64,000 nt of DNA, from positions 13,214,862-13,278,861 of the forward strand of contig NC_057918.1 in assembly GCF_018873765.1 (NCBI RefSeq), given 5' to 3'. Origin of the DNA: Telopea speciosissima. Its lineage: Eukaryota; Streptophyta; Magnoliopsida; Proteales; Proteaceae. This document shows positions 1-64,000 of the stretch, in pieces. Made by a program: the position numbers and the translations under genes. The first letter of the stretch is position 1, and every line of letters starts with the position of its first letter. The notes under the pieces are model-generated. The model did not search any database. It saw only the letters and a list, made by a program, of their open reading frames with translations, and was not told where the DNA came from.

Positions 1-251
1 CAAAAAATTTCAGCCCGATCTGACCTGCCAATTACCATGTGGCAGAACTAGGTGCACATTATGGAGATTCTTTCCTAAATGGCCATTTAGGAAATCCAGG
101 TCCACAATCTTATGTTATATACAAGTTTCCAGAAGAGATCTGTCAGCAATTATAATCGATCTATGCATGACAAACTTAGTTACACAATTCATGTAGAAAT
201 CAATAGCCTGATTTATTTAATGTTACTGCAAGACAATCATACCATACTTAC

Positions 252-3200
252 AGCTGTAAGGACGCTGCAGAGTGTAAATAAACAATAGTGTAAGGCTTCT
301 GTACTATGGGCTCAAACTCCTGAAAATTTTTATGGTCAATGGAACAGTTTAAGTCCAAACAGACCAACAGAAAATTAGCATAGCAATGGAACTTGAACCA
401 CAAGGCAAGAATCAAAGAATCAAGAAGAAAAACATGCATTTGGAAACATTAAATCAAGCAGGAAAGAATAGGGGGGGAAAATTTAGGAATGTATGGGGAT
501 TCAGCAATTTATGGATCTAAGACGATTGTAGCCATTAAAATTTTCAATTGGGACAGGAGAATTTCACAAGCTAACAATCCTGCAATGAAGCAAGACATAA
601 TTTGATACCTTTACTACGTAAAGCACAAATCGCTCTAGATCAAGACAACGAAGCAAAAAATGAGCTCCCACAACAACCATTACTGGACGCCCCTCACTGT
701 CTACACCACCACGATATCTGAAATAGCAGAAATGAAAAGCTATATAAATACCAGAACATCAAAATAGCACTAGAGAGCACTTAAACTGGCTGTAAATTAT
801 TCAAAAACAGGAAACTTACACATATTAATAGAAATCATATTGCACAAAAAATGATGGCCTATATAACCAATGACATTAATTACACAGTATAAGAAGACTT
901 CCAAAAGGAATGCGAATTAACATAACATGATGTCTGAAATCAATAAAAATATATAAATTTGCAAGTGAAGAGAAATATTACACAGATACTTACACAATCT
1001 TCATTTCTGCAATTTCGGAAACATTAAGAGAATTTGCTTTAGCGAGATATCTAGAATGAAGTGAGTATTCTTCAGCAGCAGATAAAGGAGGGCCACCAAG
1101 GTCACCAAACCCAAGCAATTTAGCACAATTAAAATTGTTCTGTGCTTGAGCAGCTTTCTCCCACTGTTCCTTGCGCCTCTGATCAGGATCTTTAATTAAG
1201 GACATAAATGCAGGATCCAGATAGGAATCCAAATAGGATGAATTCCTGTCAACATTATAATCTTCCAGTGAGAAGTCGATGTAAAAGGAAAAGAGACCAA
1301 GCAATAAAATACAGATTTCCACTACAGAAGAACCAAAAGACCACTATGAGTAATATAAAGAAAATGCTCTTTGGAGCAAGAGATATACATCTTTGAGCGC
1401 ACTGTAAGCTAAACTGCGCAGAGAGAGAGCAAGAGAGAGCGGGAAGCCATGTGAGTCAATTACACAAATATTTATTTATGTGATGGAGAGGGTTAAAATA
1501 TCCATAAAGAGAGGAATCAACAACTGGGGAGAAATTAATTGGCCAATAAGCACTGCATGTCTGCTGCAGCTCATCCTTTCATTGCAATGCATCCAAAATC
1601 CCCTGAACAAATGTGCTGCAGGGCTAGTTTTGCATCAGAAAGTAAGGTCATTCAGGAATTGTCATTTTGTGCTCAAGGTCTGAATGACCTGCCTAGTAAA
1701 CCTGATATAATTGGCCTCTCTCACAAACCAATACAATGACCACAATGGTTTATTTTGCCAGTTTTGTGGGAACTAATCTAGAGAAACATTATCCCAGATA
1801 TCATAACATAAATGTCCAGATAAACAATTATAATTACCAAGACTCATAAGAATCCTCTAGAGCCCCACATAAACCTATATTTAACGAACCAGCTACCTAT
1901 AACCCTCAGATAAACATTTCCACCAAACCCCTTCATCTACTTTAAACAAAACTTTCTTGATATATTACAGCCCTATATCCCTACTATATTCTTTAGCTAG
2001 CAGAGTAGCAGTCATAAACCCTCCCAATAGGCTAACCGATATCCCTACAACCAAAAATCTCCATTAAAAATCCGTAATAAATCCCTATATTCTTTAACTA
2101 CTAGCCCTAAACCATCGCAATAGGCTACTTGATACCCCTCCAACCAAATGGTTGTCAAATGAAGCGATCATAGTGGAAACAACAAAGTCATTCACTTAAA
2201 CAGGTCCTAGGCTCTGGCCTCAGTAGGAAAACCACAGTTCCTTCACTTGGTAAAAGATTATCCCTGTCCCAACAATGATCCTCACACCTCAGAAATTGAT
2301 GGAGGGCCGGTAAGGAGAAAGACAATTTGAGAAGAAACTCGGACTTGTAGGGGAGGGGGGGGGGGGATCTCACGCACAAACTCACACTCTCACTGATGAA
2401 CAACCAAACAATGTTCTCTATTCAATCTGTTCCAACGTTGGTTACAATGCAAGTACATAAAGAAGAAAATAACAAGACTCCTATTCTAACTCTGAAACTG
2501 AAAATAGCAACTTGCAATTCAAACTCCAACGCTATCCAACTCCCATGTAGTCAACCCAAAACAAGTAAAAGACTGAAATAAATAAACTACTAAATAAACT
2601 AATATAGTACTTCCACCCTTGTTGGACCAAAAACCATTGGACCGGTTCTGTCTGGGTTTGGGTCTCCAAAGCCTATCATGCTGGACCAACCAGTCAAGTG
2701 ATACTGCATCAAAAACCCATGCCTTATCTTGCATAAAAATGTAATATCAGATGTTACTATCACTTAATTGACACACTAATCTGTTGAATCAAACTTATAT
2801 ATTTAACGAGATCTAACACTAACCGAAAAAATAGCATTGAAGTGTAAAAAAATTAGAGCCTTGGAGGTGTAAAAGGAAAATTAACTTTTTCCTCTATTGA
2901 TGGTGATAATAGATGTATTCAGTAGCATGAGGAATGATCTACACTTTTGTTCAAACATTTTTTGTATGTTCAAAGAACAGCTAATCAATTATCTCTTTGC
3001 TCAGTTTCTTAGCACATGAGGAATTGCTTTCAATGAAACTTGTCAGGAAAAGAAATGCTAAAGTTATTAAAAGTAACAAATATGAAAAGTAAGTAGAGTA
3101 AGTTTCAGCATCAATGACTGACAAAGTATAAATTTCTAGAAGCAAGCAATCACAAGAGTATGCTCAACGAATCCACCAATGCCAAACAATGCAAAATTAG

Positions 3201-6200
3201 CTCAAGATCTGATTAATTCCTGTATTAAATTACTATATCTTTTGATATAGAAAGTTTGAATCACCTTCACTATGCAGTATACAAGGCTAAAAAGTATCAA
3301 TATAATACAAGGATCTGGTTTCACATTATAAACACATTCATTTCAATAACTATGGGCATAATTCCTCACCAACTATCTTACTAAAAGATGATAATAGAAT
3401 ATATGCAATTCCACTAACCGTCTCATTGTCAATCCAACATCACTGACAGGAAGATCTGCTACATCCACAGGGGGTTTAGGAGCTGAACTAGTTACAGCAG
3501 GCAAAGATTTTATTCTGATCTTCCGTTCATCTAATATTGTCTCACCATTCTCATCCCCAACATCTGCAGGAAGCTTTGACACTGCAACTTCTTCCTCATG
3601 TTTATCCCGAGGGAAGTAAAGTGGAAGTAGTCTGCAAGGTAAAATGGATTAGAAATAAAAAAGCTACAAGTAGAATTCATAATATAAACCACAAATAAGT
3701 GCTAGTAAAACTATCATTTATTGGTATAATGTCCTTTACACAGTCCACCCAGTTCTGCCATGTAGTAGGATGATGTGGCAATACGAACCATTGGATAGAT
3801 AGAGCATGGTCTGGATTGGCCACAAGTCAAATCGCAGAGCCAAATTCAATTATGTAACCCCACTTATATGTATTGGCATGCATCCTTGTGTTGACATCCC
3901 ACCCTCTCCGTAGTCGTTTCTCTCAGTAGCCCTCAATTTTCAAAACTTGATTTTTTCCACTAAGCTAATCTCGTTTTGGCTGAAACTTGACATGGGAGCA
4001 GGTGGGGTCTACCTGTCCATTTAATCTGGATCTAGGGTGTCCAAAGATCATTGTTTGGGTTGGGTCAGGTCAGGTCAAATTCATGTTTGGGTTAAAGAGC
4101 ATCCTAGGCCGGACACGACCCAGAAATTAATCATGTTCACTCAATCCTGACACGAATACAACATAATTTCACACAACAATAATGTCTGACATGAAAACAA
4201 CCCGAACTGGAATTGTTTTTCCAAATTTTTAAAAAAAAATGGTCAAACAGAATCACACAAAACTCTTTATAAGTGTACAAACATGAAGAGATCGACTCCC
4301 ATATCATAATTTGTGGAATTAGAAATGATAACCCCGTTAAAAAAAAATGGAACTAAATAAATTTTCAGGTCGTTTTGGGTTGATTTAGGTCACAGCATGT
4401 AAACCCAAACACGGCATGAAATCTTTTGTCCCAAATCCGACCTGAACACAGAACTACTGGATCGTGTCACGTCGGGTTTTGCCACACCTGTCTAGGTCCC
4501 ATCCGACATGCCATACAGCTCAAAAAGGTGGATCGTGTAGAGAAGCTTATCTCAATGGCCGTGGAGGAAACTTTCACCCCTATTTACTCAGTTATTCATT
4601 GTACTCAGTTAAATTATTCAAATAAATGGACCATTGAGGAATACAGTATAAGAAGCAACAGAACTGAAGTACCTTTTATATATTTCAGTATCAGATGATG
4701 TGGAAGTACAGAAAACAACGGCTGTTATTTTATCCATCTGCTTCTCCAGTAACCGTCTTACAGTCCCTGGTTCCAGATGAAATTAGAAAAGAGAACAGAG
4801 GAACAAAATAATTGCAAACTAAAGATAAAAGATGCAATAATTACAAATCCAAGGAAATGGGTGAGGAAAACACACACACACACAAACAGATGTTTTACCA
4901 AGCAAGAGTCCATAGGTTGGAGATGTTTTCGATGATGCAGTACCATTAGATTGGCTGAACAAATATGACAGGTTTTGGAAGCTAAAGCCTAAGCAGTAAA
5001 GGCCATCCAAGTCCGGTTGATGGTAACTAGTAGAAAAAATGATTTTCTGTTAATTCCCGTGGTCTTTCTGTAATTCTTTAATTTTCAGGGGGTGTTTATG
5101 TAATATTCTCTTGTAAATTATGTTAAAACCCAGCTGTTAAAGCTATAAGGCCAAGTCTGGTCTTATTTCAGTTTTTTATTGATATTACTTGTCAGGAAGT
5201 TAAAGTCAACAGAAATTCTAGTTTCTTTTTCATTTTAAGAGGTTTAACCCCCCCCCCCATCAACAGTGACTAGAATTGGAATTATTTTTATTGGAAACTT
5301 GAGTGTGGGACTCTTCTTTCTAACCCCCTCCCCCCCCCCCCCCCCCCACCCAAATCGTTCTCTAAGCTTCCTCCCTTTTTTCTCTGCGGCATACAATCTT
5401 TAAAAATGATTAGAATCATAACAGTATTTTCTAGGCAAGAATGAGGCGCAATGACTAATTTTGCAAATGGTGATTAACAGTGGGAGTTGTACCAATGTTG
5501 TTTCGAAAGAAGTTCGTGAACTTAGGTTGAAGACAAAGTCACATCCTATAACCCCTACAAAGTTGCTTGGGTGAACACCACCAATCTCAAATTCATGAGA
5601 AGCTCACATATTCTATTGGTAGGGTTAGTGGATACAGTTAAGTTGCGAGCTTTGGCGCAATGGTTAAGTTGCACTATTGCAACCTGTTGGTTGCAGGTTC
5701 AAAACTTGGAAACGGCCTCTCCTACGAAGCACAGGAGGTAAGGCTGTGTACATTTGCCCCTCCCAAACCCTGCAGTAGTGGGAGCCACGTGCAATGGGAC
5801 GCTGATGTAGATCCCAAGACTGACCAGCATCACCAAAGCCAGCCCATCGAACCAGTCTCCAATGGACCAGAACTGAACCAGCTCGAACCAGCCTAGAAGG
5901 ACCCAATCGAGGCAGTCCAGCTGGCCTTCTAGAAGACCCAAGAGTGTGCCCACAATTTTCACAAGACTGGTCTTTGACTAGTCAAACTCCTAGTTGCCTA
6001 GTTTCTATTTTAGTGTCCTTCCTTTTGTTTTAGAAGGCTGGATTATAAAGCCTTAGTAGTTTCTATTTTCAATAAGTTGCTAGGTTTTAGTTGTTTCTAT
6101 TTCCTACTTTCTATTTTCAGTTAGTTTCTATTTTAGGAAGTGTCTATTTTGTAAGCTTGTCTAAGCTATTAATAGGCCCCTTACTGTAAGGAAGGAACAT

Positions 6201-9049
6201 AATTGAATAATAGAATTTTCAGGCCATGCTTGCCATCGATTATGGGAGAACATTCCCTGTTCAACAGCTGGGATAGCTGTGGGTGAGAGACCAAGTGCTG
6301 AGAAAGCCCATCCCTACCCCCTTTCTCCCATTATCCCCTTACTCTCCATCGAGTTCTACCTCTGTTGCCCTTTATTGACTGCAAAGCTATTGCTGGAGAA
6401 CATCTTGAAGATCAGAATCAGTCCTTCTATCAACCCAAGAACTGCTGCTGCTGCATCCAACCAAAGGGAACCTTGAACACCCTGCGGCTCTGCTGTCCTG
6501 CTCAGTTTTCTCCATCAACTTCAAGATTTAACATCTCAGCAGTCAGTGCTCAGATTCAGCAGAGATTTGGAGGGCTGAACCCTGTCAAAGAGAGCTCCAC
6601 TCGATTCTTGTTTGGGATCCAAACTCCTACTGGTTTGCAAGTTTTCATCTAACCTTCGATATTGGGATCCTCTTCATATCTCAGCCATTACCCATCAGAA
6701 ATGGCTGAACTTTGGAGCAAAGGTTCTCTCCATTACCTACCCCACTCGACCCAGGTTTGGTAGCCATCTGCTGACTGGTTTGGTTCCTAACCTCAATTCC
6801 CTATTTGAACTCTACCTTCTAATTTGTTAACCTACTTCTGTTTGCATTTCTGGCCAGTGAAGTTTATTCTCAGATTTGACTGCTTATCTTCCCTACCTAA
6901 GTCTGAGTTTTCCCACCTGAATTTATTGGAGTTTGAGGACTATCTTTTATTGGGACTATTACCTTTGGTATACAGTCTTACATCAGACGCTCTTTTAGGG
7001 TCAGTGGGTACAATGCAATGTAACGTACTTCCTTTGAAGGTTTGTAATGTAGTCCTAGGTTTGAATAATCAAACTAGAAACCAAACCAGGATCTTTTATC
7101 AAAAGGTGAATCAGTTTTAGGGTAAAACCAGGAGAACAATGGGGGCGAGAAATCGTATGAGAAAACCAAGAGAACAATGGGAAATAAATCATATGAGGAA
7201 ACCAAGAGAACAATGGGAAATAAAACATATGGGGAAACCAAGAGAACAATGGGAACAATTATATTAGGTTAGGGATGGGGTAATAAATCATAGATTTAGT
7301 AAGCAGAAGAACTACCGTCAACCTCAAACATAGAGTCAAATTCAAGTAGAACAATAATGGAGAGCTTCAAAAGAGAAACAAAACAAACCACCTGAGTTTC
7401 CCACCGGAAGGTGTCAATCGGATCAAACATCGATTCCTTCAACAAACCACCCGGGCTTCCCACCGCAAGGTGTCGATTGGATCAAACACCAATCCCACCA
7501 ACCTTGATCAAACTCCAGACAAATCTTTAATGAAAGAAGCAGCAAAAAGCTTTTTCATTATCAAAATTCGCCTTCAGTACTTAATACCCTTACAACCTTA
7601 TATAAAAGACTCAAAAATAGAATCCTACACTAAAAAGGAAAAAGTTAACCCAAACCTTAACTATTAAATAACTTAAACTGACTAGGGAATTGAAATAGAT
7701 TCAAAACAAAGTCCTAATCCAGCCCCACTAAACACTTAAAAGAAAACTACTAAGATCACTTAAATTGAACCATTGGTTGAACCGGTTCAATTTATGAACA
7801 AAAACACCAAAATAAAGCTAAGTATGGAACTAAAATAACTAATTCCGTATGCAACCCTATTACCCATACTTTAGATCCATAAAAGTAGCATATTACATAG
7901 AAAACCCATGGGATCAAAGGCCCAACATGTATAGAACCCAACCCTATACTTATTCCTAATAAAACAAGCCTATTTTGATAATGAATTTGCATCAGTTTGT
8001 CACATTCTCCTTGAGAGACCATGGCTTTTCAACAAGAAGGTCCAGCGCAATGAGTATGAGAATACCTATTCTTCAAGCATAGAGGGGTAGAGATGAAGCT
8101 TCTTTCCACCAAGGACCTCCTACCCATAATTGTTAAGGCATCGTCTAGGCGTCCAGGTGCCTTAGCCATCTTGTGTCCAGGCCCCCTCCAACTCCTTGGG
8201 TCGCCTGGATGTCATGACAGCTATGCTCCTAGTCGTTAAGCTCAAGAGGGCAGCAGGATCATTTCTCTTCCATTGTGTTGAATCGGACGGCATATTTGGT
8301 CCTCATCCATTGAGGGGAAAATTGATACAACAGCATTGGATTGACTGAACAAATATGACAGACTATGAAAGCTAAAACCTAAGCATTACAGGTCATCCAA
8401 AGCTGGTCAATAAAAGCTAGTAGAAAGGGTCTCTGTTCATTCTCAGGGGTTTGTATGAGACTTCAATTTTCAGGGGGTCTTTATTTAAAATTTTCTTTTA
8501 AACGCTGGTTGGTTAAAGTTGTGTGGCCTATTATGGTCGGAGGTTCAGTTTAGGTTATTTTATTATTAGAATGTCTTACTTCAGTTTTTAATTGTTATTA
8601 CTTGTAAAGAAGTTAAAATCAATAGGCATTATTGTTTCTTTCTACCATCAATTGTGGCTTGACACCCTGCTTTGGACCTTTGATTGTACTTTGTATTTTG
8701 GTTGTATTGTACTAATGTAGGTTACAGACATAGAATAGCTGCTAAATCTGTTTGAGTCCTTAGTTAGGTGTCATAGCATTTTATTTAAGTTCTTTATTAG
8801 TGGGGCCTATTGGTATTCTGTGTAAAGAGAAGTTTAGTTAAATAATAGATCCTAGCTAGCGTGGGGGTCTTGTGGGGCCCATTCCTTAGCTATTAGTTTT
8901 GTCTCGAGTAGAAGAGTCCTATTAGACTAAGTTTACGTTTTGGGTTTTATTAGTTTAGCAAGTTAAGAGGCCTACTTGCTTACGTGTCGAATTGAATACA
9001 TAATTTGGATTTGAGATAGTAGTCGAGAGAAGGCTTCCTCTTTTCTCTA

Positions 9050-9087
<38 letters not shown>

Positions 9088-12000
9088 CCCTTTAGACAGA
9101 TCGACCCCTCTTCCTTTCTATCTCTACTAATCTGGTTTTCTCCTCCTTTCTCCCTATCTTTTCTCCCCCCTTATTTCCTACCATATTCCCTATCTTTTCT
9201 CTCCCTTATTTCCTACCATATTCCCCTTCTATTCTCCCATCACAGGTTACTAGAACATACAACCAGGCAAGTATCTCAGCAGTCACCCCTGGTTTGTCAT
9301 GAGAATATCCTAGACCTGGGCCTGTGTTGCAGTGATTGATACATAGATTCCTAATCTAGGATTAGGGTTGGCCGGGTGCATCAATACATGTCTAGTATGG
9401 TATCCCATCCTGTCCTACACCCTGAGTGTTTTTCTTTATTTCTTTCTTTCCCCACCCCAATTTGTAACTATGCTTCTTTTCATTGTTCAATGCTCCCCAT
9501 CAGGCCTATATATGTACATCCCAAACACCACATGTAAGTATGTTTCTACATTTTTCTGCCTACATAAATCCAGATCATTTCAAGCAGTATTTTGCAGATA
9601 CACGGAAGCATAAAAAATGACAAATAAAATAGAAAGAGATTAGGGAATGGCTGGCTTACTTATTGCCACGTGTGCAGCTGGTTCACGAGGATAATTTTTA
9701 GCCTCCGTATATATACAACCCATAGCAATGCTGCACTCAGAGAAGTCAAGATAAAATAAGTTGCACAAATCTTCACAAGGGAAAGGATGAACATAAGAGA
9801 GGGACAAGGCTGATAACCTCTCAAGTCCATTCTCAATGAGAAGCTCAAGGCATGACCGGTAGCAGTGACTCAGAGCATTCTCTGCAGCAGTATGATATTT
9901 GACTGCATACTTTGGACCGACAGTATGAAAAACCCTCCTGCAAACAATTTTTTTTTTTTTTAATCCAGGCCATATCAAACCATCCATTCAACTTGTACAG
10001 AGAACAACCAAACATGGCAAAATAAAAATTCTTAGACAAGAATTATAAAGAATAGCATAGAAAAGACACACATCCTGAGCAGCATGAAAATTCAAATGCT
10101 TGTTCTGACATGCAAATTTGATGAATATCAAATGGGAAATGCCAGCTAACATATACAGGTTAAGCAACCTATAATTATGTGAAAACACCACATAAAATGG
10201 TGTGATAATGCTTCAATATCTAGGTGACTAAGATGACTGGCCTGGTGGAATTGCCTTCTTTGAGGAAGGAAAAAAATGTATGCATTCATATTTTTCAAGT
10301 TTTAAGTTCTCATATACTCTAGGAATCAATGCCAATGAATTTTAAGTATATAATCTAAAATAAACAATAATTAAAAAGAACTTATTGAATACTTCAACAA
10401 AGTTCTTTTGCTCCCATCCTTAAAATGATATAAAAATTTAACCAATTGGAAATAGAAAAATATTCAAAAATCAACAAGTTTTACACCTACCGAGCAGGAA
10501 GATCATATGCATTAGTAACTTTTGCCATTCCCGTCCGGCATCCACCCTGTGAAGCAACAAAGACAGAGAATAATTGCCAAACCCTGACAAAGAACACAAA
10601 ATAAGAAAGCCATGGCAGATATCAATGAGAGTATCATTGCTCTACACTGTTTCATTTTCTTGATTTGTTTTATACTATTTACTATTTTACTAACTTACCA
10701 TACTAGTCCAATAGTTCTGGTGTACTTCAGCTTATCCTATTATAACTTTACATCTAACTTTCCTGGATAGGATGAAGTAAAGTGACTCGGAAACATGTTC
10801 TCATGTGCAAAATGTTGTACACCATCACGCTGGACTGGAGTCAATGGTTCCTTATTAATATATGGTAGAGTGTGGGAGGTCTTTGAATGTGGTAAAAAGA
10901 ATAGCATACCAGCTGGCAATCTAATAGAAAAGCACAGTGATTCTGCAACTGGTAATGGAAAATGCTAAGTACTTAAATTGGCAACTGGATGAAAGTACAA
11001 GCTCATGCCAACCTCTAGATAAAGCAGGAAATGAATCGGTTATGTTCCACGTTGTTCATCAAAGACATGGCGGTACTCCAATTCCCGAACTAAAAGATTT
11101 ACAGTCTTACAGGATTACAACACAAGAATACAACGACAACGATAAGCTAACATTGTTACCATATCGTCTTAACAAAACCTCAATAAGCATTGTAAGTTTG
11201 TAACTACAAAGGGACAACTCACATTTATTCACTTCACACTATGCAGACCACTCATTCTGAAAATTTATAAGCTTTAAAGTTTTTATTCACTATTTTGATC
11301 CATGACCTTTTGGTACTCCACTTGTCCTTTTAGATGCATCAACTTGCACTATCCAAACTTTAAAAAAAAAAAAAAAAAAAAAAAGTTCAGTTTCCAGGAT
11401 TTTCAAGATCGACCTGTTTTAAAACCCCATGGCCTCTTCTGCTACTAAAATATATCTATAAATTCTTTGCATGGCATGAGCTGCACCTTCAACCTTTTCT
11501 TTTTTAAGAAGTCTATACTCAGGAAAAGGAACGGATAAAATATCAACTAAGTCTAAATTACCAGTGTTGCACATTCTTCTGCAAGACCAAGTCCAGCTGC
11601 AGCATGCAAACCAGGGCTGCTGTGTGCTTCATCCAAACTCTGCAACCCACACACGAGCAAAATGAGTCCTAGAAGTGGATTCATTTGTAATTATCATCAT
11701 GCGAAACATTTAAGCCAGTGATTTTTAATAGAAGACTAATACATTTTAGAAACTCAAATTCACCATATCCCAAGTTTTGAATTAAGAAACTAAAACTTCA
11801 TTACAGTTTCTTTAGACAAAATAACTGGGTTATGCCAAACAATTATCATTAAGAAGAGGAAAGCATGGTCATAAGAGGGCTCACCTCGTTGGTGGAATTA
11901 ACCACCGCATCTACCTCGAGATTCCATGGATCTCCCCGCCAAAGATAAATCTTGGAGTTGATTTCATGGTTCACAGGAAACCTTGAGACTATCCCATTGG

Positions 12001-12208
12001 AACTAGAACCATTCTCTGCTCCGGAAGAAGACGTTAGAGGATCCGAAAAGTACCAATTAGGATAGGAAGGATCCTCATTGTCGTACCCTACAGCGGACCT
12101 CTGTTCCGTGTCGCTCCAACGCGGAACTTGATCAAGACGTACCACATACTCTCCGCTGTCCGTAGGTATTCCCCCCCGGGGAGTGGCCGAAGCCACACTC
12201 CGGTACAT
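252..12208 (-). CDS. Macro domain + SEC14/CRAL-TRIO-like protein (GDAP2-like, Appr-1-p processing family), 3' partial
   Basis: Exons by my splice reading: 11885-12208, 11562-11639, 10491-10546, 9818-9937, 9660-9730, 4673-4766, 3419-3631, 994-1245, 609-717, 252-319. All introns are GT-AG and all phases join, giving 461 residues; the C-terminus (about 100 residues by family length) lies off the left edge. The N-terminal macro domain begins near residue 85 and shows the ADP-ribose-binding type motif VDAVVNSTNE (99-108), then SSPGLHAAAG and GGCRTGMAKVTNAYDLPAR. The later exons (SYLDPAFMSLIKDPD, FGDLGGPPLSAAEEYSLHSR, then GAHFLLRCLDLERFVLYVVK) match the linker and start of the SEC14-like domain in plant homologues such as Arabidopsis At1g69340. 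Macro domains bind or hydrolyse ADP-ribose derivatives; SEC14-like domains bind lipids; the joint role in plants is not established. The start at 12208 is the first ATG of the open exon. The largest intron (4767-9659) is full of repeats. Confidence 0.9.
3728..4010. repeat. Dispersed repeat, second copy near 38745-39010
   Basis: Both copies share stretches such as gatgtggcaat followed by a cattggata block, a ggcatgcatcc/agcatgcatcc block and gaaacttgacat in the same order. I cannot assign a family. This copy lies in the macro-gene intron 3632-4672. Confidence 0.5.
4033..4490. mobile_element. Old hAT-like MITE (candidate)
   Basis: The ends TAGGGTGTCCAA and (inverted) CAGGTGTGGCAAAA are similar, and the flanking octamers TCTGGATC and TCTAGGTC match at 6 of 8 positions. 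The body is rich in gggtcaggtcagg and ggacacgaccc motifs, like the clearer hAT MITE at 42715-43259. It lies inside the macro-gene intron. Confidence 0.4.
4949..5235 (+). repeat. Dispersed direct repeat, copy 1 (mate 8335-8640)
   Basis: Shared order of blocks: ctgaacaaatatgacag, gaagctaaa-cctaagca, aattttcaggggg, tgttattacttgt and gaagttaaa. The two copies are 3.4 kb apart in the same intron and same orientation, so they could be relics of the two LTRs of a decayed retrotransposon; I see no internal gag or pol reading frame. Confidence 0.55.
5320..5347. repeat. Poly-C tract
   Basis: Nearly pure C run of over 20 bases in the macro-gene intron. Similar C or G runs occur at 2346-2366, 26660-26676, 51985-52000, 57043-57056 and 57779-57791. 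Confidence 0.9.
5645..5810 (+). mobile_element. Au-type tRNA-derived SINE
   Basis: Has an internal Pol III promoter of tRNA type: A box around 5653-5663 (TGGCGCAATGG) and B box around 5696-5706 (GGTTCAAAACT). The following body, with ggcctctcctacgaagca, gtaaggctgtgtacat and ccctgcagtagtgggagcc, matches the widespread plant Au SINE as I remember it. It lies in the largest intron of the macro gene, sense relative to the plus strand, so antisense to the host gene. Confidence 0.8.
5940..6660. repeat. LTR-like AT-rich sequence (candidate solo LTR)
   Basis: Repeated tttctattt motifs, a segment resembling a transcription start and leader, and no coding potential recall a decayed plant LTR. No TSD or primer-binding site was found, so the assignment is weak. 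Confidence 0.25.
7122..7256. repeat. 36-bp tandem repeat, about 3.7 copies
   Basis: Unit contains aaaccaagagaacaatggga followed by aataaatcatatgagg, with small changes between copies. It produces the pseudo-repetitive minus-strand frame with FPLFSWFPHM units, which I do not regard as a gene. Confidence 0.9.
8127..8225. mobile_element. Small inverted-repeat element, copy A
   Basis: Starts near aattgttaaggcatcgtc and closes with gatgtcatgacagctatg; the centre reads ctccttgggtcgcctgg. Same family as 27641-27771, 30978-31077, 52118-52472 and 53669-53784. Lies in the macro-gene intron. Confidence 0.7.
8335..8640 (+). repeat. Dispersed direct repeat, copy 2 (mate 4949-5235)
   Basis: See the mate at 4949-5235; block order and orientation are the same. 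The sequence continues to about 9400 as LTR-like DNA with a (CT)n tract and no reading frame of note. Confidence 0.55.
9051..9082. repeat. (CT)n microsatellite
   Basis: About 15 perfect CT units, visible directly, within the LTR-like part of the macro-gene intron. Confidence 0.95.
9731..9817 (-). other. 87-bp in-frame, stop-free intron (exitron-like) inside the macro domain
   Basis: On the minus strand the donor reads GAGAG/gttatc and the acceptor tgcag/CATTGC. Removing it joins LELLIENGLE to SIAMGCIYTEAKN, which is what the family has. The intron is 29 codons long and has no stop, so an unspliced transcript would keep the frame and insert 29 residues into the macro fold. Confidence 0.7.
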
Positions 12209-13050
12209 ACTTCAGACCCAAAAATAAAATTTTTAACACTCTGTTACCGTATCTCTAAAAACCTATCAAAGAGATATTTCCGTTTCTATCTCCTCTGAAC
12301 ATGACCAGAATTCTATATTATAACCCAATCGTGAATCCTTTCTCAAAATTCAGAACTCAAATGGGACCAATATTTCTGAAACTGCAAACCCTAATTGATT
12401 ACAAGATTTCACCTGCAAAAATAGACAAACTAAATCACGACCGACATACTACCAATAAGAGAAGCGCCCCCAAAAAAAAAAAAAAATTGCACCCTTTGAT
12501 CGTTGAACACATAAACTCCGCTAAATTATATAGCCAAACAATTTGGTATCAACCAATTTACCATTATAAAATCAAACCCACTTCTCAACTAATGAAATCA
12601 AAAGCCCAAATCCATACTCTAATTTGAAAGGATAATAAAAACACAGTGAAATTCCTACCAATAATCATACAGTTTTCACAATTCTTCCTTTCCTAAATTG
12701 AAAAATCACCCACGAACCCTTATAATTTTAGGTGTTTCAATCCCTATAAATATAATTTGAGAAGCTCAATTACGATATATTCGGGAAATTTGCAACAAAA
12801 ACGATGAATAAGAATTAAGAACCATGAAAACGAAGCCCTAACATGGAGTTGAGGATTGATTCCGTAAGACAAGACACCATAAAAAGGAATCTGCCGAAGA
12901 GAAGAGAAACACCTGCTCCTCGCAGACCTCACGATGTTTCACAAGAATACAAATGTTCTTGCTGTCTTAAATGATCTAAATCGGAAAATCGTTTGCGACG
13001 ACATGTGTTTTCGGAGAAAATCAAATTGGATAATACATTAATACCCCCTC
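12209..13050. other. 5' flank of the macro gene
   Basis: No coding exon found. It should hold the promoter and 5' UTR; on the minus strand a GAGGAGCAG/gtgttt donor near 12913 could end a non-coding first exon, but this is only inference. Confidence 0.3.
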
Positions 13051-16000
13051 GGTATCTTTTTTTCTTTTTTTGGTAAAACCCCCTTCGGTATTTTACATTT
13101 TAGAAAAAGACTCCTTTTAGGTTCTAACGATTTCAAAACCCATACATTGACTTAAAAAAAAAGAGAGGATTTTCTACAGGGCATTGTAAAAAAGATATCT
13201 GTACACTACAATTAATGAAGGGTTGGAAAATAGTATCATCCAAACAGACCTATATAGGGATCCGGCTACTTTCCATGGAGCCCAACGCCGAGAGAGTGCC
13301 CAGAGGGCATCCAAAGGCAGGGTTGAGTAGTGCCACACACACCCAATCAACCATCGAGATGTGTGCAACACAGCCCAACAACTGGACGCCCCATTGGGCA
13401 TTCCCTGGGTGCTAGGCTCCCTGGTGAGGAGCTCAATGTCCTATATAGGCCCACATGGTCCAATGTGTATCCCATTGTTTATTACATGAGGATATAAAGG
13501 GCACTGTAGCAATAAGCCAATAAGGGAGAAAATTTGAATATTCATAGCTTTGATGGATGAGGTGCCTTCTAGCTATCACCACGTGCAATGAATTTCTTCC
13601 TGGCACAACCTATAAGTGAAAAGGTTGGACAAATATAATAAATTTGGTATTGGATTATTAGTGGCTATACCCTCCTTTTCTTTTCTTTTCTTTTCTTTTT
13701 GTGTGTGTGTAGGGGGGGATATTAGAGATAGAAATACATATTATAAAGTTTATACAGAATTTATAGAGTTATAGAAAGGATTATATTACTATAGAGCCAC
13801 CGAGCAATACAAAACTACAGAGAACCGGGGGATTGGAGGGGACATGGGGGGGAGATCGCAAGAGAGGGTCCCCGGCGAGAAGAGCACAACCGACTCCTTG
13901 GCATCAATCACTGTTGGCCACTCTAATCCAACACCTTTGAGATGCACCATGATGTCGCAAGCCACTAAAGCAATGGCTTAGCGATAAAGATACCACTTCT
14001 ATACTTTGCATAACTAACAATTTCATATTAAGAAAAGGTAATTGCACAATATTTCATCAAATGATCCAAAATCTAATTGACTCTTGGACAAAAGTTATTT
14101 GTTGGGCTTTTCATAGGGTGGGATCAGCATTTCGCCCCATACTCTGTCTAGGTGCAGTAGCCATGCTTCTAGACAAAGTCCTTTTTTCCTAATTTTTTTT
14201 AAAACAGATATGAAATCTATTTACAATCAAATTCATTTATTTTGAATACTAAAAAAAGTATATTCACTTGAATGAATGGATCTAAATTTTCAAACTGTTA
14301 AATTCATAACAAATGCCACAAGAACCATGATTTAAGCCATAGCTAGAGTATAGATATTTTTATTTTTATTTACTATATAATTCGTTTGATTGCTTGGTGT
14401 AATAATGAATAAGAAAAAAATTACAAAAATAAATTAAAAAACGAATTTGGAAGGGGAGGGGAAAGCTGAACTAAAACGCAAACTGACTTACAGATTGTTA
14501 CCTATTGTAAGGACTTCAAGGACGTGCAATTCCCAATATAAAAAGAACTTGGCCGGCGGCCTAATCGATCCAATCACAATCTTGTGGGGTTAGGGTTTAA
14601 AAAAAAAAAAATCGATCATGGCGGATCAGATCGAAATTGGCCCGAATTGGTGCTCAAAAACCCTAGAATCGGTCTTCATATCTCAAAACAAGAAATTACT
14701 TTGAATGTGAATTGGCCGTGCTGGATCAGTAGAAACTGGGATCGACCACAGCTGATTCCAACCCGATTCCTAATTCTTATAACCCTTATGGGTATTCCAC
14801 GAAACCTTGAAAAGGGTTATGTCGGCCTTTGGACCATGCTCTGCTTTATGTTCCAATTTCCTCCAATTCAGGCCCAATAGTGACAAGCATGTGGGTATTT
14901 TTGGCATCAATTAATTCAATTATTCTCTTCTTCCACAAGTTGATATTCAATGACCATCGGTGCCATCTCATTTTTCATCATTTGTGGTTCGTTTTCTAGC
15001 TCTTCCATCCTTTGCTCAATTACGCGGATAAAATTGTCGAAAGAAGAGTCCATACGATCAGATTTGACTAGTAATTGGTTCTTGATTTCTCTGCATTGTT
15101 GTTGAGTTTTCGTGCATTGTCATTGAGTCTCATCAAACTTCTTTCATATAAGTTGAATTTGTTGATGCATATCCAATAAGAGAGTTAAATCCATCAGTCA
15201 AGTTGGTTTTCATTGGCCCCCACGTTGTTGCAGGGCCTACACGACCACCCAGCAATATCCTACCCATCAATAATAAATAAATGATACAATATGATATTTT
15301 TATCATCCAATTGAATCGACCCTAATCAGATCATCCAGCTCATCACACTTGTCAGACGTTAGGCCGACCCGAGCTGACCTAAGTTGGTTCTTAGATCATC
15401 AATTCAGCTCATCACACCTATCAGATGTTATGCTAGGCCAATCCGAGCTGAACTGAGCCAACCCCGTAAATCATCCACCCATATCATCATACTACCTGTC
15501 AGATGTTAGGCCAACCCAGCCTGACTTGAGCTGACCTCAGATCATCCACCCAAAGTCCCAGATCATCATACATTCATACTACCTGTCAGATGTCATGCCG
15601 ACCCGAGCCGACCTGAGCTAACCCCAGTAACCTATCTGGTTAAGAAAGGGAACACATCTTCTGCATGACCTCCAAGCCAACAGGTGTCTAACCCAAAGAG
15701 CGTCATGTATACAAATCAAGGACACCCCGCAACAGTCTACCATCATGGGAATTCTATATTGCTCTATCATTCGAACTCTATAAATAGCAACTCCAAGCCC
15801 AAGTAAAGGGGTCAATTCACTTCTCATTTTCTCTGCTTAGAGATTGATTATTTCTTGCAAGAGATCTGACTTAAGCATCAGAATGATTCCGTTGGCTCAA
15901 GCCAACCCTCGATTCTTAGCTCAGTTCTTCTATGTAGATCAATTCGACCACAAGAGAGCTCGGATCAGATCTTGCTGTAATACTATCCTACATTAGATTG

Positions 16001-16516
16001 GCTTAATCTAACGCTCATACACTAGATCGAGCCCATTTAAGCACATAACAGATAGGAACTTTGATTCCACCTTAGGTCCCTAGTCATCAACATCTATATA
16101 TAAAGGCTACCTCGAGAGCAAATTAATAAACACCAATATTGATTAAACAAGGGAAAACCATATTGCAGTAGATTAAAGCTATGACTCCAAGCCAAAGTAG
16201 TTGGAAAACTAGGTTTTCTGACTCGACTCGTCTTCTAGAAAAACCTAGTGACTCGGCCTTGTCAAACCCAATCAAGACGAAACACATTTTAAAATTTTAT
16301 AATGCAATAAATATGTATAAATTAGTAAAAAATCATTACATCCAATCGTGGGAGAAAAATTAATGGCTGCGATAATATGCAGCTTAGTACCTGTGATAAA
16401 TTTCATAACTAACAAGATTATGGAATAAATTTAAATTCTGATTCATCAGGACTTTATTATGTGTTTCTCATTTCCTGTTTTTGATCCCTAATGAAGGTAA
16501 CTCTTTGCACATTCAT
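13051..16516. other. Intergenic repeat-rich DNA
   Basis: No gene recognised. Holds a dispersed repeat at 13260-13430 (related to the right edge, 63900-64000), a TTTTC/GT-rich tract near 13676-13710, and LTR-like sequence at 15300-16110. Confidence 0.6.
15320..16110 (+). mobile_element. LTR-like remnant with internal tandem repeats (candidate)
   Basis: From 15320 to 15620 four degenerate units of about 75-100 bp repeat the order atcatc, tgtcagatgtta, ggccgacc, gagctgacc. They precede a TATA-like ctctataaatagcaac near 15776 and a leader-like stretch. This order (U3 repeats, TATA, R) fits a plant LTR. I could not find the second LTR or a TSD. Confidence 0.4.
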
Positions 16517-17386
16517 TTATTTGGCTCCACTTTTCTCCTTCAACATAGCAATGAAGTTGTCTCTCTCCACTGCTGTCATACCTTCTGTGGAGCAATCACC
16601 CACTCCCCACTCTGCACCACGCAAGCAATACTTGTCTAAGATCTCTTGCTTATTCCTGAAACATTTCCAAAATAAAATCTTAGCTCAACCAACATGAATT
16701 CTTCAATCCAAATACTAACAGAAAATATAGGAAACTTGAAGCAACTATTAACCAGTTAAAAGGCATCAATAACAAAATTACTTTTCTTTATTCAACTTGG
16801 ATCGCTCCAATAGCTGCTCAAGGAGTGGAGATGACTTGAATCTTGCATCAAATTCTGCATATTTCTTCTGATTTTCTTCTGCAAGAAGGAAGGTATATTG
16901 TATTTCTCTGTAAATTTAATCTTTATACAATGTAGAAGGAAGGTGAGGGGTAAGATCGAACCATTGAATCGATTGAGGAAATCAATCTGAGGTAGTTCAG
17001 GACCAGGGATTGATTCTATCCCAGAGAACCCAGACAGAAATCCGGCATTTGCTGCAAAAGCAATAATAACCTTATTTATTGGTTTTAAAACAAAACTTAT
17101 ATACCAAAGGAACATAATTATGAAGCTGAGTTTTACCTGGATTTGACCAGAGAAGAATCGCAACTGAAGCAGCTAATGGAACAGATTTCTGAAGAACTCG
17201 ACATGGTGAGGAAGAGAAAGGAGAAGAAGAAGAGAGAGGGTGATTGCAGGCAAAATTCCAAAAGGGTCTTGCACCAAACACAACTTTTAGCTTCTTTTGA
17301 GAATTTTTGAGATTTTCAGGGGCTGAAACAGTGGGGGAAATGAGGGATTTAGGGTCGGCGAGAGCCAAAAATGACGAGGAAGCCAT
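16517..17386 (-). CDS. Chloroplast thylakoid-lumen protein, photosystem I subunit N-like (At1g49975-type)
   Basis: Four exons: 17137-17386, 16962-17051, 16782-16878, 16517-16655; all introns GT-AG; product 191 residues. The N-terminus (MASSSFLALADPKS) is Ser-rich with no acidic cluster, as in stromal transit peptides. It is followed near residues 70-86 by a hydrophobic stretch (PLAASVAILLW) ending in ANA, a thylakoid processing-peptidase type site, which predicts lumen location. The mature part includes GFSGIESIPGPELPQIDFL, ENQKKYAEFDARFKSSPLLE, and the C-terminal YCLRGAEWGVGDCS with two cysteines. I recall this plant family as annotated PSI-N-like; the lumen call is from the sequence, the photosystem link from that recollection. 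The start is the ATG in MASSS; an upstream in-frame GTG is not used. Confidence 0.8.
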
Positions 17387-17922
17387 GGTTGGCTTCACCC
17401 TCTCTGTTTCTCTTTTAGCACTTAAGAGATTGAATTACAGAGGGAAGGGATGAGACAGACCATAGGTTAAGAAATAAGATAACAGACGAATGGTTGGATG
17501 ATAATCAACACTGGCTGGGTTGGAACTGGCCGGGCCAGAATCAGACCATCCCATTAATAAACTGATCAGTATTGGATTTAAATTTGAAACCAGTTTAATA
17601 AACAGAAGGCTTTACCCCAAAAAAAAAATACAGAAGTGACAATGGGTTCATTCAAAAGGGGAAGCAGATAGACACAATACCCATAGCCTTTTACCAAAAT
17701 TTTAATTGAAACTTCTAAACTTTTTAGAAGTAAAAAGGAAAAAAGTTCTTTGAGCCGTTGGGTAGGCTAACACTTCTATGTCTACCTCTCTGATATGAAA
17801 TGATTTCGCTACCCTCCAATGTAGGATATCGTTTTGCCGCACCTTATTGGTTTGCTCCTCTATGCTGCTTGTTCAGAAAACCCTCTGCCAAAAGTTAAAA
17901 TTCGCTCACTCTCTCTCTCTCT

Positions 17923-17982
<60 letters not shown>

Positions 17983-18859
17983 AAAGAGAATGGATCATCT
18001 GCATGTACCAACAGGTGAACATACCTCTCAAAGCCAATCACATTTTAATTTTGTTTCCATAAAAATCCCTCTTCCCTTTGTAAATGGCATAAATAGAACA
18101 AGTGGTTGGCTCTCACATGTCCGTTCACCTGTTGAGACATGCAGAGGAACTGAACTCTTTTCTAAATGCTAACTTAGAAGCCCATTTGGAAGTAGCTATT
18201 GTACGAAAAATAATCTACATTTGAACAAATTGATATGGAAGGGGAAGAGTAAGATGCATGGCATGCCTTATAAACTAGGGGCCATGAAATCCAACGTAAT
18301 TGGAATAAAAAAAATAAACAAACATTGGGATTAATTGATCGGCCTTTTCCTTAACCGAAAAAAAAAAATGATGGCCCTTTTGCATCTTTTTCTTCGCCCA
18401 AAATGAAGGGAGAGAGAGAGAGAAGGTTGTCATGCTGTGTGGTGTTTATGCCCACACATAAGAATGAAAAAAATACCATCCTGTCCTCATGAAATGAAAA
18501 ATCTCATCCTATTGGATGCCCCGGCATGCTCTCATTAGTTCTTGCGATGGTGCAAGGGCCATGTAACTTGACATCGATCCTCTTCTCTTTATTTTAAAAA
18601 ATTAGAATAAAATCTAACAATAACATCACATGATTAAAACATTAACATCTCAACATTACATCAAGAAAAGGTTTTTGCAACCCATGATAAAGGAAATCCC
18701 TAGAGTCATAATCACTCCACCTCTATTGTTGGAAGTTGATAATGTAGAGAAGAAAAATAACAACAAAAAAAAAAAATTTGATTGGCAAGCTAATATCATA
18801 AAATACCAAACCAAGGAAGAAAATAAAGAAAAAGGAAACAAAAATTTTCAAAAACTGCT
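17387..18859. other. Intergenic region between PSI-N-like gene and glycosyltransferase
   Basis: No gene recognised. Holds the CT microsatellite at 17908-17982, a short (GA)n at 18411-18423 and AT-rich DNA. The first 150 bases should be the promoter of the minus-strand PSI-N-like gene. Confidence 0.6.
17908..17982. repeat. (CT)n microsatellite interrupted by poly-C
   Basis: Long CT run with an internal C tract at about 17923-17932. It creates an artificial leucine/serine reading frame that is not a gene. Confidence 0.95.
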
Positions 18860-20257
18860 TTACATTTTCCTGCTCGTCTGCATGACTTCCATTAGTGACT
18901 TTTTAGAGCTCCCACCCTTCCCAGCAGCCTTCCTAGCTTCTTCTCTAACGTGAGCAGCTTTCTTCTTCAATTCCTCATTCCCCATGAGTTCCCTGATCTG
19001 CTTCCCAATCTCTTCCCCCTTCAACTCCTCACCACCCCATCCCCAATTCTCCTCCCACGAACCCAACCCACTACTTTCCACCGCGACAGCATTAAGCTTT
19101 TGGTCACCATGCTGTGGCCAAGCCAAGACCGGCACTCCATGCCACGCTGCTTCAGTCACTGAGTTCCACCCACAGTGACTGACAAATCCACCAATTGCTA
19201 CGTGCTCAAGAATCACCCATTGGTCTACCCAATCCTTCACAACCAATCCTCTGTTCTTAACCCTCTTCAGAAAATCATGGCCCACTAACTCTTCAATCTC
19301 CACATTGTCCTCTTAATCCACTTTCTTCCCCTTCAATACCCACAAGAACCTGCAACCACTCTTCTCCAACCCATCACCCAACTCTCTGATTTGATCCTTA
19401 GATAAAGCCGTTCTGCTCCCAAAGCTTACATACACCACTGACCCTGCAGGTTGGCCGTCCAACCATGAAAGCCAAGGTCCTTGCACATACTCATATGGTT
19501 CCAATGGACCGATTGCAAGCACTGGTGGGAGCCCATTTAAGACTTTTCCGTTGTTGAGTGCCTCAAGGGTCTCTGGCTCCAATGCTTGAAAGGTGTTTGT
19601 TAGAATCCCTTTGGCCTTAATGAGCGCTCGACCATTTGAAACTAAAAGTCTTCTAAAAATATGGGTTAAGTCAAAGAGAGGCGGAGGAAGCCAAGATTTT
19701 GGTAAGGTAGCCAAACCAGGGATTTTGAAATTGGGATCCAGATCATCAGAAATCCCTTTGTGGGCAACAGTGGGGAAGTGGGCGAAGAGTGCAAGCATTT
19801 TAGCAGAGGAGGTGAAGAGGATGTAGCTGGGAAGGCAGAGATGAGTGGTTACGGGAACAATGGTGGAGGCTAACATTATGTCAGTGACAAGGGAAGTAAG
19901 AGGAGGAGATAGTGAAGAGAGGAGAGGATGGAGGAGGTGGGCTGAGCGTTGAATGGCTTCGAATTGGAGGAAGAAAGGGTCAGTACTAGTGGAATTGGTA
20001 GTGATGGGTTCATCATGAGAAGAGTAGAGGATATGGAAATCAAGGGGGTGGACATGAGGGTGAGTAGAGAGGAAGTGGGTGATGTGTTGGGATTCAGCAA
20101 GTGAGACTGTTGGATGAGGAGTGATGAGAGTCACTGTACAGCCACGAGCAGCAAGCGTTGCAGCTAGACGAAGGAATGGTGTGAGATGACCCATTCCAGC
20201 GCTTGGAAGGAGAGCTATGTGAGGAGGGTTGTTCTCCATGCTACCACCGCTTGCCAT
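18860..20257 (-). pseudogene. UGT708-like (C-)glycosyltransferase with one in-frame stop
   Basis: A single open frame of 466 codons, start ATG 20257 (MASGGSMENN) to stop at 18860, interrupted only by a TAA at 19313-19315 (codon 315). Otherwise it is a full-length family 1 UDP-glycosyltransferase. The catalytic pair is present: His24 in SAGMGHLTPF and Asp126 in LVTDIMLAS. The C-terminal 44-residue PSPG box runs from W343 (WVDQWVILEH) to HGDQ at 386, with the HCGWNS core. SYILFTSSAKML, LSWLDGQPAGSVVYVSFGSR and the HGDQ end resemble the UGT708 group, which includes flavonoid and dihydrochalcone C-glucosyltransferases. The stop separates the N-terminal acceptor domain from the sugar-donor site, so the translated product should be inactive. 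No frameshift exists. It may be a recent pseudogene, a null allele or a base-call error. Being intronless is normal for this subfamily. Confidence 0.88.
19100..19231 (-). other. PSPG sugar-donor motif of the glycosyltransferase
   Basis: 44 residues from Trp343 to Gln386; contains HCGWNSVTEAAWHGVP and ends HGDQ. It is fully conserved although it lies downstream of the premature stop. Confidence 0.9.
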
Positions 20258-20405
20258 CGCCGGCAGATCGAAACTTTGTGCACCAAGCAGTAGTTGACTT
20301 GTGTGATGGGTATAGAAAAGATCGAGAAACAATAGGTGCTGGAAGAAATAGGCTTAGAGAACTCTTTCCCAAAAATATATTAAACATTCACATAAACTTT
20401 AATCC

Positions 20406-20520
20406 GATGGGGAGAGCTACCCGTTAAAACGAGAAGGGTTTATATAAAAATATTCATATCTACTTTGAGCAAGAGCTACCCGTCAAATTATTTTATTTGG
20501 TAAATGAGCTACCCGTCAAT
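20406..20520 (-). promoter_or_regulatory. TATA box and triple GAGCTACCCGT(C/T)AA repeat upstream of the glycosyltransferase
   Basis: On the minus strand TTTTTATATAAACC at about 20437-20450 is a good TATA box 185 bases upstream of the ATG. The 14-base word gagctacccgtcaa (plus-strand reading; the first copy has ttaa at its end) occurs at 20414, 20473 and 20506, so copies lie on both sides of the TATA box. Confidence 0.55.
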
Positions 20521-20589
20521 TAAAAGTTAAAACAAACACTAATAAGTGGGTTTGTATATAATAATTAATGAGGAGGAACAGGTCACATT

Positions 20590-20759
20590 CCTTTACCGAT
20601 AAGGGTTTTTTGGCATTTCGATGGTTTTTTTTTTTTTTTTTTTTGGTCTCGGGTCAGTTCGGTTTTGATTTTAATCGGACGCGTTTTTGGTTTATTTTGA
20701 TTTTCAATATCGGGTTAATACCGATTTAGATTGGTTTGTTTTTCGGATTTTAACTATAA
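20590..20759. repeat. TCGGTTCGGTTTT-rich repeat, left part, split by a MULE
   Basis: This stretch and 22440-22940 share the ggtcagttcggttttg / tcggtttggtccggttgg type of sequence and look like two halves of one older repeat into which the MULE at 20769 inserted. The outer ends (ataagggtttttt and acacccttatccc) are weakly inverted. Confidence 0.4.
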
Positions 20760-22439
20760 TAAAATCTTGGGAAATTTACGAAACATCCTCTGAAAATGGG
20801 TCAAAATTCAGATCACCCCCTGAAATTTGAAAATACTCAGATCAGCCCCTCTACACTAACGGTGTTAGTCTACTGTTAGTTATTGGTGTAAAAGGACTAT
20901 TTTACCCTTGTACTAAATCATTAGAATAAATTTACAATACTACCATTCCTTCATCTTCAACCTATACCCCACCCCTTTCCTTGCAACTTTGCCACCGCCG
21001 CCTCTGCTTTGCCCTAGCACCGCCACCTCTGCTAGCCCATGCTCGATCTCTCTTTGTCGTCTTCTTCCTCTCTACCTAAACCTTTATTTCCTTGGCTGCA
21101 TGGATTTCCCAATTTCCTCTCGTCTTCTCCGTGGGATGAGCAGGCCTGAAGCTGAAAACCAAGGTTCTGAGATCGGACAATTTCTGGCAAAAAATCTCAT
21201 TAACAACAACAACAACTGCATAACGGTGGTAATCCCTTCTCGATAGAGAGGGAAAGACTGGTAGATTTGATTCCCAGCATTCTCATGACTTCTTCAGCGG
21301 CAAAACTAATTTCAGGATAATCTCTTTGGACCAATACGAACGGAAACATAATCGCCGATGCTGCCATCGATGGCGCAATTGATCTTATTCTGATTAGAGC
21401 CCGGGCACACGTTTGTTATTGTTGCTGTTGCAAAGGATTTAACATTGGAGAATATTGGTTTCAGCTCAAGTTTGAAGGCTGTCAATGGCCGATCATAATA
21501 AGAATTGCGTCTGAATATCGATAGCAAAGAAGAGTAATTACATCTGAAACTAATAAGGGTAGGAGTAATTTTGGGTGGATAGTAGTGATGAGCTTTTGTT
21601 GTTAGAGAAGGGATAGAAATGATGATGGACTTCAAACTGATGAGCGCAATTAATTCCCTCGGGCCTTCTTCAAATTCAGGAACCTTCATGTTGCAGAGTC
21701 GTTGGACAGGAAAGGGAGGGCTAGGGTGAAGCAGAGGTGGGCGGCACTAGTGCTGCCAGGGCAAAGCAGAGCCGATGGATGATTTCAAGGATGATTTCAG
21801 CTCTTCTTTTTTTTTTTTTCCCTCCGATGAACTCCTTGAGATTGAGTTGCAAGTGTTTGACCAAAAAAAAAAGAGTTGCAGGTGTTCTTTTTGCTGAAAG
21901 ACGAGTTCAATAAACTAGACAATCTTGAATCTTCCTTCAAGCCCAGCCATGGTTTCGATCTTGGCTGTGGCAGTGGCAACAGGAAGGAGGAGAAGAAGAG
22001 CAGCAGAACAGAGAGGAAAGGGTGGAGAAAGAGAGGGGGAGGGGGTAGTGATGATTACACGGGAAGAGGATGATGTGGGATGGGGCTGCACGGCGGTAAT
22101 GGTGGTGGAGATGGCGGTGGTGGTGGCGGCGGGAGCTGCTGGGGCAATGGTGGTTGTAGAGGAGAGGGAATATTCCCATTCTTTATTTTAGTTAAAGAAA
22201 AAAAAATACATGTTGGGTTTTTAGATCTAGGGGTTAAATAGTAATTTACTTTTCTCAAGGGTAGTTTAGGGTTTTTAAAAAAAACTAATTAACTGACATC
22301 ATCAGTTAACTAACGGTAGGGTCTAATTTGAGTATAGGGCTCTAATTCAAGGGATGATCTGAGTATTTTCAAATTTCAGGGGGTGATCCGAGTTTCGACC
22401 CATTTTCAGGGGGTGTTTCGTAAATTTTCCTAAAATCTT
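20760..22439. mobile_element. Mutator-like element with 9-bp TSD (TAAAATCTT)
   Basis: Element 20769-22430 (1662 bp), flanked on both sides by the perfect 9-mer TAAAATCTT (20760-20768 and 22431-22439). The TIRs are over 100 bp: the left starts GGGAAATTTACGAAACATCC and the right, inverted, starts GGAAAATTTACGAAACACCC; both continue with tgaaaatgggtc and gatcaccccctgaaatttg. Long TIRs plus a 9-bp TSD define the MULE class. No transposase is present, so it is non-autonomous. The interior has exon-like GC-rich parts (20989-21250, 21312-21720, 21925-22190, the last with GGTGGT repeats) that could be captured gene pieces, but I recognise none. Confidence 0.88.
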
Positions 22440-24391
22440 ACATTCATAACTTATAATAACAAAAGATTCGATAAAAACACTTTAATTCACCTTCTCTAAA
22501 TTCAAATGAGTAAATAACCATGAACAGGAAAATTGATTTGATGTGTTCATAGTGTAATCTGAAAAAGATGAATAAATTATAAATGAAAGATAAATATTCA
22601 TTCATTTACTATCCAACTAATATAGTGAACAAGGAGATCAATGGAAACATTGTTACAAATCAATTTCCCTGTTTATAATCGCATAATAATATTGAAACAA
22701 TGAATAATCAATTCACCTATTCATAGTCTTATATTCAATGATTTTTTTAATCAATTTTCATTTGGTTCGGTTTCAGTTTGGATATCGGTCAGTTCGTGTG
22801 GTTCGATTTTTAGTCGGTCCCATCATACCTTAGTCCAAAACCAATCCGATAAGGGTCGGTTTGGTCCGGTTGGATTTTTCAATCTTTTCAATCGGTCTTA
22901 TCGGTTCGGGCTAGATTTTGACACCCTTATCCCTATCAAACATCATGTACGATTGTGCACAATCTTGCCCGACTGTGTGGCACCTGTGCCTAAAAGTAAA
23001 AGGAGGTGCAATGACTACTCTACCCTCATGAATACGAAAAATCCCTCTCCTATTCATGCTTCTGCGTAGATTATGATTTGACCCTTGCACTAGCCCAGGG
23101 GCCATGCTGCCAGGCAAAGAACCCTCTCTCAATATAATATTAAGGAGGGGGGGTCACTACCAGCCTACATGCCCCTACACCAGTGTGGAGGGCCAATGAG
23201 AGCATGCATGCGGGCATATAACGAGGATGGGAGTTTTCATTTTATGGGGTGTGAGGAGTTTCCTTCTTTTCCCCATAATATTAATACCATTTATAACAAA
23301 GGGGGGGGGGAAAGTGAGGAGAAAGAACACTACCTAGGCGTGTGCGGTGCACTACCCTTGCGTCTAGACATAAGGGCATGTGAAAATGACCATCGCACCC
23401 CCGAGATTTTCCATCTTTCCATGGGGGTGTGGTAGTCATTTTTGCACACCCCTGTGTTTGGGTGCAAGGGCAGCGCATCACCCGCACTTGGGTAGAGAGA
23501 ATGGGCAAAGGGTATAGTATACATTCAGAATGGCACAAAGACACCAATAAGTCAAAGTTCAAACAAGGGCAAACAAAAGAGAATTCTTTACAACTAATCC
23601 CTACTATTTCTAAATTATTTACATTGAACGCAAATGCAAGAAAAACATCGATTTATAGCTTCCCAAAGAAAAGAAAAACTATGACTAAAAATAATTCTTT
23701 GATTAGAGGACGTTCTCTTAAAAAATATGTTCATCAAAATCAGATTTTTATTTATTACACGTGATAATTGATAGGCTATGGTTATCCTTAGGTATTCATC
23801 TAAAATCATTCCAAACTAAGGATAGGATTTGACATTCTATTCATATGGCCATCATACTATGCATTCTTTAGAATGACGATTCTAAGATAAAAGTGTGGGT
23901 GAACATATAAAATGTGCATCAAACATGAACACACAGAGTCTTACATGTGTCATTGCTAATTAACAAAGAACAATATTCACGTTATTGGAATTTAACTGAT
24001 CCCTTAACTGAGAGGTCCTTATCGATGCAATTACACATCAATTTTTTCTAGCAACTAGCAACCTTATGGAAATTCCTATTAACTCTAGAAATCACGAGAG
24101 CCTATGCCCCCCTCGCACTTGCTCCGACAGAGGGAATTCTAGCTAAGCCAGTATCTCGCGTGCTACACTGTTCCATCACTTCCATGTTTAGACTTTTCAG
24201 GGAGGCCCAAGAAAGAAATCCTATTAAATCAAATACTTATCACCGTCGATTTATCAATCAATGACGTAAGCAATCTCCTTTCCCCTCCTCCCGACAACAA
24301 GAATTAAACGCTATCCACAATAACACCTAATTGATCAATCTTCACTCGTTTGGGCGCGTTCTGAGTCTGAGAGCCTCTCTCTCTCTCTACA
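22440..24391. other. Intergenic DNA upstream of the TrmH gene
   Basis: Left part is the right half of the TCGGTT-rich repeat. 22950-23500 holds low-copy-looking repeat DNA with cccttgcgtctaga and gtgtttgggtgcaagg motifs. The last 200 bases are the promoter side of the TrmH gene and include (CT)n at 24376-24388 just before the ATG. No gene recognised. Confidence 0.5.
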
Positions 24392-27300
24392 ATGAGCGCC
24401 TGCAAAAATCTCCTCTTCCGCATATCTTTTTCGTCTCCAGATTTTAGAATACGAAGTAACCTGCAGAAGTTCTGTTTGGTTACTATTCGGAACCTCCATT
24501 CGTTCTCTGGTAGTAATAATCCATTTGAGTTGTCGTTAGCAACTCTAATCTATCGGAATCGAGGTAAGTTCGATTAATATTTCTGGTACTCTTCTTATTC
24601 GTTGACTTTTCACTCAGATTTTTCCGTTCAATACATGCAGGAGGATTAGGGCGTGAACTGAACAGAGCTTCATCGAGATCTTACGGTTGTGTTCAAGCTG
24701 CAGTTTCGCGGGAAACTGCAGATGGTTTGAATGAATCCGCTTCAAGCAGTTCAATTCTGGAACCTTTGGATGATTGGGCTAAAGACAATGTGGAGGAGTT
24801 GCTTGCAAACAGAGAAGATGTTGTAAGCTTAATGAAGATGGAAAGAAGGTCTGGAATCGACGGTGGAGTGGATTCCCCTCGAAACCGCCGGTGGTTTCCG
24901 TATCTCGATATGTTCAAATCGGGAGATACATTTCTGACCAGTCTTGAGATTCTGGAAGCACTCGATGCGTATATACTGGATGTGCGAAAGGAGAGGATTT
25001 GGAATGTTGTGAAGAACAGAAGCTACTCCGTTTGTTTGGTTGTTGAAGGTCTGTCTGATTTTGGGAATGTATCAGCTGCATTCCGCTCGGCTGATGCGCT
25101 TGGGATTCAATCGGTCCATGTGGTCTCCTGTGACAGCTCAAAAAGGTGCAACGAGACGTGAGGTGAAAACCTTCGTTGTTTATTGTTGATTTTCATTTCC
25201 TCCATTTTTAAAAAAAATTTAAATCTGTAACCTGTTTTGTACCATCTACTTTTCTTAGATTAACTTTTCACACAACTAGAAGATCTTAATTCGTAAGTTC
25301 CACTTCTTAGGCTGCTTAGCATGGTATAGATTTTATTGTTCACTGCTTTCAGTGTGTTTCAATCATTTGCCCAACTTGAAAGTGGAATTGGTTGCACTAC
25401 ATTATGAGGAATGTTGAGGGCCAATTCTTGAAAGGATAAACTGAATCAACAATTGAGGAGATCCTGCAATGAGCTGGATGGACAGATTCATGTTCTCTTC
25501 TAAAGAGTCTGTTTTGGCGAGAGGCATCTTATCTGTGCTTTGGCCAATGCCCCTCTTTTTCTCCAATATGGTGGCAAGAATTGCAAATCCATACCCTTCC
25601 ATTTTGAAATTATATGTCTTGAAGAAAAAAATTCTGTGGAGTTAGAAGGGTCCTGGTATTATCTTTGTTTTAAAGGTATTTCCACCCAATTGTTCAGTTC
25701 CAAGTTGGGTTTTGAAATGTGTGATTCAGGAAATGAATTTGGGAGGTTTTTTTCTGCTGTCCATTGATGTGAAGGAAGAGCTAGGTCCTCTTTTGGACCA
25801 CTTAAGTGGGCAAGGGAGGAGATTTCATGGCAACATAAATGTAGGATCCACTTGCTCCAGGCTAAAGACAGAAACTCATGGCTTTCTCCCACAACATTTC
25901 CATAGCTACGTGATGGCCAACTTTTTTGAAAAACAGAGATCCATTGAGAAAGCCATCGACAGGTTCTGCTAGATGTTTTAAGGGAGGAGTTTGGTTTAGC
26001 CTTCGAGCAGTGGGAGAAGATTAGGTCAGATTTTGGATGGATGTGTGGATTGAGGAAGCCCACTTGACAGTCCTTTTCATTGTAATGTAGGGTCTTTTGA
26101 CAAGGAGGAACTAGTGGAGGACTATGCATAGATTTGCAGAGAGAGTATATTCAGATTCCGAGATTTTCTCTTGTTTGAGTTTTTGGTGATGGCCTTGCCA
26201 ATTGTATTACATGAGGGTTCAGTTGGCCAGTAGGGACAAGGTGTTGGACATCTATAGTATTAAGAAAATCTTCTCAGATTGTTTTTTCTTCCTACTTTTT
26301 GGTAGGGTAGTTGGAAGCATTTCCCTCTCCCTCTGGCTTTATATGGAAGCCAGAGTGCTGTCTATGGTCTTATTCATCCTATAGACAGCACACAAGGAAA
26401 GATTTTGACAGTAGATAATCTCATTATAGAGGCGTTTGTATATGCATTTTTTTTTCATTTGAAGGCAGAACTTGAAGTTGGTGCATTTTGGTTTTTCTCG
26501 GGTACACCTAGCAACGATAGGATATTCTTTCCCAATCCATGTTCTTAGCTGAAGGGGCCTGTATTTTGTGGTGGCTGATGCCTTTTGCTTTCTGTTGGAC
26601 CGTATGGAAGGAACAGAATGTCAGAACTTTAAAAGACAAACAATTGCTTACCCCTCCCCACCCCCCCCCCCCCCCAAAAAAAAGAAAAAGAAAAAAGATT
26701 TTTGGGTGGCAGATATTGAGTCTACCATTTTTCCAATATTTTCAAGTGCAGTGATAACCCTATTACTGTGTTACTGCACTTTTGTTGTTGGCCTATGAGG
26801 AGTGGACTTGTTTTGTTGTGTAGGAATCCTGGATCCCTTTTCCTGAAATTCCTCACTCTATCTATAGAGAAAGTTCTTTTCCTAAATTTGTACTGTATTA
26901 TCTTTCAAGGAGATGCTGAGCTTTCCACTTTTTTCATGATTTTGTTTTTTTTGTTTTTAGTTTCATTCTAGGTTCTAAATTCTTCCATCCTTGTTACAGG
27001 TACAGGGATAATCGCCATGTTAGTATGGGTGCTGAGAAGTGGTTGGACATTGAACTTTGGGACACCATCCAAGAATGCTTTAAGGTTTTAAAGTCACGTG
27101 GTTATCGAATTGCCACAACACACATGGGAACTGATGCGGTAATTGGTCAACTTTATCCTTGGTCACCTTTGGAGTTTCTTCTCCCCCCACCCTTGGTGTA
27201 TGTGAATGTGTCTGATGTTCTGAGGGGTGGATTGTGTACATGTATTATCAGATAGATATGTGCATGTAAAATTAATAGGTACGATGTGTTTCCATCAAAA

Positions 27301-30300
27301 CTGCCAAATAAAGGTTCTTCCTTACCAAATCATCAACCACGTTGTTCTGTATCTTGAAAATTGTGTGAATAACATCCTTTTTTATGTCATTATTAATTGT
27401 TTAGACCTTTGGAAACACCATGGAACTGGGAACTGTGCAGAACCTGTAGTTAGAATGTTGTCAAGTATTCACAGTAATTGTCGACTGTATATAAGTTGTC
27501 ATCTCCTATTGAGATCTTAATATCTAATGTGAGATGTACTACTGGTGCCTCTATACCAGTTTGCCAATGTCATCTTCTGAGTCCAACTGCTATACTATCT
27601 TATGCTTTAGAACTTAGTTCTTATGGAGTTATGGTAACTATTATAGTTGTCAAGGCGACGTCTAGGTGTACAGGTGTCTTGGTCGACTTGGTTGCCTTGG
27701 GTGCCTAGGTGGGCGCCTTGAATTTGGACCCTCTCCAACGCCTTGGGTCGCCTAGATGCCTTGACAACTATAGCTTATGATTTGTTTTTGTTTGTTGCAC
27801 TGACTGTGAAATGGTCCATTGCTTCTGATGATTGATAACTGATTCAATCTTCTTTCTTAAATTTCTAGGTTTCTATTTGCAACATGGATTGGTCATGCCC
27901 AACTGCAATAGTTGTCGGAAATGAAAGTAGGTGAGCATTCTCATGCATGCCCATGTATCCTCTTGTCCACAAACTCTGTTTCAAATATGTTCCTCGGATG
28001 AAAATTTTGCTTCAGTTACTATTTCCGTTAAGTGATTTGAGAAATATTACAAGGTGACTCTGTAAGGTCAGCTATATTTTATGAAGTGGAGCACTAGGCA
28101 AAAAATGAATCAATAGTATAACTGAATCCTGTTTAATTACCAATAGTATAACTTGTGCTCAGAAGAACTAACACACACAGGCCTCACTAGAACCAGTGGT
28201 TGATGTTCAATAAGGATCTCAGAATCAACTGTTTGATGTCGAGTTCCGAAACTCATCTTAATAACTGAAAAAAATAAAAGGGAAGTAAAGAAGAAAGGAA
28301 ATGTTAAGCTTCTCACTTAACTGCAGAGAAGGAATCCCACCAACTCCAGCCTTGGCATCACGCCAAGGTTTCCCTACTGCATCCCGCAGTAGAGCAGTTT
28401 TAAATCCCACAAAACCATGCTCCGTCTCTCACAGAACTCACAAGCCCAAGGCTGAATCCTCTCCCCCCCCCTCTCAAATCAATGGTAGTGGATGTGAGCC
28501 CCTACTCCTTATTTATAACTTCGTGGAAACAAACAAAATAGGATAACCCTATGTATGGTAGTGAATCCTATACAACTTAAGTCTTCTTCAAAATAGAAAG
28601 CTATTCTAGAACATTACAAAATAAAAACTAACTACTTAGTTTTATGCCTCTATAGTCTATAGTTATTGCAGCTCTGGATAACTGCATAGTATGATTCATT
28701 AGTTTTATGCCTCTATAGTCTATAGTTATTGCAGATCTGAATATCACATTTATTTTGTAAATCAGGACCGCTATACTTCTGCATTCATCTAGCATTTTCG
28801 TTCATTATCTTATTAAACAACGTGGTTAGCCAAGATAAACCACAGAATCCTAAGCTCTTCCATACTTCTATCGGGACCCCATCTAGGCTTGGAGCATTGC
28901 CTGCTTTCATCTTTCTTAAAGTCTCTTTAACTTTAGATACCCTAATTTTGTGGATATATTTATGACCATTGGTGTCTAGATAAGTAATGCAGTCTTTCGG
29001 AGCACTATTACTCGGAATGGCTTCATTTAGTAGAGTATGGAAATACTCTTTCCATCTCTCCTTAATGTCCTCATCCCTTACTAGTACTCTTATCATCTTC
29101 ACTTTTAATACATCTAACATGGTCGAAATCTCTGCTCTTCCTTTCTCTCATTCTAGCTGTCTAATTGATAGCTTTTTCCCCTTCCTGTGTGTTCAGATTG
29201 TTATAAAGAACTTCACATTTCTTCGCCCTTGCTCTCCCCACATTCTTAACCTCGTTTTTGGCAAATTTATACCTTGTTAAGTCCTCTATCTCCTTAGTCC
29301 TTTGCCATGTCTTAAAACTAGCTTTCTTAGTCTTAGATCCTATAACTCCTTGGTCATTTCTTAATGTCTGTTAAAGAAATGAAAAATGGTTAAAATAATC
29401 AATCTAGTCCTGAAAGACCTGAACTTCAATGTATCAATAAGGGTACCCAATGCAAGTCTCATTATTGCAGGCTCCTGAGAGGGGGGGGTGGATAGGAAAC
29501 AGTCCTAAGCTTTGGCATTTTTTGCACAAAGTTGTGTCTCTTGAGACTGGAACTTGCATCTTCACGCTGGCAGTCCTGCTTTTTGCCATTGCACTACGCA
29601 ATGACCCTTAAAACCTTAATGAATCAGTTAAGTGTAAAAATTTGTCTACATAACCATCAAATTTCTCCCTATCCCTTTTGGATAGCACCTCTGTAGTGAT
29701 ATTTACCAATCTAGGAATCCAATGGAATGTGTTCATCGAGAATACTTGATTGTGGATCTTATTGATCAAATGAGATGTTGCCACAGGCTTCACCTATGTG
29801 AAAACTTACTTGTCATAATTTCCAAATCTGGAGCATTTTATTTTCCTTTTTCCCATTTTAATTCAATAATTCTTACAAGGTTGAGCTAGTTGTGCCCCTT
29901 GATTTGTTGGTTTGCATTTTGGTGAGCGACTGTGATCTATCATTTAATGGTTATTTCTATTTGAATATTGACTAATAAAATTCAGGATGTTGTTTTTAGT
30001 TTTGTATGCTTAACTCATGTTGACAGATCACTGATTGCAGGGGCATAAGTGATGAAGCTCTGCAATTGTCTGATTTGCACTGTAATATTCCTATGAAAGG
30101 CATGGTGGACTCTTTTAATGTTTCAGTTGCAGCAGGCATTCTCATGCACCATGCTGTTTGTGATAGAACTTCTCGCCTGGTAATGTCCGAATCATTTCAC
30201 CTTGGTTGGTAGAACATATAGCTAAATAGTACATTAGAATGAGATTTATGACTCAATAATGGTTCTCTGGTGCCTTAAACATTTTTTATTATGCTGGAGG

Positions 30301-32823
30301 ATCTTTTGACATGCCTGTTGAACTAATATAGTATAAAAATGTTAATAATGCCAAAAGAAAAAATACTATTCAGATAATAAAGTTCAGATGTCTTGTCCAA
30401 AGTTATGGGCCCCATAACCAGCAAAGAATATGTAGAGACAATAAAAGTACCTTTTATCAGAAAATCGAACGAGCAGTTATAATATTGATGAGGCTAGAAA
30501 CCCTATCTGATGCAGAGCAGAAGGTTTTCTTAAGGAGGCACAACAGTAACTCAATAGGCTATTTAAACAGCCCATGCTGGGCTTTAAGTCACTTGTTTCT
30601 TGGGCTTTTAAGTCACTTGTTCTAACTTCTAAGTCTGTTTTTGGACCCATTATGGGCTAAAATATGTTAGTGACCTTAAGCCCATTACAGGCCCACTTTA
30701 AGTTTTAACAAGCCCAAGAGGACTCATGTTAGTGGCTTAAAGGCCAAGTCATAGAAATTCTCTTGTATTGTCTTCCTTTTTATTGCTTTCTATTTCTTGT
30801 AATAGTTTTTGGATTGTTGTAAGTAAAAGAGAAGTGCCAGAGTTAGCCCACGATTCTGACAAAGCAAAAACAGTGTCTTCTCAAGAAGCTTTTACTCCTA
30901 TGGTGAATTAGTTGCAGTCAAGGGTGGTGAAGCCTAACCTGGTCCTGGTGGTGAAGCCAGATCTTCTCTCTCTTCTCATAGCTGTCAAGGTGACTAGGCG
31001 TCATCAAGAAGGCGACACCAGAAATCAAGGCGAGAGAGACAGGCGCCTGGTCGCCTAGGCGACGCCTTGATGACTATGTCTCTTCTTTTACCTTCTTTTC
31101 TTCTTTTTCTCTTCCATTCCACATTCTGTTAACCAACTTCCACCAATGTAATATCAACTGTTTCTAATGATTTTCCCTGGTTTATTATCCTTTTATTCTG
31201 TTCTGTCCTACACTCCTACTCTCTTACTGCAGATTTGTTCACTGGTTATCACTCTCGGTTCTGCTTGACAGGGTTTTTTCCTCTGATAATAACTTTCCTG
31301 TTAGCAGGCCATGTACTGATGTGTGTGCCTGATCTTATGCTCCATTGATTCCTTGTGTTCTGGCCCTCACATGTTCATTGATTTCATCTGAAGAACAAGG
31401 TATCGACTACTGTTAATTTACTTACTAATTCTGTCTGCAAGAAGTAAGTTTCTAATTTGAGTAATCCAGCCCTTGGATGGACACCATCTTCTATTGTGTC
31501 GTTCCTCAATGTTAGTACTCCCAGTGTTTAAAATTGATGTCCATCAGACTAGCCAATTGGGAGTTAAACTCAGTTTTCATTTAGTTTTTATTTCCTGTGA
31601 AGGCTAACTTCCTATCACATGCCCATTTGATTCTGTTTTATTTAATTTTGCGTATTCTGCTGGATTGTGTTCGATTGAGCTCATTGTGATTCTGCCCTTA
31701 TGGGGTTGTGTTCTAATGACTCTCATCTTTCCTACCCTAGAACATATATCACTATCAACTGTTTTCACTCTAAATGAAATGACAATGAAATCGAGTACCA
31801 TGATTTTAACAGGCCAAAGCCCCAAACCATGACTTAGTCTGATGGTTATGGTCCTCTATATAATCAGATCCACCATTAGGTTTTAGGGCCACGAAACAGA
31901 TCCAAATCTACAAACAGTTATTTGCAGTCAATGATTTACTTCAATTTAGTCAGGAATCAGGTTAATTGATAAGAAGTGGTTTAAGAAATGATTGTTTTTA
32001 CTATACAAGGAAGAATAGACCATAGTTTCTTAATTGACACTCATGTAACTGAAGGTTAGATACACCACTGTGGAGAAAAGCAGGGGAAAAATTCGTAGAA
32101 ACTCGGAAAACTGTGAGAACTCCATTAGCATTTTGTTTATGTACATGGACTTTTTCATATGCCAACATTGGGATGGATAAAACAAAGAGCCTACCTGATT
32201 TATCCCATTTATTCTTTTCTTTTTTTTTTGGGGTGGGGGGTGGGGGGTGGGGGGTGTCATCAAAAGTAACCTAATCTACTAGTAACTTGGTATGGAGGAG
32301 GGGAACACATAAATGCAAGGCGAAGGCAGGATTCGATCTTGAGTCCTGGCAGCAACAGACCAAAGACAACTGGCACCTTGAGCCTATTTATTTCATGTTG
32401 TATGCTTTTCTAATGATCGAAAAAATGATAAAAGGGAAAAATATATATATATATATGGCATGCTCTCTAAGCAGTGAAGTTTTATTTTGGAGAGTGGTGT
32501 TCATTCAATTGATTTTTGTTGAACAACTTGCTTTCTTTAGTGTCCCAAGTACTAATTAACAATTTTACCCAAAAAAAATAAAAAATACTAATTAACAATT
32601 ACAGTAGTATTCAATTATTTCGACAGTCATATGCCTGTTTTCTAGTCTCCTAATATTGACCATAGAGTTCGTATCACACTCGCAGGGCTGTCACAGTGAC
32701 TTGACACCGGAAGAAAGTCAGATCCTACAGGCAGAGTTTTCCTTGCGTCATGGTAAGAGTTCAATTAGCATTGCGCATGAATATGCCAAGCGCAAGGCAG
32801 GGCGGGCAACACCTAAGCTTTAA
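24392..32823 (+). CDS. TrmH/SpoU-family tRNA/rRNA 2'-O-methyltransferase, organelle-targeted
   Basis: Six exons: 24392-24563, 24641-25145, 27000-27138, 27869-27930, 30041-30179, 32686-32823. GT-AG introns and joining phases give 384 residues. The enzyme transfers a methyl group from AdoMet to a ribose 2'-OH. The three SpoU motifs are present: motif 1 DFGNVSAAFRSADALG (Asn200, Arg206), motif 2 AIVVGNESRGIS (285-296) and motif 3 IPMKGMVDSFNVSVAAGILMH (309 onward, Ser317, Asn319), which form the trefoil-knot AdoMet site. The first 30 residues are basic and Ser-rich without acids until Asp17, suggesting mitochondrial or plastid import. The C-terminal tail (SLRHGKSSISIAHEYAKRKAG) is basic and may bind RNA. 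Introns 2 to 5 hold LINE, SINE and MITE insertions. The exact RNA target cannot be told from the sequence. Confidence 0.9.
26440..26700 (+). mobile_element. LINE 3'-region remnant (candidate)
   Basis: The frame ACILWWLMPFAFCWTVWKEQN resembles the region between zinc-binding RVT and RNase H domains of plant LINEs (typical W-x-IWKERN). It is followed by a C-rich tract. Upstream intron sequence from 25400 may be more of the same element but is too decayed to assign. Confidence 0.45.
27641..27771. mobile_element. Small inverted-repeat element, copy B
   Basis: Begins tatagttgtcaaggcgacgt and ends gccttgacaactata, a near-perfect terminal inverted repeat of about 14 bp. Lies in intron 3 of the TrmH gene. 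Confidence 0.8.
28637..28733. repeat. Direct duplication of about 37 bp, spaced 60 bp
   Basis: The block gttttatgcctctatagtc followed by tatagttattgcag occurs twice, starting near 28637 and 28698. In intron 4 of the TrmH gene. Confidence 0.85.
28785..29370 (-). mobile_element. LINE (non-LTR retrotransposon) ORF2 fragment
   Basis: The minus frame from 29370 reads TKKASFKTWQRTKEIEDL and NEVKNVGRARAKKCEVLYNN, stops once, then continues with VLVRDEDIKERWKEYFHTLLNE, VKETLRKMKAGNAPSLDGVP and WLTTLFNKIMNE. This is the linker and N-terminal part of a plant LINE reverse transcriptase; catalytic FADD parts are missing. Antisense insertion in intron 4 of the TrmH gene. Confidence 0.85.
29435..29612 (-). 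mobile_element. tRNA-derived SINE
   Basis: On the minus strand it starts gggtcattgcgtagtgcaat (A-box region) and has aagttccagtctcaag as B box, then aaaaaatgccaaagcttagg, cctatccacccc and a gcaataatgagacttgcatt block before gggtaccc. The layout is like Au but the sequence is a different plant SINE subfamily. Intron 4 of the TrmH gene. Confidence 0.65.
30390..30975. repeat. LTR-like sequence (candidate)
   Basis: Pyrimidine-rich, with repeated ttaagtcacttgtt and gcccatta words and a leader-like end; no coding frame. Similar in style to 48190-48560, 49010-49600 and 50350-50700. Could be solo LTRs; no TSDs identified. Confidence 0.25.
30978..31077. mobile_element. Small inverted-repeat element, copy C
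   Basis: Begins catagctgtcaaggtgacta and ends gacgccttgatgactatg. Same family as copies A, B, D and E; in intron 5 of the TrmH gene. Confidence 0.75.
32440..32457. repeat. (AT)n microsatellite
   Basis: Short pure AT run in TrmH intron 5. Others are at 34929-34943 and 53531-53544. Confidence 0.9.
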
Positions 32824-34465
32824 AAAGGACCAAGTGTATAACTTAGAATCCTTTGTGGAATATACTTTGGAATGCCTTGCAGTTACTATTGTTGAATGAT
32901 TTTCTTTGCCAATCCATATTTATATTTTTTTTCTGGGCACAAGGCTGATCTTCTCTGCAGCCTCCTTAGCTTGCAATCTTCATTGCATTAAAAGAATATG
33001 TGGGGCTGCCATCCTGTTACAAACATTGAAGGGTAATATGAAATTTGAGTATAAAATTTAACATGTGGCCAACTAGATCATTTCTTAGATAATTCATACA
33101 TTTGAAATTGCCATATCACTTTTCCCCATGGCAAAAATTGGTGCTCTGGTCTATTGTAGCTCCAAATCAAACCCATTTTCTGGTCCACAGGACACTCATT
33201 CAGTCATACTATATTCTTTCGACTAGGAACTATGAAGCTGACTAATTGTTATATTGGTGCTGGATTCTAGTAAATTGAGTTTGCATTCCCTTTGATACCA
33301 GATGCATGTATAAGAAGATTAACTTGCAATCATGGCATGAACTTTTAACCTTTGAACTGGGAGTAGGTTTGCCATGTGAGGTCTAAAATTGATTGCAGGA
33401 CATGAATAGGAACTTTCACAGGGCAAATTCTGATCCGAGTCTGATATGCAGGTCATCTTTGGATTTGTTTTGGTCAATAATATCCGTCCACCATGGATAC
33501 TGAAATACAAGGGGGTATGCTCCAGTGTTCTGAACTAATGAAATCATTTCCATGTATTAAATAAAATTTCCAAGACGATGGGTTGCTCACTGCTGTCGTC
33601 CAGTTGTTGGGACTCCAAACAATTTTTTTTGCCACAAAATAAAAATATGAATGCAAACAATTAAAGCAAACCTGGAAGCACAGTACTACATTCTAAATCT
33701 GAATAATGTAGAAGAATTAATTGGCATGAGTTATACATCTATATCTCTGATAAAATACTGCATATCAGGCTCCAAAAAAATCAACACAAGTATTCGATCT
33801 GCTGTGCTAATTAATGTATACAGACACCATTGGAACAAGATGGCAGGATCGTTCAGAAGCAGTGATCAGATTTGGTGGATGAGCTACCATAATGACCAGC
33901 TAAAAGAACCTCAATGCAACGATGGGAACTGTGATTCCTGCACCAATACAAGTAAGTAGATGGCAACGTTAATCCTGATGTATAATAAATAATATAAGAA
34001 AACGGATGGGAGTAAGTGGCCGGAGAACACAGCGCAATGTGAATGTTAAACAGAAGTGTCCCAAAGGGGTGACCTGAGAACACAAGTGCACTGCATGAAC
34101 TACTCATTCTCCAGGATTTGCACAACTACTTGTATTCTCAGGCGGCACTCCTTTGGGGATTTACTCTGTTAATTGCGACGAGAGACTGATGATGAGAGGA
34201 TAGGAGCGTTCTTGAGTAGAGCTTTTTGTTCTCCCCTTATAAATAATGTCAAGTCCCTCGTTGTTCTTGTTGTCACAATGTGGACATTCTGCTGTCACTA
34301 TTACCACGCACTAGAGATCGCAGACCTACCTAGGATGTTGTCATCATAAGAAACTGAAGACGAAGGATGTTGTCATCTTATTATAGTCCGTTGGCACTGC
34401 AGGCACGTGACACTAGTCAAGGCATAATGGTCTATTTTTTTTTAAAGGGAAGAGAAAAAAGGACA
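32824..34465. other. Intergenic, 3' flank of TrmH gene
   Basis: No gene recognised. Two overlapping opposite frames (33651-33959 plus, 33853-34125 minus) have no family resemblance and no start context, and are probably chance. The first few hundred bases are the likely 3' UTR. Confidence 0.5.
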
Positions 34466-35886
34466 AAAAATTAAGGGAAGTTTTCATCGACACCCCCTCT
34501 GCCGGACCGTGGAATTAATGCCACCCCACCATTAAGCCCTAATATATCAATCAATTTGGGTCCAAAAATTAATGGAAGAAGTCTTTTAACTGTTAATTAG
34601 TGATGTTAACTGACAGGTGAGATTTTTTTAAAAGACTATTTTGCCCTAGTTATGACATGAAATGTGAATGTTTTTGTAATTTCACCTCCCTCCCTCCCCC
34701 TTTCTTTTCTCCGTCTCCGACTACCATGCATTCCTCTCCCCTCCCTCGCCGGCTCGGTGCCCACCAACAGCAACCAAAGCCTCCTTCTACACTCGGATGG
34801 GCCGTACTGCAGCTTCCAGAGAGAAGCAAAGAAAAAGGCCAAACAACCTGCAAATCTGGTTGCCGCAGTTCCAGATTTGATAATGGCCTCTAAAATCAGA
34901 GTTTCTTCAAGAAACGAAAAGGGAAAATATATATATATATATACAGAGAATGAAAAAATTGATTAAACACCAGAGAAGAGAGAAGTAGGAAGAGAAGCTG
35001 GCCATGATCTTCTTCCCTCTAACGAGATCACTGGTTTACTCCTACGATTAGGGTTAGAATGGAAGAAAAAGAAAAAAGAATGGAAATTGGTTTCTTCAAT
35101 ATACCGCCTCTCTAGGCTCTACTGTTGCTGAGGGTTTTGATTTTGCAAGGAATCAATGGATAAATATTGGATAAATCCCCTCACAGTGATATGGGAAATC
35201 CAATCCATAATTGAGGACATCCAGAATTTGTCTCACAGTGATACGGGCTTCTCAGTTAAATAAACCCATTAATTCCCTCAACACCTCTTCGGTCTTCTTC
35301 CAGATTTGTAGGTTGAATGGAGCTCTTGATTGGAAAACCTCCAAATTGAAACCTAAGCACTTTCCGCCGCTGGGTCTACGCCAAGGTTGAAAGACAATGT
35401 TGGTGCATCCTGAGCAGTATATGAGCAGCAGCTTCCCGAGGGCCTTTCAGTTCCCATTCACGTTGACTCCCACTAGATTGCAGATCAAGCATCATCTTGC
35501 GGGCTCATGTCCGGCAGAACTACTCTTTCCACAGAACCCGCTTTGCAATGTCATCAAACCATTTGCAGGTGCAAGAGAGAATGGCTATCAACCTAGGGTT
35601 CCAATTGAGATGTCGAAAAACTAGGAAAATCACATCTTCAATTAGTGCAAGCATAGTCCCCCTCTCTGCTCCCACCTTTAGTGCAAAGGGTAATTTTGTA
35701 AAATGAATTCTTATGGTTGGGTTTTTTTTTTTATGCTTTAGTATAGAGGGTATTTTAATCACACTTTATAAAGTTAGTTAACCCCGTTAGTTTTCGGGCC
35801 CAAATTGATAAATTGGTACTTAATGAGGTATCATTAATTCCACGGTCCAATAGAGAGGATGTGGATGAAAATTTCCCAAAAATTAA
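34466..35886. mobile_element. Pack-MULE with 9-bp TSD (AAAAATTAA) carrying an F-box fragment
   Basis: Element 34475-35877 (1403 bp) between perfect direct repeats AAAAATTAA (34466-34474 and 35878-35886). TIRs of about 110 bp: the left starts GGGAAGTTTTCATCGACACC, the right, inverted, starts GGGAAATTTTCATCCACATC; both continue with ggaccgtggaattaatg. No transposase. Inside are a CT-rich leader-like module (34681-34726), an (AT)n run, an unidentified central part, and an EID1-like F-box gene piece on the minus strand. A non-autonomous Mutator-like element with a captured host gene fragment is a Pack-MULE. Confidence 0.9.
35395..35665 (-). pseudogene. Captured EID1-like F-box protein fragment
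   Basis: The minus frame reads LIEDVIFLVFRHLNWNPRL then SCTCKWFDDIAKRVLWKE, a clear F-box domain of the EID1-like (EDL3) type, then a stop, FCRT, another stop, and MMLDLQSSGS. A frameshift then gives VNGNWKALGKLLLIYCSGC. The order and wording match the start of plant EID1-like F-box 3 proteins, which are SCF ubiquitin-ligase adaptors in ABA and light signalling. Only about 80 of the usual 250 or more residues are present, with two stops and a frameshift, so no function is expected. It lies wholly inside the Pack-MULE. Confidence 0.8.
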
Positions 35887-36363
35887 AGACAATTGTTAAC
35901 GTAGTTGGTGGTACCCTTGCCGGTAGGTAGGAGGGGGTCTCAGGAAGTCTAGGGATCAAATTTTTCCTCTCTATGAGGAAGAAAGAGGGTTTGATGTCTT
36001 CTATTCTAAGGCTTGGGTTGTACGCCGTGCTTGTATGGCTATGCTGATCTAAGAGGCCCATGGAGAGGTTTGGGGCCGATAACTCCTAAGAAAAATTTTT
36101 ACTCGACACTACTAAAAGAAATAGATAGATCCTCAGAATTTTTACTCTCTTATTATATTTCCAGAATGCATAACCAAAAAGAAGAGCAAAGCAAAGCAAA
36201 GAGAATGATATATACCAAATCATCTGATATTCCATATATAATTCAATTGGCAAAGGATTAAAAGAATAATAAATGAATTAATGAATCAAAGAATGTTCGT
36301 ATCCATCATATCTTCTACATCTATAACAACAACTATATACATCGCTGATATCCTTCCTTAATC
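35887..36363. other. Intergenic, 3' flank of the EXORDIUM-like gene
   Basis: No gene. The last 100 bases probably contain its 3' UTR (minus strand). Confidence 0.5.
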
Positions 36364-37311
36364 TTAGATCAATGTAGAGCACAAAGATGTGGAAGGATCA
36401 AACAGAGCAGGAAGAAGGTACTTTCTCCCATTTGCACCATTGGCATTGTAGCTAGCACCAGTAGTTGAATCCACCAGCAGATCCCCTGCATAGCCAGGGT
36501 AAGCTCCCTTTCCATAAATACCAGGGCAAGCAGAAGCTGCCTCCAATGGTGCCATTGCCGGGCCTTGATAAAAACCATTCCCAAATGGATTGGTAGCAGT
36601 TGCAGCCAAGAGACTAGCCAGATTGATAACCATTCCATCCATGCCCACATCGTTGTTTGGGGCAATCAATGGTGGGTTCTGAGGTCCATAGATGGGCTGG
36701 TAGAAAGGCCAAGCACATTGGCCCGGGCACTGAGTCTCTGAATTGCCAACCCAGATGTAAGCAAACTTTGATTTCTTGCCATGGGAACCATGGCTTCCAC
36801 ATGTGTCCCTGCAGAAGCCCTCGACATTGACATCGGCGGCGGTCAGAACTACATTAATGGCATTTCTATGATCACCTCTTGCTGCAAGTTGCTCAATTTG
36901 GGTGCGGGTAAGCGATTTGCCCATTGAGTAGTTCTCGTCGAGGATCTGATTACCAATCTCGAGAGAAAGGGTAGAGGTGGGCTTCTTGTATTTGGAGCTG
37001 AGATGGTAGTACTTGTCTGTGGTTCTCCACCAGGATAAAACAGAGGGTTGGGATTGGGACTTCAATGAATCTAACCCAGAAAGCGAAGAGACGAAATCGG
37101 AGATAATAGCTTGTTGAGTAGGCTTGAAATTGCCATACCAGATGAGATTAACAGAGATTTTGCCAGAGAGAAGAGGGACATTGTGGTATTGAAAGAGCAT
37201 AGTTTGCTGCTCTTCAACCAAGTCAGTGAGTCTTCTCCCAGCATTGGAGAGACAGAAGATGGAAACCAACAGGAGGGCTTGGAAGAGCAATTTAGAAACC
37301 GAAGAGGCCAT
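36364..37311 (-). CDS. EXORDIUM-like (Phi-1 family) secreted protein
   Basis: Single exon, 315 residues, complete, as usual for this plant family (PF04674). An N-terminal signal peptide ([18 protein letters not shown], cleavage near residue 24) predicts export to the apoplast. Family blocks seen in order: [114 protein letters not shown] and [27 protein letters not shown] proteins are extracellular and promote brassinosteroid-dependent cell expansion, and some members respond to low carbon; no enzyme activity is established. The first ATG of the frame (37311) directly starts the signal peptide. Nothing is broken or missing. Confidence 0.93.
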
Positions 37312-37404
37312 TTCTCAAACAACTTGAGAGCTCAAGTAAGGTGGAAAGAAAGGATGAGAAGGTTTTTGAGTTCTTGTTTGCAGAGGTAGATGAGGTCATA
37401 TGGG

Positions 37405-37416
37405 AATTATATAGTT
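37405..37416 (-). promoter_or_regulatory. TATA box of the EXORDIUM-like gene
   Basis: On the minus strand AACTATATAATTCC lies about 95 bases upstream of the ATG, a standard position giving a 5' UTR of roughly 60-65 bases. Confidence 0.55.
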
Positions 37417-37861
37417 GGAAACAAAGGACTGAATTCATTGTTTATTGCTTTACGACGTGGGGTGAACACTAGGGTTAGAGACAGTTGGACTTGAGAGAAG
37501 CAACGAAGAAAGACATTACTATAACCTATTCAACTCTCAAAGCTGCACAGACCCAAAGACGCGTTGTATGGTGAGAAGGGTCATGATATTCTTTGATGGG
37601 TTTTCTGAATCCAGCTACTGGGGAAGGTAGGTATCAACATGATCAATAAAAAAAACAAAGAAGAGCAATTCCTGGTTAATGATAGTTGTGATTTCTTGGA
37701 CCTAAAAATTGACCAGCCGTCCTGAACCTCTTTTTTTTTTATAATTGTAGCCGTCCAGCACCCCCAACAGCCAAATCCACACGCTTCCTAAGACAGTTAA
37801 TCAACGGCATAAACGGCTAACCTTAAAAAATTGCCCAAAACAAAAAAAAGGTGGATCTCCT

Positions 37862-38224
37862 AAGAGAGAAGCAATGGGGGGTCAGGTTTATTTATCTTCA
37901 ATCCTTTGGAAGGGGGTTTCTCATTACTTTCGTGAAGCTAATCCGATAGCAGGCCACAAAGAAGGCTTTGTCGGATAATTCCCCAGCGCTCCCACCATCA
38001 ATTCAATCCAATCTTTTGGTAGATGCTCAATGTAGACCGAAATATCGGTTTCAAAACTTGTAATTTCGCTTTTGTCGCTAGATCTCTCCTTTACCGATGG
38101 CAATATCGAAGGTGGGGGTTAGGCCCGTTAGGGGTTTATAATTTTTTGTTTTCAATATTTTTTTGGGTTATAATCCTTTCCTATCCTTTTTCAATACAAA
38201 TGATCTTTTAGCAAAAAAAAACGA
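37862..38224 (+). mobile_element. LINE 3' end (RNase H tail and poly-A)
   Basis: A short frame ILWKGVSHYFREANPIA near 37900-37955 fits the HxxREAN-xxAD end of the RNase H domain of plant LINEs. It is followed by about 250 bases of non-coding sequence and a poly-A run (38213-38221). A 5'-truncated LINE copy on the plus strand is likely. Confidence 0.5.
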
Positions 38225-39530
38225 GAGGAGGTAAGTTTCATTGATCTTTTACTTACACTTTTAGTGACTTAAGAGGGGGTATAGGTCGGGGGCACGCTCG
38301 GTGTCTGCCTCTCTCCTCACCCCCATAGAAAAATCATCCTACCCCTCCCATTCCAACTCTCCTGTTGATCCGCTAGCTTGAGGAAAGCTAGCAGCATGCC
38401 CAACCTCCGCCCCATAAAAAAATACAAGGGAAGATATGGCAAAAAAAAAAAAAGATCTTTATGTATTCATGATCAATCCAAAATAAGATTCTAAGAATTT
38501 GAGAAATTCATATTAGATTTCACTCTATCTAATTAATTCCAATCTGTAATTTTAAATCATGTTATTACTGAAGAAGTTATAACATTGTTGTCACAAGGTC
38601 GGTATTGGTCGTGCTAATTATAGTTTCTAAAACCGGACTGAAGTGTCAATTGGTCGGTTATGAGCTTTTCCTACTATCTTTTTGAGAAAGAAAAAACAAA
38701 AATCTTTTAGTTTATTTGACCGTATTGGTATCTTTGGTAAATGCATTTAATTGTTTTATATGATAAAGTGATGTGGCAATTCTGATCATTGGATATCTCG
38801 GGATGATTGGATTGACAACATATCACATTTTTCACTCAAATACAATCAAATAACCCCTATATACTGCCATTTGTCCTTGTTTCTTCCAGCCATCCATGTA
38901 TTAGCATGCATCCACTTGACCAACTTTGTATGCATTGAAACTTGACATATTAACAACGACTTTGGATTCTATCTTGCCCACAAAATTTCAGTCTCATTAC
39001 ACGATAGTAAATGTGTGCGGCTAATGATGCCAAAATTGGTCAAATAGACAGAAAAAAACTCTTACCTTGTTTTTTAGCGGTTGTTATTCTTTTGATAGTT
39101 ACAAACAAATATGGATTTTTCAATGCAATAAATATTAATATTAAGAAGAAAAAAGTGACCTATACGTATCAAGTTTTAATCGAATAAGTTCTTAAAAAGA
39201 TGTAATTGTTGTGCCTTCAACAAAAGCATCAAATGTTTTTAAGAAAACACTGTTGCTAAACACGTCCTTCTGTGATATTCTTAAGCTGGAGCTGGGCTGT
39301 AAACTATTAAATAAAGCAAGGGGAATTCATATAAGAAACCCTTTTACATAAAAGTTCAAACAACACGTTTTGCTTTCTATAATGTCTACACTCAAAACAG
39401 TTGAGGCCTTCACCTCCATGACTCCATCACTCCACTTAACAGAATACGTGGTCCATTTGAGAGTTGAGACCTTGAGCAAAGGGCTGCAATCACAAATTCA
39501 CAATCTATTGCCCTTCCGCGCTTTTTTTTT
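38225..39530. other. Intergenic AT-rich DNA
   Basis: No gene. 38745-39010 is the second copy of the dispersed repeat at 3728-4010. Confidence 0.55.
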
Positions 39531-39531
39531 T

Positions 39532-39650
39532 AAAAAGTTCACGGACACTCCCTGTAAATGTACAATATATCACAAATACCTCAAACATCTTCAAAATATC
39601 AACCTTTCCCTTGACGTTATGTACAATTAGCACCCAAAATTGGTATGTTT
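39532..39650 (+). mobile_element. Single TIR end of the 57850-type MULE family
   Basis: gttcacggacactccctgta followed by a tacaatatatcac block and ttcaaaatatcaacctttccc match the ends of the element at 57850-59312. A right-hand mate is not seen before 40916, so the element is truncated or its other end has diverged. Confidence 0.65.
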
Positions 39651-40915
39651 ATTTTAACTCCATTCGTTATTTGTTATTTAAAAGGTTAATCTGATTGTAA
39701 CTAAGGTGGTTACAACACTATTATAACCAATTTTTTTCTCACTTTTGCCCTCCATATACTTTTCATTCTAATTTAGACTTTTTTTTTTTTTTTTCTTCTT
39801 GTAATTTCACTCTCCTCTCCCTATCCCTCTCCTTCTCCGTCTCCGACGAGTCCGGATCAGGTTCGCATACGTGAACCTGAACTTGGATTCTCGTACGCCA
39901 TTTAATTGACGTGTGGCAATCTGAAACCGCTTACTTTTTTCAATTCTGCCTTCATTCTTTCCCTCAAATTTTTATTATTTCTATCTCTTTCTTCTTCTTC
40001 TCGCCCTCCCCCTCTATGTTCCACCGTCCTTAATTTCTGCAACCAAACCCCATCCGCGTCAGAATTTTTATCACCTACGGTTCCCCTGCCTGGTACGATT
40101 CCCTAATGCCTCTAATAAAAAGGGGGTGGACTCCACCCGGGCAGTGTGTTCGGTCAGGGGGTGAAATGGTCATTTCAGCCCACCTTATGAGAGGAACAAC
40201 ACAACCATGCCGGTCAGTGAACCTCAGGGGATAAAGGTACGGTCCTCCGCATCCCACCCCCACCCACTTCAACCTCCTTCTGCCCCATCCCTCCGCGGAA
40301 TGATAACAATTGTCTCCCTAGTCGATCCATGATTGAGCAAATGGTAAAGTTGCTTCTCTCTGCTGTTCCTTTCAGAGCTTCCCATGAAAAAGCAACCAAC
40401 TAACAAGCAACAGACGAAGGGATGAAAAAGTTGTTTAGTACTGCTTCAGAACCATGGAACTGTGGGTAATTGATCTCAGAACAACACAACAGAGACACAG
40501 TAGAGATAAAATTTGACTAAAGAGGAATAAATACTTAATTACGATCAAATAATTAAAACACTAAAATTATACGGCACACCATTAATTTGTTTGGAAACCA
40601 CAGCAGACCTGTTCTTGAGCCCCCATCAATCATCATAGTTAACAGTACTTATGCTCTCCTTGTTGGTAATTGATTGAGTTAGGTTGTTATGTATCTATAG
40701 TGGTGGTGCTTCCCCTCTTGCATTCTATGCATGCCCTCTTCCAAGCATCCATGTTTGCAAAGCTTTGGGTCCCTTTCTGTAAGAATATAATGTTCAAGTA
40801 GCTAGATTTTTTAATAGGTGATGTTAAATATTGTATCACTACAGAGTAATAGCAGTAGAGGCATAGTTGAGGTGCCATTTGTTGAGTTGAGTTGAAATGA
40901 ATTGATTCAAAGAGT
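39651..40915. other. Intergenic, remnants of TIR elements
   Basis: Contains the CT-rich module tccttctccgtctccgac (39806-39850) shared with two other elements. No gene recognised. Confidence 0.5.
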
Positions 40916-41108
40916 TAAATTTAAGAGTAAATTACTCCCCTTCCCCTCCCCTCTACTATGTCCAAATGACAAACCTCACCCCTGGGTATTGAGTAATAAC
41001 TCTTCCTTCCCTTAAATTTAAAAGATTTTATGAACCATATTCATTCTGTTAAAAATGGATGTTAAGTGATGACATCACCCTAAATATGTATAGTTAAACC
41101 CTAAAATG

Positions 41109-41436
41109 CCCTTGGTTGCTCCACCCTGAGTAACGGTCAGCACCACCACCGACGCCACCACCATTTCCTTAGCCATGGTCACCACCATGGCTGTTTCCAC
41201 CACCGCCGCCCTCACGACGTTCATAATCACTGCCACCTTCACCTCTATAGCCTCCGCCGCCACCGCTGCAATAACCACCTCCACCACCCCTGGTCTGGGC
41301 TTGATTGATAGTAATATTCCTACCATCAAGGTCCTATCCGTTCATCCCTTCAATAGCATCCCTCATCGATTGCTCATCGCGGAAAGTAATGAAGCCAAAC
41401 CCTCTGGATCTCCCAGTCTCACGATTGCTGATGATC
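41109..41436 (-). pseudogene. Glycine-rich RNA-binding protein (GRP7-like) fragment
   Basis: The minus frame reads SNRETGRSRGFGFITFRDEQ (RNP1 motif RGFGFITF), then MRDAIEGMNG, a stop, DLDGRNITINQAQTRGGGGG, then Gly-rich repeats with Tyr and Arg, another stop, and SGWSNQG. This is the second half of an RRM plus the glycine-rich tail of plant GR-RBPs. The N-terminal half with RNP2 is absent, and two in-frame stops are present. Confidence 0.85.
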
Positions 41437-41566
41437 GTTTCCAGTGATCAATTAGAGAGCAGAGAGACTGGTAGTACAGAAAAATTCAGACCTAGCTGAG
41501 ATTTTGGATATTGAAGCGACATCTTGAAGAAAGGATAGTGACAGTAGATGTGGAATGTGATTCTGG

Positions 41567-42205
41567 AGCGAGGATGAGGCCTTTGAGCAGTTTAGGAATT
41601 GGTCTAATTTTGGTGTTCGGTTGTCTGCTCTTAGCTCTTGTTGCAGAGCTCTACTATTTGTTATGGTGGAAAAAGAGGGTCACCGACAGAGAGATTGAAG
41701 ATGATTACAACAGTCCTGCAAGAGAGCTATTTTATACTTTCTGCTGGAAAAAAACAAACCACTGTTGTTGAGTTCCACAACCTTGAACCCTCAGGAACTC
41801 TGCACCTCTGTGAGAATTACAAGAGCCCATGGTCATGAAACAGAGAATTAACTTAACCTTCATTCTGGGTCACATAAGGATTTGTTACTGAAACCCTTTG
41901 AAGATGATGCCATGGATTTGGAACTCTTGATGTTGTAGAATCTCTGTGGACCTCCACGATTCCTCTTCACCAGTAAAGAAGATTTGAAGGAAGATTTGGA
42001 GTTTAATGATGGGAAATCCATAAGTGGAAAAAGCCGAAAAGGGTCAAGTAGGAGCTTGAGTGATATCCTCCCCAGTGTGGAGACCCCATTTTTAACTCCT
42101 ATGCCTTCTCCACCATTTTTCACTCCACCACCGACTCCTATAGACTCGTATAACCACCATGGATTGACTGAAAGCCCTCTCTTTTGGTTCCTTTCTATGG
42201 AAAAT
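41567..42205 (+). pseudogene. Plant-specific single-pass membrane protein fragment
   Basis: The frame starting near 41575 reads LGIGLILVFGCLLLALVAEL then YYLLWWKKRVTDREIEDDYN and ARELFYTFCWKK, a hydrophobic segment followed by a conserved cytosolic block. After a frameshift it continues with TLNPQELCTSVRI, LCGPPRFLFTSKED, GSSRSLSDILPSVETPFLTP and PPFFTPPPTPIDSYNHHGL. I recognise this as a plant family of unknown function; it has no symbol I can give. At least one frameshift and one stop break the copy. Confidence 0.75.
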
Positions 42206-42228
42206 ACTTAATTTTGAATTGATTTACA

Positions 42229-42650
42229 AGGAACACACATACAAGTGACAGCTACATGGGGCACAAGACGACTAAGATGGTGAAGGAGGCAACCAGATAC
42301 ATTAAAAATTGCTTAGGCGCAGGAGCAGATGATGCACTCATATTCTATGGCTCTGGCACCACTGCAACAATCAAACGTTTTCAAGAGGTTATGGAAATCA
42401 CAGTGCCTTCAACCATGAGAGAAAGGATACTCAAGAGCCTAAAGAGAGAAGAGAGATGGCTGGTCTTTGTTGGGCCATATGAGCACCACTCCAACCTCCT
42501 CTGATGGCGTAACAGCTTAGCAGAGGTGATTGAGATCAGTCTTGACGTTGATGGATTGGTAGACATGCGAGCTCTAAGTTGCCAACTTGAGTTTTATAAG
42601 GGTTCCAATCTTTGCCGAGCTTTTTTCACACCTAAACATGGAAAACGGTA
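42229..42650 (+). pseudogene. Class-V aminotransferase / cysteine-desulfurase-like fragment
   Basis: The frame reads NTHTSDSYMGHKTTKMVKEA, YIKNCLGAGADDALIFYGSG, TTATIKRFQEVMEITVPSTM and VFVGPYEHHSNLL, then a stop, then LAEVIEISLDVDGLVDMRAL and QLEFYKGSN. This is the PLP-cofactor-binding N-terminal part of a plant PLP-dependent transferase (the EHHSNLL block is typical). The catalytic lysine region is absent. A single stop follows the EHHSNLL block, and the frame decays after 42650. Confidence 0.85.
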
Positions 42651-42706
42651 CAGCTTTTGGAGATGCATTAGGAAGAAGAAGAAGAAGAGTGGGGCGGCGA
42701 TGTATG

Positions 42707-43267
42707 GTCACTCATAGGGCTACAATAGGGTCGGGTTGGGCTGGGCTTTATAGAACCCTAGCCCAACCCTAAGTCCCTTAGCTGGGCCCAGGCCCGACCT
42801 GACCCTGACTCAGGGCCAAAAAAATCCAACCCTGACCTGCCCTCAGGGTCGGGTCGGGCTGACCCTGATTGGCCCTGATCATGGGGAGGAGGAAAGAAAT
42901 CCATGGACTTAAATGGACCGGGAAGAACAATATCAATTTTACATAAAATAACAATATAATGAAATATATTATAACATTTATTGTCTTCATATATAATATA
43001 CTATATAAAAAAATGTGGGTGAAATTTAAAGTTTATAATGTTTAAATTATATCAATATATATTTTATAGTATAACTTAAATCAGGGTCGGGTCGGGCCGG
43101 GCCAAGCTTAGCTCGAGACCTCAATCCTAACTCGACCCAACCCTAACTCAGGATCAGAAATTTTTAGCCCTAACCCGCCCTTAGGGCCAAATATCTCAGC
43201 CCAGCCCCTGTTCGAGCTCATGGTGGGTTTGGGCCAATAGGGCCAAACTTGCGACCCTAGTCACTCA
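42707..43267. mobile_element. hAT-type MITE with 8-bp TSD (GTCACTCA), nested in the Pack-MULE
   Basis: Element 42715-43259 (545 bp) between perfect octamers GTCACTCA (42707-42714 and 43260-43267). Ends TAGGGCTACAA and, inverted, TAGGGTCGCAA. The two flanks are full of gggtcgggtcgggc and the centre is AT-rich. The 8-bp TSD and TAGGG ends fit the hAT superfamily. Confidence 0.85.
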
Positions 43268-43553
43268 GTGGTGTAGAGTGGTGGGGGCGGGTGGGGTTAT
43301 AGGAGGAAGAAGAAAGAAGTGAGGTTAGAGATGAGGGTATTATTGTCTTTTTAATTGTACTTTTAACACTGTCAGCCAGAATGCCTTTTGCATTCAGGGG
43401 AGAAAAAAGTTATTATTCAATACCCAGGAATGAGATTTGTCATTTAGGCATAATCGAGGGGAGGGAGGAGTAATTTAATCTAAATTTAACTTTGAATTTT
43501 GAAACTTGTCTCAATTCTGAGGATCTATTTCTTTTTGGTATTGTCGGTTATAT

Positions 43554-43737
43554 GGGAGAATAGCTAGGGAAAATCTTCCAGATGGGCCACCGCATCTGGT
43601 ATATCCGTGTCTCTCGCAAGAAGCGTCTGAAAACAACGATTTCTTGGGAGAATAGCTAGGGAAAATCTTCCAGATGGGTCACCGCATCTGGTATATCCGT
43701 GTCTCTCGCAAGAAGCGTCTGAAAACAACACTTTCTT
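43554..43737. repeat. Tandem duplication, 92-bp unit, two copies
   Basis: Copy 1 from 43554 and copy 2 from 43646, both starting gggagaatagctagggaaaa and containing gcatctggtatatccgtgtc. Nearly identical (for example gggccacc versus gggtcacc), so recent. It lies about 65 bases outside the Pack-MULE. Confidence 0.93.
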
Positions 43738-43779
43738 GTTTTTACTATTTTTGATCCGAAGTGAAAAACTGTTACACGA

Positions 43780-44310
43780 AGGAAGCCCTCTAATCAAAAG
43801 TGTTGCCCCATTTTCTTTCAACATATGCAACTCTTCTGAAAGCAGCAGCGCCTCGAGGGAGAGCGCATCTGCCCTCTCATCCTCTGCTTTTGCTTTGTCT
43901 TCCTCCTCCTTGACGGCTTCTCTACCGTCGGCTCATCGGCCTTCCATCCTGTTCTCATCGTCTCACGCTTGCCTTTGCTGTCCACTTCATCATCTACAAC
44001 AAGAAACCTCTGCAGCGTCTCCACATTGCTCGCCACCGTATCACACTTCCCATTCTGCCTGTGGACGAAACGATCCAACCTGCAACCTCCATTATCGTGG
44101 AAGGATCTGCCACAATCACCCACCTCTCCTCTGGTTTTTTTTGGATCTGTTTCCTCCTCCCTGCTACCACCGCGCGCCAGCACCACCTGAATGGAGCTTT
44201 GAACGAATGGAAAAGAGAAGGCGCTGAGGTAATTTCTTCTTCTTCTTCTGAAATCCTAACATCCTCCGAAATTCTTGAAACCCTAACACCCACCGAAAAT
44301 CTCTAAGGAA
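43780..44310. other. Unassigned exon-like GC-rich stretch
   Basis: Long overlapping open frames on both strands (plus 43736-44227, minus 43818-44186 and 43994-44293) in a GC-rich island followed by a ctaaggaaaaccctag 5'UTR-like sequence. A donor-like GAG/gtaatt is at 44229. I recognise no family in any frame. It may be a first exon, a captured fragment or chance. Confidence 0.25.
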
Positions 44311-44909
44311 AACCCTAGATTAAATAGTTTTTTGCCCTTGTTGAATAGGTCTAATTTTAGGGTTGATTTTAGTTGCAGATCTTAGGGATTTTACTCCAAG
44401 TCATCGTGTTGAAGTGGGCAATCCGGTGTTGATCCAATGTAATCTCTCATTCTTATACTATGCTGCTGTTCTATTAAATAGCAATTACTATAAAATCTCA
44501 GTTGTTGTGTGTAGCCATCATGCTCAATGCCCCATGGATGGGCTTTTCCCCTTGTTTTGATTAGTTGGTAAAATATGTAGATTTTATGCCACTAAATCTG
44601 GGTATGCACCTCATTCTATGATTTGATTCCCCACTCCAGTCTTTTGTGAGATTGTAGTCCTTGTTGAAAACATGAGCTTGAAAACTTACCGTTTATTTGT
44701 AATGATCTTCACATTGGATTCTCTACTATCGATTAACAGCTTTTTATAATCTGGACTTAGATTTGCCAAGACTGATCCAGTTCTATTACTTGAAATTATG
44801 ACCCATTTTGCTCGCAAAGAATTTTGGTGGTGACTGTTTTGTAGTGTAGCATGCTAAACTCAGGGCTACTGTGAGCTTAGAAGTTTACCAATAATTGTGT
44901 AGGTCCATG

Positions 44910-45350
44910 CCGATTCATGATTTAGATTGGATTGGAATCGGTCAGAATAACCATGGAATCAATCTGGAAAGGCAGAAATCAGGGGAATCTTGATGTGAAT
45001 ATTCTGATTCATAATGCAAGATATTACAATCGGTTTATGCTGATACCTGATTCATATCGGATTGGAATTGGTTCGAATAACCCTAGAATCGGCTTGAATA
45101 ACGATAAACGATGGGACCTTGATTTGAATATTTCGATTTAGAATGCAAGAAATTCGAATCGGTATAGACCAATTCCGATACGAGTGGGTCTATTTCCAAT
45201 TCAGATCGTATTGGAATTGGTCTGAATAACCCCACAATCAGCCTGAAACGGCAAAAATTGGGGGAATCTTGAAATGAATATTCCGATTAACAACGAAAGA
45301 AATCGGAATCTATTTCGGCCAATTCCCTATCTGATTCACTGATTTTTTAA
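44910..45350. repeat. Degenerate tandem repeat, three units of about 130-150 bp
   Basis: Each unit contains a ggattggaattggt-like word, a gaataaccc word and ggaatcttgaaatgaata. Unit anchors lie near 44927, 45055 and 45205. No coding potential; related words occur near 14620-14760. Confidence 0.75.
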
Positions 45351-45523
45351 ATCCTACTTGTAACCCACAAAAACATCTATGGCCCGTGTCCAAAATTTAA
45401 AAGACTGGTGCCAAGATTTAAGGTATGCAGATAACTTGTCACATAATTCTTCTAGTTGTAGAGAAGGCATTTTCAACTCCATAATAAGGATTCTATAATA
45501 AGGAAAAATGTAAACTAACACAG

Positions 45524-45634
45524 TAGAGACGATAAGAAGAAGAGATGTAGCTTGAAGATTATAAGAAGAGTTGTAGCTTGAAGACTATAAGAAGAGTTGT
45601 AGCTTGAAGACTATAAGAAGAGTTGTAGCTTGAA
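45524..45634. repeat. 26-bp tandem repeat, about 4 copies
   Basis: Unit actataagaagagttgtag followed by cttgaag, almost perfect in the last three copies. Confidence 0.93.
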
Positions 45635-46637
45635 ATGAATTACTTTGAGCACACTAACATATGGATTATGCATCCTTACTACTTTCGAAACAGAAGGGGG
45701 GGGGGAACCTTTACAAGATGTGAAAAAAAAAAGAGATTATCAAATATTGAAAATACAATCCAAACTGTTATATAGGAACCTTCTTGAACTCCTTTTGTAC
45801 ATGTGAGGATTTGTTTGGAGAATGATACCAATCAAATTTGTAGAGGGTCATTTCCTTCATCATATCTATGAATTCTTCAAAGAATTTCTGCTTTGGGGCA
45901 ATGTCCACCTTGAATCCAGGATCTGGTTGTCTTTGATGTAAAAATCATAAAATGGGATCATCGTAGATGGCAACTCAGTCTTCATCGTATGATGAACCTG
46001 AGAAGATAGCCGTGGCATTACAAACTTTATGTGCTATCATCGTAGATAGCACTTCACTCCATTATATTCTCACACTCCCATTGCACCACTTCATTAGCCT
46101 TTTTCTCTTTTAATTGATATAGACATGTAGTGCTAAATTATAGTAGCCTTAAGAAGTAACATAAAGATCTTAATTTGATGAGCCTTTATTCTTAATCAGT
46201 TAGGCATGGAATCCAATATTAATTCCCATTTGATTTGAAAAAAATATTAAGGTCTTAAAATGTGGGGCTGTATATGATAAAACAATGTATCCCTCGAAAC
46301 ATTCCTTGTGAAGATGATGGAAAAAAATGAGAAATTTATCTGAGAGAATCAAGTTAGCTGTCAACCCATCAGTATGTTTGAACAAAAATCAGATAAATAG
46401 ATTTTGAAATTTTGTACTTTACCATCATGCTCAGAAAAATGCAGTTCCATACCCAAAATCTCACTTTAATTTCCTGTCAATCCCTCTATATCTTTGTTTC
46501 TCCATCTCTCTTCCGCTCTAACTTGCCCCCTTTACTCTCCTTCAAATGCTTTGACAAGAGATCCATATCATATTTTTTTCCCTTCATTATTTTGTTTCTT
46601 TGCAGTCCTGTGTTAGACGGGCCAGACGGCAACAGAG
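45635..46637. other. 5' flank of the phosphomannose isomerase gene
   Basis: AT-rich, no gene recognised; should hold the promoter. The stretch from about 46490 is CT-rich, as 5' UTRs of this kind often are. Confidence 0.4.
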
Positions 46638-49600
46638 ATGAAAGAGGGTGCAGAGAAGAGGAAGAAGAATGAACCACAAAGGTTGAGATGTTCAGTTCAG
46701 AACTACGCTTGGGGGAAAACTGGAGAAGAATCAAAGGCTGCAAGGTTGTTCTCACTGAATTCTGGTCTGGATATCCAACAGGATGAACCATATGCAGAAT
46801 TTTGGATGGGAACTCATGAGTCTGGGCCATCATTTGTCATTAACGACAGCAAAGTCAGAGATTCTGACTCAGAGTTCATTAGTCTAAAGTCATGGATTTT
46901 GGAAAACCCCAGTGTCCTCGGCAATAAGATTGTGAAGAAATGGGGCACAGACCTCCCTTTCTTATTCAAGGTATTGGTTTTCAAAATTTTGAATATTTTT
47001 CAATTTTTAGTTTTCATATTTTATTTTAAGGATTATGTTGTTCTTGTTATGTACCACTTTTTCTTGAAATTTCCAGAATTTTTTTTAAAACAACTAATAT
47101 TTCTTCAATTGTACTTTTAAATTCTCTGGTGCTATAGGTACTTTCAGTAGCAAAAGCACTGTCTATACAGGCTCATCCAGACAATAAACTAGCAAGGTTT
47201 TTGCATAAACTGCAACCAACTCTTTACAAAGACATTAATCACAAACCAGAATTGGCTTTGGCACTAACAGAATTTGAGGCCTTGTGTGGGTTTGTCAGCC
47301 TTGAGGTAATAGACCTGTCTTCCTTTTGGAGAAGGTTCATTTCTTCTTCTTCTTTTCCCTCTAAATTCTGCACTCTTATAGTTGATTTCTGTAAAATAAC
47401 ACTGTGCTTTGGATCTTGAATGGAGCAAAAATAAAATTTAGTCTAGTAAATAATTGAATAGCTGCATTTCTTTCTGCTGCTTTTTTCTTGGAGTGGGTAG
47501 GGAGTGGGGTTCTTAGTTTCTCTTCAAAGAGTTCCATGAAATGTTAACCAGCCTAAAAGATCTAATGAAGTTTCATAACCATCTGTTATTATTTTTTGTC
47601 TTTGTTAATAATAATAATAAGATCCCTTGGTGTATGCTTTTTCCAAATGATATTGTTTTGGTGGATGAAGCAAATGCTGGGATAAATGCAAAATTGGATT
47701 TATGGAGATTAACCTTGGAATCAAAAGGTTTTAAGATATGTAGAACAAAAAACAGAGTATATGATGTGTAACTTCAATAACAATAGGACTGAGAGTGGGG
47801 TGGTAAAAATGATACTTAGGTTCAATCATGGATGAGAAATTGAGGATGATATTATACAAAGAATTAAAATAGGATGGATGAAATCATGAAATGGACATAT
47901 CCCTTTAAAACTCGAAAGGAAATTTTATAGAACAGTTATATGACCAACAATGACATATGGAGCTGAATATTAGGCAGTAAAGAAAACACATTTAAACAAA
48001 CTTCATGTGGCTGAAATGAGGATGTTGCGGTGGATGAGTGGTAAAAAGATAAAATAAAGAATGAACAACTTAAAGCAAACCTAGGAGTTGCCCCTATTCA
48101 TGATATGTTGCGAGAAACTCATCTGAGCTGGCATGGACATGTGAAGCGGAGGCCTTTGAGTGCTCTAGTTCGGAGAAGTGATTTGTTTCAAATCTATTAG
48201 AGTTTCATGGTTGGAATTTGTGTCCTTAGATAGGGTTTGATAAGTAATGCATAGAGTAAAAAGAGTTCTTCTATAGGTTGAGTGGTTCCAAAGTTACAGG
48301 CAGTCATAATTATTTTTTATGTAGGCGGGGCAGTCTTGTAATTATCTGGATAAGTCACACTGAATTTTCCTTTTCTTTGGTTCTTTTGTAATTTGTGAAG
48401 TTATTGGTTTGATTAGTTTGAACAGAAGCTGTAGGGTAGTTTTCTCTATGATTTCACTTCTATTATGATAAAATTAGTGGTTAGTTAGATTTAACAAGTC
48501 CTAGTTTTTTCTGGAATGGGGTTGAGTTGAGATCTGTATATAGTTGGACGCCGTTACCATCCCACATTTTGAGCAATGAATGAAGTTACTTTTTCCAAAG
48601 ACTTGAGCTGTTGCTGATTTATGGATTCACAGGCTCTTTGAAGTTGGATTGTTCTCCTCAACCCTAGGTGGATGCCTAGGTACTTATTTTCTTCTCTTCT
48701 ATTACTGTCTAGATGTTTAAAATTTCTGGATACATTTATATCGTACATCATCAGTCCATTTTTTTCACCATTATTACCATCTGTACACCTCCATAACATA
48801 TCCATTTAACTCTAAAATACCATATATATCCCCACGTAAGCCCTAGTTGTATGGGACTGTTTTACAAGTACTTATTTTATGTTACCCAGTTACAGAACAT
48901 ATTCCTGTCCCCATCAATGCCCTATTTCTTCAATATCCATACCCATCACTTCCATTGCTCTTAATTCTTTAAAACTGTACCCTTAGTTTTCCCTAACTCA
49001 GTGATGCAGATAAGTCACATAATGGGCTTATTTTATTGGAAATAAGCCTGGGTGGGTTTATATATACATTGGGCCTTTGATTCCATGTGTTTTATTCGTA
49101 AAATGTGGGTACAAGGGAGGCATACGGGTTAGGCTTAGTGATAGCTTATTTTCATTCCTAGGTTAATTAATGTAGTGGGTTTAGTTTCCTAGGTAGTATT
49201 AATTTGTCCTTTAGTTTTCCTTGTGTCTTTTTGTATTCCTAGGCAGTATTAAATATTTTCCATTATTCAATCTTGTTTTGTAGTTCCTAAGTCTTGGGAA
49301 CAATTTTTTATTTCTTGGGGTTAGTTTCTAGGTGTTGGGAATTCCATTTAGTCTTGGAATTCCAACAGTCTTGTTATTCATTTTGATGTAATCCAGGAGA
49401 CTATTAAGCCTCTTTTTTCTCTATATAATAGAATGGTGGGATGCTATTTCAACACATCCAGAAATTTTTTTAAAAAAAATATCCTCTTGTGAGAATTTTT
49501 GCTTGCGAGACTCAAGTGGCATCAAGGTGGGACTCCTCCGATGGTGAACTCAGTGGGACTCCGACGGTTGGGCAACTAGTGGGACTCTAGGCTTCCAAAG

Positions 49601-52600
49601 CTATCTTTTATTTTCTATTTATCTTCTTTCTCTTAATTTCAACTTCAGCTATCACCATCATCTTCAACCTTCCATCAAACCACCTTAAACTCAAACCGTG
49701 GCTAGGTGACTCTTCATCTTCCCTAGCTTGCAACCCTTCTATCCCTCTTCGGTCCTACACAACCTGATCTTAATCTGGTTGTCATCCAGAATCATCCCTC
49801 CTGGATTCTCCATCACTCAGCTCCCAGCATTTCTAGTTCTACATGGATTTCTCCTCCTACACAAACAGCTTCTATACTTCTAAAATTACCTCTAGCTGAT
49901 TGGTTTGCTAGGTTTATTATTACTTTTGATTCACCTTTTGACTGAAACTTGTTCAAGAGTCACAGATCCTCTTCAAAATTGTTCTTTTATATATAATAGT
50001 TGGTTCAGATTTTTGGAATCTTTGAGTTCCTTTTTGATGTGTTGATATGCTAAAAAAATCATCGCTCTGCTTAAACAGTGCGGATTATCAAAGTGGATGT
50101 TCCAATGTGTCCTACGTGCTTTTTCTTTGGAGATAAAATTTATTAAATATGGAGAAAAATGAAAATGAAGTACAATTATGGTCCTGTAGCTCAGTCATTG
50201 TTAACTGTGAATGAAGTACAATTCTTAGTGGCGTAAAATGGGTGGCCAATGATCTTTTAGCAAAACTCTGCAATGGAAAAATCCAACCCCTGATAGTATC
50301 TATATCTCACAATGGCACACTATTCCCACAATACATGATGCAGTTAAAACTGCCCATGCGTGGGTTCAATGGACCTAGGTCACTTGTTTATGGGTTATTC
50401 TTGTAACAAGCCTAAATAGTGTTTGAGTCAGATTATAATACTTGGTTGGAAAATATAGAGTTTTGTTTCAACTCTACGTACTTACTTAAGTTAGTGTATT
50501 AGAGTGATAAGAAGTCCTTCTATGAGTTAGTTTAGGAATTTCTAAAGGTCTTTGTGTTTGTAATACACCCCCATCAATTAAAGATGTTTCGGGTAAAGAG
50601 TTTTTTTAAGTTTTTCCAAGAGTTTTGGAGCTGCTGAGCTGTGCATACGGGATTAGTAATCCATATGTGATGCTATTTTTTCTTCTTCTATCCTTCTGTT
50701 ATTCAGGTCATCAGGTGTGATCTTTCCTCCCTCAGTTTCTTTGTGTTTTTTACTCTCTGAAATCTTCTTTTAACTTCTCTAATTTCTTTTAATTCGCTTC
50801 TCTCTCTAATTGTTTATTTCTAGTTCTGGCTATATATATATTATGCTGAAACTTAATTTCTTCTTACAAATTTGAAGTTCTGCAATTTATTAGATTGATC
50901 ACAGATCTGTTCCTTAGATCTGATCTGATCTGATTTTCAAGATTTCTAGATTAATTGATAGTCTATACTGTCCATAACCTGATTCCATCGACTTCTATAT
51001 TGATCCTGGTTGTAGTTCTTGCTTCTAGAAGCTTGAACTTTATTAACAGATCCTGGAGATAGTATATCCCTGCCTTCTTAAGTCTTCAGCTATCAAATTA
51101 GCACTTCTTGGGTTCCTTTCAAATTAAAAAATAATTCTTCTGCAATTCAGTAAGACAAATTGTGATGAGGTGAGAATACCTCCATATCTCTTTGGCGGAA
51201 TTCTTTGTCCAGCTTGTAGCATTTTCAGAATGCCTTAATCTACTTCCAACAAGTGGTCATTCTGTTTAGTTATGATGTGAACCATACTTCTTTACAATCC
51301 CTTGGTCTCAGCTAACTTTAGAGTGGTGAGCTACAGAGCTAGTGGTGACTACTTTGGATTGCTCTCTTGGTATTCTTTTGGTGAGACCTGTAAAGGTTTG
51401 GTTGTGGTTGCCGATCATGAGCTCATAGCAGGTTATGGTACCCCAGACCCATCCCTGTGGTTTTGTGTTCATTCCCTTCTACTGATATGCACAATCAGCC
51501 GGAAGATTAGATATGGTTAAAAAAAAACGAAGTACTTCAAGTAGAAATAATGGTTGCAAGAGAATATGTGACTCTACCTGAAAGATATCATTTTATAATC
51601 TCATCCCCTAAGGTATGTATTAAATGCCAAACCTAGAAAGTAGAAATGTCTTACAATTCTTTTCTTCCACTTATGATCCAAAATTTTTGATATTCGTTGG
51701 CTTTCCACATGTAAAACTGGGAATAGCATAATCATGAAGTGAAAGGGATAAAAAGTTTTCTAGGTACGAAAAGAGTTGGTTGAATGATGATTGCGTTGCA
51801 ACTTTGAGATCAAAGGTCAGTCCCAATCTGTTGGACACAAGAGTAGAAGCAGTAGAGTCCACCAGTGGTAGATAGCAATACTAGAAGTAAATGGAAATCA
51901 AATGACAGTAAGGAATCATAATGGCTGCTTTGAGAGCCTTTATATTTTAAAAGAAGGGGATACAAGCATTAAGTAAGAGGGGAAGGGGGGGGGGGGGGAG
52001 GGGAAGAGATCAGCTATACATAGAATGCAAAATCAAATCCAAATACTCGACACACTTAGGGACCGGCTCCCATCTTATTCTATGCATAATTGGCTCCAAA
52101 GTCTTGCCTATCATGACCATAGTTGTCAAGGCATTGCCTAGGCGTCCAGGTTCTTTCTTGGTCCAAAGTGACAGCACGCCTTGTTGACACTTCATGAGTT
52201 TAAGCTGAGCTATGTTTATTGCTTGTTTTTCGATGATATGCTTATATTATATCCTATACTCTGTTTTTTAGATGTTGATTTTCTCATATTAGGTATTTAC
52301 TAGCATAATTATATTATATCGGATTGATATGGCTTCTATGTTGCATATAAGCATAATTATATATAATTATCATTGCTATATTACATATAGTCATATACTG
52401 CACACCTAGGGCGCCTTCTTGTCTAGGCACCACTCCAACACCTTGGGTCACCTATTCGCCTTGACAACTATGATCATGACAATGTTTGTCTATTAATTAT
52501 TGATGTTTTAGCATCTTTCTTAGTATGAGCTGAGATATTTGAAAAAATTGGCTTCCAAGAATACCATATAGTTTTCTGTTTTTGTTTATCTATACCCATT

Positions 52601-55600
52601 AAACGGAAGGTGCACACAAAAGGCTGCGTTTTAGGAATCTTGAAGGTTGTATGACTCAAGGTTCTAAGACTTGGGTCTCGGTGGCATCTCGGCCAAGCCA
52701 GAAACCAAGTCGAGTCGAAATCTCGGCGAGTTGCTGCATTTTTTTTTTTTTGACTCAGACCCCTAACTCGGTGGGTTTTACACATATTTTGGGTCTGAAA
52801 CTTGGTATCCAGCCTATTTCAGGCCATTTAAACACAATGGCATGCCCAGATTTGCCAAAAAAACAAGTCCAAATATGAGTTTTACTTTGGAATCCTACAA
52901 ATAGGTGATGATTCTTGGACTGTTGGTTTGAATCTTCACTTTAGCACTTGAATCTCACTTCAAACAATGCAATCCACCCAAGATTTGAAAGAAAGAGGAA
53001 GAAATTTGAGGGAGAGAGTTGTTTGCGTGTTTTCCCCTTTGTTTAGAGAGCTATGGACAGAACTATTGACATTTCCGAGTTCTGTCCATTGCCCTCTTTT
53101 AACAAAAATGGGTAAAAACCATGTTCTAACCCGATACCGAGATCTCAGCGAGATATTGAACTTTTAAAACTAAAAAAAAAACTGGAAAAAATGTGTACCG
53201 AGACAATACCGAGATCTCGCCGAGAAAGTGTAATTTTAGAATGCGTATGGCATCTCGTCTCGGGATCTCACGAAACCGAGAAACTCGGTGAGATCTCGCC
53301 AGAGTTCTCGAACCATGGATGAGGGAGAAACTGCTTATACTTTTGGGCTTCTAACACTAATTATTCCAATTGCAATAATTTTACCTGGAACAAGGAAAGT
53401 GCTATCTGGTGGTTCCTATTTTTTATTTGATGGTGGACCAGTCTCTTATACTTATTATTGGGTGTTTTCCTGTTGATAGGCCACTTTCTCATCTTTCTTT
53501 AATATTACTCTTATGAATCCCAGGGAGAATATATATATATATATAAAATTAAATTTCCTATATCCTACTTAAGTTTATGTAAAGAAAGTGCGAGTGCTGG
53601 CACCTTGTGCATGCATGGTTGTGGATATGCCTGTACAGTGGGGCAACCCCATCCAGCTTTGGTGCCACCATATTTGTCAACGCATCGCCTAGGCGTCCGG
53701 GAATCCTTTTCTGGAAGGGTGCCGCTAGACGCCTTGTTGGTGTCGCCTTTACGTCTAGGCTCCTTCAACGTCTTGAAAACTATGGGTGGCACTTTATGGG
53801 TAGGATAACAAGTGCATGCTATTAACATCACCTTCATCAACAAAGGGGGAGGGGAGATGGGGTTCTGTTTGTGATTTTAGATAACTTCAGCGTGACTTTT
53901 TTATAAGATATTTTATGTTTTCGCAGGAGCTTAAACATGTTCTTCATACTGTTCCTGAGATCATAGAACTGGTCGGTGATGATGAAGCAGACCAAGTTCT
54001 CTGTGTTAATGAGCATTCTGGGGAGAAGAAAGTAAAAGTTGTTCTGCAGTCTATTGTCACCCAACTTATGTCAGCAAGTGAAAGTTCAATCTCAGAAACA
54101 GTATACAAAATGAAAAGGCGTCTGAACATGCAAAGGAAGGTAATTAGAAATTTTTTCACATTGTATATGATTGTGGAACTGTCATCTCTTGCTAGACTTA
54201 TCCTGTAAAACAGAAAAATTTCCCATATATAGAAATATTTTGCCACATCATCTTTTTTATTTTTTACCATCAGAAATTGAAATCTCTAGAAAGCACTGGC
54301 TAGGGACCTACTCATTACTTCAACATATTATCATATTTATGTTTTCTTGAATGTTCCACTGCCACCACCCCTGAAGCAGACAGTGAGATTTTTTTCAATT
54401 TCTATGGGAAGCTCCATAGGTAAAACATTGATAAATGTTCTTTGGTAATCCTGATCTAGCAGGAATAGGAGAGGGAAATTTAGGGAGTGTACCATAGTTT
54501 TTTCTTCATGTCATTTAGGCATGGCAGGTTCTATTTTGAGAGGCAAATCCTAAGTCTTTCAAAAGATATTGTGATGGAAGATGATTCAAGTATAGGGATT
54601 GGATGACTCTTTCAGAAGGCTATAAAATATCACATGGATTTTTTCCCTGAAAGGCTCTGCTGGGTTCTGAAGTTTTGCTAATTCAATGGGTTGGCCAAGC
54701 CAGGAGTCCAATGGGATGTCGTATACATCAAGGCAATAGTCTGGCTTAAGTTTATAGGAATAACTTCTATCTCCATTTCTTCTGATGAAAGGATCATGAG
54801 CAATGTTTCTCTGTACTTTTTCTCCTTCATTCTCTTTTCTTTAATACCTTTTTTTGTTTAAAATGAAATTATTTTATGATATTTACTTTTTTTTATGGAC
54901 AATCCAAAACCACAATTATGGTAACCATTCTTAAGTTCATGTAAAGGACTCCACTCGGGCTAGGCTGGGTTGAGAAATTAATTAACTTTGAATAGAGCAA
55001 AGCCCAGCCCAACATAGTTAATATTTAAGCCAAAATTTCACTTGGGCCTGGTCAAGTTGCACCCTTGTTCAAGCAAAAGTGTCATAAATTTTCTGAGGTC
55101 CATCTGAATATTTTTTTTCTTTGCAGTTGCAGCTTATATTTTCAAGGCTTCAAGAGCATTATTACTGTACCTAATACCCTTTTTTAAATTTGTTGTAGTG
55201 ACCTTTAATGTTAACATATATGATCCTTAAAATCATTTCATTTGCTGCAAGATTAATTTTTTCTTATGCTTGGTTATGATTTCATGTCTCAAATCAAGAA
55301 AGCCTTATCCCAGACATTTAGGATTTAAGAATGCATGTTCCACCATCCCATGGTTGGCGACCTAACACTGAAACCCTCCTCCCTTATCTAGGCTTGGAAT
55401 CAGCAGTGCAAAGAACACTGGTGGGGATAGCATCATGTGTGATATATATTCTCTAGGTCTTTTTATTTTATTTTATTTGGTCTGTTGCATTTTAAAAAAT
55501 TTTAGTCATTATGCAGACCTCTTTGTTCTTGCTGTTATATTCTTTTTACTCCCCAATCTCCATGTCTTTCCTTATTTTTGCTTTAGGTGAGACAATTGAC

Positions 55601-56433
55601 AGACAAGGAACAACTAGTATTACGTATAGAGAAGCAATATCCTGCTGATATTGGTGTTATGGTCGCATTCTTCTTAAATTACATGAAGCTTTCTCCTGGT
55701 GAAGCATTGTACCTTGGACCAAATGAGCCTCATGCATATATATCCGGTGAATGCATTGAATGCATGGCAACCTCAGATAATGTTGTGCGTGCTGGCCTCA
55801 CCTCCAAGTACCGAGATGTCCAAAATCTTTGTTCTATGCTTACGTACAAACAGGTAAAGGACCTCCTTTTTTTGGTTATTCAGACATGTAAAGTTACATT
55901 TAAACTTGATTTATTAAGGCCATTGAGAAAGGTTCCTAGATTTGAGTTCCAAAGTAGCAAAACTTCAACTGAGACAACATTACTCTGGGAGTTATTAAGT
56001 TGATTTATGATCACTGTTATGTGTGTCTGTTTTCTTATTTTGTGATACTGAAACTGGAGCTAATTGTTATTGGGTTAATCCTGTAATGGCTAGGCATCTG
56101 ATCAATTGTTGGCTGCAGGGTCCCCTTGAAATTCTGCAGGGGGTTCCCTTGAATCCTTATACGAAAAGGTACCTCCCACCTTTTGATGAATTTGAGGTTG
56201 ATCACTGCATTCTTCCTCAAGGAAAGTCCACAATATTTCCAACAATCCCAGGACCATCCATTTTCCTGGTCACAGCTGGAGAGGGGATAATGCAAACAGA
56301 CTCATTTCGAGAAACTATATCAGAAGGTGATGTCCTTTTCGTCCCTGCTGATACTGAGATTACTGTAACTACCACTCAAGGTTTGCAACTACACAGGGCT
56401 GGGGTTAATAGCAGGTTTCTTTATGATAACTGA
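46638..56433 (+). CDS. PMI: Mannose-6-phosphate isomerase (phosphomannose isomerase, type I)
   Basis: Five exons: 46638-46970, 47138-47305, 53927-54139, 55587-55853, 56119-56433; all GT-AG and phase 0; 431 residues, normal for plants. The enzyme interconverts fructose-6-phosphate and mannose-6-phosphate in the cytosol, feeding GDP-mannose, glycan and ascorbate synthesis. Family marks: [20 protein letters not shown] and [16 protein letters not shown] at the start; zinc ligands Gln122 and His124 (SIQAHPDNK), Glu149 ([19 protein letters not shown]) and His287 ([13 protein letters not shown]), matching the Gln-His-Glu-His set of type I enzymes; and [12 protein letters not shown], then the C-terminal cupin. 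No key residue is missing. Intron 2 (47306-53926, 6.6 kb) is swollen by LINE, LTR-like and MITE sequence. The start ATG 46638 is followed by a basic stretch (AEKRKKN) before the conserved domain. Confidence 0.95.
47530..48190 (+). mobile_element. LINE ORF2 C-terminal fragment
   Basis: The frame reads [20 protein letters not shown] and [17 protein letters not shown], then, after several stops and frameshifts, [20 protein letters not shown] and [11 protein letters not shown]. This is the palm end (FADD motif changed to FPND) and thumb of a plant LINE reverse transcriptase, of the same type as the fragment at 28785-29370. It lies sense in intron 2 of the PMI gene. Confidence 0.85.
49010..49600. 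repeat. LTR-like sequence (candidate solo LTR)
   Basis: gcctcttttttctctatataatag (TATA-like), then a leader with three gtgggactc repeats near 49524-49575. No coding capacity. The neighbouring 48190-48560 and 50350-50700 are similar in style. TSDs not found. Confidence 0.3.
52118..52472. mobile_element. Small inverted-repeat element, copy D (expanded)
   Basis: Begins catagttgtcaaggcattgc and ends cgccttgacaactatg. Unlike the other copies (100-130 bp) it is 355 bp because of an AT-rich insertion with tatattatat words between about 52200 and 52395. In PMI intron 2. Confidence 0.75.
52655..53318. mobile_element. MITE-like element rich in GAGATCTCGGCGAGA words (candidate)
   Basis: The left end aaggttctaagacttgggtc and the right end inverted atggttcgagaactctggcg are similar and both run into gagatctcg/catctcggc palindromes. 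No TSD was seen. In PMI intron 2. Confidence 0.5.
53669..53784. mobile_element. Small inverted-repeat element, copy E
   Basis: Begins atttgtcaacgcatcgccta and ends caacgtcttgaaaactat. Only 140 bases upstream of PMI exon 3. Confidence 0.75.
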
Positions 56434-56589
56434 ATTTGAAGGATACACTCGCTGTCAGCTTGTCATCTGACATGCTTTACGCATTTTTATGCCTGTCAAC
56501 ATTGGAATTACTGTAAACACCTTAGAAGGATTCCAACCAGATTGGGTGGGGTTGAGTAGCAGTTTTGTATCTGAGAATTGACTTTGACA

Positions 56590-56679
56590 GGATGCAATGG
56601 CCATTCTAGGAATACAGGTTGGATTCTTTATGCTGGATGCAATGGCCCTTCTAGGAATACAGGTTGGATTCTTTATGCG
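56590..56679. repeat. Tandem duplication, 45-bp unit, in the PMI 3' flank
   Basis: Two adjacent copies starting ggatgcaatggcc and ending gattctttatgc, with one or two differences. About 160 bases after the PMI stop, so probably in the 3' UTR. Confidence 0.9.
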
Positions 56680-57849
56680 GTTTACTGTTGTATTTTGTTG
56701 ATTGTGAATTGAGTAAAATCATTTGTTCTTTCAAGTAGCAGCAATAGTGGAGAGTACAGTTACAACTATAGCGAAAAGAAAATAGCAGGATTAAGAATTA
56801 CATACAATTTATTAAGGGAAAGAATATTTTGCCATCCTATTAAGTAAATCCAACTGAAGTAGCATAGAGAATTCCACTTCAAGACAGATCAGGTCCCATC
56901 ATGGCTATCCAATCCTACAGTTAGTTCTTGCCTGAATCCTTACTATGAAAAGCAGAGCCATGAACTACCTGAGAAATTCATTAACCTTATAAAACATAGG
57001 TAAATAATCAAATTAAAACCCGATGTATGTGTTATGATCTTTGGGGGGGGGGGGGGAAAGAATGTCCTTAAAATGACTGGATAAGATGGAGCTTGAATCA
57101 GTTTGACATTCAGGATATGCTTATTTTTGTGACTCGGTTGCTCTATATGGTGATAATGATTGAAACACATCATATATTCAATCATAATAGAGAGAAAATT
57201 CCTTCAAATATATATTAATCCATTACCTAATTACAAAAGTACAGTAATTTTTTATGCTTGCTAGGGTGAGACCAGAGTAAGCATATTGCCACAGATAAGA
57301 GAGACTCCCCTGATCATGTTAACTATTCTACTTGTTATTTACAGCACTTCACAAACTTGGAAGTTAAACTGTCATGAACCAGACTCAGCTCCATTGACTC
57401 AACTTCAATGCAAGTTTAACAGTCTAGTGGGTCCTCTTTTTTTAGATTTCAAATATTTTTCACCTTATATAGTGCTCTAGTATAATCTATATAATATTTA
57501 TTTACATCTCTTATATTTTGTGTCTATTTGTTTTCTTCGAATTATGAGTTGACTTGCCGGTATCACCGATCCACCGTGATCGTTAGATGGTTGGACCGCT
57601 GATGGTTAAGCAGAATGGACCAGCTTCCCATTTTAGGAATATAACAAGTAAGCATCAACATGTGGATATGGATTCAAAAACACTGAAGATGACTAGATTC
57701 TATCTTGCAATCGAAGCCTTATAATCATATGCCATTTTGATTATGTAGAAGCCACTAGAAAGTCTTTTTTTTTTTTTTGGGGGGGGGGGGGTGGGCGCTT
57801 CAAAATCTAAAGATATTTTATTCAAAAGAACCTAAATAAGAAAATTTTT
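56680..57849. other. Intergenic, downstream of PMI
   Basis: No gene recognised; AT-rich with a poly-G run at 57043-57056 and a T/G tract at 57767-57791. Confidence 0.5.
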
Positions 57850-59321
57850 GGGGAAATTTCATGGACACCCCCTATAAGTATACAATATATTAGACACCTC
57901 AAACATTGGAAAAATATCAGACACCCCTTACTTTATGATTTTATTTCAACTTAGTCCATTCCGTTAGGTCTGTGTTACCCAATAATAAGAATTGTTTATT
58001 ATAGCCTACAATAAAAGAAAAGAAAAATAAAACGGCGTTCTAAAAAATCTACATCTATCCATCATTGACGGCATCCAACACCGGAAAGCTTCATCGGCAA
58101 TAACTTTAGATTCTTGATTCCGTTTATCCAAGCTTAACAAGTGAACAAGAGATCTCTGATCCCTTCATCCGTACCCCCATCAAACGCTGTGGTCCTCATT
58201 TCATCATACCAGATTGGGTTTTGGATCCATCATGTTCATGGCAGAAACAGATTCAGAGCTTCTCGGCCTTGAACTTGACATCATCTTCGTGGAGCTTCAG
58301 CCAAGAACCTGTAAACGAAAAAAAAAATCATTCAAAAATCCCTCTTGTTGTTTATCGATCTCTCGATCTAGGGTTAGGATTTGGTTTTCTTTTCAGATTT
58401 CTATGAAACCTTCGTCTGCAAGTAAAGGCCAATCCATTTTTCGCTATTGTTATTGCTACTGCAACTTCAGATGTTGTTGTTGCCATTAGAGCTCTGTTGG
58501 TGTTGCAACTCTTCTGCCATTAAAGCTCTGTTGGAGACTCTTAAGGATAGAAGCTTGCTACACTTGGATTGGTAAAAAAGTGATGGTAACTTTTCTGCCA
58601 TTAAAGCTCTGTTGAAGATAGACGGAAGGCAAAAGGGTTTTAAAAAAAGCGAAAAGAAAAAGATATTTGAGAATTCTGATTTAAAATTTTAACTAGAGAA
58701 TCGGGATCCGACCAGCGTCAATCTCGCAGATTATTCTCTCTAAATAAACACTGAAACAGTCTTTGGTCGCTTGATTCCCACCTTCTTTGCAAATATTCAG
58801 CCCGAAAATTGGAAAAATTCCCAATTCTTTTTCTCTTTTCCTTTTATTTTTCTAAAACTCTAAAATCAAACAAGAAGAAACTAACTCCTCCAAATCACAG
58901 ATGCAGAAAAACTCTCTCCAAAATAGAACCCATCACTGCCCCCGTTGGCGAGCGCTCAGATCTCTTTTATCTCCTACAAATTTCAGAAATCCCCCCCTCC
59001 CAAAAAAAAAACCCTTCTGCGAATGTTGAAGATGAAGAACCTTGAACGCTCTTCGTGCCAACCTAGAATTAATTCCAATCCCCTGTACTGTTTCATCACA
59101 ACCCCCTACAGTAAGAAGATGCTCCAACGATAAAAATAGGGAAGATGATGGAATAAGAGTTTTTTATTGAAATTACTAAGAGGGTAAAATGGACATTTTA
59201 ACTTTAGGTGTTAACTTAGCTTAACGATAGGGGAAGGTTGATATTTTGTCAAAATTTGGGATGTCAATGATATATTGTATACTTACAGGAGGAGTTCGTG
59301 AAATCTTCCCCTCAAATTTTT
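57841..59321. mobile_element. Mutator-like element with imperfect 9-bp TSD
   Basis: Element about 57850-59312 (1.46 kb). TIRs: the left starts GGGGAAATTTCATGGACACC, the right, inverted, starts GGGGAAGATTTCACGAACTC; both continue with taagtatacaatatat and caaaatatcaa-like words. Flanks aaaattttt (57841-57849) and caaattttt (59313-59321) match 8 of 9. No transposase. The interior (58050-58990) has exon-like GC-rich pieces and three spaced copies of a gccattaaagctctgttg word (the first slightly changed), none of which I can name. Confidence 0.7.
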
Positions 59322-59569
59322 TTTATCAAGAAGTTGACCTCGAAAGTGGCACATGATTGATAAGATCATTAAAATTAAGATGGTGTTCCCAAGACTACAG
59401 ACACGCTTAAGAATTAGGGAGCTCTGATTGGGAAGATCTTCATTTCATATGCCCATTATAGAGTCAACTGGGAATCAAATCTGAGGTCATTTTTCTTTTA
59501 TTATTATTTTTTTTTGGTAAATGGAGGTTTTTTTGTTTTTTTGTTTTTTTGGTCAAAAGTCAAGGGTAA

Positions 59570-61022
59570 AACTGTTTGTAACCATCCCGTTACAACAATA
59601 GGTTGTAATCGGACTTATTTGCCCACCCCATATTATGTATTAACTTTTTAAAATAAAGGTTTTTTCTGTAATTTATCCCTCCTCCCTCTCCTCCCTTCTC
59701 CGTCTCCGGCTCTCTCCCCCTTCCTCCTAGTCGGCTCCGGCATCCCCTTCCTCTCTCGTTTCGTTACGGCCCTGCCCTCCCGCCCCTCTCTCCCGTACTC
59801 CTCCACTGCCATCTTTCCATCCTGCATTCCTGCCCCCTCTTTACTCCTTGCAACTCACCGTGCGCCTCGTTCTCTCTTTTCAACTGGTAATTGAAGAACC
59901 AGAACTCATAAACAATCAACGGTGGTATTTAAATTGCTTTGGCTTCCAATGCTCTAATAGCGCATGGCCGACAATTCTCCTCATTTAATTCCACCACAGA
60001 ATATGCTTCTCAGTTTCCTTTTATGGGGTAGATCATCGAATTGTGAAATTTGCTAATCAATGAAACTAATTTCAGATTAATTGTCTTTAAGGGCTTTCTT
60101 GAGCTGGGAATGAAACGTGAAATATAGCAAGGACGACTTCCAAGAATCAGGGAATTGCAGGGCATAGTTTCTCTTCATTGTTTTTAGTTCTTTCAGCTTG
60201 CCAGAACCCGATCGATCTGTTGTTGAGAGAATGACAGAGAATGATAATAGAGGTTTTTTTCGGCTGACTCTGGTTCGTGGGACATGGTTAATGTGGAATT
60301 CTTTTTCCTCTGCTTCCAATAAGGACTGTGTGGATGGATTGATGATCGTATGAGTGGCACTGAAAATCTGGTCGCGGTATCACCATTGAACAATGTTGTT
60401 TTTCCATTTCAAGTAGACATCTTCCCAGCCGAAAAAGAAAGAATGCACACCAAATAGTACCGAAAATCCAATAACCACAGCGGAACTAAAGGAACAGATA
60501 AAATTCATGGTTGATTTTGACGGCCACGCCCAACCCCAATTGAAAAATCTTACCACTGCAACTCCCCCTCTCGACCTGTCAACCTCCCGCAGCGTGGCTG
60601 TATCACCTTTGCCGCTCTCCTCCACTCCATTCGTGATCCTCGTCCCTCCCATCTTCATGCCCGACCCCAATCAAAAACCTCCGGCCTGGTATTGGAGTGA
60701 AGAACTATTGCCCCACTTCCACCTCTGACGAGCCATGGCAGACATCACCGTGCCTTCGGAGAGATAACATCATTTAGCCGAAGATTGGAGGAAGAGAAGA
60801 GAGATCAGATATATAAAAATGCCGGAGAGAGGATCACTGCCATGATTGCCACGAAGTGCTGGAATCAGGGAAGAAGAAAAAACGAAAAAGAAAAGAGTTT
60901 ACATAGAAGTGTGAAATTACTTTGTGTACCCTTTAATCCAAGTAAAGATACATTATGTTTAGGGATAATAAAGTCTGGTTACAAAATCTGTTTGTAACCT
61001 TCTTGATTACAAACAGACGCAT
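59570..61022. mobile_element. TIR element, CTGTTTGTAA family (candidate)
   Basis: The left end CTGTTTGTAACCATCCCGTT and the right end inverted CTGTTTGTAATCAAGAAGGT share the following gttacaa and ggactta/agactt words. No clear TSD. The interior carries the CT-rich module (59676-59712) and minus-strand frames at 60077-60670 that I do not recognise. Confidence 0.5.
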
Positions 61023-61713
61023 CCACCCAAAAGGCAAATGAAAGGCACGTTGAGAAAGAAAAAGAATAAAGGAAAGGCTGACAATGAAGATGGGAAGCTG
61101 GGAAAGGTGGCAGGGCCTCAAACTCAATACAAGGGGAAAAAAGATACTTGGAATATATACACAATATCACATTATACAACTAACACCCCCTCAAACTCAG
61201 GTCGATCGGAGAAAATCAACTTGATTTTGGACACCTACGAACATAAATGAATAGGAGGATGTGTTTTTGTAAATAGTGTAAGATTTTCATGAGGTAGGCT
61301 TGCATAGTCTCAATTTTGTTTTCATAAAATCAGTTTAATAGTGTTGATGGGGGCTACCCTAATGGTATGAGACCAATTTCTATGTGTGGACCTAAACTAT
61401 TATTTATTTAATGGGAAAGAAACCCTAGTTTCTTTGCATGGTTGGTCCATATCTTCACCACTATAAATAATTGTCACTGGCCCGAAAGAGGGTAGACCAG
61501 ACCAACACAGTTCGTGTGGGACAGAGATCGTCAAGAAAGTATTCGACTTCTACAACCATGGATCTAAGTATCCCAATCACATCTCCATAATTGTGTATGT
61601 ATGCTCTTTTTTGGCAGCACTGTGTGGCGGTGCTTTCACTGTCCATGGAGGGTTTTCAAACCTTCGTTTGCGGTTTGGGGACAAAAGGAGATTGCTTATT
61701 ATTAAAATTAAAA

Positions 61714-61850
61714 AGGTAAATTTCATGGACACCCCCTGTAAGTATGCAATATGTCACAGACATCCCATACTTGGTCAAAATATCAACATTCCCCCTTATG
61801 TTAAGCACAGTTAGCACCCAAAATTGAAATGTCCATTTTAACCCCACATC
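61714..61850 (+). mobile_element. Single TIR end of the 57850-type MULE family
   Basis: ggtaaatttcatggacaccc followed by ctgtaagtatgcaatatgtc and gttagcacccaaaattg match the left end of the 57850 element. Its inverted mate is not found before 64000. Confidence 0.65.
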
Positions 61851-62735
61851 ACAAACCCACAAACCCCTTCTCCTCTTCTTCTTCTTCTTCCAGCTGCTAT
61901 CCACCGGCCCTTGCTGCAACCCAATCCAACCTCACCTGCCCCTAACCCCTGCTTCCCACCACCCCACCCACCCCCTGTTGAGATCTCAGCCCCGGTGTGA
62001 CCCCAAACTGCCCCACCCCCCATTGGTGCCACCTCCTAATGGGGAAGGAAAATCTAAAAGGCAGAAGGCATTGGCGTTTTACCCACTTTGGTATTGAAAA
62101 TCTAAAGCCTAAGAAGCAATTTTGAATTTAATTTGATATTAATTTAAGTCTGATGGTTACCTTCCTCCGCCATTAGTGGGCATTGGCTTTTTACCCACTT
62201 TGGCTGAAGCCCCCCTCTCTAATCTCTGTATATAAGTGGGCATCTGCTCTTTCACCTACTCACTAGTCACAGTTTTATCTGCAGTTCTGCACTTCAAAAT
62301 TTGAGCACAGCAACTCTTGATTCCGCCTCAGGAGAGGGACAGAAGGCACCACCCCTTTGGTCTATGCTTGCCGTGAATGAGAAGGAGAAGAAGAAGAGAA
62401 GGGAAGAGAGACGCAACGATGGTAGAGCTTGTGCAAGGATGATGACGATGGTGATGAACAGAGGAAGCTTTACACCAACAGAACCCGAATCGTGAAAGCA
62501 AAAATGCCAGTGAGAATAAAGAACAAAATATTCATGTGAATGCCAACAAAGGCAATTGCACCAAAAAAAATAAATAAAAATCAACATGGTGTCGTAGAAC
62601 AACAGAGAATCTCGCAGAATTAGCCCTAACGAATCCCATCACCGAAAACCCAGAAGAGGAAGAAGAAGAAGAAACAAAACGGAAAGGACCCAATTCAAAC
62701 TGTCCTCTCCTTTTTTGTTCACATTTTTAACATAC
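61851..62735. other. Region where intron 1 of the kinase should begin
   Basis: CT- and C-rich, then AT-rich DNA with a small ttttacccactttgg duplication (62078 and 62191). No kinase exon found on the minus strand here. Confidence 0.5.
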
Positions 62736-63143
62736 CTTATTCTTCTCTATTCTCTTGACGACGACCTGTTCCCCGGTGGATTTATTGGTGGCAACAAACG
62801 TATAACCAAACTGCCCGTGACCCAACAATTTCCCGATCGAATACTTATTATCGAAATCCTTGGCGTACCCAAAATCCGTCCGCTTTCCATATGGAGTAAC
62901 CCCGCTGGGCCACCTCGAATGCCCTTTATCCTTCTGTTGCTGCTGTGATCGATTTTTATGGCTCTCATATGGCTTCTGTGGTGGATGATGCGATGTATCC
63001 TTCTGGGTCGCCGCTGTTGAACAGGTTTTGGAGCTCTCTTTCTGGTTCTTTTTGTTGTTTTTATTGCTGCTGTTGCTGTTGTTGTTAGAAGGGGCGTTGC
63101 TGTTTGCGTCACTGACTTTGGTAGTTGAAAGACAGATTCCCAT
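62736..63143 (-). CDS. Calcium-dependent protein kinase (group IV, CPK16/18/28-like), first exon only
   Basis: 136 codons from ATG 63143 to a consensus donor AAG/gtatgt at 62735. MGIC at the start gives the N-myristoylation Gly2 and palmitoylation Cys4 of membrane-bound CDPKs. A variable Asn/Ser/Lys/Gln-rich region (11-80) follows, then GKRTDFGYAKDF, the glycine loop LLGHGQFGYTFVA (Gly108-Gly113) and the invariant ATP-binding lysine Lys130 in VVVKRIEKNK. TPYGKRTDFGY is the signature of the group IV CDPKs. No later exons (HRD, DFG, EF hands) were found anywhere on the minus strand to the left before the PMI gene, so this is a gene with an exceptional intron, a truncated copy or a captured exon. 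The exon itself has no damage. Confidence 0.8.
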
Positions 63144-64000
63144 GATTTTGCAGAACAGCTTCTCGTGTTTGCAGATGGGAGAACCATCAAATTGATTTAT
63201 AAAGACTGGTGTTAATCATCAAAACCATTAAAGAAAGCTTAAAGCAAATGGAAGGAAGAAGACAAGAAAGAGAGTTGGTCAAAAGATGAGACTTTTTTGA
63301 AGCGACGAGGTAAGAGAATGGGGGGTGCTGCTTGCTGGAACTCCCCCTCTTTTTTGAACCCATGTTCTTAGTTTCTTCCGCCTTCAGACCAACGAAGACG
63401 ATGAAGAGAGGGGTAATTTGGGGTTTTATTCTTAAGGGTATTATGAGAAATTCATCCTTTTATAAAAGATTTATTTTTCAGCGTAGCCGTCATATTCTTG
63501 ACCGTACAGGTAAGTTAGTTAAAGATCAGATCTGTCTAAGTTGTTTAAAAGGAGGTGAACTGGCAAACTAAGAAGGTGATAAATTTGTAGAAATTGGGTA
63601 GCTAGCTAGCTAGGCAATTCTCAAATTAAATCATCCCCACCAAAGACTTGCCATCGACACCATAACAAGACCCGATCGAGTGCATGAAATCTTTACTCAT
63701 TGTGTATGTATTTCACGAAGGGAGGGGGGGGCTCTTTGCACTGTTTATGGTCAGAGGAACTTTTCACTGGAAGGTAATGTATGTATCTTTCTGATTTTCT
63801 TATTTGGGATCTTTAGTTTTAGGCCAATCTAATAGCGTTTTTGTTGGTAGGTTCTTAAATGTGCTTTTGGTTAATAAAGCAAAGGATATTGAAGAGATCA
63901 AAGGGGATTAGGATCGTTTCCAGGGAGGCGTGCGCCCAGGGTGCTGCTAGGGGCATCCAATAGATGCACGCCTAGGGATGTGTTCGACACAGTCCAGCAG
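63144..64000. other. 5' flank of the kinase exon and right edge
   Basis: A minus-strand TTTATAAATC lies near 63195-63204, about 55 bases before the ATG, a possible TATA box. 63900-64000 resembles the dispersed repeat at 13260-13430 (shared gggcatccaa and an acacag-cc-aca block). No further gene. Confidence 0.45.

Follow-up and report, generated by a model that had tools for sequence, protein, structure and literature searches.

Captured gene fragments in known mobile elements

Pack-MULEs have target site duplications (TSDs) of 9-11 bp and long terminal inverted repeats (TIRs), typically of 100-500 bp, according to an excerpt of PMC3310237. In excerpts of PMC4858842 and PMC13317346, MULE-derived genes originating from several parental sequences are described, as are Pack-MULEs that are expressed as chimeric transcripts. 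The mechanism by which a Pack-MULE captures several unlinked pieces is called "perplexing" in the consulted part of PMC8277862, where microhomology at breakpoints is also reported for Pack-TIRs.

The element of Telopea speciosissima described here resembles the Pack-MULEs of rice, maize and Arabidopsis, as portrayed in the excerpts, in being non-autonomous and in having a 9-bp TSD, long TIRs and host gene fragments (PMC13317346, PMC4858842). It differs from those in that one fragment is found in a spliced, RNA-derived state and another with intron sequence, and in that an internal remnant gives the order of capture. With maize Bs1 it shares the presence of three host-gene pieces in one mobile element; however, Bs1 is an LTR retroelement, in which RNA-derived cargo is expected, whereas the carrier here is a DNA transposon (excerpt of PMC13317346). 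Like the Pack-TIR Ssk-FB4 of Drosophila it is multicopy, with microhomology at the joins and a capture that was spread by transposition, but the host is a plant, the donors are three and no coding function is visible (excerpt of PMC8277862). An RNA-derived founder fragment is an unusual feature, unexpected in a Pack-MULE. No Pack-MULE with a spliced isoform as cargo was found in the titles and abstract openings of the literature searched, which covered few subscription journals, and novelty is not claimed.

Boundaries, copies and relatives of the element

The window, the whole stretch of 64,000 nucleotides that was analysed, corresponds to C3:13214862-13278861, and the genome searched comprised 822.9 Mb in 1287 contigs. 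Window positions 40925-43480 delimit a Mutator-like element whose ends are inverted and whose 9-bp target duplication is perfect (Table 1). The TSD and the TIRs had been reported in a first-pass annotation of this DNA and both were upheld: TAAATTTAA is present on both sides, and the TIR alignment score was 93, whereas none of 1000 single-base shuffles of one arm scored above 29. In the window copy the TIRs start with GAGTAAATTACTCC and GATTAAATTACTCC; complementarity is 80% between the inverted arms 40944-41024/43385-43465 and 86% between the outer arms 40918-40938/43467-43487. Among the best 40 of 681 candidate places for the 5' end, the 39 besides the query itself showed 81-85% identity, and sister copies of the chimera make up some of these. 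Pfam scans of 9 frames in 41169-42772 gave no match to a transposase family. When the best 40 of the 681 TIR places were compared with the best 150 of 827 MULE domains, no autonomous partner was paired within 20 kb, the domain nearest to any TIR place lying at 21 kb. For the source of the filler (∼45 bases, near 42612-42655), genome searches gave short matches only.

Table 1. Features of the element and its flanks, in window coordinates.
Feature	Position	Strand	Remarks
Left 9-bp TSD, TAAATTTAA	40916..40924	.	identical to 43481-43489
MULE 5' terminal region	40925..41113	+	inverted repeat with 3' end ∼100 bp (40925-41024); family similarity to 41113
GR-RBP fragment, glycine-rich region and RRM half (exon 2)	41125..41436	-	best gene C5:8.22M (L073); left edge approximate
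GR-RBP intron, first half	41437..41484	-	joined to exon 2 at 41436/41437 as if spliced from a cryptic intronic donor
Membrane-protein fragment, 5' leader and N-terminal part of frame, frameshifted	41485..42165	+	93% to C1:26684523-26685206
GR-RBP exon 1 remnant, 20 bases	42163..42182	-	20/20 identical to L073 2158-2177; ATT shared with membrane fragment
Aminotransferase exon end, ...CCTTTCTATGG	42183..42200	+	
Aminotransferase intron remnant, 29 bases	42201..42229	+	
Aminotransferase class V exon fragment	42230..42608	+	84% to two C7:1.05M loci; one in-frame stop in window copy
Filler (∼45 bases) and MULE 3' subterminal region	42609..42706	+	
Left 8-bp target duplication of nested element, GTCACTCA	42707..42714	.	
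Nested non-autonomous hAT-like element, TAGGGCTACAA...TTGCGACCCTA	42715..43259	+	545 bp
Right 8-bp target duplication of nested element, GTCACTCA	43260..43267	.	
MULE 3' subterminal region and 3' TIR	43268..43480	+	
Right 9-bp TSD, TAAATTTAA	43481..43489	.	identical to 40916-40924

DNA searches with the three pieces identified the same chimera at 12 loci, namely the window on C3, six on C10, two on C6, one on C2 and two on C9. Both ends were kept in 11 of these, C9:15.09M being truncated. Other copies with the same TIRs, for which the first-pass annotation had proposed to search, thus exist, and TSDs and TIRs are both present in them. Perfect 9-bp TSDs, all different, flank nine of the 11 end-bearing copies, which indicates that the chimera itself transposed; the TSD of C10:61.85M matches at 8/9 positions, and that of C10:60.36M, in a T-rich site, at 6/9 and is unclear. 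One of the nine, C10:27.21M, has lost the final bases of its 3' TIR. An insertion of ∼11 kb interrupts C10:51.3M; its TG...CA ends and GATAT duplication resemble those of an LTR retrotransposon.

The element combines the 9-bp TSDs of these copies, a long inverted end (∼100 bp in the window copy) and host fragments with related genes in the same genome, free of transposase within the frames scanned. These features support its identification as a Pack-MULE carrying fragments of three unlinked genes. The three fragments named in the first-pass annotation (GR-RBP on the minus strand, membrane protein and aminotransferase on the plus strand) were confirmed by DNA similarity to loci of the same genome. 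The best-matching loci lie on C5 for GR-RBP, C1 for the membrane protein and C7 for the aminotransferase; together with the TSDs, TIRs and sister copies, this bears out the claim that a Pack-MULE had joined pieces of unrelated genes, and no contiguous ancestral locus lacking TIRs is indicated. Independent insertion of each piece, or their ancestral adjacency, was excluded by the unlinked best matches and the shared joins.

Pairwise identities between copies range from 90.3% (window copy and C6:65.26M) to 99.5% (C6:58.90M and C10:12.27M). Branch length is greatest, at 0.058, for the window copy in a tree with midpoint rooting only. The window copy and the related MULE L084 both have the GTCACTCA stretch, which reads GTCACTCC in L074. 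Nine sisters are without it, a G-run takes its place in C2:65.15M, and C9:15.09M does not include the region. From the long branch and the stretch shared with L084 we infer an early split of the window copy and later renewed movement of the family.

Elements of the hAT superfamily have short TIRs beginning with (C/T)AGGG and generate 8-bp TSDs. Both features are recognizable in the nested element, with GTCACTCA occurring twice and with ends TAGGGCTACAA/TTGCGACCCTA. Its relatives have the same ends and are 89-91% alike besides the element itself, and 40 of 43 matching stretches span query base 1-2 to 538-545 (both for the best 40 of 4321 candidates). The sister copies in which the site is preserved lack the nested element, which therefore post-dates the chimera. 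As the best explanation, the window copy would be a decayed branch that was later struck by a hAT-like element. The first-pass annotation had missed the nested element, as well as the splice join and the exon 1 remnant of GR-RBP that are described below.

Origin of the three pieces and order of their capture

The GR-RBP piece was compared with two genes in five copies. Over the RRM part and the intron half, identity was 91-94% to the C5:8.22M gene and 80-84% to the C4:13.85M gene; these two genes are 86% alike. The predicted protein of the C5 gene contains RRM_1 (E=8.5e-23), and the gene has a single intron of 296 bp. At 167 bases into this intron a second donor, ACG/GTATGT, could be identified, which is conserved in both genes compared. 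In the element, the first part of the intron abuts exon 2 and exactly 129 bp, GTATGT...GTGCAG, are missing relative to the gene, the 3' limit of this gap being the normal acceptor of the gene. Intron removal, as in a processed pseudogene, is thus seen for the intron part behind the cryptic donor. Since the gap runs from the cryptic donor to the normal acceptor, the join shows that the GR-RBP piece is in a spliced state, and we take the founder to be RNA-derived. Most simply, it would have arrived via a processed pseudogene.

The predicted cryptic-donor isoform of the C5 gene has a stop after 69 codons. AtGRP7 and AtGRP8 likewise have a cryptic 5' splice site within the intron that gives rise to an NMD-sensitive isoform, as described in an excerpt of PMC3526319; in contrast to these, the isoform is known here solely as a fossil join inside transposons.

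The splice join is present, with point changes, in every one of the 11 chimera copies that include the region, and also in L074, L077, L075 and L078. Among the best 40 of 41 candidates, to which C2:65.15M does not belong, join-spanning matches were found in ten chimera copies, L074 and L077, at four places with 82-84% identity including L075 and L078, and, weaker and gapped, at five places with 72-75%. In the same best 40 of 41, the GR-RBP halves lie 112-145 bp apart, with the intron part retained, at six places: the C5 gene, the C4 gene, the decayed copy L080 and three more. Elsewhere in the genome, L076 is an intronless, normally spliced GR-RBP copy; since it is without the whole intron, retrocopies of GR-RBP mRNA exist in this genome. 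Among the best 40 of 41 matches, with surroundings examined for part of them, no stand-alone processed pseudogene of the cryptic-donor isoform was recognised, which counts against the explanation that is preferred below. No A/T tract was seen beside the end of the GR-RBP 3'UTR in the sister copies read, where MULE sequence truncates the fragment.

The membrane-protein piece, compared in the window copy and in one sister copy, is 93% identical to the C1:26.68M gene, over 688 aligned positions. The 320-aa frame of this gene has no Pfam match at E 0.01. C6:7.55M equals the C1 gene on part of the piece (93%), a point against the explanation that is preferred below, and is 98% alike to it in that part. 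The aminotransferase piece is 82-84% identical to two loci on C7, C7a and C7b (two copies compared), and the C7b exon matches Aminotran_5 (PF00266) above cut-off. When the fragments' own frames were searched against Pfam, neither the GR-RBP nor the membrane frame matched a family, and the aminotransferase frame had sub-threshold matches only, Smr (E=0.0091) ranking above Aminotran_5 (E=0.015). The 29-base intron remnant of the aminotransferase piece was found, with point changes among copies, in 12 of 12 chimera loci and indicates that this piece came from DNA. Whether introns had been carried over, as the first-pass annotation had asked, thus has an answer for each piece: the aminotransferase piece retains 29 bases, whereas 129 bp were spliced out of the GR-RBP piece. 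By codon position, the aminotransferase piece of the window copy differs from C7b at 16/12/32 sites and C7a differs from C7b at 19/12/36. As the differences from C7b fall mostly on third positions, in the same way as between C7a and C7b, the immediate donor was probably another functional paralogue and not C7b.

The two plus-strand pieces had been described as lying close together, which is the case; the gap of 17-20 bases between them, however, is a remnant of GR-RBP exon 1. It lies between the membrane and aminotransferase pieces in the orientation and order of GR-RBP, and is present, with point changes among copies, in 12 of 12 chimera loci. In one sister copy it was aligned with L073 (E=4e-5 for that sequence pair), and its letters are identical in this and the window copy. 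In the C5 gene the distance from the remnant to the end of the intron piece is 142 bp. Because the remnant sits beyond the membrane piece, it shows that the GR-RBP piece was captured first and once extended further, until the membrane piece split it. Bases are shared with the donors at two joins, one ATT and the other 4-5 A's (41480-41484) that are common to the start of the membrane piece and the end of the GR-RBP piece. From these 3-5 shared bases, template switching at the two joins may be inferred.

Related elements without the chimera were also found. In L074 and L083 the GR-RBP intron sequence extends to L073 2057-2058, whereas the chimera stops at 2015; next to it lie a piece that, by eye, resembles a Dof gene and a 3' end of the same MULE family, and no membrane or aminotransferase match was present in the stretch read. 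As their GR-RBP sequence reaches past the limit of the chimera and the other pieces are absent, L074 and L083 are not derivatives of the chimera, and would either descend from the same founder along their own line or result from an independent capture. In the stretches read, one end of the MULE family was seen in each of L074 (3' end) and L077 (5' end, 75% alike); L077 extends just 7 bases past the splice join. L075 and L078, with 93% identity to each other, are part of another repeat with the left end TAGGGGTGTCAACCG, which we take to be hAT-like. Two candidate precursors were rejected: L081 (C1:30.45M), considered as aminotransferase-only, reads as a 5'-truncated, deletion-riddled copy, and L082, 93-97% identical to one sister copy, is better read as an internal deletion derivative.

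Coding potential and alternative explanations

From the ATG of the membrane piece, the longest frame in any copy is 77 codons, and that of the window copy has 65. Relative to the C1 gene, changes are spread evenly over the codon positions, with 11/9/12 for the window copy and 10-20 at each position for the ten other end-bearing copies, compared with 17/16/52 between the C1 gene and its C2 paralogue. The GR-RBP frame has a stop within the first 50 codons in 11 of 11 copies tested, and it departs from the C5 gene at few sites, favouring positions 1 and 3 (4/0/6 for the window copy). The aminotransferase frame is open over 123 codons in five of 12 copies and broken in seven, including the window copy. 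Stop-to-stop frames across the element in the window reach 115 aa, on the minus strand. Variable columns among copies were distributed over the codon positions as 23/31/24 (membrane), 16/16/11 (aminotransferase) and 11/6/9 (GR-RBP); none of the three pieces has a third-position excess among copies, and there is no sign of selection on protein. The third-position excess of the aminotransferase piece relative to C7b is attributed to divergence of C7b from the true donor, since it recurs between C7a and C7b and not in the variation among copies. The broken frames and the flat codon-position pattern argue against a protein-coding chimera, and a chimeric protein is unlikely. The suggestion in the first-pass annotation that the two plus-strand pieces may be co-transcribed as a chimera or yield antisense RNA has weaker support than its reading of the element. 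The cargo appears to evolve as neutral DNA, with most likely no chimeric protein made.

Perfect 24-mers common to the window copy and a parent gene number 127 for the membrane gene and 32 for the GR-RBP gene, so that small-RNA effects on the parent genes are possible. Private C>T or G>A changes in this copy, not polarised, affect 13 of 98 CG-site bases compared with 36 of 840 other C and G bases; in the ten other copies, private changes number 2-43 in total and 0-7 at CG sites. The CG-site changes suggest that the window copy is methylated, silent DNA.

These observations are very probably explained by a stepwise, non-autonomous Pack-MULE with an RNA-derived GR-RBP founder, later captures and then spread of the chimera. 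A MULE would have gained a GR-RBP cDNA fragment, most likely when a processed pseudogene of the cryptic-donor (NMD-type) isoform was copied in gap repair. A second repair with template switching would then have put part of the membrane gene in the place of what are today 142 bp, and the aminotransferase piece with its intron sequence would have been added beside the exon 1 remnant. The finished chimera would have been mobilised in trans by a MULE transposase, leaving the 11 end-bearing copies, of which the window copy would later have been hit by the hAT-like element.

A genomic capture of the GR-RBP piece followed by a chance deletion of 129 bp is highly improbable. Internal deletions are known in the element family, as in L082, but both limits of the gap coincide with splice sites, the donor-like site conserved in two genes and the real acceptor of the gene; moreover, GT..AG limits are found in just 334 of 70125 of all intervals of at least 60 bp in the span (∼0.5%), and the identical join occurs in a different repeat (L075, L078). 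It is unlikely that MULE repair was templated directly by GR-RBP mRNA or cDNA, with no intermediate processed pseudogene. The failure to recognise a stand-alone pseudogene of the isoform among the matches examined (best 40 of 41, surroundings for part) speaks for such a template, as does the occurrence of the join in at least two repeat types; L076, however, shows that retrocopies of GR-RBP mRNA arise, and the source pseudogene may have decayed. A bolder version is likewise unlikely, in which plant DNA transposons would take up reverse-transcribed mRNA directly, the autoregulatory, NMD-bound GR-RBP isoform would have templated the MULE and, separately, the hAT-like repeat, and the RNA-derived piece would have served as a landing pad for additional captures.

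That the chimera has become a functional gene of its own or silences its parent genes in trans is quite unlikely: the perfect 24-mers (127 membrane, 32 GR-RBP) and the 123-codon aminotransferase frame of five copies would fit such a role, but no piece has a third-position excess, the membrane frame (at most 77 codons) is short, the GR-RBP frame is stopped in every copy tested, and the unpolarised CG-site changes of the window copy are those expected of methylated DNA. Segmental duplication of one locus has a negligible probability. It would agree with the location of six of the 12 copies on C10, but not with the different 9-bp TSDs of nine of the 11 end-bearing copies, nor with the lack of any match at E 1e-3 between copies among 22 flanks of ∼500 bp from 11 copies.

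The stepwise Pack-MULE thus being preferred, the family holds a readable record that comprises an RNA-derived founder, an insertion that split this founder, founder-only relatives and copies of different ages. By comparing related species, the order of the captures and the DNA or RNA nature of each become testable.

Aminotransferase piece and altered copies of the chimera

In the 12 copies of the three-gene chimera (stretches L054-L066), the captured aminotransferase exon is open across 123 codons in five, even though the variation between the copies follows no codon pattern. One chimera copy is split (parts in L064 and L065) by an insertion of ∼11 kb (contig C10:51305394-51316328), which has TG...CA ends and a GATAT duplication and, judged by these, resembles an LTR retrotransposon. 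A 5'-truncated copy (L081, C1:30451800-30453400) carries numerous very short deletions instead of substitutions, which reflects either a pattern of decay or an assembly fault. An internally deleted derivative of 697 bp (L082, C3:65894100-65895200) has its own 9-bp TSD, ATAAAAATA, identified by eye.

Window DNA outside the element

Immediately beyond the right end of the element, a 92-bp unit is present in two tandem copies with 96% matches (window 43553-43738). Long open frames were observed at four positions.

Long open frames in the window, with presumed likeness (names assigned by reading of the sequence)
Window position	Presumably resembles
18860-20353	glycosyltransferase
36364-37314	EXORDIUM-like protein
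46617-47120	mannose-6-phosphate isomerase
62727-63215	calcium-dependent kinase

GR-RBP sequence in other repeats

The spliced GR-RBP join is also present in a second repeat, found in L075 (C5:67419300-67420700) and L078 (C9:60109900-60110900), which share 93% identity across 742 bp and of which the left end is hAT-like. The intronless GR-RBP copy in L076 (C6:13241500-13243400) corresponds to the normal splice form, with ∼690 bp of additional sequence in its glycine-rich part. In L074 (C10:63411900-63413300) and L083 (C5:68620000-68620950), GR-RBP sequence is adjoined by what looks, from its sequence, like part of a Dof transcription factor gene, and the 3' end belongs to the MULE family of the window element. 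On this reading of the sequence, L074 and L083 appear to represent another chimera lineage, separate from the three-gene chimera.
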